Part shown: positions 1 through 44,430 of the stretch, piece by piece | How positions within the stretch are numbered: position 1 is the first letter of the stretch | Layout: every line of letters begins with the position of its first letter | Assembly (NCBI GenBank): GCA_002704915.1 | Contig: PAIP01000055.1 | Location: 1-44,430 of the forward strand | Length of the DNA: 44,430 nt | Reading direction: 5' to 3' | Source: Parvularcula sp. | GTDB lineage: Bacteria; Pseudomonadota; Alphaproteobacteria; Caulobacterales; Parvularculaceae | Position numbers and translations under genes: made by a program | The notes under the pieces: model-generated | What the model saw: only the letters and a program-made list of their open reading frames with translations | What the model was told of the DNA's origin: nothing | Databases searched by the model: none

Positions 1-353
<353 letters not shown>

Positions 354-489
354 TCCTCATGCAGTCATCTTCGGATGAAGGCGTGGGCGCCCATAACTCA
401 TGCGCGGCGAACGGTTCGTAGTCGGATTGTTCTCTGCAGGGTTGCACATTTTCTTCGAAAGAAGCTCTCGCATCGAAATCGTTTTCGCC

Positions 490-607
490 GGCCTGGTGGT
501 TATGGCGGGGAGCCTCCACCCGATCCCATCCCGAACTCGGTCGTTAAAGTCCCCAGCGCTGATGGTACTACGTCTCAAGGCGTGGGAGAGTAAGTCGCCG
601 CCAGGCC
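490..607 (+). rRNA. rrf: 5S ribosomal RNA
   Basis: The segment has the usual alphaproteobacterial 5S layout. The 5' strand GCCTGGTGG pairs with the 3' strand CGCCAGGC to close helix I. Between them lie the loop B/C block CCCGATCCCATCCCGAACT and the helix V block GCGTGGGAGAGTA. It follows 23S by about 137 bases, as expected for an rRNA operon. No tRNA-fMet follows, although that is common after 5S in this class. Ends are approximate. Confidence 0.95.
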
Positions 608-643
608 TGCCAAAACGATTTAGACCCTTCCGAAACACGCATT

Positions 644-678
644 AAAACGCCCGCGGCCTTTAGGCCCGGGCGTTTTTT
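644..678 (+). terminator. rRNA operon terminator
   Basis: AAAACGCCCG and CGGGCGTTTT form a strong GC stem closing a short GC-rich loop, followed by a run of six T. It is the first such structure after 5S and should end the rRNA transcript. The A-tract on the left arm means it could also work weakly for the leftward glycosyltransferase transcript ending at 832. Confidence 0.9.
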
Positions 679-831
679 GTTGTCCGGTTTTCTCTCAAAG
701 TTTCGGGGCGGCGCCATGCTGATCCATGGGCGGCGCGCCACGTAACAAAAAGCCTGTGGCCATCATTGCTGGCAATGTTCGCTTGATCCCTGGCGTCAGC
801 GGCAAATAACCGGAAATGTTGCTCGCCCTTC

Positions 832-1854
832 TTACCGCGCGGACGACGCATTCATGTTCGCCTCATCCTCTGAGGCGATTTGGTCGTCCGTTTTCGCCGG
901 CGCGCCACGGCGCACAATATCTTCAATGAGGAAAATCGGCCGCCGCTTGGCCTCCATGAACATGCGGCCGAGATATTCGCCCATGATTCCCAGCACCAGA
1001 AGTTGAATGCCGCCAAGCACGAGAACGACCGTCATGACGCTGGCCCAGCCGGCGACGGTGTTCAGGAAGATCAGGCTGTAAAATGTGTAAAGCACGCCAA
1101 ACAGGGCAAGAATTGAAAACAGAAATCCGAGATAGGAGGCGATTTTCAGCGGCTTTGTGGAAAATCCCGTAATCGCGTCGAATGCCAGCGCGAACATTTT
1201 CGGCAAGGGATATTTCGTCTCTCCGGCGAAGCGTTCCTCGCGCACATAGTCTTGCGCGACCTGCTCAAGCCCGATCCACGACACCATGCCGCGTATGAAA
1301 CGATGTTGTTCCGGCATGCGCAGCAACATGTCGAGCGCCTTGCGGCTCATGAGCCGGAAATCTCCCGTATCGAGCGGAACGTCGATTTCAACCAGACGAT
1401 CGAGGATCCTGTAAAAAACATTCGCGGTTAGGCGCTTGAAGCGGGTTTCCCCGCGCCGCTCTTTGCGCCGTCCATAGACGACATGCGCGCCCGCATCCAT
1501 TTTAGTCATCATCTCGTCTAGAAGTTCAGGGGGGTCTTGCAAATCAGCATCGATAATAAGGATGCGGCTGCCGCGGCAGACTTTCAGCCCGGCGCTCAAG
1601 GCCAGCTGGTGCCCATGGTTGCGACTCAGTTTGACAGCGACGATATGCGAATCGCGTTCGGCAAGCGCTTGCATTTTCGGCCAGGTCAGGTCTTTCGAAC
1701 CGTCATCCACAAGAACGATTTCATAATCGCCGCCGGCATTGGCCGCGCATGCCGCCGACAGCCTGCGATGCAGCTCTTCGAGCGACTCTTCTTCATTAAA
1801 ACAGGGGACAACAGCCGAAAGGCGCGCCATGTCTTCGGTCAAAAGTGTCGACAT
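832..1854 (-). CDS. Membrane glycosyltransferase family 2, polyprenol-phosphate sugar transferase type
   Basis: This 340-residue GT2 enzyme is of the GtrB/ArnC/DPM1 type. It is predicted to move a sugar from a nucleotide donor to a polyprenyl phosphate on the cytoplasmic face of the inner membrane. The GT-A fold begins with LSAVVPCFNEEES (about residue 12). VDDGS is at 49-53 and the metal/donor motif DADLQDPP at 102-109. Two C-terminal hydrophobic helices (about 230-255 and 262-290) anchor it, as is typical of the group. The start at 1854 is preferred over an in-frame ATG at 1914 because GAGG sits 8 bases upstream of it. It is divergent from the methyltransferase. The sugar cannot be read from sequence; mannose, glucose and aminoarabinose are all possible. 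Confidence 0.88.
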   Translation of the reverse strand: MSTLLTEDMARLSAVVPCFNEEESLEELHRRLSAACAANAGGDYEIVLVDDGSKDLTWPKMQALAERDSHIVAVKLSRNHGHQLALSAGLKVCRGSRILIIDADLQDPPELLDEMMTKMDAGAHVVYGRRKERRGETRFKRLTANVFYRILDRLVEIDVPLDTGDFRLMSRKALDMLLRMPEQHRFIRGMVSWIGLEQVAQDYVREERFAGETKYPLPKMFALAFDAITGFSTKPLKIASYLGFLFSILALFGVLYTFYSLIFLNTVAGWASVMTVVLVLGGIQLLVLGIMGEYLGRMFMEAKRRPIFLIEDIVRRGAPAKTDDQIASEDEANMNASSAR

Positions 1855-2085
1855 GTATGGAACCTCGAAGTTCCCGGTGCGGATGACGGGCGCCGCGCCG
1901 CCGAAATCCGGCATCCCGCAGCTTTAGCAAAAAGAGGGGGTTGCAAGTATCATGTCAACTTGCCGGCCACCCTGTTAACCTTTTAGCGGCAGGCCGAGCG
2001 AAAATGTTGACCTTTTTGCTGGCGGCTCAATAGGTTAAGTTGACGTGAGGCATGTTCCGGCGGCTCCAGTCCGCTCGTCGTAATA

Positions 2086-2805
2086 ATGGCAAAGAGGCTT
2101 ATGAGGGGCGCAATTCTTGGATTTTCCGCGGCAACCATCCTGGCCGCGCTTGGCGCCTGTTCGCGGGAGCCGGCGCCGGATGAGACAGCCGCCACGGTGG
2201 CGGAAGAAGCGGATCAGGATCTAAACCTCGATGTCTGGCTGGAGCGCATGGAAGTGGGAAGCCGCGAGCTTTATTCCGCCCGCGAGGCCGTGATCTCCGC
2301 ACTGGAGCTGGAGGAGGGCGATGTCGTCGCCGATATCGGCGCGGGCACCGGGCTTTACACGCTGTTATTCGCTGAACGCGTCGGCCCGAGGGGGCGGGTT
2401 TACGCTGAGGATATTGAACCGCTGTTTCTCGATCTGATCAATCAGCGTGCGGAGGATGCGGGCTTCGACAATATTACGCCCGTTCTGGGCCGCGAGAATG
2501 ACGTAACTTTGCCTGAGAACGAGATGGACGCCGTGTTCATCGCGGATACCTATCATTATTTCAGCAATCGCGAATCGGTAATGAAATCCGTTTTAAGGTC
2601 GCTAAAGCCAGGCGGGTCGCTTTTCATTGTGGACTATGATCTGAAACCGGGCGGGCCCCGGCCTGAGGACAAGGCGCATGTGCGCTTCGGCCGGGCGGGC
2701 GTGATTTCCGAGATTGAATATGTGGGCTTCACCTTTGCGGAGGAAACCACTGTCGAAGGTCTTGAAGAAAATTATTTCCTGCGCTTTGTGAAAGCCGATG
2801 AATGA
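2086..2805 (+). CDS. Class I SAM-dependent methyltransferase with lipoprotein signal
   Basis: A 239-residue protein. Its N-terminus is a lipoprotein signal (hydrophobic stretch, lipobox LGAC with Cys25), followed by an acidic linker and a Rossmann methyltransferase domain. SAM-binding motif I is VADIGAGTG (81-89), an acidic residue ends strand 2 (YAEDIEP), and motif post-I includes DAVFIADTYHYF and LKPGGSLFIVDYD. It resembles ubiquinone/menaquinone-type methyltransferases, but the substrate is unknown. Export is odd, since SAM is not expected outside the cytoplasm. Either it uses an unsuspected source or the N-terminus is only a membrane anchor. The ATG at 2086 has no clear ribosome site. A second ATG at 2101 follows GAGG at short spacing and keeps the whole lipobox. 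Its end overlaps the ion-channel gene by 8 bases. Confidence 0.8.
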   Translation: MAKRLMRGAILGFSAATILAALGACSREPAPDETAATVAEEADQDLNLDVWLERMEVGSRELYSAREAVISALELEEGDVVADIGAGTGLYTLLFAERVGPRGRVYAEDIEPLFLDLINQRAEDAGFDNITPVLGRENDVTLPENEMDAVFIADTYHYFSNRESVMKSVLRSLKPGGSLFIVDYDLKPGGPRPEDKAHVRFGRAGVISEIEYVGFTFAEETTVEGLEENYFLRFVKADE

Positions 2806-3598
2806 CGCCCATGGCGAGCGCGGCCGGCGAGGGCTCAATCGCTTCCTGTTCTGGCTTTATGAGGGACATGGTGGGGCGCCCTTTGCCTTTCGCTGGGCGC
2901 TTTTAATTTTTGATCTTCTCACAATTTCATATTTTCTCTGGGCTCCCTTTGAAGAGCACGGCAAGACCCACAGCGCGATTGATTTTGTAATCGGCGCCGT
3001 CATCGCGGCTGACCTGCTGGCGCGATTTTACATCGCCCGGCATAAAGGCCGTTTTGTTTTGAACTGGCTGAATTGGGCCGACCTTGTGGTCGTCGTTACG
3101 ATGTTTGCGCCGCTCTTGGTGTCGAACTTCGCCTTTCTGCGCATCTTGCGGGCCGTCAGGGCGGTGCGGGCCTTCACTTTTATCCGGCGGATGAAAGTCG
3201 TAACCCCCTTTTTCCAGAGGCATTCGCGCATCATCGACAAAGTCACAAATCTGGTGGTCTTTGTCTTTGTGATGGCGGCGCTGGTTTATGCAACCCAAGT
3301 GGGCGTTAACCCGGGCGTTCACTCCTATATCGATGCGCTTTACTTCACGATGACGACGCTGACTACGACAGGCTATGGCGACATTCTCATGCAAGGCAAA
3401 GCCGGCAAGATGTTCGCCATCATCATCATGGGGCTTGGGCTGACGCTTTTCCTGCAGTTACTACGCGCTATCGTTGAGCCGGACCAGAAAGTCGATCACG
3501 AATGCCCGGATTGCGGTCTTATACGTCACGATCGCGACGCCGTTCATTGCAAGCATTGCGGCCGTGTCCTTCATATCGAAACGGCCGGATTTATTTGA
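2798..3598 (+). CDS. Voltage-gated-type potassium channel with C-terminal zinc ribbon
   Basis: A 266-residue six-helix ion channel. Hydrophobic S1-S3 helices are followed by an Arg-rich S4 (FLRILRAVRAVRAFTF, about 113-128). S5, a pore loop with K+ selectivity filter TTGYGD (190-195) and S6 follow. The cytoplasmic tail carries two CxxC pairs (Cys236/239 and Cys251/254), a short zinc-ribbon-like module in place of the RCK domain seen in many bacterial channels. The gene starts inside the end of the methyltransferase gene (8-base overlap), so the two are translationally coupled. The family call is firm. Gating, and whether the tail binds zinc, are inference. Confidence 0.9.
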   Translation: MNDAHGERGRRGLNRFLFWLYEGHGGAPFAFRWALLIFDLLTISYFLWAPFEEHGKTHSAIDFVIGAVIAADLLARFYIARHKGRFVLNWLNWADLVVVVTMFAPLLVSNFAFLRILRAVRAVRAFTFIRRMKVVTPFFQRHSRIIDKVTNLVVFVFVMAALVYATQVGVNPGVHSYIDALYFTMTTLTTTGYGDILMQGKAGKMFAIIIMGLGLTLFLQLLRAIVEPDQKVDHECPDCGLIRHDRDAVHCKHCGRVLHIETAGFI

Positions 3599-3705
3599 GG
3601 GCCGTGTCCTTTCGCCATTGACGCCGCCGGATTTTACGCAGCGACCGCTAACGCGGTGCGGCGCCTAGAGAGGAGCCCGTTCGCATCCCGTGTTTTGGAT
3701 TGGGA

Positions 3706-3733
3706 ATAAAAAACGGGCGGCTTGCGCCGCCCG
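3706..3733 (-). terminator. Rho-independent terminator of the aminotransferase gene
   Basis: Read on the minus strand, CGGGCGGC, a four-base loop and GCCGCCCG form a perfect 8-bp stem, followed by TTTTTTATT. It lies 25 bases past the stop of the leftward HisC-like gene. The rightward channel gene ends at 3598; for it there is no T-run on the proper side. Confidence 0.92.
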
Positions 3734-3757
3734 CTCATCGTCTCCTGAGATACGGTG

Positions 3758-4903
3758 TCAGGCGCTGGCCGCCTCGGGCAGATAGGCGCAGAACCGTTCC
3801 ACATCCTCGATCTTGCCCATGGAGACGCGAGTCCAGTCCGCATAGTCCATATACTGGCCGCGAACGAGTATGTTCTTGGCTTTCATCAATTCGTGAATAT
3901 CATTGGCGGGCTTGCCGGATTTGAAATAGACGAAATTGGTCTGGGACGGCAGCGCCTCCATGCCCAGTTCCGCCGTCTTGTCGAGCACCATTTGCCGCGC
4001 TTCAAGAATCTTCGATTTCGAATAGTCTAGGAACTTGTGATCGTTATAGGCGCCGATCGCAGAGGCGAGTCCTGTGCCGGCGATCCATGACATGGCGGCG
4101 CCGCGGATTTTCTCGGCTGTTTCTTCCGAAGAAATCGTATAGCCGACGCGCAGGCCCGCCATGCCGTAGATTTTGGAGAAGGTCCGCGACACGATCACAT
4201 CGTCGCCTTTCTTGACGAGATCGACGCAGGTGTTGGTGTCGGGATCGTCCGCCAGCTCCATATAGGCTTCGTCGACAAGCACGGTCGTTTTTTTCGCCAT
4301 GCGTTTGACCGCCGCCTTGAATGTCTTTGAATCGGAAACAAGGCCGGTGGGATTGTTCGGATTGCAGAGCTGAACAAGACCCGTGTCTTCCGTGACCGCG
4401 GCTTCGATGCCGGCGAGGTCGACGCTCATGTCTTCTTTCAGCGGGACGCGGGTGATCTCCGCCATGCCAAGACGCGTGGCGTAAAGCGCCGTCGTATCCC
4501 AGAAGAGGCGCGGGGCGACGATCGGGCCTTTGGGGCCATAGAGCACGGCGATGGCGGACAGGGCTTCGCCCGAGCCGGTCGTGATGACGATCTGTTTGGG
4601 ATCGACGCCGTGGCGCTCCGCGATCATTTCCGCGAGGGTAATATTGGCCTGGCCCGGATAATAAGCGCCTTTCTTGCCCGCATATTCCACCATGCGAAGC
4701 GCAGACTCCGACGGCCCATAAGGGTTTTCATTGCGGGCGAGGAGGGCGACGCCCTCATCCGGTCCGAGCAGCGCATGTTCATGGGCAAGAACTTCCGGCG
4801 GGAAAGCCTCTTCTTTCTTGACGGCGGCCGCCCGCGCCGTCCCGGCGAGCGTTGCCCCTGCGGCCCCGGTAAGAATGAGGCGCCTTGAAAGCTGTATGGT
4901 CAT
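3758..4903 (-). CDS. Exported HisC-like PLP aminotransferase
   Basis: A fold-type I aminotransferase of the histidinol-phosphate/aromatic group, 381 residues. The N-terminus has a twin-arginine signal (LSRRLILTGAAG, then an Ala-rich stretch ending near residue 26). A Tat substrate would be folded with PLP bound before export. Family motifs are ARNENPYGPSE near the start of the mature part, CNPNNPTG, VDEAYMEL, and SRTFSKIYGMAGLRVGY with the Schiff-base Lys. The ATG at 4903 is chosen because AGGAG lies 8 bases upstream; an in-frame ATG at 4912 touches the AGGAG directly. There are no histidine biosynthesis genes nearby, so it is probably not the housekeeping HisC. The amino donor and acceptor are unknown. 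Confidence 0.9.
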   Translation of the reverse strand: MTIQLSRRLILTGAAGATLAGTARAAAVKKEEAFPPEVLAHEHALLGPDEGVALLARNENPYGPSESALRMVEYAGKKGAYYPGQANITLAEMIAERHGVDPKQIVITTGSGEALSAIAVLYGPKGPIVAPRLFWDTTALYATRLGMAEITRVPLKEDMSVDLAGIEAAVTEDTGLVQLCNPNNPTGLVSDSKTFKAAVKRMAKKTTVLVDEAYMELADDPDTNTCVDLVKKGDDVIVSRTFSKIYGMAGLRVGYTISSEETAEKIRGAAMSWIAGTGLASAIGAYNDHKFLDYSKSKILEARQMVLDKTAELGMEALPSQTNFVYFKSGKPANDIHELMKAKNILVRGQYMDYADWTRVSMGKIEDVERFCAYLPEAASA

Positions 4904-5297
4904 CGCGTGCATCTCCTTTGCTGAATGCGAATATCGGCCGGACCTGTTTCAAGTTCCGGCATTTTGGAAGCGTGATGGCGGAAAGCCGCTGATGCAGCGG
5001 CATGATGAATGTGGAAGTTGCATCGATGGCGTTGACCGGGTCTGCGCTCTGTAGCGCTGACGGAGTCGATCGCCGCGCCCGTGCGATATGTGTGCGCAGG
5101 CCTTCATCCAGCGCACGCTAACAAAACAAGAAAACAACAAGCAGACGCCACGGCCGCACCCCCGATCCCCTGAGGTTTGACGTTTCCTGACCCTGACGTT
5201 TTTTTAATTGGCGCCAAGACTATACGAGATTGCGGATGATGACCAGACACTCAGAATGGCGCCATCTTGCGTAAAAAGAGCAGTCTTTTGCTCAGTC
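4904..5297. other. Intergenic region with inverted repeats, no gene seen
   Basis: About 394 bases between two leftward genes. It holds the aminotransferase ribosome site next to 4903 and several small inverted repeats. These are GCCGGA/TCCGGC (4937-4960), a perfect GCCGCTG-ATG-CAGCGGC (4985-5001), and GCGCT/AGCGC (5044-5057). The repeated word TGACGTTT occurs at about 5178 and 5195. An AT-rich stretch at 5115-5140 could hold the leftward promoter. I see no supported reading frame here. Confidence 0.5.
5273..5293 (-). terminator. Probable terminator of the NTF2-like gene
   Basis: On the minus strand GAGCA-AAAGAC-TGCTC is followed directly by TTTTT, starting five bases past the stop codon at 5298. 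The stem is only 5 bp, so it is weak, but the position and T-run fit an intrinsic terminator. Confidence 0.55.
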
Positions 5298-5876
5298 TTA
5301 GCTCTTATATACCCAATAGCCGGGACCGAATCGCTCTTCGAGCTTGGCCAGTTGTTCACGCTGTATCTCGCGGACGCGCGCAGGCGTTATGGCCTCTTTC
5401 GGATCGATCTCCTCGATCTTGAGGCTTGTCTTGTCTTCATAGAGATGTTCGCCGGCGAGGCGCGCCTTGTCGTCGTAAGGCCAGAAGAAGGCCTGGCGGC
5501 TGGAGATGTGATAGATCCCGTCAGGATTATCGATGCCGTAATTCATCGCCATCAGGTCGGAGCCTTTGGCGAGCTGATGGAAAGTGAGTTCATCGAAAAT
5601 GCCCCAATCGCTCACGGCGATAATGTCGTCGGAGTTCCACAACACGACTTCGCCGACACTTTTGTAGAAGTCTACAACCGCTTTCTTGCCTTCGACGACA
5701 ACCGGATTGTCGCCCCAACTGACGCGATAGACAGGATGATCGACCATCATGTCGTCGGCGACAATCTTGTCATATTGGCCCGACCCCTCGAGATGAACAT
5801 GGCGCCAGAAGTTCAACAGCATCGCCTTGTGCAGCGGGTTTGTCGTGCGCTCATAAAGTTCCGCCGTGGGCGTCAT
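5298..5876 (-). CDS. NTF2/SnoaL-like family protein
   Basis: A 192-residue protein of NTF2/SnoaL-like appearance. An N-terminal helix with FWRHVHLEG is followed by YDKIVADDMMVDHPVYRVSW, GKKAVVDFYKSVG and a beta-rich middle, typical of alpha+beta cone folds. No catalytic residues can be assigned, so it may bind or modify a small molecule. The ATG at 5876 has no ribosome site. A strong GGAGG precedes another ATG at 5911 that is out of frame by one base across an A8 tract; with nine A the protein would gain about 12 residues. See the leader entry. It is divergent from the PrnB-like gene, with 247 bases between them. Confidence 0.65.
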   Translation of the reverse strand: MTPTAELYERTTNPLHKAMLLNFWRHVHLEGSGQYDKIVADDMMVDHPVYRVSWGDNPVVVEGKKAVVDFYKSVGEVVLWNSDDIIAVSDWGIFDELTFHQLAKGSDLMAMNYGIDNPDGIYHISSRQAFFWPYDDKARLAGEHLYEDKTSLKIEEIDPKEAITPARVREIQREQLAKLEERFGPGYWVYKS

Positions 5877-5911
5877 GCATTCGGCGACGGATTTTTTTTG
5901 TATTTGTTCAT
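5873..5911 (-). other. Leader ORF or frameshifted true start of the NTF2-like gene
   Basis: GGAGG and a six-base gap precede ATG at 5911-5909, the best ribosome site in the region. As written the frame is only 12 codons, with an A8 tract, and ends in TGA overlapping the downstream ATG as ATGA. Either this is a coupling leader peptide, or the A8 tract hides a one-base indel (real, a sequencing error, or slippage). In the latter case the true start of the NTF2-like protein is 5911. Confidence 0.5.
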
Positions 5912-6123
5912 TCTTGTCCTCCCGGGCTCGGCGCGCTCGTCCTGGCGCGGTTCTAACCGATCAAGCCCATCCTAGGCGCGGCGGCCGCCTTGCGCTTGAC
6001 CTATGGCGCAATCGGGGCCGGACAGACCTGCAAAGCCGGCGCTGGCGGCGTTTCCATGGAAGCCCAAACCCTCTAAGAGAAGGAAAACGGATCAAGGCTC
6101 CGTAAGGGGCCGGAAGGAACGCC

Positions 6124-7299
6124 ATGAACAGCAATTCCGAAGCTTTCGAGCACTGGATTCGCACCGCTTTTGTGGAGATGAATACGGAACTCGAAGAGCT
6201 CTATTTCAAGCAGCCGCATCGTGAACAGGTGGAGGGCGTCGGCGACGCCATCAAGGCGCAAATCCGCGATGAAGGCCATGAATTCGTGGTGCGGCTTCTG
6301 GCCGAGGGCAACACGGATGAAGGTTTCGACAACGCTTTCGACCTCCTTGGTGATCTGGGCCTTTATCTCGGCGCGCTGCGCCGCCATGAACTCACCAATC
6401 CGGCGCGTGAAGAGAAGTCTCCCTTTCCCGAGGCCTCGGCGCTGGGCCTTCATATCGCCGCCTCGGTCGGCATGGCGCCGCGCTTTGCGACGGCGCATCT
6501 TGCGACCAGGAATGCCGCGGTCAATGGCCGGCAGAAGAGTTTCACGACGCTGAAAGATGAATTCCTTTTTCTCGATTACAATACGCGCGGCATCTTTGCG
6601 TTCATGCGCTGCGCCGATCTGCTCATGCGCGTGCTTCCGCTCGGCGTTTCCCATCCGGTGACGGAAACATTACTCAATGATGCGGCAAACGCCCTGCGCG
6701 ATGTCATCAAATATAATGACGCCCTTTTCAGGGAACTCGATACGGACCGTTTCTTCTATTCTGTGCGGCCTTATTACAAACCCTATCGCGTGGGCCGGCA
6801 TGAATATCGCGGCGCCAATGCGGGCGATTTTTCCGGCATCAATGAGATCGATATGTTGCTGGGGCTTTGCCAAGCGAACGATCCCTATTACGCGCAGCTA
6901 CTCGTGGACAAGATGCTGTTCATGACGCCTGAAGATCAGGCGAGCTTGCGCGACTGCATGCGCCGGCGCAGCCTTCTGGCCCAGTTCCTTGACGTCGCGC
7001 CGACAGCGTCGAAAGAACCCTGGTTCAAGCGCAATGCGGCGGCGTTTCTGGAAGTCTGCGAGCTGCATGGAAAAACGGCCGCGCAACACCACAATCAGCT
7101 TGTGAAATCCTTCATTGAAAAGCCTTCATCGGCGCTTGAAGCCGACAAGCTGGCCCAGGTGACGGCGAGCGGACCGCCGCTTCAGGTGCTGATGCGCGCC
7201 TTGGAAATTTTGCGCGACATGCGTCTTGCTGCAGACCGGGACGATATCCGGACGAGCTATAAGGACATCGAAGCGTTGAAGGGTTACGTCGCGGCCTAG
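6124..7299 (+). CDS. PrnB-like protein of the indoleamine dioxygenase superfamily (DUF1864 type)
   Basis: A 391-residue mostly helical protein. From memory of the Pseudomonas pyrrolnitrin enzyme PrnB it shares DLGLYLGALRRH (about 77-88) and the block VRPYYKPYRVGRHEYRG (214-230), which matches RPFYEPIRVGGQSYLG of PrnB. A His pair at 322-323 falls where PrnB carries its heme-ligand His. PrnB-type proteins bind heme and act on indole substrates. Whether this one does is inference, since no other pyrrolnitrin gene is present. A GGAAGGA ribosome site precedes ATG 6124. Its TAG stop shares the palindrome CTAG with the stop of the convergent coiled-coil gene. Confidence 0.7.
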   Translation: MNSNSEAFEHWIRTAFVEMNTELEELYFKQPHREQVEGVGDAIKAQIRDEGHEFVVRLLAEGNTDEGFDNAFDLLGDLGLYLGALRRHELTNPAREEKSPFPEASALGLHIAASVGMAPRFATAHLATRNAAVNGRQKSFTTLKDEFLFLDYNTRGIFAFMRCADLLMRVLPLGVSHPVTETLLNDAANALRDVIKYNDALFRELDTDRFFYSVRPYYKPYRVGRHEYRGANAGDFSGINEIDMLLGLCQANDPYYAQLLVDKMLFMTPEDQASLRDCMRRRSLLAQFLDVAPTASKEPWFKRNAAAFLEVCELHGKTAAQHHNQLVKSFIEKPSSALEADKLAQVTASGPPLQVLMRALEILRDMRLAADRDDIRTSYKDIEALKGYVAA

Positions 7300-7634
7300 G
7301 CTTCATCCATGCCGTCGACGCGGATTTTCGAGGCGAGGGCGGTTTTGATTTTCTCGCGCTGCGCCTGGGTGCGCTCATAGGCTTCGTGGCGCTCGGCGTC
7401 GAGCAGTTCAGCTTTTCGCGTCAGCGCATCGAGATAGGCGTAGGCGTTCATGAGCGAGGCGGGGCTTGCCTGCTCGCCGCTGCTGATATCCTTGATCTGT
7501 TTTTTCAAGGCTTTGCGCTCCTGATCGAGACGGGCGATTTCCTCATTGATGGCCGTTAACTGGTGACGCTCTTTGTCAAAGCGGATCTGTGCGATCTTCT
7601 TCAGTTCTTTAAGCTGCTCAGTTGGCGTTGCCAT
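7296..7634 (-). CDS. Small coiled-coil protein of the flagellar export operon, FliJ-like candidate
   Basis: A 112-residue, highly charged, all-helical protein with no signal or membrane segment. Two long amphipathic helices (about 5-48 and 62-105) suggest an antiparallel coiled coil. It is last in flgB-flgC-fliE-fliQ-flhA-fliR-flhB and overlaps the end of flhB by 17 bases, which implies coupling. FliJ, the small coiled-coil stalk of the export ATPase, is otherwise missing: fliI stands alone at 13092. The size and helix pattern suit FliJ but I cannot recognise a signature. It might instead be an FlhB-associated protein of unknown role. Start 7634 is the first ATG that gives this composition. 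Confidence 0.7.
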   Translation of the reverse strand: MATPTEQLKELKKIAQIRFDKERHQLTAINEEIARLDQERKALKKQIKDISSGEQASPASLMNAYAYLDALTRKAELLDAERHEAYERTQAQREKIKTALASKIRVDGMDEA

Positions 7635-8718
7635 AAGACCTCGCTTTCTTGCGCATGGCGTCGGCGAAGTGGATGGCCGCCGCAACCGCTGCGTAGTGAT
7701 CGCGGTCGATTTCGTCGCCGATTTCCACCGTGGCGTGGATGGCGCGCGCTGTCGGCGGATCGGAATGGATAGGAACCCCCGACATGGTCGCCACTTCCCG
7801 GATCTTGAAGGCGACTTCATCGACACCCTTGGCGACGCAGACCGGGGCGCCGCCGCCGGCGCGCTCCCATTTCAGCGCAACGGCGTAGTGTGTCGGGTTG
7901 ACGATGACGACATCGGCGTCCGGCACGTCCTTCATCATCCGGTTGCGGGCGATCGCCTGGCCGCGTTCGCGACGCGATTGTTTCATGGTCGGATCGCCTT
8001 CCTGCTCCTTCATCTCCTTTTTCAGCTCTTCCAGCGTCATTTTCAGCTTTTCATTATGGCGATGACGCGCCCAGGGCAGGTCGACCATGGCGAGGGCCGC
8101 GGAGAAGAGAACGATCAGCCCGGCGAAAATCACGCCTTCGCGCAGGATGGCGGCGGGCAGGCCTTGCGCCGGCATGCGCGAGTCCACCGGCAGGATGGCG
8201 AACCGTCCCGCGAAAACGGCGCCAAAGATGACGCAGATGGCGAGCAGCTTTACCGCGCTTTTTGCAAATTCGCTGAGACCATCGGGGCCGAATTTTTTCT
8301 TCGCATTTGCGATGATGGAAAGACGGTTGAGTTTAGGCTTGATCTTGGTCGGCGCGAAGGTGATCGCCTGTTGTGCAAACAGCGCCGCGAGAACGCCGAG
8401 CGCCGGCAAGGCGAAAAAAGGCGTGACCGCTTGCAAGCCAATGCCCGACAAAGCCTGGATAAAGGCGCCCGGATCGCTGGCGAAAGCCTGTTCTGCAAAT
8501 TGCTGCGGGCGTTCAAAGAGGCGCGACAGGGCGAAACTGAGGGTCGCCGCCGCGCCCGTCGAGGCGACAGCGAGGGCCAGGTAAAAGCCCACATAGACGG
8601 CGGCGGCGTTCGCTTCTTTGGATTGTGCGACATCGCCTTCCCGCCGTGCCTTGTCGATACGCGACGGGGTCGGTTCGTGGCTCTTTTCCTGGCCGCTGTC
8701 TTCCTGCTTGTCGCTCAT
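7618..8718 (-). CDS. flhB: Flagellar export switch protein FlhB
   Basis: FlhB, 366 residues, is the export-gate component that switches substrate class from rod/hook to filament. The N-terminus EPTPSRIDKARREGDVAQS is the usual cytosolic segment before four membrane helices (about 40-65, 95-118, 152-175, 192-215). The autocleavage site NPTH is at residues 274-277, in the cytoplasmic domain. The ATG overlaps the fliR stop by four bases. Substrate switching would work with FliK (19840), which is encoded in the same island. Confidence 0.97.
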   Translation of the reverse strand: MSDKQEDSGQEKSHEPTPSRIDKARREGDVAQSKEANAAAVYVGFYLALAVASTGAAATLSFALSRLFERPQQFAEQAFASDPGAFIQALSGIGLQAVTPFFALPALGVLAALFAQQAITFAPTKIKPKLNRLSIIANAKKKFGPDGLSEFAKSAVKLLAICVIFGAVFAGRFAILPVDSRMPAQGLPAAILREGVIFAGLIVLFSAALAMVDLPWARHRHNEKLKMTLEELKKEMKEQEGDPTMKQSRRERGQAIARNRMMKDVPDADVVIVNPTHYAVALKWERAGGGAPVCVAKGVDEVAFKIREVATMSGVPIHSDPPTARAIHATVEIGDEIDRDHYAAVAAAIHFADAMRKKARSYGNAN

Positions 8719-9503
8719 AGGGGCGCCGAGAAGAGGTCAAAAAGAATACGCTGGAACGACTCCAGCCAGTCGAACAGGATAATGGGCGAGGCCGCTGCGA
8801 ACAGCGTCAGGCCCGCGAGCGTCACCGCCGGGGCGCCAACAAAGGCCGCCATCAATTGCGGCATGGCGCGGCTCGCGGCGGCGAGCGCCAGAGAATAGAG
8901 AAAGCCGAGAATGACAAAGGGCGAAGCGAGCGCCAGCGATTTGAAAAGCGCGGCGCCGACACGGTTTGTCGACCATTCGCCCGTTTCCGCCGCGCCCGGA
9001 AATTGCCCGAAGGGAAGGATCTGATAGACATCGGCCATGGCGCCCACGAGATGCACGTGAAGGCCTGCGGCGGCGGCCATGGCGACCCCACCCATCACGA
9101 GAAGCGCGGCGAAGGGCGATTCGGAATCAAAACCCACCGTCGGACCGAATAATTGCGAGAGCGAGACGCTTTGCGCGATGATGGCGCCGGCGATCTGCAG
9201 AATGAACACCATCAGCCGCAAGGCGAAGCCCACAATCACGCCGGAGGCGAATTCGGCAGCGAAGAGTGAGACGACGCCGGCGATATTTGGCGGCGCCGTC
9301 ATGTCAGGCGACAAGACGATGGGCGTCAGCACGATGGCGATGGCGATCGCCGCAGCGAGACGCGCGCGCATGGGAATCGCCTTTTCGCCAAGGCCCGGCG
9401 CCAGGAAAGCGACCGCGGAGACGCGCGCGAAAACCGCGCCGATCAGGATAATGAACGGCGCGCCCGCATCGACAATCGGCGTCAGCGCGTCGAGATACTC
9501 CAT
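8715..9503 (-). CDS. fliR: Flagellar export gate protein FliR
   Basis: FliR, 262 residues from the ATG at 9503, is an integral membrane part of the FliPQR export gate. It is almost entirely hydrophobic helices, with ARLAAAIAIAIVLTPIV, FASGVIVGFALRLMVF and QLFGPTVGFD typical of the family. An upstream in-frame start at 9557 would add residues unlike the family and would overlap the flhA end. The stop overlaps the flhB start (ATGA). fliQ is two genes upstream, while fliP lies in the fliF operon at 33402. Confidence 0.96.
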   Translation of the reverse strand: MEYLDALTPIVDAGAPFIILIGAVFARVSAVAFLAPGLGEKAIPMRARLAAAIAIAIVLTPIVLSPDMTAPPNIAGVVSLFAAEFASGVIVGFALRLMVFILQIAGAIIAQSVSLSQLFGPTVGFDSESPFAALLVMGGVAMAAAAGLHVHLVGAMADVYQILPFGQFPGAAETGEWSTNRVGAALFKSLALASPFVILGFLYSLALAAASRAMPQLMAAFVGAPAVTLAGLTLFAAASPIILFDWLESFQRILFDLFSAPL

Positions 9504-9507
9504 CGCC

Positions 9508-11592
9508 TCACGCCGTCCCGAGCAACAACGGCTTGGCGCCGGTGTCGATCTCTTCATAGGAAAGCACGGGGTTGCGGATCTTCTTGGCGTGAAGCACCGC
9601 CCGGATAAAGCGCCGCCGCTTGGACGATGTCACTATCGCCGGATAGAGCTGGCGCGCGGATGCGTTATTGATCTGTTCGATGACAGCCTGGGCGAGGCGA
9701 TTGAACTCCTCCGGCGGCAAAGCGACGTCAGTCTGGCCGTTCGGACTTTGGGTTTCATGCTCGGCGAAGGTCTGTTCCCAGTCGAGGCCGATCTGAATGA
9801 GGGGCAAGGCGCCGTCTTCATTCAGGAGCGGCGTCACAAAATTGCGCGAAATCCGCTGGCGCACATATTCGGTGACGTCCTCGGCGCCGTTATACATGTT
9901 GCGCCCTTCGGCGATGGTCTCCAGCATGACCGGTAGATTGCGGATCGGCACGCGTTCTTCCAGCAAGAGGCGGAAGACGGACTGCACGAATTCCAGCGGC
10001 GCCTTGTCTGGCACGAAATCGTCCAGAAGACGCTTGTTGGAGGCGGCGCGGTCCGGATCGGAGTTGTTCACGAATTCGTCGAAAATGCGCTTGACCGAGC
10101 GACGCGTCATCAGGCGCGAGAAATTCTGTTTAATAGTTTCGAGAAGGTGTGTCGAGACGACTTCCGCCGGTTCGACAACCGCATGCCCAAGAGCCATGGC
10201 GTCGTCGCGTGCAGCGCGGTCGACCCAGCGCGCCGGGGCGCCATAAACCGGTTCCTCGCAGTCCTCGCCGGGGATCGGCAGGTTCGCAAGGTCGTCGACA
10301 ATGACAAGCACGCGCTCCTGATAAAGGATGCCCTTGGCCGCGGCGACGCCCTGAATTTTGATGACATATTCGTTGGACGCGAGATCGAGATTGTCCGTAA
10401 GGCGAATGGGCGGAATGATGAAACCGAACTCCGCCGCGATATAATGGCGGATCTTGACGATGCGCGGCTCGAGGCCGTTTACATTATCGAGCGCCAGCGG
10501 GATGAGATCGCCGGAAAATTCGACGTGGATTTCGTCCACATCCAGAATGTCGCCAAGCTGTTTCTTTGCTTCCTTCGGCTTTTCGGCGGGGATTTTCGCC
10601 TCCGCCGCCTTTTTCGCCTCCACATCCTTATGGATGAGATAGGCCGCCCCGGCGAAACCGGCGGCGCCCGCGAAAAAAGGAAGGAAGGGAAGGCCCGGCA
10701 TCAGCGCAAAGACCAGCATGATTACCGAGACCGTGCCCATGGCGAGGGGGTTGGCGCCGAGCTGGGCGAGCATCGCCTTGTCCGCCGCGCCCGCAACGCC
10801 GCCCTTGGACAAGAGGAGGGCGGCGGCGATGGAAATGATCACTGCCGGGATTTGTGACACCAGGCCGTCGCCGACGGTCAGGATCGAATAGGTGGAGACG
10901 GCGTCGCCCGCCGACATGCCGTGAAAACCGATGCCCATGCCGAGCCCGACCACGAGGTTGAGCAGGGTGATGAGAAGACCGGCGATGGCGTCGCCTTTGA
11001 CGAATTTCGAGGCGCCGTCGAGAGACCCGAAGAAAGTCGTTTCGTCCTGTTCGAGTTTGCGGCGGGCCTTGGCTTCTTCATGGGTGATGGCGCCGGCGGC
11101 GATATCGCTGTCGATTGCAAGCTGCTTGCCGGGCATTCCGTCCAGGGCGAAACGCGCGCCGACTTCGGCCATGCGGCCTGCGCCCTTGGTGATCACCATG
11201 AAGTTGACGATCAGGAGAACGCCGAAAACCACGAGGCCGAGAAAGATGTTCCCGCCCATGACGAACATGGCGAAGCCGTGAATGACCGAGCCCGCGGCGT
11301 CCGGTCCTGTATGACCTTCGCCGATGATCAACTTCGTGGACGAGACGTTGAGCGACAGGCGCAGCATCAGCGAGCCGAGGAGCACCGTCGGAAACGCCGA
11401 AAAATCGAGCGGACGCTCGATAAACAGCGTCATGGTGAAAATCAGGATCGCCAGCGCGAACGAAGCGGTCAGGCCGATATCGAGCACGACGGACGGCACG
11501 GGCAGGACCATCATCACGATGATCGCCATCAGGCCGACAGCAAGAAGCACCGTGCTCTGACCGGGCAGGTTCAGCTTCAGTGCGTTTTCCAT
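9508..11592 (-). CDS. flhA: Flagellar export gate protein FlhA
   Basis: FlhA, 694 residues, is the large export-gate subunit. The N-terminal half (about 1-330) holds the membrane helices and the conserved FHIPEP-type loop (VGARFALDGMPGKQLAIDSD). The C-terminal half is the cytoplasmic chaperone-docking ring domain, with EPVYGAPARWV and FVTPLLNEDGALPLIQI. AAGG lies 7 bases before the ATG. The gap after fliQ is 24 bases and contains the palindrome TAACGCGTTA across the fliQ stop. Confidence 0.97.
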   Translation of the reverse strand: MENALKLNLPGQSTVLLAVGLMAIIVMMVLPVPSVVLDIGLTASFALAILIFTMTLFIERPLDFSAFPTVLLGSLMLRLSLNVSSTKLIIGEGHTGPDAAGSVIHGFAMFVMGGNIFLGLVVFGVLLIVNFMVITKGAGRMAEVGARFALDGMPGKQLAIDSDIAAGAITHEEAKARRKLEQDETTFFGSLDGASKFVKGDAIAGLLITLLNLVVGLGMGIGFHGMSAGDAVSTYSILTVGDGLVSQIPAVIISIAAALLLSKGGVAGAADKAMLAQLGANPLAMGTVSVIMLVFALMPGLPFLPFFAGAAGFAGAAYLIHKDVEAKKAAEAKIPAEKPKEAKKQLGDILDVDEIHVEFSGDLIPLALDNVNGLEPRIVKIRHYIAAEFGFIIPPIRLTDNLDLASNEYVIKIQGVAAAKGILYQERVLVIVDDLANLPIPGEDCEEPVYGAPARWVDRAARDDAMALGHAVVEPAEVVSTHLLETIKQNFSRLMTRRSVKRIFDEFVNNSDPDRAASNKRLLDDFVPDKAPLEFVQSVFRLLLEERVPIRNLPVMLETIAEGRNMYNGAEDVTEYVRQRISRNFVTPLLNEDGALPLIQIGLDWEQTFAEHETQSPNGQTDVALPPEEFNRLAQAVIEQINNASARQLYPAIVTSSKRRRFIRAVLHAKKIRNPVLSYEEIDTGAKPLLLGTA

Positions 11593-11616
11593 GAAAAAAC
11601 CTTGTGACTTAACGCG

Positions 11617-11883
11617 TTACGAGCCCGCAATGGCGGGCAGGATGACATTGTCGAACAGATTGGCGAGCAGCCGCGCCATATGGCCGGCGGTGAGCCAGAA
11701 AACGAGCAGCATGGCGAGCAGTTTCGGCGCAAAGGTGAGCGTCATTTCCTGAATGGAGGTGAGCGCCTGAAACAGACCCACGACGATGCCGACCACAAGC
11801 GCCGTTGCAATCATGGGCGCGCCCATCCAGGCGGCGGTCCACATGAACTGGCGGAAGATGTCGGCGATTTCGGTTTCCGTCAC
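11617..11883 (-). CDS. fliQ: Flagellar export gate protein FliQ
   Basis: FliQ, 88 residues, has two membrane helices. The motif ATALVVGIVVGLFQALTSIQ in helix 1 and the following loop, EMTLTFAPKLLAM, are diagnostic of FliQ/SpaQ proteins. It sits between fliE and flhA in the rod/export operon. Its usual partner fliP is not here but in the fliF operon on the other strand. Confidence 0.96.
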   Translation of the reverse strand: MTETEIADIFRQFMWTAAWMGAPMIATALVVGIVVGLFQALTSIQEMTLTFAPKLLAMLLVFWLTAGHMARLLANLFDNVILPAIAGS

Positions 11884-11894
11884 GTCAATCCTCC

Positions 11895-12221
11895 CTAGAC
11901 CGGCATCCGGATCAGTTCCTGATAGGCCTCGACCACCTTGTCGCGCACGGTGACGGCGGTCTGGACCGCAAGTTCGGCCTGCGCCAGCGCTTCGACAACC
12001 GAGTGAGGGTCGGCGGAGCCCGTCATGTAATTCATGGCGGCGGTTTCGCCTTTCGCGACCGTGCCGGCGAGTTCATGCACCGCCTTGAAAGCGGGGTTTT
12101 CCTCAAGGCCTTTGACGTCCGGCTTTTGATCGGCGCCGGTTTTCGCCTGGGCATTGTCGGATTTCAGCGCCGTCTTGGCGAGGTTATAGCTCTGGGCGGC
12201 CTGGAAAGCTGGCATTTTCAT
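11895..12221 (-). CDS. fliE: Flagellar MS ring-rod junction protein FliE
   Basis: FliE, 108 residues, links the MS ring to the proximal rod. The C-terminal half (FKAVHELAGTVAKGETAAMNYMTG... through VQTAVTVRDKVVEAYQELIRMPV) is the conserved FliE region, including the terminal EAYQEL-MPV. It follows flgC by 11 bases and precedes fliQ by 11 bases, the standard flgB-flgC-fliE order. Confidence 0.96.
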   Translation of the reverse strand: MKMPAFQAAQSYNLAKTALKSDNAQAKTGADQKPDVKGLEENPAFKAVHELAGTVAKGETAAMNYMTGSADPHSVVEALAQAELAVQTAVTVRDKVVEAYQELIRMPV

Positions 12222-12232
12222 GGGTCAGTCCC

Positions 12233-12625
12233 TCACGATTTCAGAATGTCGAGGAGTGAAGTGTACATGTCGCGCGCCTGGCGGAAGACTTCGAGCCCGG
12301 CGTCATAGGAGCGGGTCGCTTCGCGTGCGTCGGCGAATTCAGTCATCATGTTGACATTTGACATGACAACATAACCGGTTTCATCCGCTAACGGATGGCT
12401 TGGATCGAAAATCCGCTCGCCTTCTTTGGGATCGAGAAACTGGCGGCCGATTTCGACGCGTGAAACGTCTTTCGACCGGTCATAGACATTTTCGAATGTC
12501 ACCTGTTTGCGCTTATAGCCATGCGTGTCGACATTGGCGATATTTTCGCTGACGACCTGAAGGCGCTGGGCCTGCGCGCGCATGCCGGATGTGGCGGCGG
12601 CTGTGATCTTCTCAAATGGATTCAT
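12233..12625 (-). CDS. flgC: Proximal rod protein FlgC
   Basis: FlgC, 130 residues, is an axial rod subunit exported by the type III system. The N-terminal rod signature is SGMRAQAQRLQVVSENIANV, followed by THGYKRKQVTFE. The C-terminal helix ATRSYDAGLEVFRQARDMY is also typical. It lies 11 bases after flgB and shares its promoter. Confidence 0.97.
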   Translation of the reverse strand: MNPFEKITAAATSGMRAQAQRLQVVSENIANVDTHGYKRKQVTFENVYDRSKDVSRVEIGRQFLDPKEGERIFDPSHPLADETGYVVMSNVNMMTEFADAREATRSYDAGLEVFRQARDMYTSLLDILKS

Positions 12626-12636
12626 GCGTCAGCTCC

Positions 12637-13014
12637 TTATCCGCGGTTGCCAAGCGTCGCGCGCATCATGGCGAGGGCTTTGGAATAGACCGTGAGCGCA
12701 GTTTCATGATCGCGCACGGAGGCGGTGGAGCGCGTCATCTGGTCTTCCAGGGAAACCGTGTTGCCGTCGGGCGAAGCGATGCCGCCGGTCTCGATTTTCT
12801 GCGCGTGAAACGCCTGTTGTGCAAAGCCTGACGCGCGTGCATCCATCTGCGCGCGTTCGCTTTTCGCAAAAGCCTCAGCAAAGGGTTCAAGATCCTTCGC
12901 CTTGTAACCGGGCGTATCTGCGTTTGCGATATTCTCGGCGACAAGAGAGTGGCGCTGCACGGAATGCCGCGCAAGCAATGATGCGGTGTGCAAAATCTTG
13001 AGATCGGTAAACAT
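12637..13014 (-). CDS. flgB: Proximal rod protein FlgB
   Basis: FlgB, 125 residues, is first in the leftward rod/export operon. It has the rod-family block HSLVAENIANADTPGYKAKD near residue 25 and a C-terminal helix ending in AMMRATLGNRG. The ATG at 13014 is preferred, with GAGG five bases upstream; a GTG at 13020 is an alternative that adds two residues. It is divergent from fliI across a 77-base promoter region. Confidence 0.95.
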   Translation of the reverse strand: MFTDLKILHTASLLARHSVQRHSLVAENIANADTPGYKAKDLEPFAEAFAKSERAQMDARASGFAQQAFHAQKIETGGIASPDGNTVSLEDQMTRSTASVRDHETALTVYSKALAMMRATLGNRG

Positions 13015-13091
13015 GTACACCTCGCCTTAACCAGCGGTAAGGGATAAATGCACCCATAAGCTGAATGAACTATTAACCACGTTTATCTCGT
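13015..13091. promoter_or_regulatory. Divergent flgB / fliI promoter region with two TTAACCA words
   Basis: The 77-base AT-rich gap between divergent flgB and fliI holds TTAACCA at 13027-13033 and again at 13073-13079, on the plus strand. This matches the left half of the Caulobacter CtrA site (TTAA-N7-TTAA), which drives early flagellar genes there. The right halves are poor (TAAG and TATC at N7). The word also occurs by chance elsewhere, including inside the SulP gene, so CtrA control is a suggestion only. Confidence 0.4.
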
Positions 13092-14456
13092 ATGACCTTG
13101 CCGCTGGCGCCGTTAAAGATTGAGAAACTTCTGAAAACCGCAGGACCGCGCCACTATGGCGTCGTCACGGCGACGGATGGTTTGTCGCTGAAAATCGCTG
13201 GGCTTTCCGGTTACGCATCTCTGGGCGACACAGTCATGGTTGCAACGGCTTCGGGCCGCGATGTGCGCGCGAAGATCGTCGCCATGGACGGCGATATCGC
13301 CACGGGCTTTGCTTACGGGTCTTTAACCGGCGCCGCTGTGGGCAACACCGCGACGCTCGACCGCGCCGCCGGCGACGCAACGCCATGCGATGACTGGATC
13401 GGCCGCATTATCGATCCTTTCGGCGCGCCCATGGATGACGGGCCGCTGGCCGCAGGCGAAAACGCCATCGCGCTCGAACATCCCGCGCCCAATGCAGCGA
13501 AGCGGAAAAAACTCGGCGCGCGCCTTTCCACGGGTCTTTGCGTTCTGGATACGCTCCTTCCCATGTGCCGCGGTCAGCGGATCGGTCTTTTCGCCGGCTC
13601 CGGCGTCGGCAAGTCGAGCCTGCTCGGCGATATCGCCAATGGCGTCGATTGCGATGTCGCCGTCATCGCCATGATCGGCGAGCGGGGGCGGGAAGTGCGC
13701 GCCTTTATCGAAGACACGCTGGGGCCGGAAGGCCGGGCCAAGTCCGTGGTGATCGCCTCGACCGCCGACCAGTCGCCGCTCGCGAAAAAGCGCGGCGCAC
13801 ATCTCGCTATGGCGACGGCCGAATATTTTAGGGATCAGGGAAAACAGGTCCTGCTCCTCTTCGATTCCCTGACGCGCTATGCCGAAGCCCATCGCGAAAT
13901 CGCGCTTTCCGCCGGCGAAGCCCCGTCGCTGCACGCCTTTCCGCCTTCGACTTTCCGCACCATCGCCCAGCTCGTTGAGCGGTCCGGGCCGGGCGAAGAG
14001 GGCATGGGCGATATAACGGCGGTTTTCTCCGTGCTTGTTGCGGGGTCTGATCACAACGAGCCGGTGGCGGATATGATCCGCGGCATTCTCGACGGGCATA
14101 TCGTGCTTGAGCGCAAGATCGCCGAGCGCGGGCGCTTTCCCGCCATTGATGTTTCGCGCAGCGTGTCGCGGTCCCTTCCGGGCGCCGCCAGCGAAGAAGA
14201 AAATACATTATTGCGTGAAGCGCGGGCGATTATCCGCGCCTATGAGGATTCGGAAACCATCGTGCGGGCCGGGCTTTACGCCCATGGCGCCGACGCGCAG
14301 ATCGACCGGGCGCTCGAGATATGGCCCAAGCTCGATCGGTTCATCTCGGACAAAACCGAAAACGGCGTTGAAGACAGCTTCACCCGTCTGAACGCGATTG
14401 TGCATCCGGGCGCCAAAAAGCCGGGCTCGTCGGCGACGGCAAGCGCGCTCGGTTAG
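13092..14456 (+). CDS. fliI: Flagellar export ATPase FliI
   Basis: FliI, 454 residues, is the hexameric ATPase that energises early steps of flagellar type III export at the cytoplasmic face. The Walker A motif GSGVGKSS is at 169-176 and the Walker B strand is VLLLFDSLTRYA (about 254-265). GERGREVRAFI is the usual F1/V1-type catalytic Glu segment. The C-terminal domain is complete. It is transcribed alone: no fliJ follows, and the next gene is convergent with only 3 bases between stops. Its regulator FliH is encoded at 32428. Confidence 0.97.
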   Translation: MTLPLAPLKIEKLLKTAGPRHYGVVTATDGLSLKIAGLSGYASLGDTVMVATASGRDVRAKIVAMDGDIATGFAYGSLTGAAVGNTATLDRAAGDATPCDDWIGRIIDPFGAPMDDGPLAAGENAIALEHPAPNAAKRKKLGARLSTGLCVLDTLLPMCRGQRIGLFAGSGVGKSSLLGDIANGVDCDVAVIAMIGERGREVRAFIEDTLGPEGRAKSVVIASTADQSPLAKKRGAHLAMATAEYFRDQGKQVLLLFDSLTRYAEAHREIALSAGEAPSLHAFPPSTFRTIAQLVERSGPGEEGMGDITAVFSVLVAGSDHNEPVADMIRGILDGHIVLERKIAERGRFPAIDVSRSVSRSLPGAASEEENTLLREARAIIRAYEDSETIVRAGLYAHGADAQIDRALEIWPKLDRFISDKTENGVEDSFTRLNAIVHPGAKKPGSSATASALG

Positions 14457-14459
14457 CGC

Positions 14460-15308
14460 TTACAAGGTGTTTGAAATAAACAGATTGACGATGCTGTTGG
14501 GGGAAAGTGCGCCGCCGCCCTGACCGGTGAGCAGGGAGAGCGCTCCTGCGCCAGGCGTCGAGGCCGTCGGGCCGCCCTGGATTTCCGACTGCACAAAGAA
14601 ACGGCGCAACGCGTCTTCGACCTTCAGCGGGTCTTTGAATACCGCCGGCGATTTTCCGCCGAAAATCTGTTCGGCCTTGCGGGCGAACAAATCTTTCTGC
14701 TTGTCGATATCGGCCGAGCCGATGGAGGACGGAAGGCCGAGAGCGCCTTCCATTACTGCGCGCAAGGGCTTTTGACCCATGATCTGGAACCAGCCGCTCT
14801 CTTCCACGGTCGCGCTGTTGGCGATGGCGGCGATCTCGCGGCGGAAATTCATGGCGAGGCGCATATTCGGGTCGACTTCGCCGACGCTCACCTCGAAAGA
14901 GCGTTCAAGATAATCATTGGCGACCTGTTCCCGGAACGAAGGGACGCCCACATTGGCGCCGGTGAAATTGCCATAGCCGAAGGCCTTGGCGAATTGCCGC
15001 CAGCGCGGATCGGAGAGGCGGTTGGCGAAGCTGCTGCTGTCATCGGTGCCTTCTTCGAGAATTTTCCGGATGAAGGCTTTCTTGTTGATTTCCTCCTCAA
15101 GCCCGAAGGCGCCAAGGGCGACGGTCAGGAGCTTTCGGTCATCGACAAGTTTTTCAGCCGTATCCGCTTCTGCAATATTTTCGCGAAAATGCTCCATATT
15201 GCGGATGATTTGCGGAGACTTCTGGAAGATTTCAAACTGCCTGTCGGCGCTGTTCTGGAAAACGCGCCAGCCCAAATAACCGCCGAGAGGGACCGCAGGC
15301 GTAAACAT
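14460..15308 (-). CDS. DUF1217 flagellar-associated protein
   Basis: A 282-residue protein of the DUF1217 family, found in alphaproteobacterial flagellar clusters with unknown function. DUF1217-like features are FQNSADRQFEIFQKSPQI near the N-terminus, VDDRKLLTVALGAFGLEEEI, and LSDPRWRQFAKAFGY. It lacks a signal peptide and membrane segments. Its ATG overlaps the flbT stop (TGATG), so it is coupled to flaF-flbT. Position after the flagellin regulators suggests a role with filament or hook proteins, which is inference. The 3' end is convergent with fliI. Confidence 0.85.
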   Translation of the reverse strand: MFTPAVPLGGYLGWRVFQNSADRQFEIFQKSPQIIRNMEHFRENIAEADTAEKLVDDRKLLTVALGAFGLEEEINKKAFIRKILEEGTDDSSSFANRLSDPRWRQFAKAFGYGNFTGANVGVPSFREQVANDYLERSFEVSVGEVDPNMRLAMNFRREIAAIANSATVEESGWFQIMGQKPLRAVMEGALGLPSSIGSADIDKQKDLFARKAEQIFGGKSPAVFKDPLKVEDALRRFFVQSEIQGGPTASTPGAGALSLLTGQGGGALSPNSIVNLFISNTL

Positions 15309-15730
15309 CAGGAGGCCAGCTCCTGCGCCATTCCTGGCGCGCGATCGAGAAGGGCGCGTTCAAAGTCAAAATGTTTTTTGACGGCGCGCATCACAACGAA
15401 GAATTTTTGTTCCCGCGCCGCTTCAAGCGCGCGCATGACGTCATCGCCGGCCTCGCCGGGAAAAACGCCTTTGAGGGCGCTGAGGCCTTGCAGCAATTCG
15501 CCTGTCGCCTGGTCCGGATCGGCTTCACCGGCAAGGGCAAGCTGCGCAATATAATAGACGCGTTTTAAAGGCGTGTCGGCCTGTTCCTTGGGAATAGCGT
15601 CGCGGGCGCGCAGGATGGACACGTCGCTGGAGCGCACGCGAAGTTTCGCCGCACGATCTCCGTTCTGTAAGAGAACGCCATTGACGAGCACCTTCTCGTT
15701 GGGCTTCAGCTTGATGACGAGGCCCGTCAT
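15308..15730 (-). CDS. flbT: Flagellin mRNA repressor FlbT
   Basis: FlbT, 140 residues, is the alphaproteobacterial post-transcriptional regulator that in Caulobacter binds the flagellin mRNA leader and couples filament synthesis to hook assembly. The family opening GLVIKLKPNEKVLVNGVLLQNGDR and the LRARDAIPKEQADTPLKRVYYIAQL block are clear. It lies 5 bases after flaF and overlaps the DUF1217 gene. Likely targets are the two flagellin leaders at 17428 and 18861. Confidence 0.95.
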   Translation of the reverse strand: MTGLVIKLKPNEKVLVNGVLLQNGDRAAKLRVRSSDVSILRARDAIPKEQADTPLKRVYYIAQLALAGEADPDQATGELLQGLSALKGVFPGEAGDDVMRALEAAREQKFFVVMRAVKKHFDFERALLDRAPGMAQELAS

Positions 15731-15735
15731 GAGCG

Positions 15736-16122
15736 TTACGCGGCCTCCTCAGATCCCTGCAAGCCGCGAATGATATTCTGATTGATTTCGATCAGGGGCT
15801 CGGCGTCAAGCGCCTTGCCATCCTCCGACATCAGCTTGCGCGTATAGTGTTGGGTGAATTCGAACAGATAGAAAAGTTGCGATCGCAATTCGACCGGCAA
15901 CTGGTTGTTTTCGCTCGCCACGTCCGTGGCGATGACAGTCCAGAATTCGAGATTTTTTCCAAGCGCGCGAACAAAGGCGGCCGGATCGTCCTTGCGATTT
16001 TTTTGCGCGACGACGATCGCGGTCGTCAGTTTCGAAAGAAGCTGGCGTTCGACGGCGCGCGGAGAAGCCGTTGTGCGTGTAGATTGATGATAGGCGTTTC
16101 GCGCTAAAGCCGAGACCGTCAT
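15736..16122 (-). CDS. flaF: Flagellin regulator FlaF
   Basis: FlaF, 128 residues, is needed for flagellin synthesis or secretion in Caulobacter and opposes FlbT. Typical features are the Arg-rich ASPRAVERQLLSKLTTAI segment, LEFWTVIATDVASENNQLP, and LRSQLFYLFEFTQHY. The start at 16122 (MTVSALARNAY) matches the family. A GTG at 16155 would add 11 residues that fall in a 7-bp hairpin (ACGTGGT/ACCACGT, 16139-16157). The gene follows the flagellin 1 terminator, so it may have its own promoter or be reached by readthrough. Confidence 0.93.
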   Translation of the reverse strand: MTVSALARNAYHQSTRTTASPRAVERQLLSKLTTAIVVAQKNRKDDPAAFVRALGKNLEFWTVIATDVASENNQLPVELRSQLFYLFEFTQHYTRKLMSEDGKALDAEPLIEINQNIIRGLQGSEEAA

Positions 16123-16173
16123 ACCCTGAATGCCCCTTACGTGGTTCGTGACCACGTTCTATTTTTACTTTCT

Positions 16174-16208
16174 TAAAAATCCCGTAAAGCTTCGGAGAAG
16201 CTTTAGGG
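16174..16208 (-). terminator. Terminator after flagellin 1
   Basis: On the minus strand TAAAGCTTC-TCC-GAAGCTTTA forms a perfect 9-bp stem, continued by CCC/GGG around one mismatch and followed by ATTTTTAAG. It is placed 13 bases past the flagellin stop, between that gene and flaF. Confidence 0.88.
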
Positions 16209-16220
16209 GCGGACTGTCCC

Positions 16221-17420
16221 TTATTGGAACAGTCCGAGGATGGCGTTGGGTGACGAATTGGCGATGGACAGCGCCTGAATGCCGAGCTGCTGCTGGACCT
16301 GCAGGGATTGCAGGCGAGCCGACGCGGCTTCCAGGTCAGCGTCGGTCAGGGCGCCGATGCCGGTTTTAAGGGCGTCGGTCAGGTTGGAGACGAATTCGTT
16401 CTGAATTTCGATGCGTTTTTGAGCGGAGCCGAATTCAGCGGAAGCGTCGACCGCTTCCTGGATGAGGCCTTCGATAGAGACGAGGGCCGTGGCTGCGCTG
16501 GCGGCGGATGAGACATCGAGCGAGTTCAGGTTGCCGAGGCCGCCGCCGGTCCCGTCGGTGACGTTGACTTCGATGCCGACCGTGCCGCCGGAATTGTTGG
16601 TGATGTCGACTTGGGCGTCGACGCCGCCACCGCCGGCGGTGAAAGCGACGGTCACGCCGGCGATGCCGGCGGCGTCGATCAGGTTGGTAATGCCCTGACC
16701 GACATCGTCATGGTCGTCGCCGGTCTGCACCGTATAGGTGAATTTGCGGCCGTCGATGCGGACTTCGTAAACATCGCCCGCGGTGAAAACCGCCCCGGAA
16801 TCGATGTCGAGCGCGAAAGTATTGGTGTCGGCGACAAGCTGGGCGGCGGAATCGCCGCCGCCATTAACGCCGGTCGTCGTGGCGTCGAGGCCCGCCACAG
16901 CCGCGCCAGCCGTCGTTTCCAGGCTGTAGGCGTCGACTGTGATGAAGCTCGCCGTCACAGTGCCGCCGGAGTCGCGGTCAAGCGACGCCAGGAAGTCCGT
17001 GGACGATGTCCCTTTTAGGAAGTTCAGGCCGTTGAACTGCGCCGCGTCGACGATGGAGTCGATCTGCTCGCGCAACTGGCCGATATCCGTCTGAATTTTC
17101 GTGCGATCGATATTGTCTTCCTGCGCCGCGACGATGAGGCCTTTCATGTCCACAAGAAGCTCGGTGATTTTTTCCGCCGCGCCGCGGGCGACGCCGGCGG
17201 ATGAAGCGCCGAGATTGAGCGACTGCGAAATGGCCTCGAAGCCTTTCACGTCAGACTGCATAACCGTGGAGATCGCGAAGATCGCCGCATTGTCCTTGGC
17301 GTTGGCGACTTTTTTACCGGTCGAGATCTGTTCCTGAACCATGGAGAGGCCTTTATTGACCGTACGCAGGTTCTGCAGCGCGATCATCGCGGACGTGTTG
17401 GTAAGGAGGCTGTTAGTCAT
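16221..17420 (-). CDS. Flagellin (copy 1)
   Basis: A 399-residue flagellin. The N-terminal D0/D1 helices begin MTNSLLTNTSAMIALQNLR and the C-terminal D0 ends QVQQQLGIQALSIANSSPN. The middle has a surface domain with AGDVYEVRIDGRKFTY and a Gly/Asp/Val-rich part, low in aromatic residues. The start at 17420 matches copy 2. Upstream in-frame ATGs at 17426 and 17447 are less likely, as GGAG is nine bases before 17420. The two copies share nearly all of the first 150 and last 90 residues, so they are tandem duplicates. The stop codon lies in a hairpin loop (16211-16235). Confidence 0.97.
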   Translation of the reverse strand: MTNSLLTNTSAMIALQNLRTVNKGLSMVQEQISTGKKVANAKDNAAIFAISTVMQSDVKGFEAISQSLNLGASSAGVARGAAEKITELLVDMKGLIVAAQEDNIDRTKIQTDIGQLREQIDSIVDAAQFNGLNFLKGTSSTDFLASLDRDSGGTVTASFITVDAYSLETTAGAAVAGLDATTTGVNGGGDSAAQLVADTNTFALDIDSGAVFTAGDVYEVRIDGRKFTYTVQTGDDHDDVGQGITNLIDAAGIAGVTVAFTAGGGGVDAQVDITNNSGGTVGIEVNVTDGTGGGLGNLNSLDVSSAASAATALVSIEGLIQEAVDASAEFGSAQKRIEIQNEFVSNLTDALKTGIGALTDADLEAASARLQSLQVQQQLGIQALSIANSSPNAILGLFQ

Positions 17421-17427
17421 TTTCATC

Positions 17428-17444
17428 GACTCCGAGTTGGATCG
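17428..17444 (-). promoter_or_regulatory. Flagellin 1 leader box next to the ribosome site
   Basis: The leader reads CGATCCAACTCGGAGTC on the minus strand, just before the start codon. Flagellin 2 has CGATCCAACAGGAGTC at the matching place. Outside this box and the GGAGT ribosome site the two leaders differ, so the shared CGATCCAAC may be a regulator contact, for example for FlbT. The binding itself is inference. Confidence 0.5.
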
Positions 17445-17587
17445 CAAAAAACAAATTCAAGCTTTAAATATCCGGTTAGGGATAATAAGCTCTTAACAGC
17501 CCGGCTTTTTTGGCCCCGGTCTCATTTGCCGGCGCCCGCATCCGGCGCGATCGGTCCCGAAGTCGGTTTCAAACCTCCGTTTTCAGA

Positions 17588-17625
17588 TAAAAAAATCCCG
17601 CGAAGACCGGAGGGTCTCCGCGGGA
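17588..17625 (-). terminator. Terminator after flagellin 2
   Basis: On the minus strand TCCCGCG and CGCGGGA close a stem continued by AGACC/GGTCT around a CTCC loop, followed by TTTTTTT. It isolates the flagellin 2 transcript from flagellin 1. An extra hairpin, CAGTTCG/CGAACTG (17631-17649), lies between the stop codon and the terminator. Confidence 0.95.
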
Positions 17626-17655
17626 ATAGTCAGTTCGATGAACGAACTGTTCCGA

Positions 17656-18855
17656 TTAACGGAACAGGCCGAGGATCGAGTTCGGCGCGGCGTTCGCGAT
17701 CGACAACGCCTGGATGCCGAGCTGCTGCTGGACCTGCAGGGACTGCAGGCGGGCCGAAGCGGCTTCCAGGTCGGCGTCGGTCAGGGCGCCGATACCGGTT
17801 TTCAGCGAGTCCGTCAGGCTGGTGACGAAATCGTTCTGAATTTCGATACGCTTCTGAGCGGAACCGAATTCAGCCGATGCGTCCACAGCTTCCTGAATGA
17901 GGCCTTCGATCTTGACCAGCGCGTCAGCGGCGCCGGATGCGGTCGAAACGTCAAGGCCGGCCAGGTTGCCGAGGCCGCCGCCCGTGCCGTCCGTGACAGT
18001 CACTTCGAATGCGACAGCGCCGCCAGTGGTGTTGGCGATATCGAGCTGACCGTCGGTCGTGCCGTCGCCGGCCGTCCAGGTCGCGGCAATGCCGGAGATG
18101 CCGGCGGCGTCGAGCATGTTTTTGAACGCCTGACCGATATCCGTTTCGTCATCGCCAGTTTCAACCGCATAGGTGAATTTGCGGCCGTCGATGCGAAGCT
18201 CCCAGACGTCGCCAGCAGTTTGCGTGTCTGTGCCTTCGAGATCGAGAGCGAAGGTGTTGCCAGTGGCGACAAGAGCCGCAGCGGAGTCGCGGTTCGTGTT
18301 GACGCCCGTGGTTGTGGTGGCAAGGCCCTGAACCGCAGCGCCAGCCGTCGTTTCGAGGCTGTAAGCGTCAACCGAGATCGAGCTCGCGGTGACGTTGCCG
18401 CCGGAGTCGCGGTCAAGCGACGCCAGGAAGTCGGTGGAGGTCGCGCCTTTGAGGAAGTTCAGGCCGTTGAACTGCGCCGCATCGACGATCGAGTCGATCT
18501 GGTCGCGCAGGTTGCCGATATCCGTCTGGATTTTCGTGCGGTCAACGTTGTCTTCCTGAGCCGCCACGATGAGACCTTTCATCTCGGTGAGCAGCTCGGA
18601 CACTTTTTCAGCCGCGCCACGGGCAACGCCGACAGCGGCGGAACCGAGGTTGAGCGACTGATTGATGGATTCAAAGCCTTTAACGTCCGACTGCATAACC
18701 GTCGAAATCGCGAAGATCGCCGCGTTGTCCTTGGCGGTTGAGACTTTTTTACCGGTTGAGATCTGCTCCTGAACCATGTTCAGGCCTTTGTTGACCTGAC
18801 GCAGGTTTTGAAGCGCGATCATTGCAGACGTGTTGGTGAGAAGGCTGTTAGTCAT
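17656..18855 (-). CDS. Flagellin (copy 2)
   Basis: A 399-residue flagellin, paralogue of the gene just downstream and the same length. D0/D1 ends are near-identical to copy 1. The central domain keeps AGDVWELRIDGRKFTY but diverges in between, with Thr-rich stretches. GGAGT lies seven bases upstream of ATG 18855. A weak sigma-54-like site may lie at 18959-18974 (TGGC, then GC at the right GG-N10-GC spacing, but lacking the usual TTGC). The stop lies in the loop of CTGTTCCG/CGGAACAG (17647-17667). Differential use of the two filaments is possible. Confidence 0.97.
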   Translation of the reverse strand: MTNSLLTNTSAMIALQNLRQVNKGLNMVQEQISTGKKVSTAKDNAAIFAISTVMQSDVKGFESINQSLNLGSAAVGVARGAAEKVSELLTEMKGLIVAAQEDNVDRTKIQTDIGNLRDQIDSIVDAAQFNGLNFLKGATSTDFLASLDRDSGGNVTASSISVDAYSLETTAGAAVQGLATTTTGVNTNRDSAAALVATGNTFALDLEGTDTQTAGDVWELRIDGRKFTYAVETGDDETDIGQAFKNMLDAAGISGIAATWTAGDGTTDGQLDIANTTGGAVAFEVTVTDGTGGGLGNLAGLDVSTASGAADALVKIEGLIQEAVDASAEFGSAQKRIEIQNDFVTSLTDSLKTGIGALTDADLEAASARLQSLQVQQQLGIQALSIANAAPNSILGLFR

Positions 18856-18860
18856 GATGA

Positions 18861-18888
18861 GACTCCTGTTGGATCGTTATTTTTAACG
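18861..18888 (-). promoter_or_regulatory. Flagellin 2 leader: shared box plus hairpin
   Basis: The minus-strand leader has CGTTA-AAAA-TAACG (18875-18888), a 5-bp hairpin. It runs straight into the CGATCCAAC box and the GGAGT ribosome site. Flagellin 1 shares the box but not the hairpin. The arrangement suits a translational control element, as known for Caulobacter flagellin leaders under FlbT. Confidence 0.45.
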
Positions 18889-19072
18889 GTCCGACCTCGC
18901 AAAGGAGTTGTCGGGAGCCCCGCAAGTTGGATTTTTGCAGGATTTTAAGAGCCCTTTTGGCTCGCGGCAGGCCATTTAAGCATGTCCGCAGCAACCACGC
19001 GGTTGCATCGGATCACACTACAACCCGCAAGATAATAAGATTTTAAGAAGTGTGGTTATTGGAAAGTTAATT

Positions 19073-19456
19073 TCACGCTTTGGCGACGATGGTCGAGGCG
19101 CCGGGATTGCGCAACGCTGCGCCATCGCGCGCATAGGCGCCGGTATTGTGTTCGGCTTCGCGAATCTTTTTGAGACGCGCGCGCGCCTCTCTGACGCCTT
19201 GGGCCGTCGCTTTCAGGATAGATGCGTTTTCTTCCGCTTTCAGGCGCACGGCCTCAAGCTCCGCGATAATCTGTTCGCCGAGTTCCGAGGCCTCAAGCGC
19301 GCTTGCGGTTTCCTCGAATTCTGCGAGGAGGGATTCTTTTTGGGCCGTCAGGGCCGCCACCTGATCGAAGGCGCGCTTGCCGATAGCGATGCTTTCGGAC
19401 TCGGTGACGGTCTTCAGCTTTGCGATGATCGCCTTAATCTTATCGAGCGGTTTCAC
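19073..19456 (-). CDS. FlgN-like flagellar chaperone
   Basis: A 127-residue helical protein with an FlgN-like plan. A long helix with AFDQVAALTAQKESLLAEFEE is followed by a second helix of coiled-coil character and a C-terminal YARDGA motif close to the Tyr-x-x-Asp-Gly seen in FlgN proteins. FlgN is the export chaperone of the hook-filament junction proteins FlgK and FlgL, which are not in this window. It starts with GTG overlapping the flgJ stop by four bases (GTGA), so it is coupled to the rod protein. Confidence 0.72.
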   Translation of the reverse strand: MKPLDKIKAIIAKLKTVTESESIAIGKRAFDQVAALTAQKESLLAEFEETASALEASELGEQIIAELEAVRLKAEENASILKATAQGVREARARLKKIREAEHNTGAYARDGAALRNPGASTIVAKA

Positions 19457-19758
19457 GATAAATCGTCCTTAAGCTGGCGGTACATCTGGTCTGCGAGACC
19501 GAAGCCGCCTTTTTTGGCGAGCTCATCCGCATAGGTTTCAACAAGCATTGAGGAAAAGGCCTCTCCGCCATAGCCGCTGTCGCCGGCGATGGCCTTGTCT
19601 AACCCGGCATGAGTCAGCATTTCTTTAATGAAAACGGCTTCAAATTCCCGCGCGGTTTCGCGCAGCGCCTTTTCTTTTTCGCTTGCCGCCTCACCAGCGT
19701 CGCGCACTTGATCGGCGGTTTTCGCGTTGACAATGAGGCTCATGGCTGCGGCGTTCAT
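19453..19758 (-). CDS. flgJ: Rod-binding protein FlgJ, muramidase-free form
   Basis: A 101-residue protein equal to the N-terminal rod-capping domain of FlgJ. The motifs are AREFEAVFIKEMLTHAGL and GYGGEAFSSMLVETYADELAKKGGFGLADQMY. The C-terminal glucosaminidase domain of enterobacterial FlgJ is absent, as usual in Alphaproteobacteria, so a separate peptidoglycan hydrolase must open the wall. The start at 19758 has GGAG six bases upstream. A possible start at 19743 would lose five residues. Confidence 0.9.
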   Translation of the reverse strand: MNAAAMSLIVNAKTADQVRDAGEAASEKEKALRETAREFEAVFIKEMLTHAGLDKAIAGDSGYGGEAFSSMLVETYADELAKKGGFGLADQMYRQLKDDLS

Positions 19759-19802
19759 GGCGCGCTCCGGAGTAGGAAAAATTTTAGTCAATCTAGGCGG
19801 CG

Positions 19803-19820
19803 TAACTAAAAAATAAGTTA
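19803..19820. promoter_or_regulatory. Inverted repeat in the divergent flgJ / fliK promoter gap
   Basis: TAACT and AGTTA flank an eight-base A/T-rich spacer in the 81-base gap between divergent flgJ and fliK. It lies 19 bases before the fliK ATG and could be an operator or an overlapping -10 region. No promoter consensus is clear. Confidence 0.3.
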
Positions 19821-19839
19821 TCAAACGTAGAAAAGCTGT

Positions 19840-21330
19840 ATGGAAAACACGCAGCTTTCTTTGTTAACAGCGCTCTTTGGCGGCAAGGCGCCGGGCGCCG
19901 GGCTCGCCGCCGCCCAAACCTTCGCCAAGGGCGGTGACGCGCAAAAAGATCCGCAAGGCTTCTTCGCTTTTCTGGAAGGACTGGTGAGCCAGTCCGGTAA
20001 AACAGATGAAGGCATTGTTAACGTATCGCCAGAGGCGGCGGGACCACGCTCTTTCCACGGACTGAATTCTGAAAAACTGCAGGAGCTTCTGGGCGATTCC
20101 GGCCCGCAAATCGACAACCCGGAAGTGATCGTCCAGCCGATTGATGCGGGGCCGTTTGATGCGCCCCTGTCCGCGCCCGAGGCGCTCGGCGTCGCCGCTC
20201 CGGAAAACAGCGTCATCGCCCTGCCGGAAAGCGCTGCTCCTGAAGCGGCGTCCGCGCTGTCGCAGCCGACTGCGGCCCAAAAAGGTCCTGGGATTGCCGC
20301 GCCTTTGGTCCCCGCCAAGGCCCCGGCGTCAACGACGGCGGGCGCTCAGCTTGGCGCAACCACGTCGAACATTACGAAACCGCTCGGCGTCGGCCCTGCC
20401 GCACCCGAGCAACCAACGACAAGGACTGCGCCCGCTTCGGCGGTAGATGCGCCAGGAATTATCCATCCGCTGGAGGAGGCGCCGGGCGAGCCGGCGCCCC
20501 TGGTTCGGACGGCCCAGCCGGCCAATGGCGGACAACAAGGCGGGGCCGCAACTGTGACCGCGACGGTGACGGCGGCCCAGCCCGCCGCCAGTCAGGCTGC
20601 TTCGCCTGCTGTCGCCGCAGAGACTCAAACCGCAGCCGATGGCGAAACCACGTCACTCGATAGTGTCGAACAGGATATGCTCCCGGAGACGGGCAGGCGG
20701 GATGGCGAGACGCTTTTGGACGATGCGCCATTAACGCGCGGGCCCCTCAAGATGACGGGACAGGCGAGCGCGCCGACCGCGAACGCCGTCGCAGCGATCG
20801 CCGAGCATGCAGCACCGGAAGCGTTGGCCCATTCGGCCTTGACCCGTGACGAAGCGGCGAGCGCCGCAGAGGTCGAACGCATTGCGACGACGCGCCATGA
20901 GGCGGCCGTTCAGGCGGGCGAACGCAACGCCCATCTCAATCCAATTCGCGATCAGATTGTCGCCGCCGTAGCCGCGCGACCCGGCGAGGCGCGCCTTGAA
21001 GTGCGTCTCGATCCGCCGGAACTCGGCCGGGTCATGATCGGTTTCGAAGGTGACGGCGCCGATCTTGTGCGCGCCGTGATCACCGCCGACTCGCCGGAAA
21101 CGCTCGACCTCATGCGCCGCAACGCCGATGTCTTTCAACGTGCGCTCGAACAACAGGGCTTTTCCAATCTCGATCTTCAATTCGCCGATAGCGGCGCCCG
21201 CGATAATGCCGGCGAAGACGCCGGCGAAACACAGCGGTATTTCTCGTTGAACGAGGAAGACGCCGCAATGACAACTTCGCCCGAAGATACTGGCGGCCTC
21301 ATCAATGGCCGTCTTGACCGCCGGCTTTAA
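19840..21330 (+). CDS. fliK: Flagellar hook-length control protein FliK
   Basis: FliK, 496 residues, is the secreted molecular ruler that measures the hook and triggers the FlhB switch. Residues 1-370 are an Ala/Pro/Thr-rich, low-complexity ruler. The conserved C-terminal domain (about 375-450) carries RPGEARLEVRLDPPELGRV and the helix LDLMRRNADVFQRALEQQGF. A poor ribosome site precedes the ATG. It is first in a two-gene rightward operon with flgD. Confidence 0.92.
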   Translation: MENTQLSLLTALFGGKAPGAGLAAAQTFAKGGDAQKDPQGFFAFLEGLVSQSGKTDEGIVNVSPEAAGPRSFHGLNSEKLQELLGDSGPQIDNPEVIVQPIDAGPFDAPLSAPEALGVAAPENSVIALPESAAPEAASALSQPTAAQKGPGIAAPLVPAKAPASTTAGAQLGATTSNITKPLGVGPAAPEQPTTRTAPASAVDAPGIIHPLEEAPGEPAPLVRTAQPANGGQQGGAATVTATVTAAQPAASQAASPAVAAETQTAADGETTSLDSVEQDMLPETGRRDGETLLDDAPLTRGPLKMTGQASAPTANAVAAIAEHAAPEALAHSALTRDEAASAAEVERIATTRHEAAVQAGERNAHLNPIRDQIVAAVAARPGEARLEVRLDPPELGRVMIGFEGDGADLVRAVITADSPETLDLMRRNADVFQRALEQQGFSNLDLQFADSGARDNAGEDAGETQRYFSLNEEDAAMTTSPEDTGGLINGRLDRRL

Positions 21331-21341
21331 GGAGACCTCTC

Positions 21342-22037
21342 ATGCAGGCGCAATCCCCGACCGCTTCACCGACTCAGCCAACGACGACGCAAAGCCAATC
21401 GGCTGCATCGAGGCCCGCCGCCAGCGAGCAAGGTAATGACGCGCTTGAATCGGTCGACTTTCAGAACTTCCTGACTCTGCTGACGGCGCAATTACGCAAT
21501 CAGGACCCGTTGAATCCGTCCGACTCGACAGAGTTTGTGGCGCAGCTCGCTCAGTTCACTTCTGTGGAGCAGCTCGTCAATGTCAACAACAAGATCGACA
21601 AGCTGGCCTCGGCGCTTGTCGCCGAAGGCATCGATAAATATTCAAGCTGGATTGGCAAGCAGGCGGAAGTCGGATCGTCGCCCGCTTATTTTGATGGCGC
21701 CTCGCCGGTTAGCTATCGAATCTCGGGCAATGGCGACGCCGTCGCGGCGCAAACGGTCATAACGAATTCGAACGGCGTGGAAGTCGCGCGTTTTCCTTCG
21801 CTTAACGGCCCCGTCATCCAGACATGGGACGGCATGGTGGACGGCGAGCCGGCCCCCCAGGGCGTCTATGCGGTGACGGCGGTTTACTATGGCAGCGACG
21901 GCAATGTCCTCGACAAGGAGATCGCCAACACCTTCGGAACCGTGCAGGCGGTGCGTCTCGATGGCGACGCCCCCTATCTTGTCCTGAATGGCGGGGTTGA
22001 ACTGACCCCCGACCAGGTGACGGGGCTCGGCCAGTAA
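21342..22037 (+). CDS. flgD: Hook-capping protein FlgD
   Basis: FlgD, 231 residues, is the scaffold at the tip of the growing hook. The conserved N-terminal block FQNFLTLLTAQLRNQDPLNP then SDSTEFVAQLAQFTSVEQLV is clear. After it come the Ig/FnIII-like beta domain with TWDGMVDGEPAPQGVYAVTA and a Tudor-like end. GGAG lies seven bases before the ATG, 11 bases after fliK. The hook protein FlgE that it polymerises is not in the window. Confidence 0.96.
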   Translation: MQAQSPTASPTQPTTTQSQSAASRPAASEQGNDALESVDFQNFLTLLTAQLRNQDPLNPSDSTEFVAQLAQFTSVEQLVNVNNKIDKLASALVAEGIDKYSSWIGKQAEVGSSPAYFDGASPVSYRISGNGDAVAAQTVITNSNGVEVARFPSLNGPVIQTWDGMVDGEPAPQGVYAVTAVYYGSDGNVLDKEIANTFGTVQAVRLDGDAPYLVLNGGVELTPDQVTGLGQ

Positions 22038-22064
22038 CAGACTGACGACATTTGAAATTGTCAT

Positions 22065-22096
22065 AAAAAACGCCGCTCATGGAGCGGCGTTTTTTT
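22065..22096. terminator. Bidirectional terminator between flgD and the second fliL
   Basis: AAAAAACGCCGCT, a four-base loop and AGCGGCGTTTTTTT form a strong stem with A-tract and T-tract on opposite sides. It can therefore end both the rightward fliK-flgD transcript and the leftward motA-to-fliL operon, whose last gene stops at 22133. Confidence 0.93.
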
Positions 22097-22132
22097 GCGC
22101 CCCGCTTTCCGGGGCTAAAGGTGCGGGCGTTT

Positions 22133-22648
22133 TCAGTAACTCTGAATGCCCAGATCGAGGATGAGGACATCCAGCGCCGCATCGCCCATGATCTCCCGGC
22201 TGGTTTCGAGGAGGGCTGCTTTCATATATTGCATCTTTTCGACATCTTCGAGCATTTGCGGCAGCATATCTTCCCCGGCCAGTCCAAGCAGGCGCGTTAG
22301 AATTGCGTCGCGCAGGCGCGGTTCAAGCGAATAGGCGCCTTCGTTCAGTGAATTGTCCACCATGATGTTAATGTCGAGAATGACCATGGATTTCGGTTTG
22401 CCGCGCTGGACGACAGGAATGACGAACTGGCGGCTGAATTTCATATAGGTGACGCCGCCGACATCCTCTTCGGCGCCATGACCGCCGCCTTTTTTCTTCT
22501 TGTCTTTGCCGTGTCCGTCTTCGGATTCCTCGTGAGATGCTTCCTTGTCGCCTCCTTTCGACATCATGGATTTGGCGAAAAAGCCGCCGCCGCCGCCGAG
22601 AGCGCCGGCGACAACAATGATGATGACAGGGAGCAGTTTCTGAAGCAT
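22133..22648 (-). CDS. FliL family basal-body protein (second copy)
   Basis: A 171-residue FliL-family protein. One N-terminal membrane helix (about 6-24) is followed by a His/Asp/Glu/Lys-rich periplasmic linker (31-62, with KKKKGGGHG). A FliL-type domain follows, with FSRQFVIPVVQ, MVILDINIMVD and LEPRLRDAILTRLL. It lies last in the motA-TPR-flgF-flgG-flgA-flgH operon, 13 bases after flgH. A longer FliL is encoded at 29981. Known FliL rings surround the stator, so two copies may serve two rings or two stator types. Confidence 0.88.
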   Translation of the reverse strand: MLQKLLPVIIIVVAGALGGGGGFFAKSMMSKGGDKEASHEESEDGHGKDKKKKGGGHGAEEDVGGVTYMKFSRQFVIPVVQRGKPKSMVILDINIMVDNSLNEGAYSLEPRLRDAILTRLLGLAGEDMLPQMLEDVEKMQYMKAALLETSREIMGDAALDVLILDLGIQSY

Positions 22649-22661
22649 CGAAGGCCTCCGT

Positions 22662-23423
22662 CTAGAAAGGCGAGATCATGTCGATGATCTGCTGGCCATA
22701 GCGCGCGCGCTGCATATCGGAAATCTGTCCGCGCCCGCCGTAAGAGATGCGCGCATCGGCGATCTTGTCATAGGTGATCGTGTTGTTGCGCGCGATGTCT
22801 TCGGGACGGATGATGCCGGCCACCAGCAATTCCCGCAATTCGTAATTCACGCGGATCTCCTGACTGCCAGTGATCGCAAGATGCCCGTTCGGCAGCTCGT
22901 TGATAACCGTGGCCGCGACGCGCAGGGTGATTTTTTCCTCGCGCTTGATCTGGCCGTCGCCGGTTGAGTTCGTCGTCGAGCTTGTTCCGATAGCGGGGTT
23001 GAGGCTCGCCCCTCTCGGCAGAATATCTTCCGCAAGCGAGTTCAGTCCGAAAAAGTTCGATACGGCCATATCGTCATCGGATGAGCGCGAGCGCGTTGTA
23101 GAATTCTTGATTTCCGCTTCCTCGTCGATTTCGATCACGACCGTGACAATATCGCCGGCGGACCGCGCGCGGCGGTCGCCGAAGAGCGAGGAGGGCCCCT
23201 GGCGCCACAGGGACGCTGTCGTCACTTTCGCCTCGGTCGGATGCACCGCCTTGGGCGGCACATCGTAACGGCGCGGGTCCGGCGCCGGCATGGGATTGCG
23301 CATGTCGCCCACCGGCGAAATCGATGGCGGGTTAAACATGTGGTCCGTGCGCGACGCGCAGGCGCCCAGTGTCAGAAGGGGGGCCAGCATAGGAACGGTG
23401 AGGAGGAGCAGTTTCTTGTTCAT
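22662..23423 (-). CDS. flgH: L-ring lipoprotein FlgH
   Basis: FlgH, 253 residues, forms the outer-membrane L ring around the rod. It has a lipoprotein signal with lipobox TLGAC (Cys near residue 22). The conserved blocks are LFGDRRARSAGDIVTVVIEI, the Gly/Thr/Asn-rich middle, KREEKITLRVAATV and LPNGHLAITGSQEIRVN, and the C-terminus GGRGQISDMQRARYGQQ. The start overlaps the flgA end. The P-ring gene flgI, often next to it, is absent from this operon. Confidence 0.97.
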   Translation of the reverse strand: MNKKLLLLTVPMLAPLLTLGACASRTDHMFNPPSISPVGDMRNPMPAPDPRRYDVPPKAVHPTEAKVTTASLWRQGPSSLFGDRRARSAGDIVTVVIEIDEEAEIKNSTTRSRSSDDDMAVSNFFGLNSLAEDILPRGASLNPAIGTSSTTNSTGDGQIKREEKITLRVAATVINELPNGHLAITGSQEIRVNYELRELLVAGIIRPEDIARNNTITYDKIADARISYGGRGQISDMQRARYGQQIIDMISPF

Positions 23424-23923
23424 TGGGTAACCGCCTTGTTCGGCCCTGTGATCACGGCCGTGAGAATGATTTTGGAATTGAGGTTCATGACGCGCACGGT
23501 CTCGCCGACTGCGCCTGCATCGAGGGCGCGGCCTTCGGTTGTGATCATCAGGGGCCCGCGCACAAATTCGAGCTGGACGATTGCGTTGCGCGCAACCACC
23601 GTCGGCGCGCCCACATCGTTAAGCGACAAAATCTTGTCTTTGTAGACAGAGCGTTTCAGCTCCATGCCGACGAAAAGGTCGAGCGCCGACGCGTCGCCTT
23701 CCTCGACGAAGAGATCGGAAGAATGCAGCACTGTGCCGGCGCGCAAGTTTTGCGATGCTTTCACCACTGCGCGGTTTTTCTTCACCGGCATGACCGATGT
23801 GGTCGAAAGCTCCTCGCCCGCAGGCGCCGGCGCTTTCGGCGAAACCGCAGCCATCTTTTCCTGCGCTCCGGCCGGTCCGGCGATCAGGGCGAAGATGGCG
23901 AAAAGGGAGAGAAGACGTGTCAT
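23420..23923 (-). CDS. flgA: P-ring assembly chaperone FlgA
   Basis: FlgA, 167 residues, is a periplasmic chaperone for P-ring (FlgI) assembly. It has a cleavable signal ending AGPAGAQ, a Pro/Ala-rich spacer, then the SAF/FlgA domain. That domain contains ASQNLRAGTVLHSSDLF, the hinge VGMELKRSVYKDKIL, and VRVMNLNSKIILTAVITGP at the end. It is shorter than enterobacterial FlgA, as in many Alphaproteobacteria. It overlaps flgH by 4 bases and follows flgG by 5. Confidence 0.93.
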   Translation of the reverse strand: MTRLLSLFAIFALIAGPAGAQEKMAAVSPKAPAPAGEELSTTSVMPVKKNRAVVKASQNLRAGTVLHSSDLFVEEGDASALDLFVGMELKRSVYKDKILSLNDVGAPTVVARNAIVQLEFVRGPLMITTEGRALDAGAVGETVRVMNLNSKIILTAVITGPNKAVTQ

Positions 23924-23928
23924 AAAAC

Positions 23929-24714
23929 TTACCGGATCTGGGTTGTGGAGCCGAGCATCTGGTCGGCAGCGGAAATGACTTTCGAGTTCAGCTCATAGCC
24001 GCGTTGCGCCTCGATCAGGTCGGCGATCTGCGCCACCACATCGACGGAGCTTTCTTCAAGGAAGCCTTGGCGGATGGAGCCGCGACCGTCGAGACCAGGC
24101 TCGCCGGGGAGCGGGGCGCCGGAAGCTTGCGTTTCGCGATAGAGATTGCCGCCAATGGCTTCGAGGCCTTTTTCGTTGACGAAGGTGGTCAGCACGATCT
24201 CGCCGATCTGCTGGCCCTGGGTCTGGCCGTCGAAATAGGCGAACACTTCGCCGCTATTGTTGATGGTGATGGATCGCGCATCCTGAGGGATGGTGATGTC
24301 GCCGGCGAGCGGGAAGCCGTCATTGTTGACGATCAGTCCTTCGCCGGTTTTCTTGAAGGTGCCGTCGCGGGTGAACGCTGGGTCGCCCGAGGGCAGGGTC
24401 ACTTCGAAATAGCCTTTGCCCTCGATGGCGATATCGAGATCGCCGCCGGTCTGGCGCAATGAGCCTTGCGCGTGATTGACCGAAATCGCCGCCGTCCGGA
24501 CCCCGAGCCCGAGTTCAACGCCCGCCGGGGCCACAAGGCCGGTGGAGGATGAGATGGCGCCGGGCGCGCGCAATTGCTGATAGTGCAGATCGGCGAACTC
24601 GGCGCGCCGCGCGTCATAGGCGGTCGTGCTCATATTCGCGATATTGTTCGACACGACTTCAACGCGCGTCTGCTGCGCGTCCATGCCGGTGGCGGCGATT
24701 CTCAAAGCTTGCAT
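23929..24714 (-). CDS. flgG: Distal rod protein FlgG
   Basis: FlgG, 261 residues, forms the distal rod. It starts MQALRIAATGMDAQQTRVEV followed by SNNIANMSTTAYDARRAEF. The middle has DIAIEGKGYFEVTLPSGDPA with FTRDGTFKKTGEG. The C-terminus GFLEESSVDVVAQIADLIEA and QRGYELNSKVISAADQM is diagnostic. AAGGAGG lies seven bases before ATG, 29 bases after flgF. Confidence 0.97.
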   Translation of the reverse strand: MQALRIAATGMDAQQTRVEVVSNNIANMSTTAYDARRAEFADLHYQQLRAPGAISSSTGLVAPAGVELGLGVRTAAISVNHAQGSLRQTGGDLDIAIEGKGYFEVTLPSGDPAFTRDGTFKKTGEGLIVNNDGFPLAGDITIPQDARSITINNSGEVFAYFDGQTQGQQIGEIVLTTFVNEKGLEAIGGNLYRETQASGAPLPGEPGLDGRGSIRQGFLEESSVDVVAQIADLIEAQRGYELNSKVISAADQMLGSTTQIR

Positions 24715-24743
24715 GTTATAGCCTCCTTACGGTCTTCGCGCCT

Positions 24744-25460
24744 TTATAGTTTTCTCATGGCGTCGACGGTTTTCTTGACCCGCTCGTCTTCATCTTTCAT
24801 GAGCTGCTGATTGAGCTCATAGGCGCGCTGCACCTCGATCAGACGCGAGACTTCGATCACCGCATTCACATTCGATTCTTCCAGGAAACCTTGACGGATC
24901 TTGGGGAATTCCACGGGCTGATATTCTTCATCCGTGCGGAAAAGATTGTCGCCTTCGCGCGCCAGCGCTGTCTGCGGCGCGGTCACAAGGCCGAGCTTGC
25001 CCACAGGCGCGCCGTCCGCGGCGATGGTGCCGTCCTGGGCGATCGTGATGTTCGAGGCGTCGATCGGGATCGCTACGGGCGAGCCACCGTCGCCAAGAAC
25101 CCGAAACCCTTCATGCGTGACGAGCTGACCTTCCGCGTCCATGAGGAAGCTGCCCTGACGGGTCAGGCGCTCGCCGCGCGGGGTTTCCACGAGGAAAAAT
25201 CCTTCGCCTTCGATGGCGACGTCAAAAGGGGCGCCGGTGCTGGTGAAAGAGCCCGGGGTTACATCGAAAAAGCGGCCGGCGACATTGGTCTGTGACAGGC
25301 TGTAATCATCCTGACCAAGGCGCTGCACATATTCGGAGAACAAATAGCCTTCGCGTCGATAGCCGGCCGTGGAGGCGTTCGCGATATTGTTTGCGACAGA
25401 GTTGAGCTCCTTCATGAGACCGGCCTGCTTTGAAAGCATGGCGTAGACACTGTTGGTCAT
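24744..25460 (-). CDS. flgF: Proximal rod protein FlgF
   Basis: FlgF, 238 residues, is a rod subunit related to FlgG. MNSVANNIANASTAGYR-type residues appear in the N-terminal helix (here LNSVANNIANASTAGYRREG), followed by DVAIEGEGFFLVETPRGE, LTRQGSFLMDAEGQLV, and the C-terminal GFLEESNVNAVIEVSRLIEV with RAYELNQQL. Its ATG overlaps the stop of the TPR-like gene by four bases, which ties that unknown protein to rod assembly. Confidence 0.96.
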   Translation of the reverse strand: MTNSVYAMLSKQAGLMKELNSVANNIANASTAGYRREGYLFSEYVQRLGQDDYSLSQTNVAGRFFDVTPGSFTSTGAPFDVAIEGEGFFLVETPRGERLTRQGSFLMDAEGQLVTHEGFRVLGDGGSPVAIPIDASNITIAQDGTIAADGAPVGKLGLVTAPQTALAREGDNLFRTDEEYQPVEFPKIRQGFLEESNVNAVIEVSRLIEVQRAYELNQQLMKDEDERVKKTVDAMRKL

Positions 25461-27853
25461 CGTCCGTCTCCCGTCACGGCTTCGATGCCGCGCTCCATGA
25501 AGTCTTTTTCCTTTTTCACGCCAGCGGCATAGTCGGCGAGCGCATCGATGGCGCGGACGCTGACGGCCGGCGCGCTCTTGAACATGTGCGCGAGCGCCGC
25601 GAGCGTTTGCGGGTCGTCTGACAGCGTTTCACGCACCGAGGCGGGCAGGCCGTTTGCGCCGTTGTTGAGCGCGGCGAGGGCAGCGCGCGAGGCGGCGGCT
25701 TTTTCGCGCTCTTTTGGCGGCACGGCGTCGAAGGCGTCTGCGGTGAGCGCCCAGTCGCCCGCGCGCCAGGCGGCGGCGGCGAATTCATTATCGCCTTCGC
25801 CGCGGCGCAGGGAAGCTTTGATGAGCGCAATGGTCCCTGTGCGGTCATTGAGGCGTTCATGCGCCTTGGCTGCCACGACGCCCAGATCGGCGCTTGCCGC
25901 GCCCTGATCGGCGATTTCAAGCGCGCCATGGGGATCGCCGCTGTTAAGACGGGAAAGGGCGCGCACGGCGTCGGCGTCCGCGCGCCATTTTTCAGGCGCG
26001 CCTTCAAGCGCCGTGTCTACGAGCTCATTGGCGCCATAAGCGGCAAGCTCGCGCGCAACGGCCACATTCAAATCGCCATTGTCTTTCACATCCACGAAAT
26101 CGCGATAATGGAAGAAGGAGGAAACAGCGGCGAGGCGGGTTTTCGCATCGGCCATCAACCCGTTCATGATGAAGGATTGGGCAAGGGCGCGGCTTGCATC
26201 TTCGGCCCCAGGCGCCGCGTCGGCGGCGGCTTCCAGGACGGCGATGCTTTCGCGCATGCGTCCGGCGGCGACAAGCGCCTTGGCGCCGGTAAAGGAGGCG
26301 CGCGCTTCGGCGAGAGACGAATTGCGCCGTCCGCTTTGCGCGGCGATATCGTCGAGAAATCCTTCATAGGCCTCGTCGGCGCGCTTTTCATAATCGTCGG
26401 CGAGAATAGCGAGGGCGCGGGCCTGCAAGGGACCAGGCGTCTGCGCGATCTCTTTCAGTTCCTGGGTGACGACCGGCGCGCGCTGGGTGCTCGCTTGCGC
26501 GGCGGCGGGCTTTTCAATCTCGCCATGTTCGTTCGCTGCGGTCGGTTCGCCGAAATGTTCGGCCAGCGCATTTTCCATGATGGCGAGCGCGGGGCTGCGC
26601 TGATCGCCGCGTGCGGCTTTCGCCATATCGTAGAATTCCCGGGTGATCGTCATCTGATTGCGTTCAATCGCGTTAAGGCCGAGCCATTCGGCGATAGGCG
26701 CGCGTAACTCCGGGGTGATCGCTTTCAGCGCCGTCAGGTGTTTTTCCTGCATCGTGACGACATCTTCCTCGTCGACCGGCGCCGCGGCGGCATAGGCAAG
26801 TTCGCCAAAGGGACCGCAGTTGCGATAGGGCGACAGTTCACGCGTGGCGCGCCGGCGCGCGCCGGCGGCGAGATCGGCGAGCCCGGCCGCCATGGACATG
26901 TTGTGATCATTGGCGCCGCGTGCAGACGCAATCGCGGCGGCTTCCTCGAAAAAGCCGATATGGATATAAGCGAGGGCGAGGGTGGCGGCGATGTCCTTGC
27001 GTTCCTGCTCGTTGACGCTTGCGTCGAATTGCTGGCGCAGGCGGGAGATCGCCGAAAAGTCCAACGCCCCGTCTTCCGGCTCGTGGAAGAGAGACGGATC
27101 GACGCAATTTTCCTTGATCGCCGGCGTGGCGGCGATCAGCGGTTCGGGCGGCCCGCTTGCAGAAGCCAGAGCATGGTCTTCATTGTCATGATGATCCGGG
27201 TCGTCATTCTGCGCTGCATGGTCGGGCAGCGGCCCGGCATGGGGCGCCGGCGCCGGGGGCGTTTCAGAGATTGGCGCGGGCGAATGTGCAGCCGGTGTTG
27301 CTTCGACAGCGCCGCGTTTCTCGTCGATCTTGAGCTGGACAACGCCCTGGTGGCGCGCTTCGGCGAGCAACGCAATCATGCGGTCGCGCGCGGCGCGCAT
27401 GGATTCCGGCGTCGACGGTTCTGCGATGCGGGCGGCCTCGGACACCGGTTCCTGCGGCTCGGATTCATCCTCGGCCAGCGTTACTGGCGTATCGTTGAAA
27501 ATATCGATGACGATGGCGTCGTTCGCGCTTTTCGATGTGCGCACGGGGCAGTCGCAAGTCAGGGACAGAACAAGCGCGCGGGTTTCTTCGTTGTCGATGA
27601 TACGGGCGTTCAGAACGCGATGCGCCTTGCGTTTGTCGAGGATGTCGGAAAGTTCGAACGCGTAGTCCTTGCTCGGAAAGGTGATCTCGATTTTCCTGTC
27701 GGATGTGGCGATTTTCCAGTCCGCCGGCGCTTTCGGAATCACGAGACGGGAATAATCGCCATGCTCGCCTGCACGCACGGACAAAACGTCTTCCGCCGCA
27801 GCGGGCGCGGCGCAAGTGATGACTGCAAAAAGAAAAAGGGCTGCGCGGATCAT
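25457..27853 (-). CDS. Exported helical-repeat (TPR-like) protein of the motA-flgF operon, unknown motor or rod scaffold
   Basis: A 798-residue protein I cannot name. Residues 1-20 are a cleavable signal (AAPAAA). Residues 22-124 look beta-rich, with VRAGEHGDYSRLVIPKA and KIEITFP resembling AMIN-type domains; Cys100/Cys102 lie in TCDCP. A Pro/His/Asp linker (about 125-250, with DPDHHDNEDH at 218-227) leads to a body of about 530 residues of Ala-rich helical pairs, typical of TPR/Sel1-like solenoids. It has no membrane helix after the signal, so it should be periplasmic. ATGA overlaps join it to motA and flgF. Architecture and size recall Campylobacter PflA, and MotE upstream recalls rhizobial MotC, but homology is not shown. 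Confidence 0.8.
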   Translation of the reverse strand: MIRAALFLFAVITCAAPAAAEDVLSVRAGEHGDYSRLVIPKAPADWKIATSDRKIEITFPSKDYAFELSDILDKRKAHRVLNARIIDNEETRALVLSLTCDCPVRTSKSANDAIVIDIFNDTPVTLAEDESEPQEPVSEAARIAEPSTPESMRAARDRMIALLAEARHQGVVQLKIDEKRGAVEATPAAHSPAPISETPPAPAPHAGPLPDHAAQNDDPDHHDNEDHALASASGPPEPLIAATPAIKENCVDPSLFHEPEDGALDFSAISRLRQQFDASVNEQERKDIAATLALAYIHIGFFEEAAAIASARGANDHNMSMAAGLADLAAGARRRATRELSPYRNCGPFGELAYAAAAPVDEEDVVTMQEKHLTALKAITPELRAPIAEWLGLNAIERNQMTITREFYDMAKAARGDQRSPALAIMENALAEHFGEPTAANEHGEIEKPAAAQASTQRAPVVTQELKEIAQTPGPLQARALAILADDYEKRADEAYEGFLDDIAAQSGRRNSSLAEARASFTGAKALVAAGRMRESIAVLEAAADAAPGAEDASRALAQSFIMNGLMADAKTRLAAVSSFFHYRDFVDVKDNGDLNVAVARELAAYGANELVDTALEGAPEKWRADADAVRALSRLNSGDPHGALEIADQGAASADLGVVAAKAHERLNDRTGTIALIKASLRRGEGDNEFAAAAWRAGDWALTADAFDAVPPKEREKAAASRAALAALNNGANGLPASVRETLSDDPQTLAALAHMFKSAPAVSVRAIDALADYAAGVKKEKDFMERGIEAVTGDGR

Positions 27854-28719
27854 GCGGCCTCCTTCTTCAATTGCTTCAGGGCTTCGTCCATGTCGGAGAA
27901 GCCCGGCCGATCGTGACCTGGAATATTGCGGCGCGCGACTTCAACGCACATTTGCGGCGTGTGCATTTGAAGATGCGCCACGATGCATTCGCGGATGAGA
28001 CTGTAAAAACGCTGTTCCTGTTCGTTGACGGACAGGATGCGCGTCGCCAGCGGCCCCACCAGAGAGTAAGCGAGAAAGACGCCCAAAAACGTTCCCACAA
28101 GCGCGCCGCCGATCATCTGGCCCAGGACTTCCGGCGGCTTGTCGATCGACGCCATGGTTTTGATAACGCCGAGAACGGCGGCGACGATGCCGAGGGCGGG
28201 CAGGGCGTCGGCGATGTTCTGCATTGCGTGCCCGCCATGCATGCTCTCATGATGCATGGCTTCGAGTTGTTTCTCGAGAAGATCCTCCACCTGGTGAGGA
28301 TTGTCGAAGTTCATCAGGATAGAGCGGATCGTGTCGCAGATGATGTCGCAGGCGTCGTGGTCTTTCGCGATTTTAGGATAGCGCTGAAAGATGGTCGACT
28401 CGGTCGGGTTCTCAATATGAGATTCCGCCTGAACCGGACTTTCCTTGGCGATGCGCAGCAATTCGTACATCAGGCATAACAGGTCCTGATAATCCTTTTT
28501 CTTCCACTTCGGACCGGACAACGCTTTCATGACATCGCCGCCCGCATGTTTGATGGTGGCGAAATCGTTGCTCACGATAAAGGCGCCGACGGCGGCGCCG
28601 CCGATGATCATCAACTCATAGGGCAGGGAATGGAGAATGATCTCCATCTTGCCGCCGGCGATGATGTAACCGCCGAAGACCATGCCGAGCGTAATGACAA
28701 TGCCTAAAATGGGACCCAT
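27850..28719 (-). CDS. motA: Flagellar stator protein MotA
   Basis: MotA, 289 residues, is the cytoplasmic-membrane stator subunit that forms the ion channel with MotB. It opens GPILGIVITLGMVFGGYIIAGG. GGAAVGAFIVSN follows, then the cytoplasmic loop with the FliG-contact helix region, and two C-terminal helices containing LPALGIVAAVLGVIKTM and GGALVGTFLGVFLAYSLVGP. No motB follows; the next gene is the exported repeat protein (ATGA overlap). MotB must be encoded elsewhere, as in Caulobacter, where motA and motB are separate. Confidence 0.97.
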   Translation of the reverse strand: MGPILGIVITLGMVFGGYIIAGGKMEIILHSLPYELMIIGGAAVGAFIVSNDFATIKHAGGDVMKALSGPKWKKKDYQDLLCLMYELLRIAKESPVQAESHIENPTESTIFQRYPKIAKDHDACDIICDTIRSILMNFDNPHQVEDLLEKQLEAMHHESMHGGHAMQNIADALPALGIVAAVLGVIKTMASIDKPPEVLGQMIGGALVGTFLGVFLAYSLVGPLATRILSVNEQEQRFYSLIRECIVAHLQMHTPQMCVEVARRNIPGHDRPGFSDMDEALKQLKKEAA

Positions 28720-28774
28720 GGATACGCGCCTGAAACGTGAACAAATTTAGCCGTTCGCTTAACTTTTTATTCCA

Positions 28775-28792
28775 CGAAGAAGTTAATCTTCG
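28775..28792. promoter_or_regulatory. Inverted repeat upstream of motA
   Basis: CGAAGA-AGTTAA-TCTTCG is a perfect 6-bp inverted repeat around a TTAA core, in the 101-base gap between motE and motA. No T-run follows on the minus strand, so it is not a terminator. It may be an operator or part of a promoter that separates the motA operon from fliL-DUF6468-motE. Confidence 0.4.
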
Positions 28793-28820
28793 CTGAAACG
28801 CGGCGGGCTTGTTGGCGTTA

Positions 28821-29357
28821 TTATCGATCCGTCTGGTTACGGTTCGCGAGGATGACGCTGACGAGATAGGCTTTCTGAGCGTCCATATTTGCAACAACCA
28901 GGGCGGCCTGTTCACTATTCATTGACGATATCAGGCCGGCGGCGAATTGCGGATCCATCTCATTGATGATCTCGCCGGCCTGGGCCGGCTTCATGCCTTC
29001 ATAGATGGCCGCGAGTTTTTGAATATCGGCGCTGCGGGCGTCCTGAACGACCGTAATCTTCTCCTGAAGCTCTTCATTCGCCTCTTCCAGCTCGGCGAGA
29101 CGCTTGTCGATCTGCGCTTCATAGGTTTTCAACTCCGCCTCGCGGTCGGTGATGGCCAGTTCGCGGCTGTCGAGCGAATACATGCGGTCTTTCACCGCAG
29201 CCGCGAGGTCGCCATCGACGCAGGAGGCGACGCCGGCGATGTCGTCCGCGCCGGGCAGGCCGGATTTCGCCGTCGCATCGGCGGCCATCACCGCAATGCG
29301 TCCTGCAAAGGAGCCGAAAAACATCAGCCCAAGGACTAAGAGCGCTCTCGTTTTCAT
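28821..29357 (-). CDS. motE: MotE-like flagellar protein
   Basis: A 178-residue protein with an N-terminal signal or anchor (MKTRALLVLGLMFFGSFAG), a charged coiled coil (about 65-115, rich in Glu/Leu) and a C-terminal MgtE-N-like helical domain with YEGMKPAQAGEIINEMDPQFAAGLI and MDAQKAYLVSVILA. This is the plan of MotE, which in Sinorhizobium is a chaperone for periplasmic MotC. It starts 3 bases after the DUF6468-like gene. The nearby exported repeat protein is the natural candidate client. Confidence 0.85.
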   Translation of the reverse strand: MKTRALLVLGLMFFGSFAGRIAVMAADATAKSGLPGADDIAGVASCVDGDLAAAVKDRMYSLDSRELAITDREAELKTYEAQIDKRLAELEEANEELQEKITVVQDARSADIQKLAAIYEGMKPAQAGEIINEMDPQFAAGLISSMNSEQAALVVANMDAQKAYLVSVILANRNQTDR

Positions 29358-29360
29358 GTC

Positions 29361-29969
29361 TTACCCGGCGAGCTTTTTCATTTTGCGCTGGTTGCGCGCT
29401 TTCATCAGCGCCGCCGTCACCTTGGTGGCGGGTTTCGCCTTGGCCTTGGCGGTTCTGGCGGCGGGTTCGTCATCCTCATCATCGTCGAGATAGGAGATGT
29501 TCTCGTCATCGATGTCGTCTTTGGGCGTCATGCGCGAGCCGGGGCCGTCTGGATCGGGATTGTCCACGAGGAAGAAGTCGATCTGCTCATCGAGACGCTC
29601 CTGCAGCGCTTTCGCCTTGGAAAGGCGTTCGTCCAGCTCGGCGCCGGCCTTGCCGGAAGCCTCATTGACATCGCGGATCGCGATTTCCGCAAGCTCTGAG
29701 ATGACGTCGATCATTTCCGTCAGTTGCGGCAGAATGTCCTTTGTCTCCTCGATCAGGGGCGTCAGTTCGTTGATGCTTTCCGCGCTCGATTCCTTGGCCA
29801 GCGTCACTGTGGCGCGCGCCTGGTCCACCGTATGGGACATGGTGGCGATGGTGGCGCCGAGGCCCTTTTCCGTGCTCTTCAAGGCTTCGAGCTTACGGCT
29901 GAGGATGAAGCAGTAAAATGTCGCGGCGCCCGAAGCGGCGAGCAACATAAAGTCAATGATCATCTCCAT
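29361..29969 (-). CDS. DUF6468-like flagellar membrane protein
   Basis: A 202-residue protein with one N-terminal membrane helix (MEMIIDFMLLAASGAATFYC) and a long coiled-coil region (about 25-125, with LPQLTEMIDVISELAEIAIR). An acidic segment (DDENISYLDDDEDDE) and a Lys/Ala-rich tail follow. It resembles the DUF6468 proteins found beside fliL and motE in alphaproteobacterial flagellar loci; that family name is from memory. No function is established. In related loci fliM is expected between fliL and this gene, but here only 11 bases separate them. Confidence 0.72.
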   Translation of the reverse strand: MEMIIDFMLLAASGAATFYCFILSRKLEALKSTEKGLGATIATMSHTVDQARATVTLAKESSAESINELTPLIEETKDILPQLTEMIDVISELAEIAIRDVNEASGKAGAELDERLSKAKALQERLDEQIDFFLVDNPDPDGPGSRMTPKDDIDDENISYLDDDEDDEPAARTAKAKAKPATKVTAALMKARNQRKMKKLAG

Positions 29970-29980
29970 TTGAGAGCCCC

Positions 29981-30769
29981 TTAGGTTAAGATAAATTCTG
30001 TGATGAGGACGTTCGTCACTGACGCGTCCGGAACGATGACGCGAATGCGCCGGAGGATTTGCGCGCGCAGGCGCGACATGGAAGACGGATCTTCAAGCAC
30101 CGTATGGTCGACCGACCGCAGATAGGTGTTGAGGACATCCTGGACGTAAAAACCGTTATCCAGCAGCAATTGCGCGCCTTCATCGTCGGTTTCGAATACG
30201 AGAGATACGCGCAGATGCTTCGACCGGCCGATGGGCTGGATCGAAATCACCATGGGCTCGAGGACGAGAAAGGTCGCATGCTCCGAATGCTGAATGGCGC
30301 CGAGGGGTTTGACGTCGCTTTGCGCGTCTTCGCCGCCGCCATGTCCGCCGCCATGGCTCTTGTCGGCTTTTTTCTTTTTCTTATCGTCTTCGCTATGACC
30401 TTCTTCGGCGAGGCATTCTTCAAGCGTCACCGCATGTTCTTCGGCTGCGTCATGTTCATCAGCCGCCTCGCCATGGGCGGCTTCCGCGCCGCGGTCGCTT
30501 CCATGGTCGTCTGCGGCCGGACTATGCTCAGCGTCTCCATGGCGGTCTTCTTGCGCCGCCAATAGCTCGGCGCAGGCGGGATTGATGTCCTTGGCGCCGG
30601 GCGTCAAAACAAATGCGGCGCCGCCCGCAACGCCGGCGGCGGCCACGGCTGCAATGGCCATGGGCACGAGGCCCATTTTCTTGCCTTGCGGCTGGGCGTC
30701 GTCCGCCTCGTTCTCGGCTTCAAGTTCACCAAGATCGAGATCGAGCGCTATGGGCGTGACGTCTGACAA
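29981..30769 (-). CDS. fliL: FliL basal-body protein with His-rich linker
   Basis: FliL, 262 residues, is a stator-associated membrane protein. It has a cytoplasmic N-terminus, one helix (about 33-56) and an unusually long periplasmic linker (60-150). That linker has nine His in residues 77-143, many Asp/Glu, a Lys5 run, and Cys66 and Cys119. The FliL domain (about 165-262) has FLVLEPMVISIQPIGRSKHL, LRVSLVFETDDE, and RLRAQILRRIRVIVPD near the end. It is first in fliL-DUF6468-motE. The linker resembles that of the second FliL at 22133 (K-run then GGGHG). Confidence 0.93.
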   Translation of the reverse strand: MSDVTPIALDLDLGELEAENEADDAQPQGKKMGLVPMAIAAVAAAGVAGGAAFVLTPGAKDINPACAELLAAQEDRHGDAEHSPAADDHGSDRGAEAAHGEAADEHDAAEEHAVTLEECLAEEGHSEDDKKKKKADKSHGGGHGGGEDAQSDVKPLGAIQHSEHATFLVLEPMVISIQPIGRSKHLRVSLVFETDDEGAQLLLDNGFYVQDVLNTYLRSVDHTVLEDPSSMSRLRAQILRRIRVIVPDASVTNVLITEFILT

Positions 30770-30906
30770 AAGAGGCGCACCTTCAGATTGCAGGGCGCAC
30801 CATATACAACCAGACGTAAACGGTTATTTAATCAAAGCCCCGGAAATTAACCAAGAAATTTCAGGAATGCGTTTTAGGCGCATCTCCAAACACCGGTGGC
30901 CTTCGT
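30770..30906. promoter_or_regulatory. Divergent fliL / fliF promoter region
   Basis: The 137-base gap between divergent fliL and fliF is AT-rich at 30825-30865. It holds TTAACCA at 30847-30853, on the plus strand about 55 bases before fliF, followed at N7 by ATTT instead of TTAA. The Caulobacter fliF promoter is a CtrA target, so this is a reasonable but weak candidate. I see no clear sigma-54 site. Confidence 0.4.
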
Positions 30907-32427
30907 ATGTTCAAACTCGCCTCTGTCTGGAATGAAATGTCGCTGTCGCGCAAGGCGATCCTTGTGGGCGTTCTTGTGGCGACGCTGATTGTGTTCTCAG
31001 CCGTCATGAATATGGCGACGAAACCCAGAATGGCCTTTCTTTACGGGGGGCTTGACGCTTCCGCATCGGGCGATGTCCTCAGCGCCCTGGAGACTATGGA
31101 TGTGGATCCGGAAGTCCGGGGCGACGCGATTTATGTTCCCGAGCATCGCCGCGACGCATTGCGCATGGCGCTCGCTCGTCAGGGCCTGCCGCAGCAGGGT
31201 CAGCCCGGGTTCGAATTGCTTGACGAATTAAACGGCTTTGCAACGACTTCGGAAATGTTTGACGCCGCTTACTGGCGCGCGAAAGAAGGCGAACTCGCCC
31301 GTACTTTGCTGGCGACGCCGGGGGTGAAATCGGCCCGCGTTCATATTGCGGTTCCGAAATCGTCTTCGTTCGCCCGCCGTCGGAGGCCCCCAACGGCCTC
31401 CGCGACCATCACCATGAGCCGCGGGCGTCTCGATATGCAACAGGCGATGGCCATGCGCTATCTCATTGCGCTCGCCGTGCCGGATATGGAAGCCGAACAG
31501 GTCGGCATTTTCGACAGCATCAACGGCGTCATCCTGAAACCGGGGGCCGGAGACCCGATCATCGACGCGGAAGGCGACAGCCTCGACCGCGAAACCCGGC
31601 TTGAAACGGACCTGATGGACCTTTTGGAAGCGCGCGTCGGCCCCGGAAACGCCCGCGTTACGGTGTCTCTCGACATCGACCGCGAGCGCGAAACGGTCTC
31701 CGAGCGTATTCTCGACCCGGAAAGCCGGGTTATGATGGGCCGGGATACGACGGACATGCAGCAATCGGAGACGGGTTCCGGATCGAACGCCGTCACCGTG
31801 GCCAGCAATCTGCCCGAGGGCGACGCCGGCGCGGCGACGCAATCGAGCTCCACGCGCTCCGAAACCAACGAAACGACCCGCTTCGATATTTCAGAGGTCA
31901 ATCGTCAGCGCGAGAAACTGCCCGGCGCTGTCTCCCGCGTCCATGTGGCGGTGCTCGTCAACGACGTGCCCGGCGAGGACGGGGCGGAGCCAACCGCGCG
32001 CCCTGAGGCTGAGCTTGAATCGATCCGCGATCTCGTGACGGCTGCGGTCGGTTTCGACGAGGCGCGCGGCGACATCGTGACGGTTAAATCCATGCCTTTC
32101 CACGAATATGAGCCGGTGGAGACGCCGGAAGAATCCGGCGGCGCCATGCTCTGGATCCAGCAGAACATCATGTCGATCCTGCAGATCGTCATTCCGGCGC
32201 TGGTCGTCATCATTCTCGGCATGTTCGTTTTGAAGCCGGTGCTGACGCAGGATATCAATGGCGCAACCGCGGTCGCCGAAATCGGCATGCCGGAAGATGT
32301 TGGCGTCGAGGCCGGCATGGTCTCGCGCACGCCGCTCGAAGAGTTGCGCGATCTTTCCACGTCCGACAAGGAAAAAACGGCGACGCTCCTGAAAGAGTGG
32401 CTCGGCGAAACCGAGCGGGCGGCGTAA
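30907..32427 (+). CDS. fliF: Flagellar MS-ring protein FliF
   Basis: FliF, 506 residues, builds the MS ring in the inner membrane. N-terminal helix (about 18-35), then the YscJ-like ring domain with FLYGGLDASASGDVLSALE and LARQGLPQQGQPGFELLD, and RVHIAVPKSSSFARRRRPPTASA. The beta-collar region follows, then a second helix (about 415-440) and a cytoplasmic tail ending TLLKEWLGE that should bind FliG. It is shorter than E. coli FliF (552). First gene of fliF-fliH-fliN-fliP-fliG. Confidence 0.97.
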   Translation: MFKLASVWNEMSLSRKAILVGVLVATLIVFSAVMNMATKPRMAFLYGGLDASASGDVLSALETMDVDPEVRGDAIYVPEHRRDALRMALARQGLPQQGQPGFELLDELNGFATTSEMFDAAYWRAKEGELARTLLATPGVKSARVHIAVPKSSSFARRRRPPTASATITMSRGRLDMQQAMAMRYLIALAVPDMEAEQVGIFDSINGVILKPGAGDPIIDAEGDSLDRETRLETDLMDLLEARVGPGNARVTVSLDIDRERETVSERILDPESRVMMGRDTTDMQQSETGSGSNAVTVASNLPEGDAGAATQSSSTRSETNETTRFDISEVNRQREKLPGAVSRVHVAVLVNDVPGEDGAEPTARPEAELESIRDLVTAAVGFDEARGDIVTVKSMPFHEYEPVETPEESGGAMLWIQQNIMSILQIVIPALVVIILGMFVLKPVLTQDINGATAVAEIGMPEDVGVEAGMVSRTPLEELRDLSTSDKEKTATLLKEWLGETERAA

Positions 32428-33045
32428 ATGGCGGGCGGGGCGCCACAGCCGAACGGAAACGGCGCAGAGGCGAAGGCCGTGCGCATTCCGTCTCTGCCCG
32501 GACGCCAGCAGTTCGGCCGGGAGCCGCAGGTGGATACGGAGTGCGACGCCTATAAGGCGGGCTGCGCCGCGGCGTCTGCGGAGCTGCGCGGCGAAATGGC
32601 CCAGCAGGAGGCTCGCCATGAAGAATTCGTCAAAAGCGTCGGCGACATGCTCGCCGAAATGGACGCGCGCTACCGCCAGGAGGCCCTGAGCCTCATTGAA
32701 CGGCTCTTCTCCGCCGTCGCGCCATCGCTGGCAGTGAAGTCATCGCGCGCCGACATCATGCAGATTGTGGAACAGCACGCCGTACACGGACATTCCGAAC
32801 TCAGTCTCAGGGCGCACCCGTCGCTGATCGCGCATCTGAGCGAGGCGGAGCAGAAAAACCTGAAGGAAACGCCGCTTGTGACGCTCAAAGCCGATGAAAG
32901 CTGCGCGCCGGCGACTGTCGATGCGCAATGGAGCAAGGGCGGGCTTTATCACGATCCGGACGGGCTGATTGAAAATGTGTTGAAGGCGTTGCGGGAAGAA
33001 ACCGGCGCGGCTGAAGAAGCCAGCGCCGCTGAAGGAGACGAGTGA
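32428..33045 (+). CDS. fliH: Flagellar export ATPase regulator FliH
   Basis: A 205-residue FliH-like protein. FliH links the FliI ATPase to the C ring and controls its activity. The start abuts the fliF stop (TAA-ATG). The sequence has a Gly/Pro-rich N-terminus with FGREPQVDTECDAYKAGC, an Ala/Glu-rich helix, then RYRQEALSLIERLFSAVAPS and a C-terminal domain with LRAHPSLIAHLSEAE and a terminal acidic tail. The region's operon place, equal to flbE in Caulobacter, supports the call. The end overlaps fliN. Confidence 0.85.
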   Translation: MAGGAPQPNGNGAEAKAVRIPSLPGRQQFGREPQVDTECDAYKAGCAAASAELRGEMAQQEARHEEFVKSVGDMLAEMDARYRQEALSLIERLFSAVAPSLAVKSSRADIMQIVEQHAVHGHSELSLRAHPSLIAHLSEAEQKNLKETPLVTLKADESCAPATVDAQWSKGGLYHDPDGLIENVLKALREETGAAEEASAAEGDE

Positions 33046-33377
33046 TGAGTGACGAAAACCAGCTTGCCGAAGCGGTTCCGAGCGATGATGAAATTGTCGC
33101 CGATGTTTTAAATGGCGGCGACGGCGGCGCGGGCAATCGCAATATTCTCGAACTGCCGGTGCGTATCGTCGTCTCCATCGGGTCGGCGAAAATCACCGTC
33201 CAGCAATTGCTGGAGATGACGAAGGACACCGTCGTCGACCTGGAACAATTGGTCGACGATCCGGTCGATATTTATGTCGGGGACAGGCTCATCGCCAAAG
33301 GCGAGCTTGTCGAGGCGACCAATAATGAAAACGGCATTGGCGTGAAGCTTCTCGAAATCGTCGGGATCGGGAACTAG
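33045..33377 (+). CDS. fliN: Flagellar motor switch protein FliN
   Basis: FliN, 110 residues, is the lower C-ring protein. The SpoA domain covers about 35-108: ILELPVRIVVSIGSAKITV, QLLEMTKDTVVDLEQLVDDPVDIYVGDRLIAKGELVE, and GVKLLEIV. GGAG lies seven bases before the ATG at 33045. A GTG at 33042 in the same frame is possible. The start overlaps the fliH stop by one base (TGATG). FliM, the usual neighbour, is absent. Confidence 0.96.
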   Translation: MSDENQLAEAVPSDDEIVADVLNGGDGGAGNRNILELPVRIVVSIGSAKITVQQLLEMTKDTVVDLEQLVDDPVDIYVGDRLIAKGELVEATNNENGIGVKLLEIVGIGN

Positions 33378-33401
33378 GAAGAACGGGGCGGCTTGGCCGG
33401 C

Positions 33402-34175
33402 ATGGGGCGTTTGAAAGTCATATTGGCGTTGCTGATTGCGCTGGCGGCGATCGCCGGCGGTCCGGTTTTCGCGCAGGAGGTTGCGCCGCCGGAGGCGCCC
33501 GATGCGATCGAGGCGGCGGCGGAAGCGGCTGTGGCCGATGGCGGACTGACGCGGCGCATCGTCCAGATGTTCCTGCTGGTGACGGTGCTCAGTCTTGCGC
33601 CGGGCATCGCCATGATGGTCACCTGCCTGCCCTTCATGCTGATTGTTCTGTCGATCCTGCGTCAGGGAGTCGGCCTGCAACAGGCGCCGCCGAACATGCT
33701 CATCGTCTCGGTCGCGATCTTTCTTACCTATTTTGTCATGGAGCCGGTTTTCACGGAGGCCTGGGCCGCCGGCGTCGCGCCGCTTCTCAACGGCGAAATC
33801 ACCGAACAGGCGGCGTTTGTCGAAATGATGCAGCCCTTCCGGATTTTCATGGAGGCGCGGGTCGACCCTGGCGCGGTGGATATTCTCGAAGATGCGCGGG
33901 CCGTTGAAACGGCGGCGGCGGCTGACGGCATGACGCCGTTGTCGCTTCTCGTGCCGGCTTTCGTGTTGTCGGAAATTCAGCACGCTTTTCAGATCGGATT
34001 CATAGTTCTTTTGCCGTTTCTGGTGATTGATTTGCTGGTTGCGTCGATCCTCATGGCCATGGGCATGATGATGGTGCCGCCGGCGGTGGTCTCCCTGCCG
34101 TTCAAGGTGGCGTTTTTTGTTCTGACCAATGGCTGGGTGGCTGTCTCTGGCGCGCTGGTGAGAGGGTATTCGTAA
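33402..34175 (+). CDS. fliP: Flagellar export gate protein FliP
   Basis: FliP, 257 residues from ATG 33402, is the core of the export gate. It has a cleavable signal (MGRLKVILALLIALAAIAGG), an acidic Ala-rich segment, then the conserved LLVTVLSLAPGIAMMVTCLPF, ILRQGVGLQQAPPNM, and LVPAFVLSEIQHAFQIGF. The C-terminal part has MAMGMMMVPPAVVSLPFKV. A TTG at 33393 with GGGG upstream is an alternative start. It is separated from fliQ and fliR, which are in the flgB operon. Its stop overlaps the fliG start (TAATG). Confidence 0.95.
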   Translation: MGRLKVILALLIALAAIAGGPVFAQEVAPPEAPDAIEAAAEAAVADGGLTRRIVQMFLLVTVLSLAPGIAMMVTCLPFMLIVLSILRQGVGLQQAPPNMLIVSVAIFLTYFVMEPVFTEAWAAGVAPLLNGEITEQAAFVEMMQPFRIFMEARVDPGAVDILEDARAVETAAAADGMTPLSLLVPAFVLSEIQHAFQIGFIVLLPFLVIDLLVASILMAMGMMMVPPAVVSLPFKVAFFVLTNGWVAVSGALVRGYS

Positions 34176-35305
34176 TGGCGGGCGCCTTGCAAAAAATGGA
34201 TCTGCGCGCACCCAAGGCGGAAGGGCGCGCCCAAACCCAATTCGAGACATGGTTCACGAAGGCGCACAAGGCGGCGATCGTGCTTGCATCCTTGAGCGCG
34301 GAAGCGGCGGCTGAAATCGTTGATGAGATGTCCGACGATGAGCTGCGCAATTTCGCCAAGGCTTTTTCAGAACTTAAAACCGTGTCGCCGCAATTGCTGG
34401 AAGCAGTGGCCGAAGAGTTTCTTGCGGCGGCGAGCGATCCGGAACAGTCCGATCTTGCCGGCGGCTCGGCCGAGGCGCGGCGCGTCCTGACGCTGATGGC
34501 CAAGGAAGAGCGCGCCGAGCGCATACTGGCCGATATGGGCGGCGGCGGGGACTCCGCGGTCTGGTCGCGCGTCGAAAAGGTCGAAGATGAAGAACTGGCC
34601 GAATATGTCCAGGCGCAGCGCATGCCGATTGCGGCCGCGATCCTGTCAAAACTTTCCTATGAAAAGACGGCGGCGGTCCTAAACCTGACCGAGGGCGATT
34701 ATTCACAGAAAGTTCTTCTGGAAGTGGCGCGCAAAAAACCTTCTTCGCCGGACGCCATGGAAGCCATCGCCAATGTTCTCGAAGAAGAGCTCCTGAAATC
34801 CGCGCCTGCGGGCGGCGATGAGGAAGAGGGCGACGAAGACGCCCCCGCCGCCGCGCCCAAGGGCAATGCCGGCGCCAAGGTCGGGGAAATCATCAACTAT
34901 CTGCCGGGCGTCAAGCGCGACGCCTTGCTGGAGCATTTCAAGGAAATCGATCCGGAAGTCGGCGCCGAAGTGCGCCGCGCGGTACTCACCTTTGAAGAGC
35001 TCTATACGCGCATGCCTGCTTCCGGCGCCACGGCGCTGTTGCGCGATCTTGACCGCGATGTCTTGCTGAAAGCCATCAAATATGGCGAGACCAATGCGCA
35101 GGAAACGGTCGAATTCCTGTTTGGCAATATTTCCAAGCGCATGGTCGAGCAATACAAGGAAGAGCTGGCGGAAATGGATACGCCGTCCGAAGAAGACGGC
35201 GAAGGCGCGCAGCGCGAAGTGACGACCGTGGTGCGTCAGCTCGTCAATGACGGCGAGTTCAAACTCATTCCGCTGAAAGAGCCCGGCGAGGAAGAGGGCG
35301 CTTAA
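34175..35305 (+). CDS. fliG: Flagellar motor switch protein FliG, divergent
   Basis: A 376-residue FliG-like rotor protein. The N-terminal domain has THKAAIVLASL-type residues (here KAHKAAIVLASLSAEAAAEI, about 29-48). The C-terminal torque domain has ATALLRDLDRDVLLKAIKYG, LFGNISKRMVEQYKEELAEM and VVRQLVNDGEF. Differences from usual FliG (about 335 residues): an acidic insert EEEGDEDAPAAAPKG (217-230) between middle and C-terminal domains, and the middle-domain EHPQT motif is replaced by QRMPI near 148. It ends the fliF operon instead of following fliF. Confidence 0.88.
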   Translation: MAGALQKMDLRAPKAEGRAQTQFETWFTKAHKAAIVLASLSAEAAAEIVDEMSDDELRNFAKAFSELKTVSPQLLEAVAEEFLAAASDPEQSDLAGGSAEARRVLTLMAKEERAERILADMGGGGDSAVWSRVEKVEDEELAEYVQAQRMPIAAAILSKLSYEKTAAVLNLTEGDYSQKVLLEVARKKPSSPDAMEAIANVLEEELLKSAPAGGDEEEGDEDAPAAAPKGNAGAKVGEIINYLPGVKRDALLEHFKEIDPEVGAEVRRAVLTFEELYTRMPASGATALLRDLDRDVLLKAIKYGETNAQETVEFLFGNISKRMVEQYKEELAEMDTPSEEDGEGAQREVTTVVRQLVNDGEFKLIPLKEPGEEEGA

Positions 35306-35690
35306 AACAGCGTGTTTCGCGCACCCTTATAGGGCGAAAAATACCTCAAATCTGTTGAATTCTTACATTTTTCCCAGTGTTGGTGAATAGTTATCCACCA
35401 CCTCCAGGTTCGGGTTAGTCTCAACATAATCGTCATCGCGCCGTCGCAGGCGCCGGAATGCAAGCCATTCGGTTTTCATTCGTCAGAGCCGGGATCGCGT
35501 GAAGTTTGGCGGGAGATCCCGGGTCTGCGCCGCGACACGGATGAACCGTATTGCAGCGCGCCCGGGATGACGCCTGTGAGATAAGGCGCACGAAAACGGT
35601 AGAAATGCATGGCCGAACACAAACAGCAGAAAACTCTAAATGGCGCCAGACTTGGCTGCAGGCCAGGAAACATGCGGGAAAAAACGGCGC
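35306..35690. other. Intergenic region downstream of fliG, no convincing gene
   Basis: About 385 bases after fliG. A hairpin CGCACCCT-TAT-AGGGCG (about 35319-35335) lies soon after the stop but lacks a T-run on the plus strand. A repeat-like element occupies 35481-35572. Short Lys/Arg-rich frames at 35605-35845 overlap the terminator and the next gene and are not convincing. Confidence 0.5.
35481..35572. repeat. Candidate dispersed intergenic repeat with inverted ends
   Basis: A 92-base block begins CGTCAGAGCCGGGATCG and ends CCCGGGATGACG, so its ends are inverted (CGTCA/TGACG, and CCGGGAT/ATCCCGG inside). An internal GGAGATCCCGGG copy repeats the core. This composition is like the short GTCATCCCGGG-type intergenic repeats I recall from many alphaproteobacterial genomes. 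Only one copy is in the window, so the family assignment is tentative. Confidence 0.5.
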
Positions 35691-35722
35691 AAAAGAAAAC
35701 GCGCCAGACAAAGTCCGGCGCG
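35691..35722 (-). terminator. Terminator of the YHS-domain gene
   Basis: On the minus strand CGCGCCGGAC-TTT-GTCTGGCGCG is a 10-bp stem with one G-U pair, followed by TTTTCTTTTG. It lies about 29 bases past the stop at 35751. Confidence 0.88.
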
Positions 35723-35750
35723 CCGGGAAAAAGAGCAAAACCGCAGCCGA

Positions 35751-36212
35751 TCAGTTCAAGACGCCTGGCCAGTTTTCATCGGCCTTCGCGACGAAGCCGG
35801 GAATGTCTTCCTCCCAGCGCTTCTGAATTTCGTCATTGTAGTTGAGATAGAGTTTGCCATCGACCACCGTAAAGTTTTCCGGATTGCCGCGCGCTGTATA
35901 GTTCTGCGACACCGCCCAGGCGCAGTAGCCGCCATATTGCGGGGCGTATTTCTCCGGCGCGGCTTTGAAAGCGGCGAGATTGTCCGCCGAGGAAAAACGC
36001 CATTCGGCGCCGTTATAGTCGGTGGTGAAAGCTTTATCGCCTTTCACGGGCGCACTTTCGGTGAAATAGGCGACGGCGTCATAGCCGTCGACGGCGAGAT
36101 TGGAAAACCGTCCCGTATAGACAGGGTCCTTGGCGAAAGCGGCGGCGGGCGCAAAGACGGCGATGGCGAGGATGATCGCGGCGAGCGATTTGCGGGTAAA
36201 AGAAAGAGGCAT
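35751..36212 (-). CDS. Exported YHS-domain protein
   Basis: A 153-residue protein with a signal peptide (LAAIILAIAVFAPAAAFA) and a YHS domain. The domain has LAVDGYDAVAYFTES, FTTDYNGAEWRFSSADNLAAF, KYAPQYGGYCAWAVSQ, and a terminal LNYNDEIQKRWEEDIPGFVA. YHS domains are thought to bind metal through residues including the GGYC Cys; this form is a stand-alone periplasmic protein of unknown role. The start at 36212 has GGAG eight bases upstream. It has its own terminator. Confidence 0.9.
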   Translation of the reverse strand: MPLSFTRKSLAAIILAIAVFAPAAAFAKDPVYTGRFSNLAVDGYDAVAYFTESAPVKGDKAFTTDYNGAEWRFSSADNLAAFKAAPEKYAPQYGGYCAWAVSQNYTARGNPENFTVVDGKLYLNYNDEIQKRWEEDIPGFVAKADENWPGVLN

Positions 36213-36317
36213 GGGCGAGGCTCCATCGAAAAGGCGTTCTCCCATAGCCTTTCGGCTGCGGCGCCGGCAAATCACATACGCTCACGGCGCCGGGAGCGGG
36301 GTGGCGCTTTCCTCGCC

Positions 36318-37526
36318 TTACTTCTCGCCGCCAGCCTCGGGAAAGCTTTCGACGTGAAGCGTGCGGGTCGGATAGGCGAAGTCTATGCCCTCATCCTCAA
36401 ATGCTTTGTGAATATTGAGAAGAACCTCGTGATTGGCGTCCATGAAGACATTATAGGCCCGGTCCGTAACCCAGAAGACCGTTTCGAAGCTGATTGCGCT
36501 GTCGGCGTATTCTTTCAAATGCGACCTGTCGAAACGGGTGTTGCTCGCATCTTCGATAGCCTTCTTGATGAGATCGGGTATGCGCCGCAATTTTTCATGA
36601 GGCGTCTGGTAGAGAACGCCCACGGAGAACAGAGCGCGGCGTTCGTCCATGCGCCTGTAGTTGCGTATTTCCTTGTCGAGCAATTGCGAGTTGGCGATGA
36701 TGATTTCCTCGCCGCCGAGAGAGCGGATGCGCGTCGTCTTCATGCCGATGCGCTCCACGTCGCCGAGATATTCGCCATCGTCGAAGGTGATGAAATCGCC
36801 GCGCAGGAAAGGCTGGTCGAAGACGATGGCGAGCGACGAGAAGAGATCCTTGAAGAGACTCTGCGCCGCGAGGCCGATGGCGATGCCGCCGACGCCGAGA
36901 CCGGCGATCAGCGCCGTGATTTCGATATTGAGATTGGAAAGGATCATCAGCAGCGCGATCGTCCACACGCCGATGGCGACAAGAGTTTTGATGAGATTGA
37001 CGGCGTTGGTCAGCACGCCCGAACGTTCCGCGCGCGAATGGGCGTAACCGACAATGCCGGCGGTCAGAAGCTCTTTGCCCCAGGCCGCCGCCTGGATGAT
37101 GCCGATGATGATCGCGAGGGTGCGGGCGTAAGCGCCCCAGCCCTCCGGAATGATCGGAAAAAACGGCGCGACCAGCGCGGCCGAGACGACCAGAAGAAAG
37201 ATGCTCGAGGTCTTGCTGATCAGCCGAGCCGCCACATTTCTGAAAGCATAGCGATCTTTTTTTTTGCTGCGCATAAAGCCGGCGACAATGGCGCGGGCGA
37301 TGCGCAGGACCAGGAAAACAGCGATCCAGGCGCCGACCGCCATAGAGAAGTCGGAGGCGTTGGCCTGAATCCACGCCCATCCCTCCTCAAGGCGCGGGCG
37401 CAGCCCCTCAATGAAGCTATTGACTTCGCCGGCGGCGTCGCCGGCCGTATCCTTGGCGTTTTCTGCTGTTTCTCCGGCGCTTTCATCGGGAGAATTTTGT
37501 GCAAAAAGGCTTGGAAACGGCTTCAT
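36318..37526 (-). CDS. MscS family mechanosensitive channel
   Basis: A 402-residue small-conductance mechanosensitive channel homologue. An Asp/Glu/Ala N-terminal segment is followed by membrane helices at about 62-83, 105-125 and 150-180. The pore helix TM3 and beta domain follow: AGLGVGGIAIGLAAQSLFKD, FSSLAIVFDQPFLRGDFITF, GDVERIGMKTTRIRS, and IIIANSQLLDKEIRNY. The C-terminal alpha/beta domain ends near LHVESFP. It releases solutes on osmotic downshock in known members. It is divergent from the DUF885 gene. Confidence 0.94.
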   Translation of the reverse strand: MKPFPSLFAQNSPDESAGETAENAKDTAGDAAGEVNSFIEGLRPRLEEGWAWIQANASDFSMAVGAWIAVFLVLRIARAIVAGFMRSKKKDRYAFRNVAARLISKTSSIFLLVVSAALVAPFFPIIPEGWGAYARTLAIIIGIIQAAAWGKELLTAGIVGYAHSRAERSGVLTNAVNLIKTLVAIGVWTIALLMILSNLNIEITALIAGLGVGGIAIGLAAQSLFKDLFSSLAIVFDQPFLRGDFITFDDGEYLGDVERIGMKTTRIRSLGGEEIIIANSQLLDKEIRNYRRMDERRALFSVGVLYQTPHEKLRRIPDLIKKAIEDASNTRFDRSHLKEYADSAISFETVFWVTDRAYNVFMDANHEVLLNIHKAFEDEGIDFAYPTRTLHVESFPEAGGEK

Positions 37527-37698
37527 GAGAACGCGCCTCTCGGTGATTCGCTGATATGACGGGTAGCCCCATTATGGAACAGGCGAAAACGCCAATCGTT
37601 CCGCCGCCTTGCCGCCGGGGTTCGGCGCCGCGGCAAGGCGTGGTAAAGAGAATGCGAAAGCGTTGGCGCGGGGGCCCGCGTGGCTATAGGAGCGGGAT

Positions 37699-39468
37699 AT
37701 GGTGAAACAAATTTTGGCGGCGATCATCCTTGTGGGGAGCGTTCTTCTGGCGGCGCCGACCGCGGCCGCCCCGGCGGACGATCTTCACGCTCTGTTCGAG
37801 GAATATTGGGCCAATGAGATGGAGGAAAATCCGTTCGGCGCCACGAGCTCGGGCGTCGAAGGCTATGACGACAAGGTCCCCAGCGTAACCCCGGAAGATC
37901 ACGAGCGCCGCAGGGAAGAGGCGCAAGCGTTTTATGAGCGTCTGGAGGCCATCGATCGCAACGAGCTCGACAAGGAAGACGCGTTAAGCGCGGACCTTCT
38001 TGAGTTTATCCTGAAGCACGATCTGGCGCTCGCCGAATTCAATGGCTGGCGTATTCCATTTCTCGCCGACACCGGCTTTCACACCAATTTCGGCTATGTG
38101 GTCGGCGCCACGAGTTTTCGCACCGAAGAAGATTATGAGAACTATATCGAGCGGCTGAAAGGGCTTCCCGGTTTCCTCGAACAGCATATGGAGAATATGC
38201 GTCAGGGGCTGGCCGACGGCTTCACGCAACCCAAAGAAATCTTGCCCTATATCATGCCGTCCTTCGAGGCGCAGGTGAAAGACAACGCCGCCGCGCACCC
38301 TTACTACAAACCCTTTGTCGACATGCCGGCCTCGATTTCCTCCCGCCGTCAGGCCGCGCTTCGCCAGGAAGCGCGCGCGGTTCTCGAAACGCAAGTGATT
38401 CCCGCCTTCGCGCGCCTCGTCGAATTCATGGAAGACGAATACATGCCAGGCGCCCGCGAAACGCTCGGCGCTTACGAATTGCCGAACGGGCGCGACTATT
38501 ACACGGCGCTCGTCAAATATTACACGACGCTAGACACCGTTACGCCGGAGAGCATTCACGCGCTTGGGCTGAAAGAAGTGGCGCGCATCCGCAAGGAGAT
38601 GGCCGGCGTCATGGCGAAGACCGGCTTTAAAGGGGACTTCAAGGACTTTATCGAATTTCTGCGCACGGACGAACAGTTCTACCCGAAAACGCCGGAAGAG
38701 CTTTTGGAACGGGCGGCCTGGATCGCCAAGGATATTGACGGGCGGTTGCCCGGCTATTTCGGCAAGCTGCCGCGCCAGCCTTATTCGGTCGAGCCTGTTC
38801 CCGCCGAGATCGCGCCAAATTACACCACGGGCCGTTATGTGGGCGCGCCGTTAAGCGCGACACGCGGCGGGCAATATTGGGTCAATACCTATGCCCTCGA
38901 TAAAAGGCCCTATTACGAGATGACCGCGCTGACCTTGCACGAAGCCGTGCCCGGCCACCATCTGCAGAGCGCCTTGTCGCTCGAAATCGAAAACGCGCCC
39001 GAATTCCGCAAGGATTTTTATCCTCATGCGTTCGGCGAGGGGTGGGGACTCTATTCGGAAAAGCTGGGCGTTGAGATGGGCGTTTATGAAACGCCCTATG
39101 ACGATTTCGGCCGGCTCTCTATGGAAATGTGGCGCGCCTGCCGCCTTGTGATCGACACCGGCATTCACGCCAAAGGCTGGACGCGCGAACAGGCGATGGA
39201 TTACCTCGCCGAGAATACGGCGCTGTCACTGCACAATGTGCAGACCGAAGTGGACCGCTATATCGCCTGGCCGGGTCAGGCGCTCGCCTATAAGATGGGC
39301 GAGCTCACGCTGTGGGAGCTCAGGCGAAAGGCCGAGCGCGAGCTTGGCGACGATTTCGATATTCGCGAGTTCCACGATGCGGTGCTGACCGGCGGCGGCT
39401 TGCCGCTGAATATTCTCCGTGAGCGGATCGATGACTATATTGCCGATGTGAAAGTCCGAGCTGAGTGA
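37699..39468 (+). CDS. Exported DUF885 family metallohydrolase
   Basis: A 589-residue DUF885 protein with a cleavable signal (residues 1-24, ending AAPTAAA). The catalytic signature HEAVPGH (414-420) followed by GEGWGLYSE (446-454) is the metallopeptidase-like motif of this family. Other conserved blocks are DYYTALVKYYTTLDTVTPESIHALG and WPGQALAYKMGELT. The natural substrate is unknown. It is a complete gene, with a GNAT gene starting 3 bases after its stop. Confidence 0.93.
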   Translation: MVKQILAAIILVGSVLLAAPTAAAPADDLHALFEEYWANEMEENPFGATSSGVEGYDDKVPSVTPEDHERRREEAQAFYERLEAIDRNELDKEDALSADLLEFILKHDLALAEFNGWRIPFLADTGFHTNFGYVVGATSFRTEEDYENYIERLKGLPGFLEQHMENMRQGLADGFTQPKEILPYIMPSFEAQVKDNAAAHPYYKPFVDMPASISSRRQAALRQEARAVLETQVIPAFARLVEFMEDEYMPGARETLGAYELPNGRDYYTALVKYYTTLDTVTPESIHALGLKEVARIRKEMAGVMAKTGFKGDFKDFIEFLRTDEQFYPKTPEELLERAAWIAKDIDGRLPGYFGKLPRQPYSVEPVPAEIAPNYTTGRYVGAPLSATRGGQYWVNTYALDKRPYYEMTALTLHEAVPGHHLQSALSLEIENAPEFRKDFYPHAFGEGWGLYSEKLGVEMGVYETPYDDFGRLSMEMWRACRLVIDTGIHAKGWTREQAMDYLAENTALSLHNVQTEVDRYIAWPGQALAYKMGELTLWELRRKAERELGDDFDIREFHDAVLTGGGLPLNILRERIDDYIADVKVRAE

Positions 39469-39471
39469 GTT

Positions 39472-40011
39472 GTGGTGAACGAAAGCGCGGCGCCCGTTCT
39501 TGAAACCGAGCGGCTTTGGCTGAAGCCGCCGGAGCATAAGGACTTTCCTCCTTACGCCGCCATGTGGGCTTTGCCGGAAGTCACGAGAGAGATCAGCGGC
39601 AAACCCCTGAGCGAGGAGGAAGCGTGGACCCGCTTTCTGCGCAACGCCGGACTATGGCCGGTTCTGGGCTATGGTTATTGGCATGTCTTTGAGCGCGATG
39701 GCGGCGCGTTTGTCGGGCAGGTGGGCTTTGCCGATTTCCGCCGCGCGCTGACGCCGCCGCTGACCGGCATGCCCGAAATCGGCTGGGTGATTGCGCCCGA
39801 CCATCACGGCAAAGGTTACGCGAGCGAGGCGGCGCGCGCCGCAGTTCAATGGGGCGATGAAAATTTTTCAGTCGAGGCGATGTCTTGCATTATCGGCGTC
39901 AACAATGCGCCTTCGATCAGAATTGCGGAAAAATGCGGCTTTTCCTTTGTCGTAAAGGCCGATTATCATGCAAGCGCGATCAACATCTATCGCCGCCCTG
40001 TCGCGATCTGA
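39472..40011 (+). CDS. GNAT family N-acetyltransferase
   Basis: A 179-residue acetyltransferase of the RimJ/RimL-like GNAT type. It begins LETERLWLKPPE and has the acetyl-CoA loop GWVIAPDHHGKGYASEAARA, with the final motif SIRIAEKCGF. The acetyl acceptor is unknown. The start is a GTG (39472, or the next GTG at 39475), 3 bases after the DUF885 stop. It is convergent with sulP, 25 bases between stops. Confidence 0.9.
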   Translation: MVNESAAPVLETERLWLKPPEHKDFPPYAAMWALPEVTREISGKPLSEEEAWTRFLRNAGLWPVLGYGYWHVFERDGGAFVGQVGFADFRRALTPPLTGMPEIGWVIAPDHHGKGYASEAARAAVQWGDENFSVEAMSCIIGVNNAPSIRIAEKCGFSFVVKADYHASAINIYRRPVAI

Positions 40012-40036
40012 TTGCGGCGTTTGCGTTCCTGTCAGT

Positions 40037-41776
40037 TCATGAATCCGGCAAGCCCTTCGACAGATGAAAGGTTTCAGGGTCAAGGCTGCGCATCGCCTCA
40101 TACTGACTTAAAAAGACGTTTCCCGTCAGATGGTCCAGGAAATGCGTTTTTTTCAGGCGGTCCATCACCGGACCTTTCACCTCCGACAGATGAAACGTCA
40201 CGCCTGCATCTTTAAGCCTTTCATTAATGGCTTCGAGACTTTCCAGCGCGCTGGTGTCGATCTCGTTCACCGCCGAACACATGAGCACAATATGTTTCAC
40301 CGCTGGAGCGTCTGCGGCGAGGGCTAACAATCTGTCTTCGAGCACGCGCGCATTGGCGAAGAAAAGATTGCCGTCCATGCGCAGGGAAACGACAGACGGG
40401 CTCGTAATGACGTCATGACGGTTGATATTGCGAAAATGCTCCGTGTCCGGCACTTGTCCTACAATGGCGCTATGGGGACGCGACGCGCGATAAAGAAGCA
40501 AGAGGATTGACATGGCGACGCCGGCGACGACGCCGATTTCGACACCGAAGAAAAAGACCCCGCCGATGGTGATCGCCATGGCGGCGAAATCGCTCTTGGA
40601 ATAGGCCCATGTCTCACGAATGATCCGTACATTCACAAGCGAGAGAACGGCGACGATAATGGTCGCGGCAAGCGTCGCCTGCGGCAAGTAATAAAGCAGC
40701 GGCGTTAGGAAGAGCGCGGCGAATGCAATGCCGATTGCGGTGAAGGCGCCGGCGGCGGGGGTTCTGGCGCCCGCATCGAAATTAACCACAGAGCGAGCGA
40801 AGCCGCCGGTCACGGGAAAACCGCCGCTGACGCCGGCGGCGAGATTCGACGTTCCAAGGCCGATCAGTTCCTGATCGAGATTGATGCGCTCGCGCCTTTT
40901 GGCGGCGAGAGTCTGCGCCACGGAGACCGATTCCACATAGCCGATGATGGCGATGAGAAAAGCTGCGCCGGCAAGGTCTATCCAAAGACCGGCATCGTAT
41001 TGAGGGATGCCCACAGGAGGCAGGCCACGCGGGATGTCGCCAACTATGGCGACGCCTCTTGCCTCGAGGTTCAGCGCCGCGACAATCGCCGTGGCGCCGA
41101 TGACGGCGAGCAGCGGGCCCGCTTTTGCGATAGAGGCGGCGAGGCGGTCTTTCAGACCAACCGCGCGCAGAAGTCTTTTCAAATAGGAGCGCGTCGCGAA
41201 AAGAAACAGGATCGATGCGGCGCCAATAGCGAATGTGGCGGGGTTTGTTTGCGTGATATGGTCGCGGAGGCTTTGCACGATCGCAAAGAGGTTGTCGCCA
41301 TGGGCCTCGACGCCAAGGATATGTTTCATCTGGCTCGCTGCAATGAGTATGCCCGATGCGGTGATGAAGCCCGCAATGATCGGATGACTGAGGAAGTTGG
41401 CGAGAAAACCGAGACGCGCAAGACCGAGCGCGAGCAGGATAAGTCCGGTGATAACCGCGAGCATGGCGGCGGCCGCGACATAATCGGGTGTGCCGGTCTC
41501 GACGATGCGGCCGACGGCGGATGCGGTCATCAGCGACACGATCGCCACCGGCCCCACGGCGAGCGTGTTGCTCGTGCCGAAGATGGCGTAGGCGATCAGC
41601 GGCGCCATGGACGCGTAAAGACCTGCTTGCGGCGGCAACCCCGCAATCATCGCATAAGCGAGGGATTGCGGGATCAGCATGATAGTAACGATCACTGCGG
41701 CAAGGGCGTCCTCGGCGAAGAATGATCCGGAATAAGACCGCCCCCAGCGCAGGATCGGAAAATAGCGGCTCAGCAT
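40037..41776 (-). CDS. SulP family anion transporter with STAS domain
   Basis: A 579-residue SulP transporter. About 11-14 membrane helices span residues 25-430, with AMIAGLPPQAGLYASMAPLI and a STAS domain at about 450-570 (MCSAVNEIDTSALESLEAIN). SulP proteins carry sulfate, bicarbonate or related anions. It follows the persulfide hydrolase gene by 16 bases, and so may move sulfite or sulfate made during sulfide detoxification; that substrate is inference. Confidence 0.93.
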   Translation of the reverse strand: MLSRYFPILRWGRSYSGSFFAEDALAAVIVTIMLIPQSLAYAMIAGLPPQAGLYASMAPLIAYAIFGTSNTLAVGPVAIVSLMTASAVGRIVETGTPDYVAAAAMLAVITGLILLALGLARLGFLANFLSHPIIAGFITASGILIAASQMKHILGVEAHGDNLFAIVQSLRDHITQTNPATFAIGAASILFLFATRSYLKRLLRAVGLKDRLAASIAKAGPLLAVIGATAIVAALNLEARGVAIVGDIPRGLPPVGIPQYDAGLWIDLAGAAFLIAIIGYVESVSVAQTLAAKRRERINLDQELIGLGTSNLAAGVSGGFPVTGGFARSVVNFDAGARTPAAGAFTAIGIAFAALFLTPLLYYLPQATLAATIIVAVLSLVNVRIIRETWAYSKSDFAAMAITIGGVFFFGVEIGVVAGVAMSILLLLYRASRPHSAIVGQVPDTEHFRNINRHDVITSPSVVSLRMDGNLFFANARVLEDRLLALAADAPAVKHIVLMCSAVNEIDTSALESLEAINERLKDAGVTFHLSEVKGPVMDRLKKTHFLDHLTGNVFLSQYEAMRSLDPETFHLSKGLPDS

Positions 41777-41792
41777 AGCCCCGCCGTCCCGA

Positions 41793-42656
41793 TCAGAACT
41801 GGTTGAGGGGCAGTTTCAGATAGGAGACGCCGTTGTCCTCCTTGGGCGGCATGTCGCCGGCCCGCATATTCACCTGCACCGAGGGCAGGATCAGCCGCGG
41901 CATGGCGAGCGTCTTGTCGCGCGCCTCGCGCATCTCGACAAATTCGTCTTCGGTAATGCCGTCGCGAACGTGAATGTTTTTCTCGCGCTCTTCCGCGACC
42001 GTCGTTTCCCAGACGAACTGGTCGCGATCCGGCGCCTTGTAGTCATGGCACATGAAGAGGCGGGTCTCCGGCGGCAAGGCGAAAATATTCTGTATCGAAC
42101 GATAGAGCGTGCGCGCATCTCCGCCCGGGAAGTCACATCGGGCGGTCCCGTAATCGGGCATGAAGAGCGTGTCGCCCACAAAGCCGGCGTCGCCAATCAC
42201 GATCGTGGAACAGGCCGGCGTGTGACCCGGCGTATGGATAACATAGGCGTCAATCTCGCCGACCTTGAAAGTCTCGCCGTCGGCGAAGAGTTTATCGAAT
42301 TGGCTGCCGTCGCGTTTGAACGCAGCCTCAGCGTTGAACACCTTGGCGAACGTAGCCTGGACAACGTCGATCTTGTCGCCGATGGCGGTCTTCCCGCCGA
42401 GCGTTTCCTTAAGATAAGGCGCGGCGGTCAGGTGGTCCGCATGGACATGAGTTTCGAGAATCCAGTCGACGGTCAGCCCTTCGTCGCGCACATAGGCGAT
42501 GATTTCATCGGCGGATTTCGTCGTCGTGGTTCCGGACGCCGGATCGAAATCCAGAACCGAATCGATGACGGCCGCTTTCTTTGTCGCCGGATCGCTGACC
42601 ACATGGCTGGCGGTGAAAGTGTCTTCGTCGAAGAAGGTTTTGACGTTGGGTTTCAT
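41793..42656 (-). CDS. Metallo-beta-lactamase fold persulfide dioxygenase or Blh-like hydrolase
   Basis: A 287-residue metallo-beta-lactamase protein of the ETHE1/Blh type. The metal ligands are in THVHADHLTAA, HTPGHTPAC, VGDTLFMPDYG and MCHDY; the segment CDFPGGDARTLYRSI is typical of persulfide dioxygenases. Those enzymes oxidise glutathione persulfide to sulfite. The start at 42656 has AAAGGAG seven bases upstream and overlaps the regulator stop (ATGA). It has no rhodanese fusion. With the ArsR-type regulator it mirrors the bigR-blh unit known in other Alphaproteobacteria. Confidence 0.9.
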   Translation of the reverse strand: MKPNVKTFFDEDTFTASHVVSDPATKKAAVIDSVLDFDPASGTTTTKSADEIIAYVRDEGLTVDWILETHVHADHLTAAPYLKETLGGKTAIGDKIDVVQATFAKVFNAEAAFKRDGSQFDKLFADGETFKVGEIDAYVIHTPGHTPACSTIVIGDAGFVGDTLFMPDYGTARCDFPGGDARTLYRSIQNIFALPPETRLFMCHDYKAPDRDQFVWETTVAEEREKNIHVRDGITEDEFVEMREARDKTLAMPRLILPSVQVNMRAGDMPPKEDNGVSYLKLPLNQF

Positions 42657-42991
42657 GACCGGTCTCCTTTCCGGGATTGTTTTGTTTTCGGACCGAAGGC
42701 GATGCACAGCGCGTCAACAAGGCTGGATAATCGGTCATCCGCCAGCGAGTAGTAGACGTTTTTCGATTCGCGGCGGGCCTTGATAAGGCCGGCGTCGCGT
42801 AAACGGCCGAGATCGCGCGAGAGATGCGGTTGCGGCGCGTCGATCTCCGCCGCGATCTCGCTCACATTTTTCTCGCCTTCTTTGAGCGTGCAGGCGATCA
42901 TCAGCCGATTGGCGTGCGAGAGATTCTTGAGCAGCGCTGAAACATCCTCAGCGTTCTCCTTCAATTCCTTTATTGATGTAGGCTTCGCCAT
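42653..42991 (-). CDS. ArsR family regulator, BigR/SqrR-like persulfide sensor
   Basis: A 112-residue winged-helix repressor. The helix-turn-helix is IAAEIDAPQPHLSRDLGRLRD. A Cys in LMIACTLKEGE and another in VDALCIAFG match the two Cys that form the tetrasulfide bridge in SqrR/BigR persulfide sensors. The metal-binding motifs of metal-sensing ArsR proteins are not evident. It is first in regulator-hydrolase-sulP and is divergent from the cyclase gene. It should repress the operon until sulfane sulfur modifies its Cys; that is inference from the family. Confidence 0.88.
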   Translation of the reverse strand: MAKPTSIKELKENAEDVSALLKNLSHANRLMIACTLKEGEKNVSEIAAEIDAPQPHLSRDLGRLRDAGLIKARRESKNVYYSLADDRLSSLVDALCIAFGPKTKQSRKGDRS

Positions 42992-43030
42992 CTATCACGT
43001 CCTATAGTTATCATATAACATAAGTGATAT
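42992..43030. promoter_or_regulatory. AT-rich operator-like inverted repeats at the ArsR promoter
   Basis: GTTAT-CAT-ATAAC (43007-43019) is a perfect short palindrome. TATCAC (42993-42998) and GTGATA (43024-43029) form an outer pair around nearly the same center. The block lies immediately upstream of the regulator start, in a strongly AT-rich spot. It is a fitting autoregulatory operator for the ArsR-type protein and might also affect the divergent cyclase gene. Confidence 0.6.
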
Positions 43031-43139
43031 ATATAATATTTCAAGAGGCTGGCGAGGCGGCGATCAAGGTCTGGCGCGCGAGGCCCGGGCGCGCTAAGAA
43101 CGCTTTGCCAAAGCGCTTGGGCGTCAAAGGGTTACGGGG

Positions 43140-44430
43140 ATGTTCGACGAAAAGGAAACGGCGGCGGAACGGCGCTCGAATTTCGACCGGCAGCTTACGG
43201 GCTCCATCGAAGCGGCGGCGGACTGGCTCGCTGCGAGGCAAAAACCCGAAGGCTACTGGGTGGGCCGGCTTGAATCCAACGCCTGTATGGAGGCGCAGTG
43301 GATACTCGCTCTCTGGTTTATGGGGCTGGAAAACCATCATCTGCGCCCGCGGCTTGCGCAAAGCCTGCGCGAGACCCAGCGCGAGGACGGCTCCTGGCAG
43401 ATTTATCATGACGCGCCCGCTGGCGACATCAACACGACGGTTGAGGCCTATGCGGCGCTCCGCTCCATGGGCGAGCGCAAGGACGCGGCCCATATGGCGA
43501 AAGCGCGCGAATGGATTCTGTCCAAAGGCGGTCTTAAAAATATTCGCGTCTTCACACGCTATTGGCTGGCGCTGATCGGCGAGTGGCCGTGGGAGAAAAC
43601 GCCGAACCTGCCGCCGGAAGTGATCTTCTTCCCGAACTGGTTCGTTTTTTCGATTTACAATTTCGCACAATGGGCGCGGGCGACGCTGATGCCCATCGCC
43701 GTATTGTCGGCGCGGCGCCCGTCGCGGCCCTTGCCGGCCTCGCGCCGTCTCGACGAACTCTTCCCCGGCGGCCGCGAGAAATACGACTATGCCTATCCTG
43801 AAAAACCAGGCGCCGGATTTCTCGAAAGATTTTTCCTGACGGCGGATAAGGTTCTCCACGGGATGCAGAGCGCCGGCGAGACGGCGAAGATCGGCCTCAT
43901 GCGCGCTGGCGCCGTATCCCGCGCGCTGGAATGGATCATCAAGCATCAGGACGCCGACGGCGTCTGGGGCGGCATCCAGCCGCCATGGATTTACTCGCTG
44001 ATGGCGCTTTATAATGAGGGATATACCCTCGACCACGCCGTCATTGAAAAAGGGCTCGCCGCGCTCGACGATCCGCGCTGGCGCGTTGATGTGGGCGAGG
44101 CGACCTGGATCCAGGCGTCCACCAGCCCGGTCTGGGACACGGTGCTCACGCTGGTGGCGTTCGAAGATTGCGATCTCAATGAGCGTCAGGAGACAGAAGT
44201 CGAAAAGGCGATCGACTGGCTGCTCGACCAACAGGTGCTGCGCCCCGGCGACTGGAGCGTCAAATGCCCGAAGCTCGAACCGGGCGGCTGGGCCTTTGAA
44301 TACAAAAACTATTATTATCCCGATACGGACGATACGGCTGTGGCGCTGATCGCGCTGGCGCCCTTCCGCAACAAGAGAAATTCCTCCTCCCCCGTTTACG
44401 GGGGAGGTGTCGCCGAAGGCGACGGAGGGG
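43140..44430 (+). CDS. shc: Squalene-hopene cyclase, 5' part (runs off the window)
   Basis: A terpene cyclase of the squalene-hopene type; 430 codons are in the window. Squalene-hopene cyclase makes the hopanoid skeleton at the inner membrane. QW repeats are visible (QREDGSWQ, HQDADGVWGG), and so is the catalytic acid motif DTDD (395-398), in YPDTDDTAVALIALAPF. The start at 43140 has a poor ribosome site (AAAGG 12 bases upstream). From about residue 413 the frame continues into a palindromic repeat (44379-44430) that is not cyclase-like. It stays open to the window edge, so the gene might be interrupted or might carry an in-frame insert. Confidence 0.88.
   Translation, partial: MFDEKETAAERRSNFDRQLTGSIEAAADWLAARQKPEGYWVGRLESNACMEAQWILALWFMGLENHHLRPRLAQSLRETQREDGSWQIYHDAPAGDINTTVEAYAALRSMGERKDAAHMAKAREWILSKGGLKNIRVFTRYWLALIGEWPWEKTPNLPPEVIFFPNWFVFSIYNFAQWARATLMPIAVLSARRPSRPLPASRRLDELFPGGREKYDYAYPEKPGAGFLERFFLTADKVLHGMQSAGETAKIGLMRAGAVSRALEWIIKHQDADGVWGGIQPPWIYSLMALYNEGYTLDHAVIEKGLAALDDPRWRVDVGEATWIQASTSPVWDTVLTLVAFEDCDLNERQETEVEKAIDWLLDQQVLRPGDWSVKCPKLEPGGWAFEYKNYYYPDTDDTAVALIALAPFRNKRNSSSPVYGGGVAEGDGG
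44379..44430. repeat. Palindromic repeat element inside the cyclase frame (cut by window end)
   Basis: A perfect 9-bp stem CCTCCCCCG-TTTA-CGGGGGAGG (44386-44407) is followed by GTCGCC-GAA-GGCGAC (44409-44423) and GGAGGGG. This is the look of a short intergenic repeat I recall from many alphaproteobacterial genomes. Here it reads in the cyclase frame without a stop, encoding a Gly/Ser-rich segment. The right end is outside the window, so its length and the true gene end cannot be known. Confidence 0.7.

Follow-up and report, generated by a model that had tools for sequence, protein, structure and literature searches.

The flagellar gene cluster in the 44,430-nucleotide stretch of Parvularcula sp. 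DNA analysed here (the window) raises the question of what a large, apparently secreted protein does between a stator gene and a rod gene. The ORF, here called Q, begins with ATG and comprises 798 codons; it lies on the minus strand, a point left out of an earlier reading made from the sequence alone (the sequence-only reading), and the ATGA overlaps which that reading had reported were found on this strand at 27850-27853 (motA stop/Q start) and 25457-25460 (Q stop/flgF start). Judged by its homologs, Q is not a chance ORF, since four full-length relatives share 50-74% identity with it and rows down to 21% identity occupy the same place. We propose that Q is very probably the MotK-type (PflA-like) spoke of the flagellar motor of this bacterium, a new member of an already known family, with unusual domain losses among its relatives. 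The features on which this proposal draws are collected in Table 1.

Table 1. Gene Q, its predicted parts and the neighbouring genes in the window.
Feature	Position	Strand	Basis
Gene Q, MotK/PflA-type periplasmic AMIN + alpha-solenoid protein, 798 aa	25457..27853	-	ORF, translation, homologs, context, model
Q: signal peptide, residues 1-20	27794..27853	-	Sec-like by eye; low confidence in model
Q: AMIN-type beta-sandwich, residues 22-120, AGEHxxxSR motif and C100-D-C102	27494..27790	-	model, fold matches, conservation
Q: conserved helix, residues 149-168	27350..27409	-	model; also kept in AMIN-less relatives
Q: mostly disordered His/Asp-rich linker, residues 170-249	27107..27346	-	model; His content not conserved
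Q: TPR-like alpha-solenoid, residues 250-794, with Cys250 and Cys346	25472..27106	-	model, fold matches, conservation
motA (stator), 4-base overlap with Q	27850..28719	-	TIGR03818, 362.4 bits, above cut-off
motE/FlgY-type E-ring protein, MgtE_N domain, single Cys46	28821..29357	-	PF03448 above cut-off
DUF6468 protein in pflI position	29361..29969	-	PF20072 above cut-off; occupies the place that pflI has in PMC10954123
fliL, first copy, His/Asp-rich insert	29981..30769	-	PF03748 above cut-off
flgF, 4-base overlap with Q	24744..25460	-	TIGR02490 and PRK12690 above cut-off
flgG	23929..24714	-	translation by eye; flgG annotated at matching place in L116
flgA	23420..23923	-	profile searches
flgH	22662..23423	-	translation by eye; flgH annotated at matching place in L116
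fliL-like, second copy	22133..22648	-	PF03748 slightly below cut-off
CtrA-like paired half-site, one mismatch, between fliL and fliF	30817..30831	.	weak

The genes are arranged on the minus strand in the order fliL-DUF6468-motE-motA-Q-flgF-flgG-flgA-flgH-second fliL-like. The window MotE matches S. meliloti MotE (blastp E 4.1e-9), with the MgtE_N C-terminal domain and the single Cys present, and the FlbB collar model at E 1.7e-9, under the cut-off of that model. The sole MotB_plug match in this genome sits on a different contig. The two FliL-type genes flank the operon, and by eye their His-rich charged inserts resemble the linker of Q.

The succession of signal peptide, beta-rich N-terminal part, linker and helical body that had been read from the sequence agrees with the predicted model, the signal peptide being recognised by eye. 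Strands are confined to residues 23-119, disorder extends over 170-246 and helices are predicted for residues 149-168 and 253-794, with a short one at 69-73 within the beta domain. Modelled alone, the AMIN domain gives a pLDDT of 91.3 and fold matches to PilQ, AmiC and PflA; in Foldseek, chain 9hmf_K ranks 37 (E 0.063), under small heat-shock proteins, and AmiC is the sole match beyond E 0.001. The whole-model search of the PDB placed the Campylobacter periplasmic scaffold 9HMF (chain 9hmf_K) at rank 1, the TM-scores being low (0.17); the solenoid resembles many unrelated repeat proteins as well. Pfam and NCBIfam searches assign Q no family, the TPR models (with a weak match to TPR_19) falling under cut-off and the rest being at chance level; sequence searches of the PDB with Q brought up nothing beyond generic repeat proteins and chance matches, and a profile search there at E<=1 found no PflA chain. 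The His/Asp linker is real in Q, with eight His in residues 121-260, but it is a local feature, as the closest relative (L002) has 7 and the remaining 22 of 24 rows have 0-4; a metal-binding His linker was ruled out, since the His content varies among relatives. The AGEH and CxC motifs of the AMIN domain were considered as a candidate metal site. FliO with AMIN domains (PMC12403147) was also considered as an identity and discarded, as by eye Q does not have the FliO layout.

The motA-gene-flgF order is conserved. Matches to Q were found in 21 of 40 genomes, namely its own, 20 of the 23 from the same genus and none of the 16 that belong to different families within the order; these 21 Marinicaulis-type genomes hold 24 distinct Q loci (the window's included), and the motA-Q-flgF placement occurs in all 24. 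The named related loci come mostly from Marinicaulis and other Parvularculaceae. When run against 200 genomes of the order, a 24-row Q profile (A1) matched at least 38 at E<=1e-3; match counts are lower bounds, because A1 and the profile A2 (built from L090, L116 and 17 of the 24 rows of A1) miss true positional relatives, among them G024, G028 and others, where an AMIN-less gene lies between motA and flgF yet matches neither profile. A3 was made of 20 of the 23 named loci and the window (L066, L067 and L083 left out) and A5 of 20 of the 21 rows of A3 (L078 left out), the genes of L101, L103, L107, L110 and L111 being excluded from the profiles. The candidate L100:2241-3725 was dropped, being by eye a peptidase-like ORF; a plus-strand ORF of L103 is antisense to a real 1126-aa ORF. 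Three MAGs (G006, G007 and G009; 84-85% complete, 3-7% contaminated) carry two divergent motA-Q-flgF loci apiece (L006/L022, L007/L025 and L010/L028), which suggests two flagellar systems or mixed bins.

By synteny and published descriptions, rather than by direct sequence comparison, Q can be likened to Cereibacter MotK and to CC_2058, for which PMC10954123 gives the UniProt accessions Q3IY86 and Q9A6M9, respectively. MotK of Cereibacter sphaeroides is reported to be a periplasmic protein with AMIN-like and TPR-like parts which interacts with MotE and MotB2 and is essential for Fla2 rotation (PMC10954123). Its reported signal peptide, AMIN-like N-terminal domain, disordered linkers and TPR-like body are all found or predicted in Q, and so is the gene order fliL-pflI-motE-motA-motK, present also in the Paracoccaceae locus L116, whereas the length differs (798 vs 652 residues; PMC10954123). 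Deletion of CC_2058 (FssB) of Caulobacter crescentus is reported to leave filaments on cells that are non-motile (PMC7885107); this protein is likewise described as secreted, with an AMIN-like domain and TPR repeats, and is encoded beside motE (PMC7885107, PMC11870540), although the CC_2058-type place, beside fliM and motE, differs from that of Q after motA. Campylobacter jejuni PflA shows the arrangement predicted for Q, an AMIN-type beta-sandwich, a linker and a TPR superhelix, and is the partner of an E-ring protein, as Q is the neighbour of an E-ring-type motE; its linker is described as wrapping PflB, whereas that of Q carries a conserved helix (PMC12222027, PMC11870540). Sinorhizobium meliloti MotC, reported to be periplasmic and to work with MotE, is like Q in its periplasmic location (predicted for Q) and in the association with MotE (by gene neighbourhood for Q), but has 434 aa and, according to a review, no AMIN domain (PMC13023049); the relation to MotC which had been suggested is not seen in the sequence, and MotC was dropped as nearest relative (hhalign probability 1.1).

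According to recent accounts, MotE is FlgY-like and MotC, MotK and CC_2058 are classed as PflA-like, the latter two as proteins that partner the MotE/FlgY E-ring (PMC11870540, PMC13023049). Two statements of the sequence-only reading are not supported: Q is not uncharacterised in kind, since MotK, reported as needed for rotation, has a matching architecture and gene order (PMC10954123), nor would it form a periplasmic ring not yet described, because the MotK-type family is already known and Q is a new member of it. The idea of a PflA-like motor scaffold, on the other hand, gains support from the predicted layout, the first rank of 9HMF and the match of the modelled AMIN domain to PflA; of the motor or rod scaffold then envisaged the motor part stands, and the link to the rod is one of operon neighbourhood only. 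The literature searched (MotK, CC2058, PflA/AMIN, Marinicaulis flagella) yielded no paper on the MotK-type family in Parvularculaceae.

Links across the class extend this family. On a plasmid of Paroceanicella profunda (Paracoccaceae), locus L116 contains fliL, two hypotheticals, motA, a gene for an 883-aa hypothetical protein (P0002), a hook-basal body gene in the place of flgF, flgG, flgA, flgH and fliL. A stretch of 121 aa in the 883-aa protein aligns with the AMIN domain of Q at 31% (blastp E 8.8e-15), and the protein matches the Q profile over 672 columns (hhalign probability 99.9, E 2.4e-34; here and below hhalign E-values refer to single comparisons), and its neighbour matches the window MotE (34%, E 9.6e-32); Q is thus homologous in sequence to a protein that Rhodobacterales encode where motK would lie, here that of Paroceanicella. 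A class-wide search gave matches in 48 of 385 genomes at E<=1e-5, its own counted, and the context was examined for 20 of the other 47. Of these 20 loci, 17 encode large proteins (978-1374 aa), and the remaining three (L152-L154) read fliL-pflI-motE-motA-Q followed by an unidentified ORF and flhA. One to three AMIN-like domains were detected in all 17 large proteins, as expected since the Q profile had found them, the iterated AMIN domain search being circular for the features that it selects. The genes examined at the CC_2058-type place are mostly of this large kind, with one to three AMIN-like domains, and three genes of 541-689 aa at that place have no AMIN-like domain detected. Matches to the Q profile are weaker for the large proteins encoded next to motE (four sequences, probability 96.7, E 3.7e-10), and AMIN-less proteins beside motE give probability 90.1 and E 1.6e-6 (three sequences). 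What this analysis adds is a link, at the level of sequence, that joins the MotK-type family both to Rhodobacterales and to the large proteins with AMIN domains encoded next to motE.

By analogy with MotK and CC_2058/FssB, Q would be localised in the periplasm, would contact MotE and MotB and would be required for rotation. As a spoke it would position or activate the stators around the rotor, and without it the flagellum would be assembled but would not rotate. A rival possibility is that Q is a stator-activating factor which opens the plug or the periplasmic domain of MotB and forms no ring. The MotK report leaves open whether MotB is recruited or remodelled (PMC10954123), the defect of the functionally related fssA mutant is reported to be suppressed when mutations disrupt the plug of MotB (PMC7885107), and one genus (g12, of the same family) apparently manages without the gene. 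We consider this activator unlikely, although not negligible: the predicted layout of Q is PflA-like, the best whole-model fold match is a structural scaffold, and 18 of the 20 class loci have a motE-like E-ring gene close by in the same orientation (none was seen in L170 and L171, the latter a 4.5 kb contig).

In genus g12, two profile searches did not find Q in the nine listed genomes; the positives of the second are not an independent control, as A4 contains rows from seven of the eight positive genomes and the eighth is almost a duplicate of one of these seven. motA is present in both g12 genomes tested, and flgF lies directly next to it in both loci examined. G045, a g12 genome examined in detail, retains motA, DUF6468- and fliL-like genes, a large flagellar gene set, a MotE-like ORF (by alignment and eye, with no blastp match) and a MotB-like ORF (by eye); in the roughly 20 kb to each side, blastp and inspection of ORF starts revealed no large secreted Q-type protein. 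A Q-type protein may therefore be dispensable in some motors of this type, given nine genomes without a detectable Q and motA in the two tested. The g12 loci are L085, L086, L174 and L175.

The AMIN fold, with AmiC and PilQ as top matches, and the reported proposal that MotK binds peptidoglycan (PMC10954123) would also suit a protein that is chiefly a peptidoglycan anchor, its main task being performed by the AMIN domain. This is improbable in view of ten loci of sister lineages, which represent further families or genera within the order and where the gene between motA and flgF encodes 573-635 aa without an AMIN domain, and of L088, equally AMIN-less; helix and solenoid are retained in all of them. 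The AMIN-less body matches the Q profile from residue 150 onward (probability 100, E 1.9e-39, 511 columns). In a tree of the body the ten loci fall to one side of a branch (100/99), and L088Q groups on the AMIN-bearing side; the root is a midpoint root and L088Q is a long branch where long branches meet, so that gain versus loss of the domain is not settled by the tree. We prefer loss to gain, because MotK- and CC_2058-type proteins carry the domain.

Cys250 and Cys346 are found in all 37 rows, as is Ala166, and Gly170 in 34 of 37. L095 and L099, both AMIN-less, have one additional body cysteine apiece, the other extra cysteines being located, as we read them, in signal peptides or upstream ORF extensions. 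Cys100 and Cys102 occur in 26/26 AMIN rows and the pair in 25/25 MotK-type domain rows; among 35 domain rows from large proteins it is absent from the commonest residues. Cys250 and Cys346 may form a disulfide, and the helix 149-168 may be a docking segment. The pattern of domain and gene absence suggests that the part which stays constant and does the work consists of helix and solenoid and not of the AMIN domain.

MotE was first proposed as a chaperone for MotC. That Q is itself a periplasmic assembly chaperone for rod, P-ring or MotB, as its overlap with flgF and its position before flgG, flgA and flgH might indicate, is very improbable, because the motA side is conserved where the flgF side is not (L152-L154) and because flagella are reportedly still built, but paralysed, on loss of Q relatives.

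Returning to the spoke, the sequence family now ties MotK-type genes together. Caulobacter motor tomography described an E ring, an outer ring, a 13-fold cogwheel and 11 stators and called the composition and function of the rings elusive (PMC7534056). A wider reading, tentative and rather doubtful as a whole, would be that MotK/FssB-family proteins make up periplasmic density still unassigned in the motors of Alphaproteobacteria, for instance the Caulobacter cogwheel with its thirteen spokes (PMC7534056), and scaffold stators without a PflB rim; the essential core of the family would be the post-AMIN helix and a disulfide-stapled solenoid, the AMIN domain would be optional and shed by some lineages, and one genus would have dropped the scaffold and kept the E-ring protein. 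The AMIN-less versions and the genus apparently without the gene offer ready-made comparisons of stator number, torque and peptidoglycan contact.

Some further observations concern the surroundings. G002 and G040 have a second flagellar cluster in which a different protein of 564-612 aa precedes a second motA-like gene (L113:7489-9327 and L114:7346-9040); these proteins were dropped as relatives of Q, their profile match being weak (probability 14.0). A tandem pair of genes at 16221-17447 and 17656-18855 (minus strand) encodes, by eye, similar flagellins, and a PrnB-family protein (6124-7299, plus strand; PF08933, E 1.5e-172) adjoins flagellar export genes. With one mismatch allowed to the CtrA consensus, which we take to be TTAA-N7-TTAA, the window has 11 sites against a shuffle mean of 3.61, and none of 100 shuffles reaches 11; they include 30817-30831, 17482-17496 and 13062-13076, and several lie upstream of flagellar genes.
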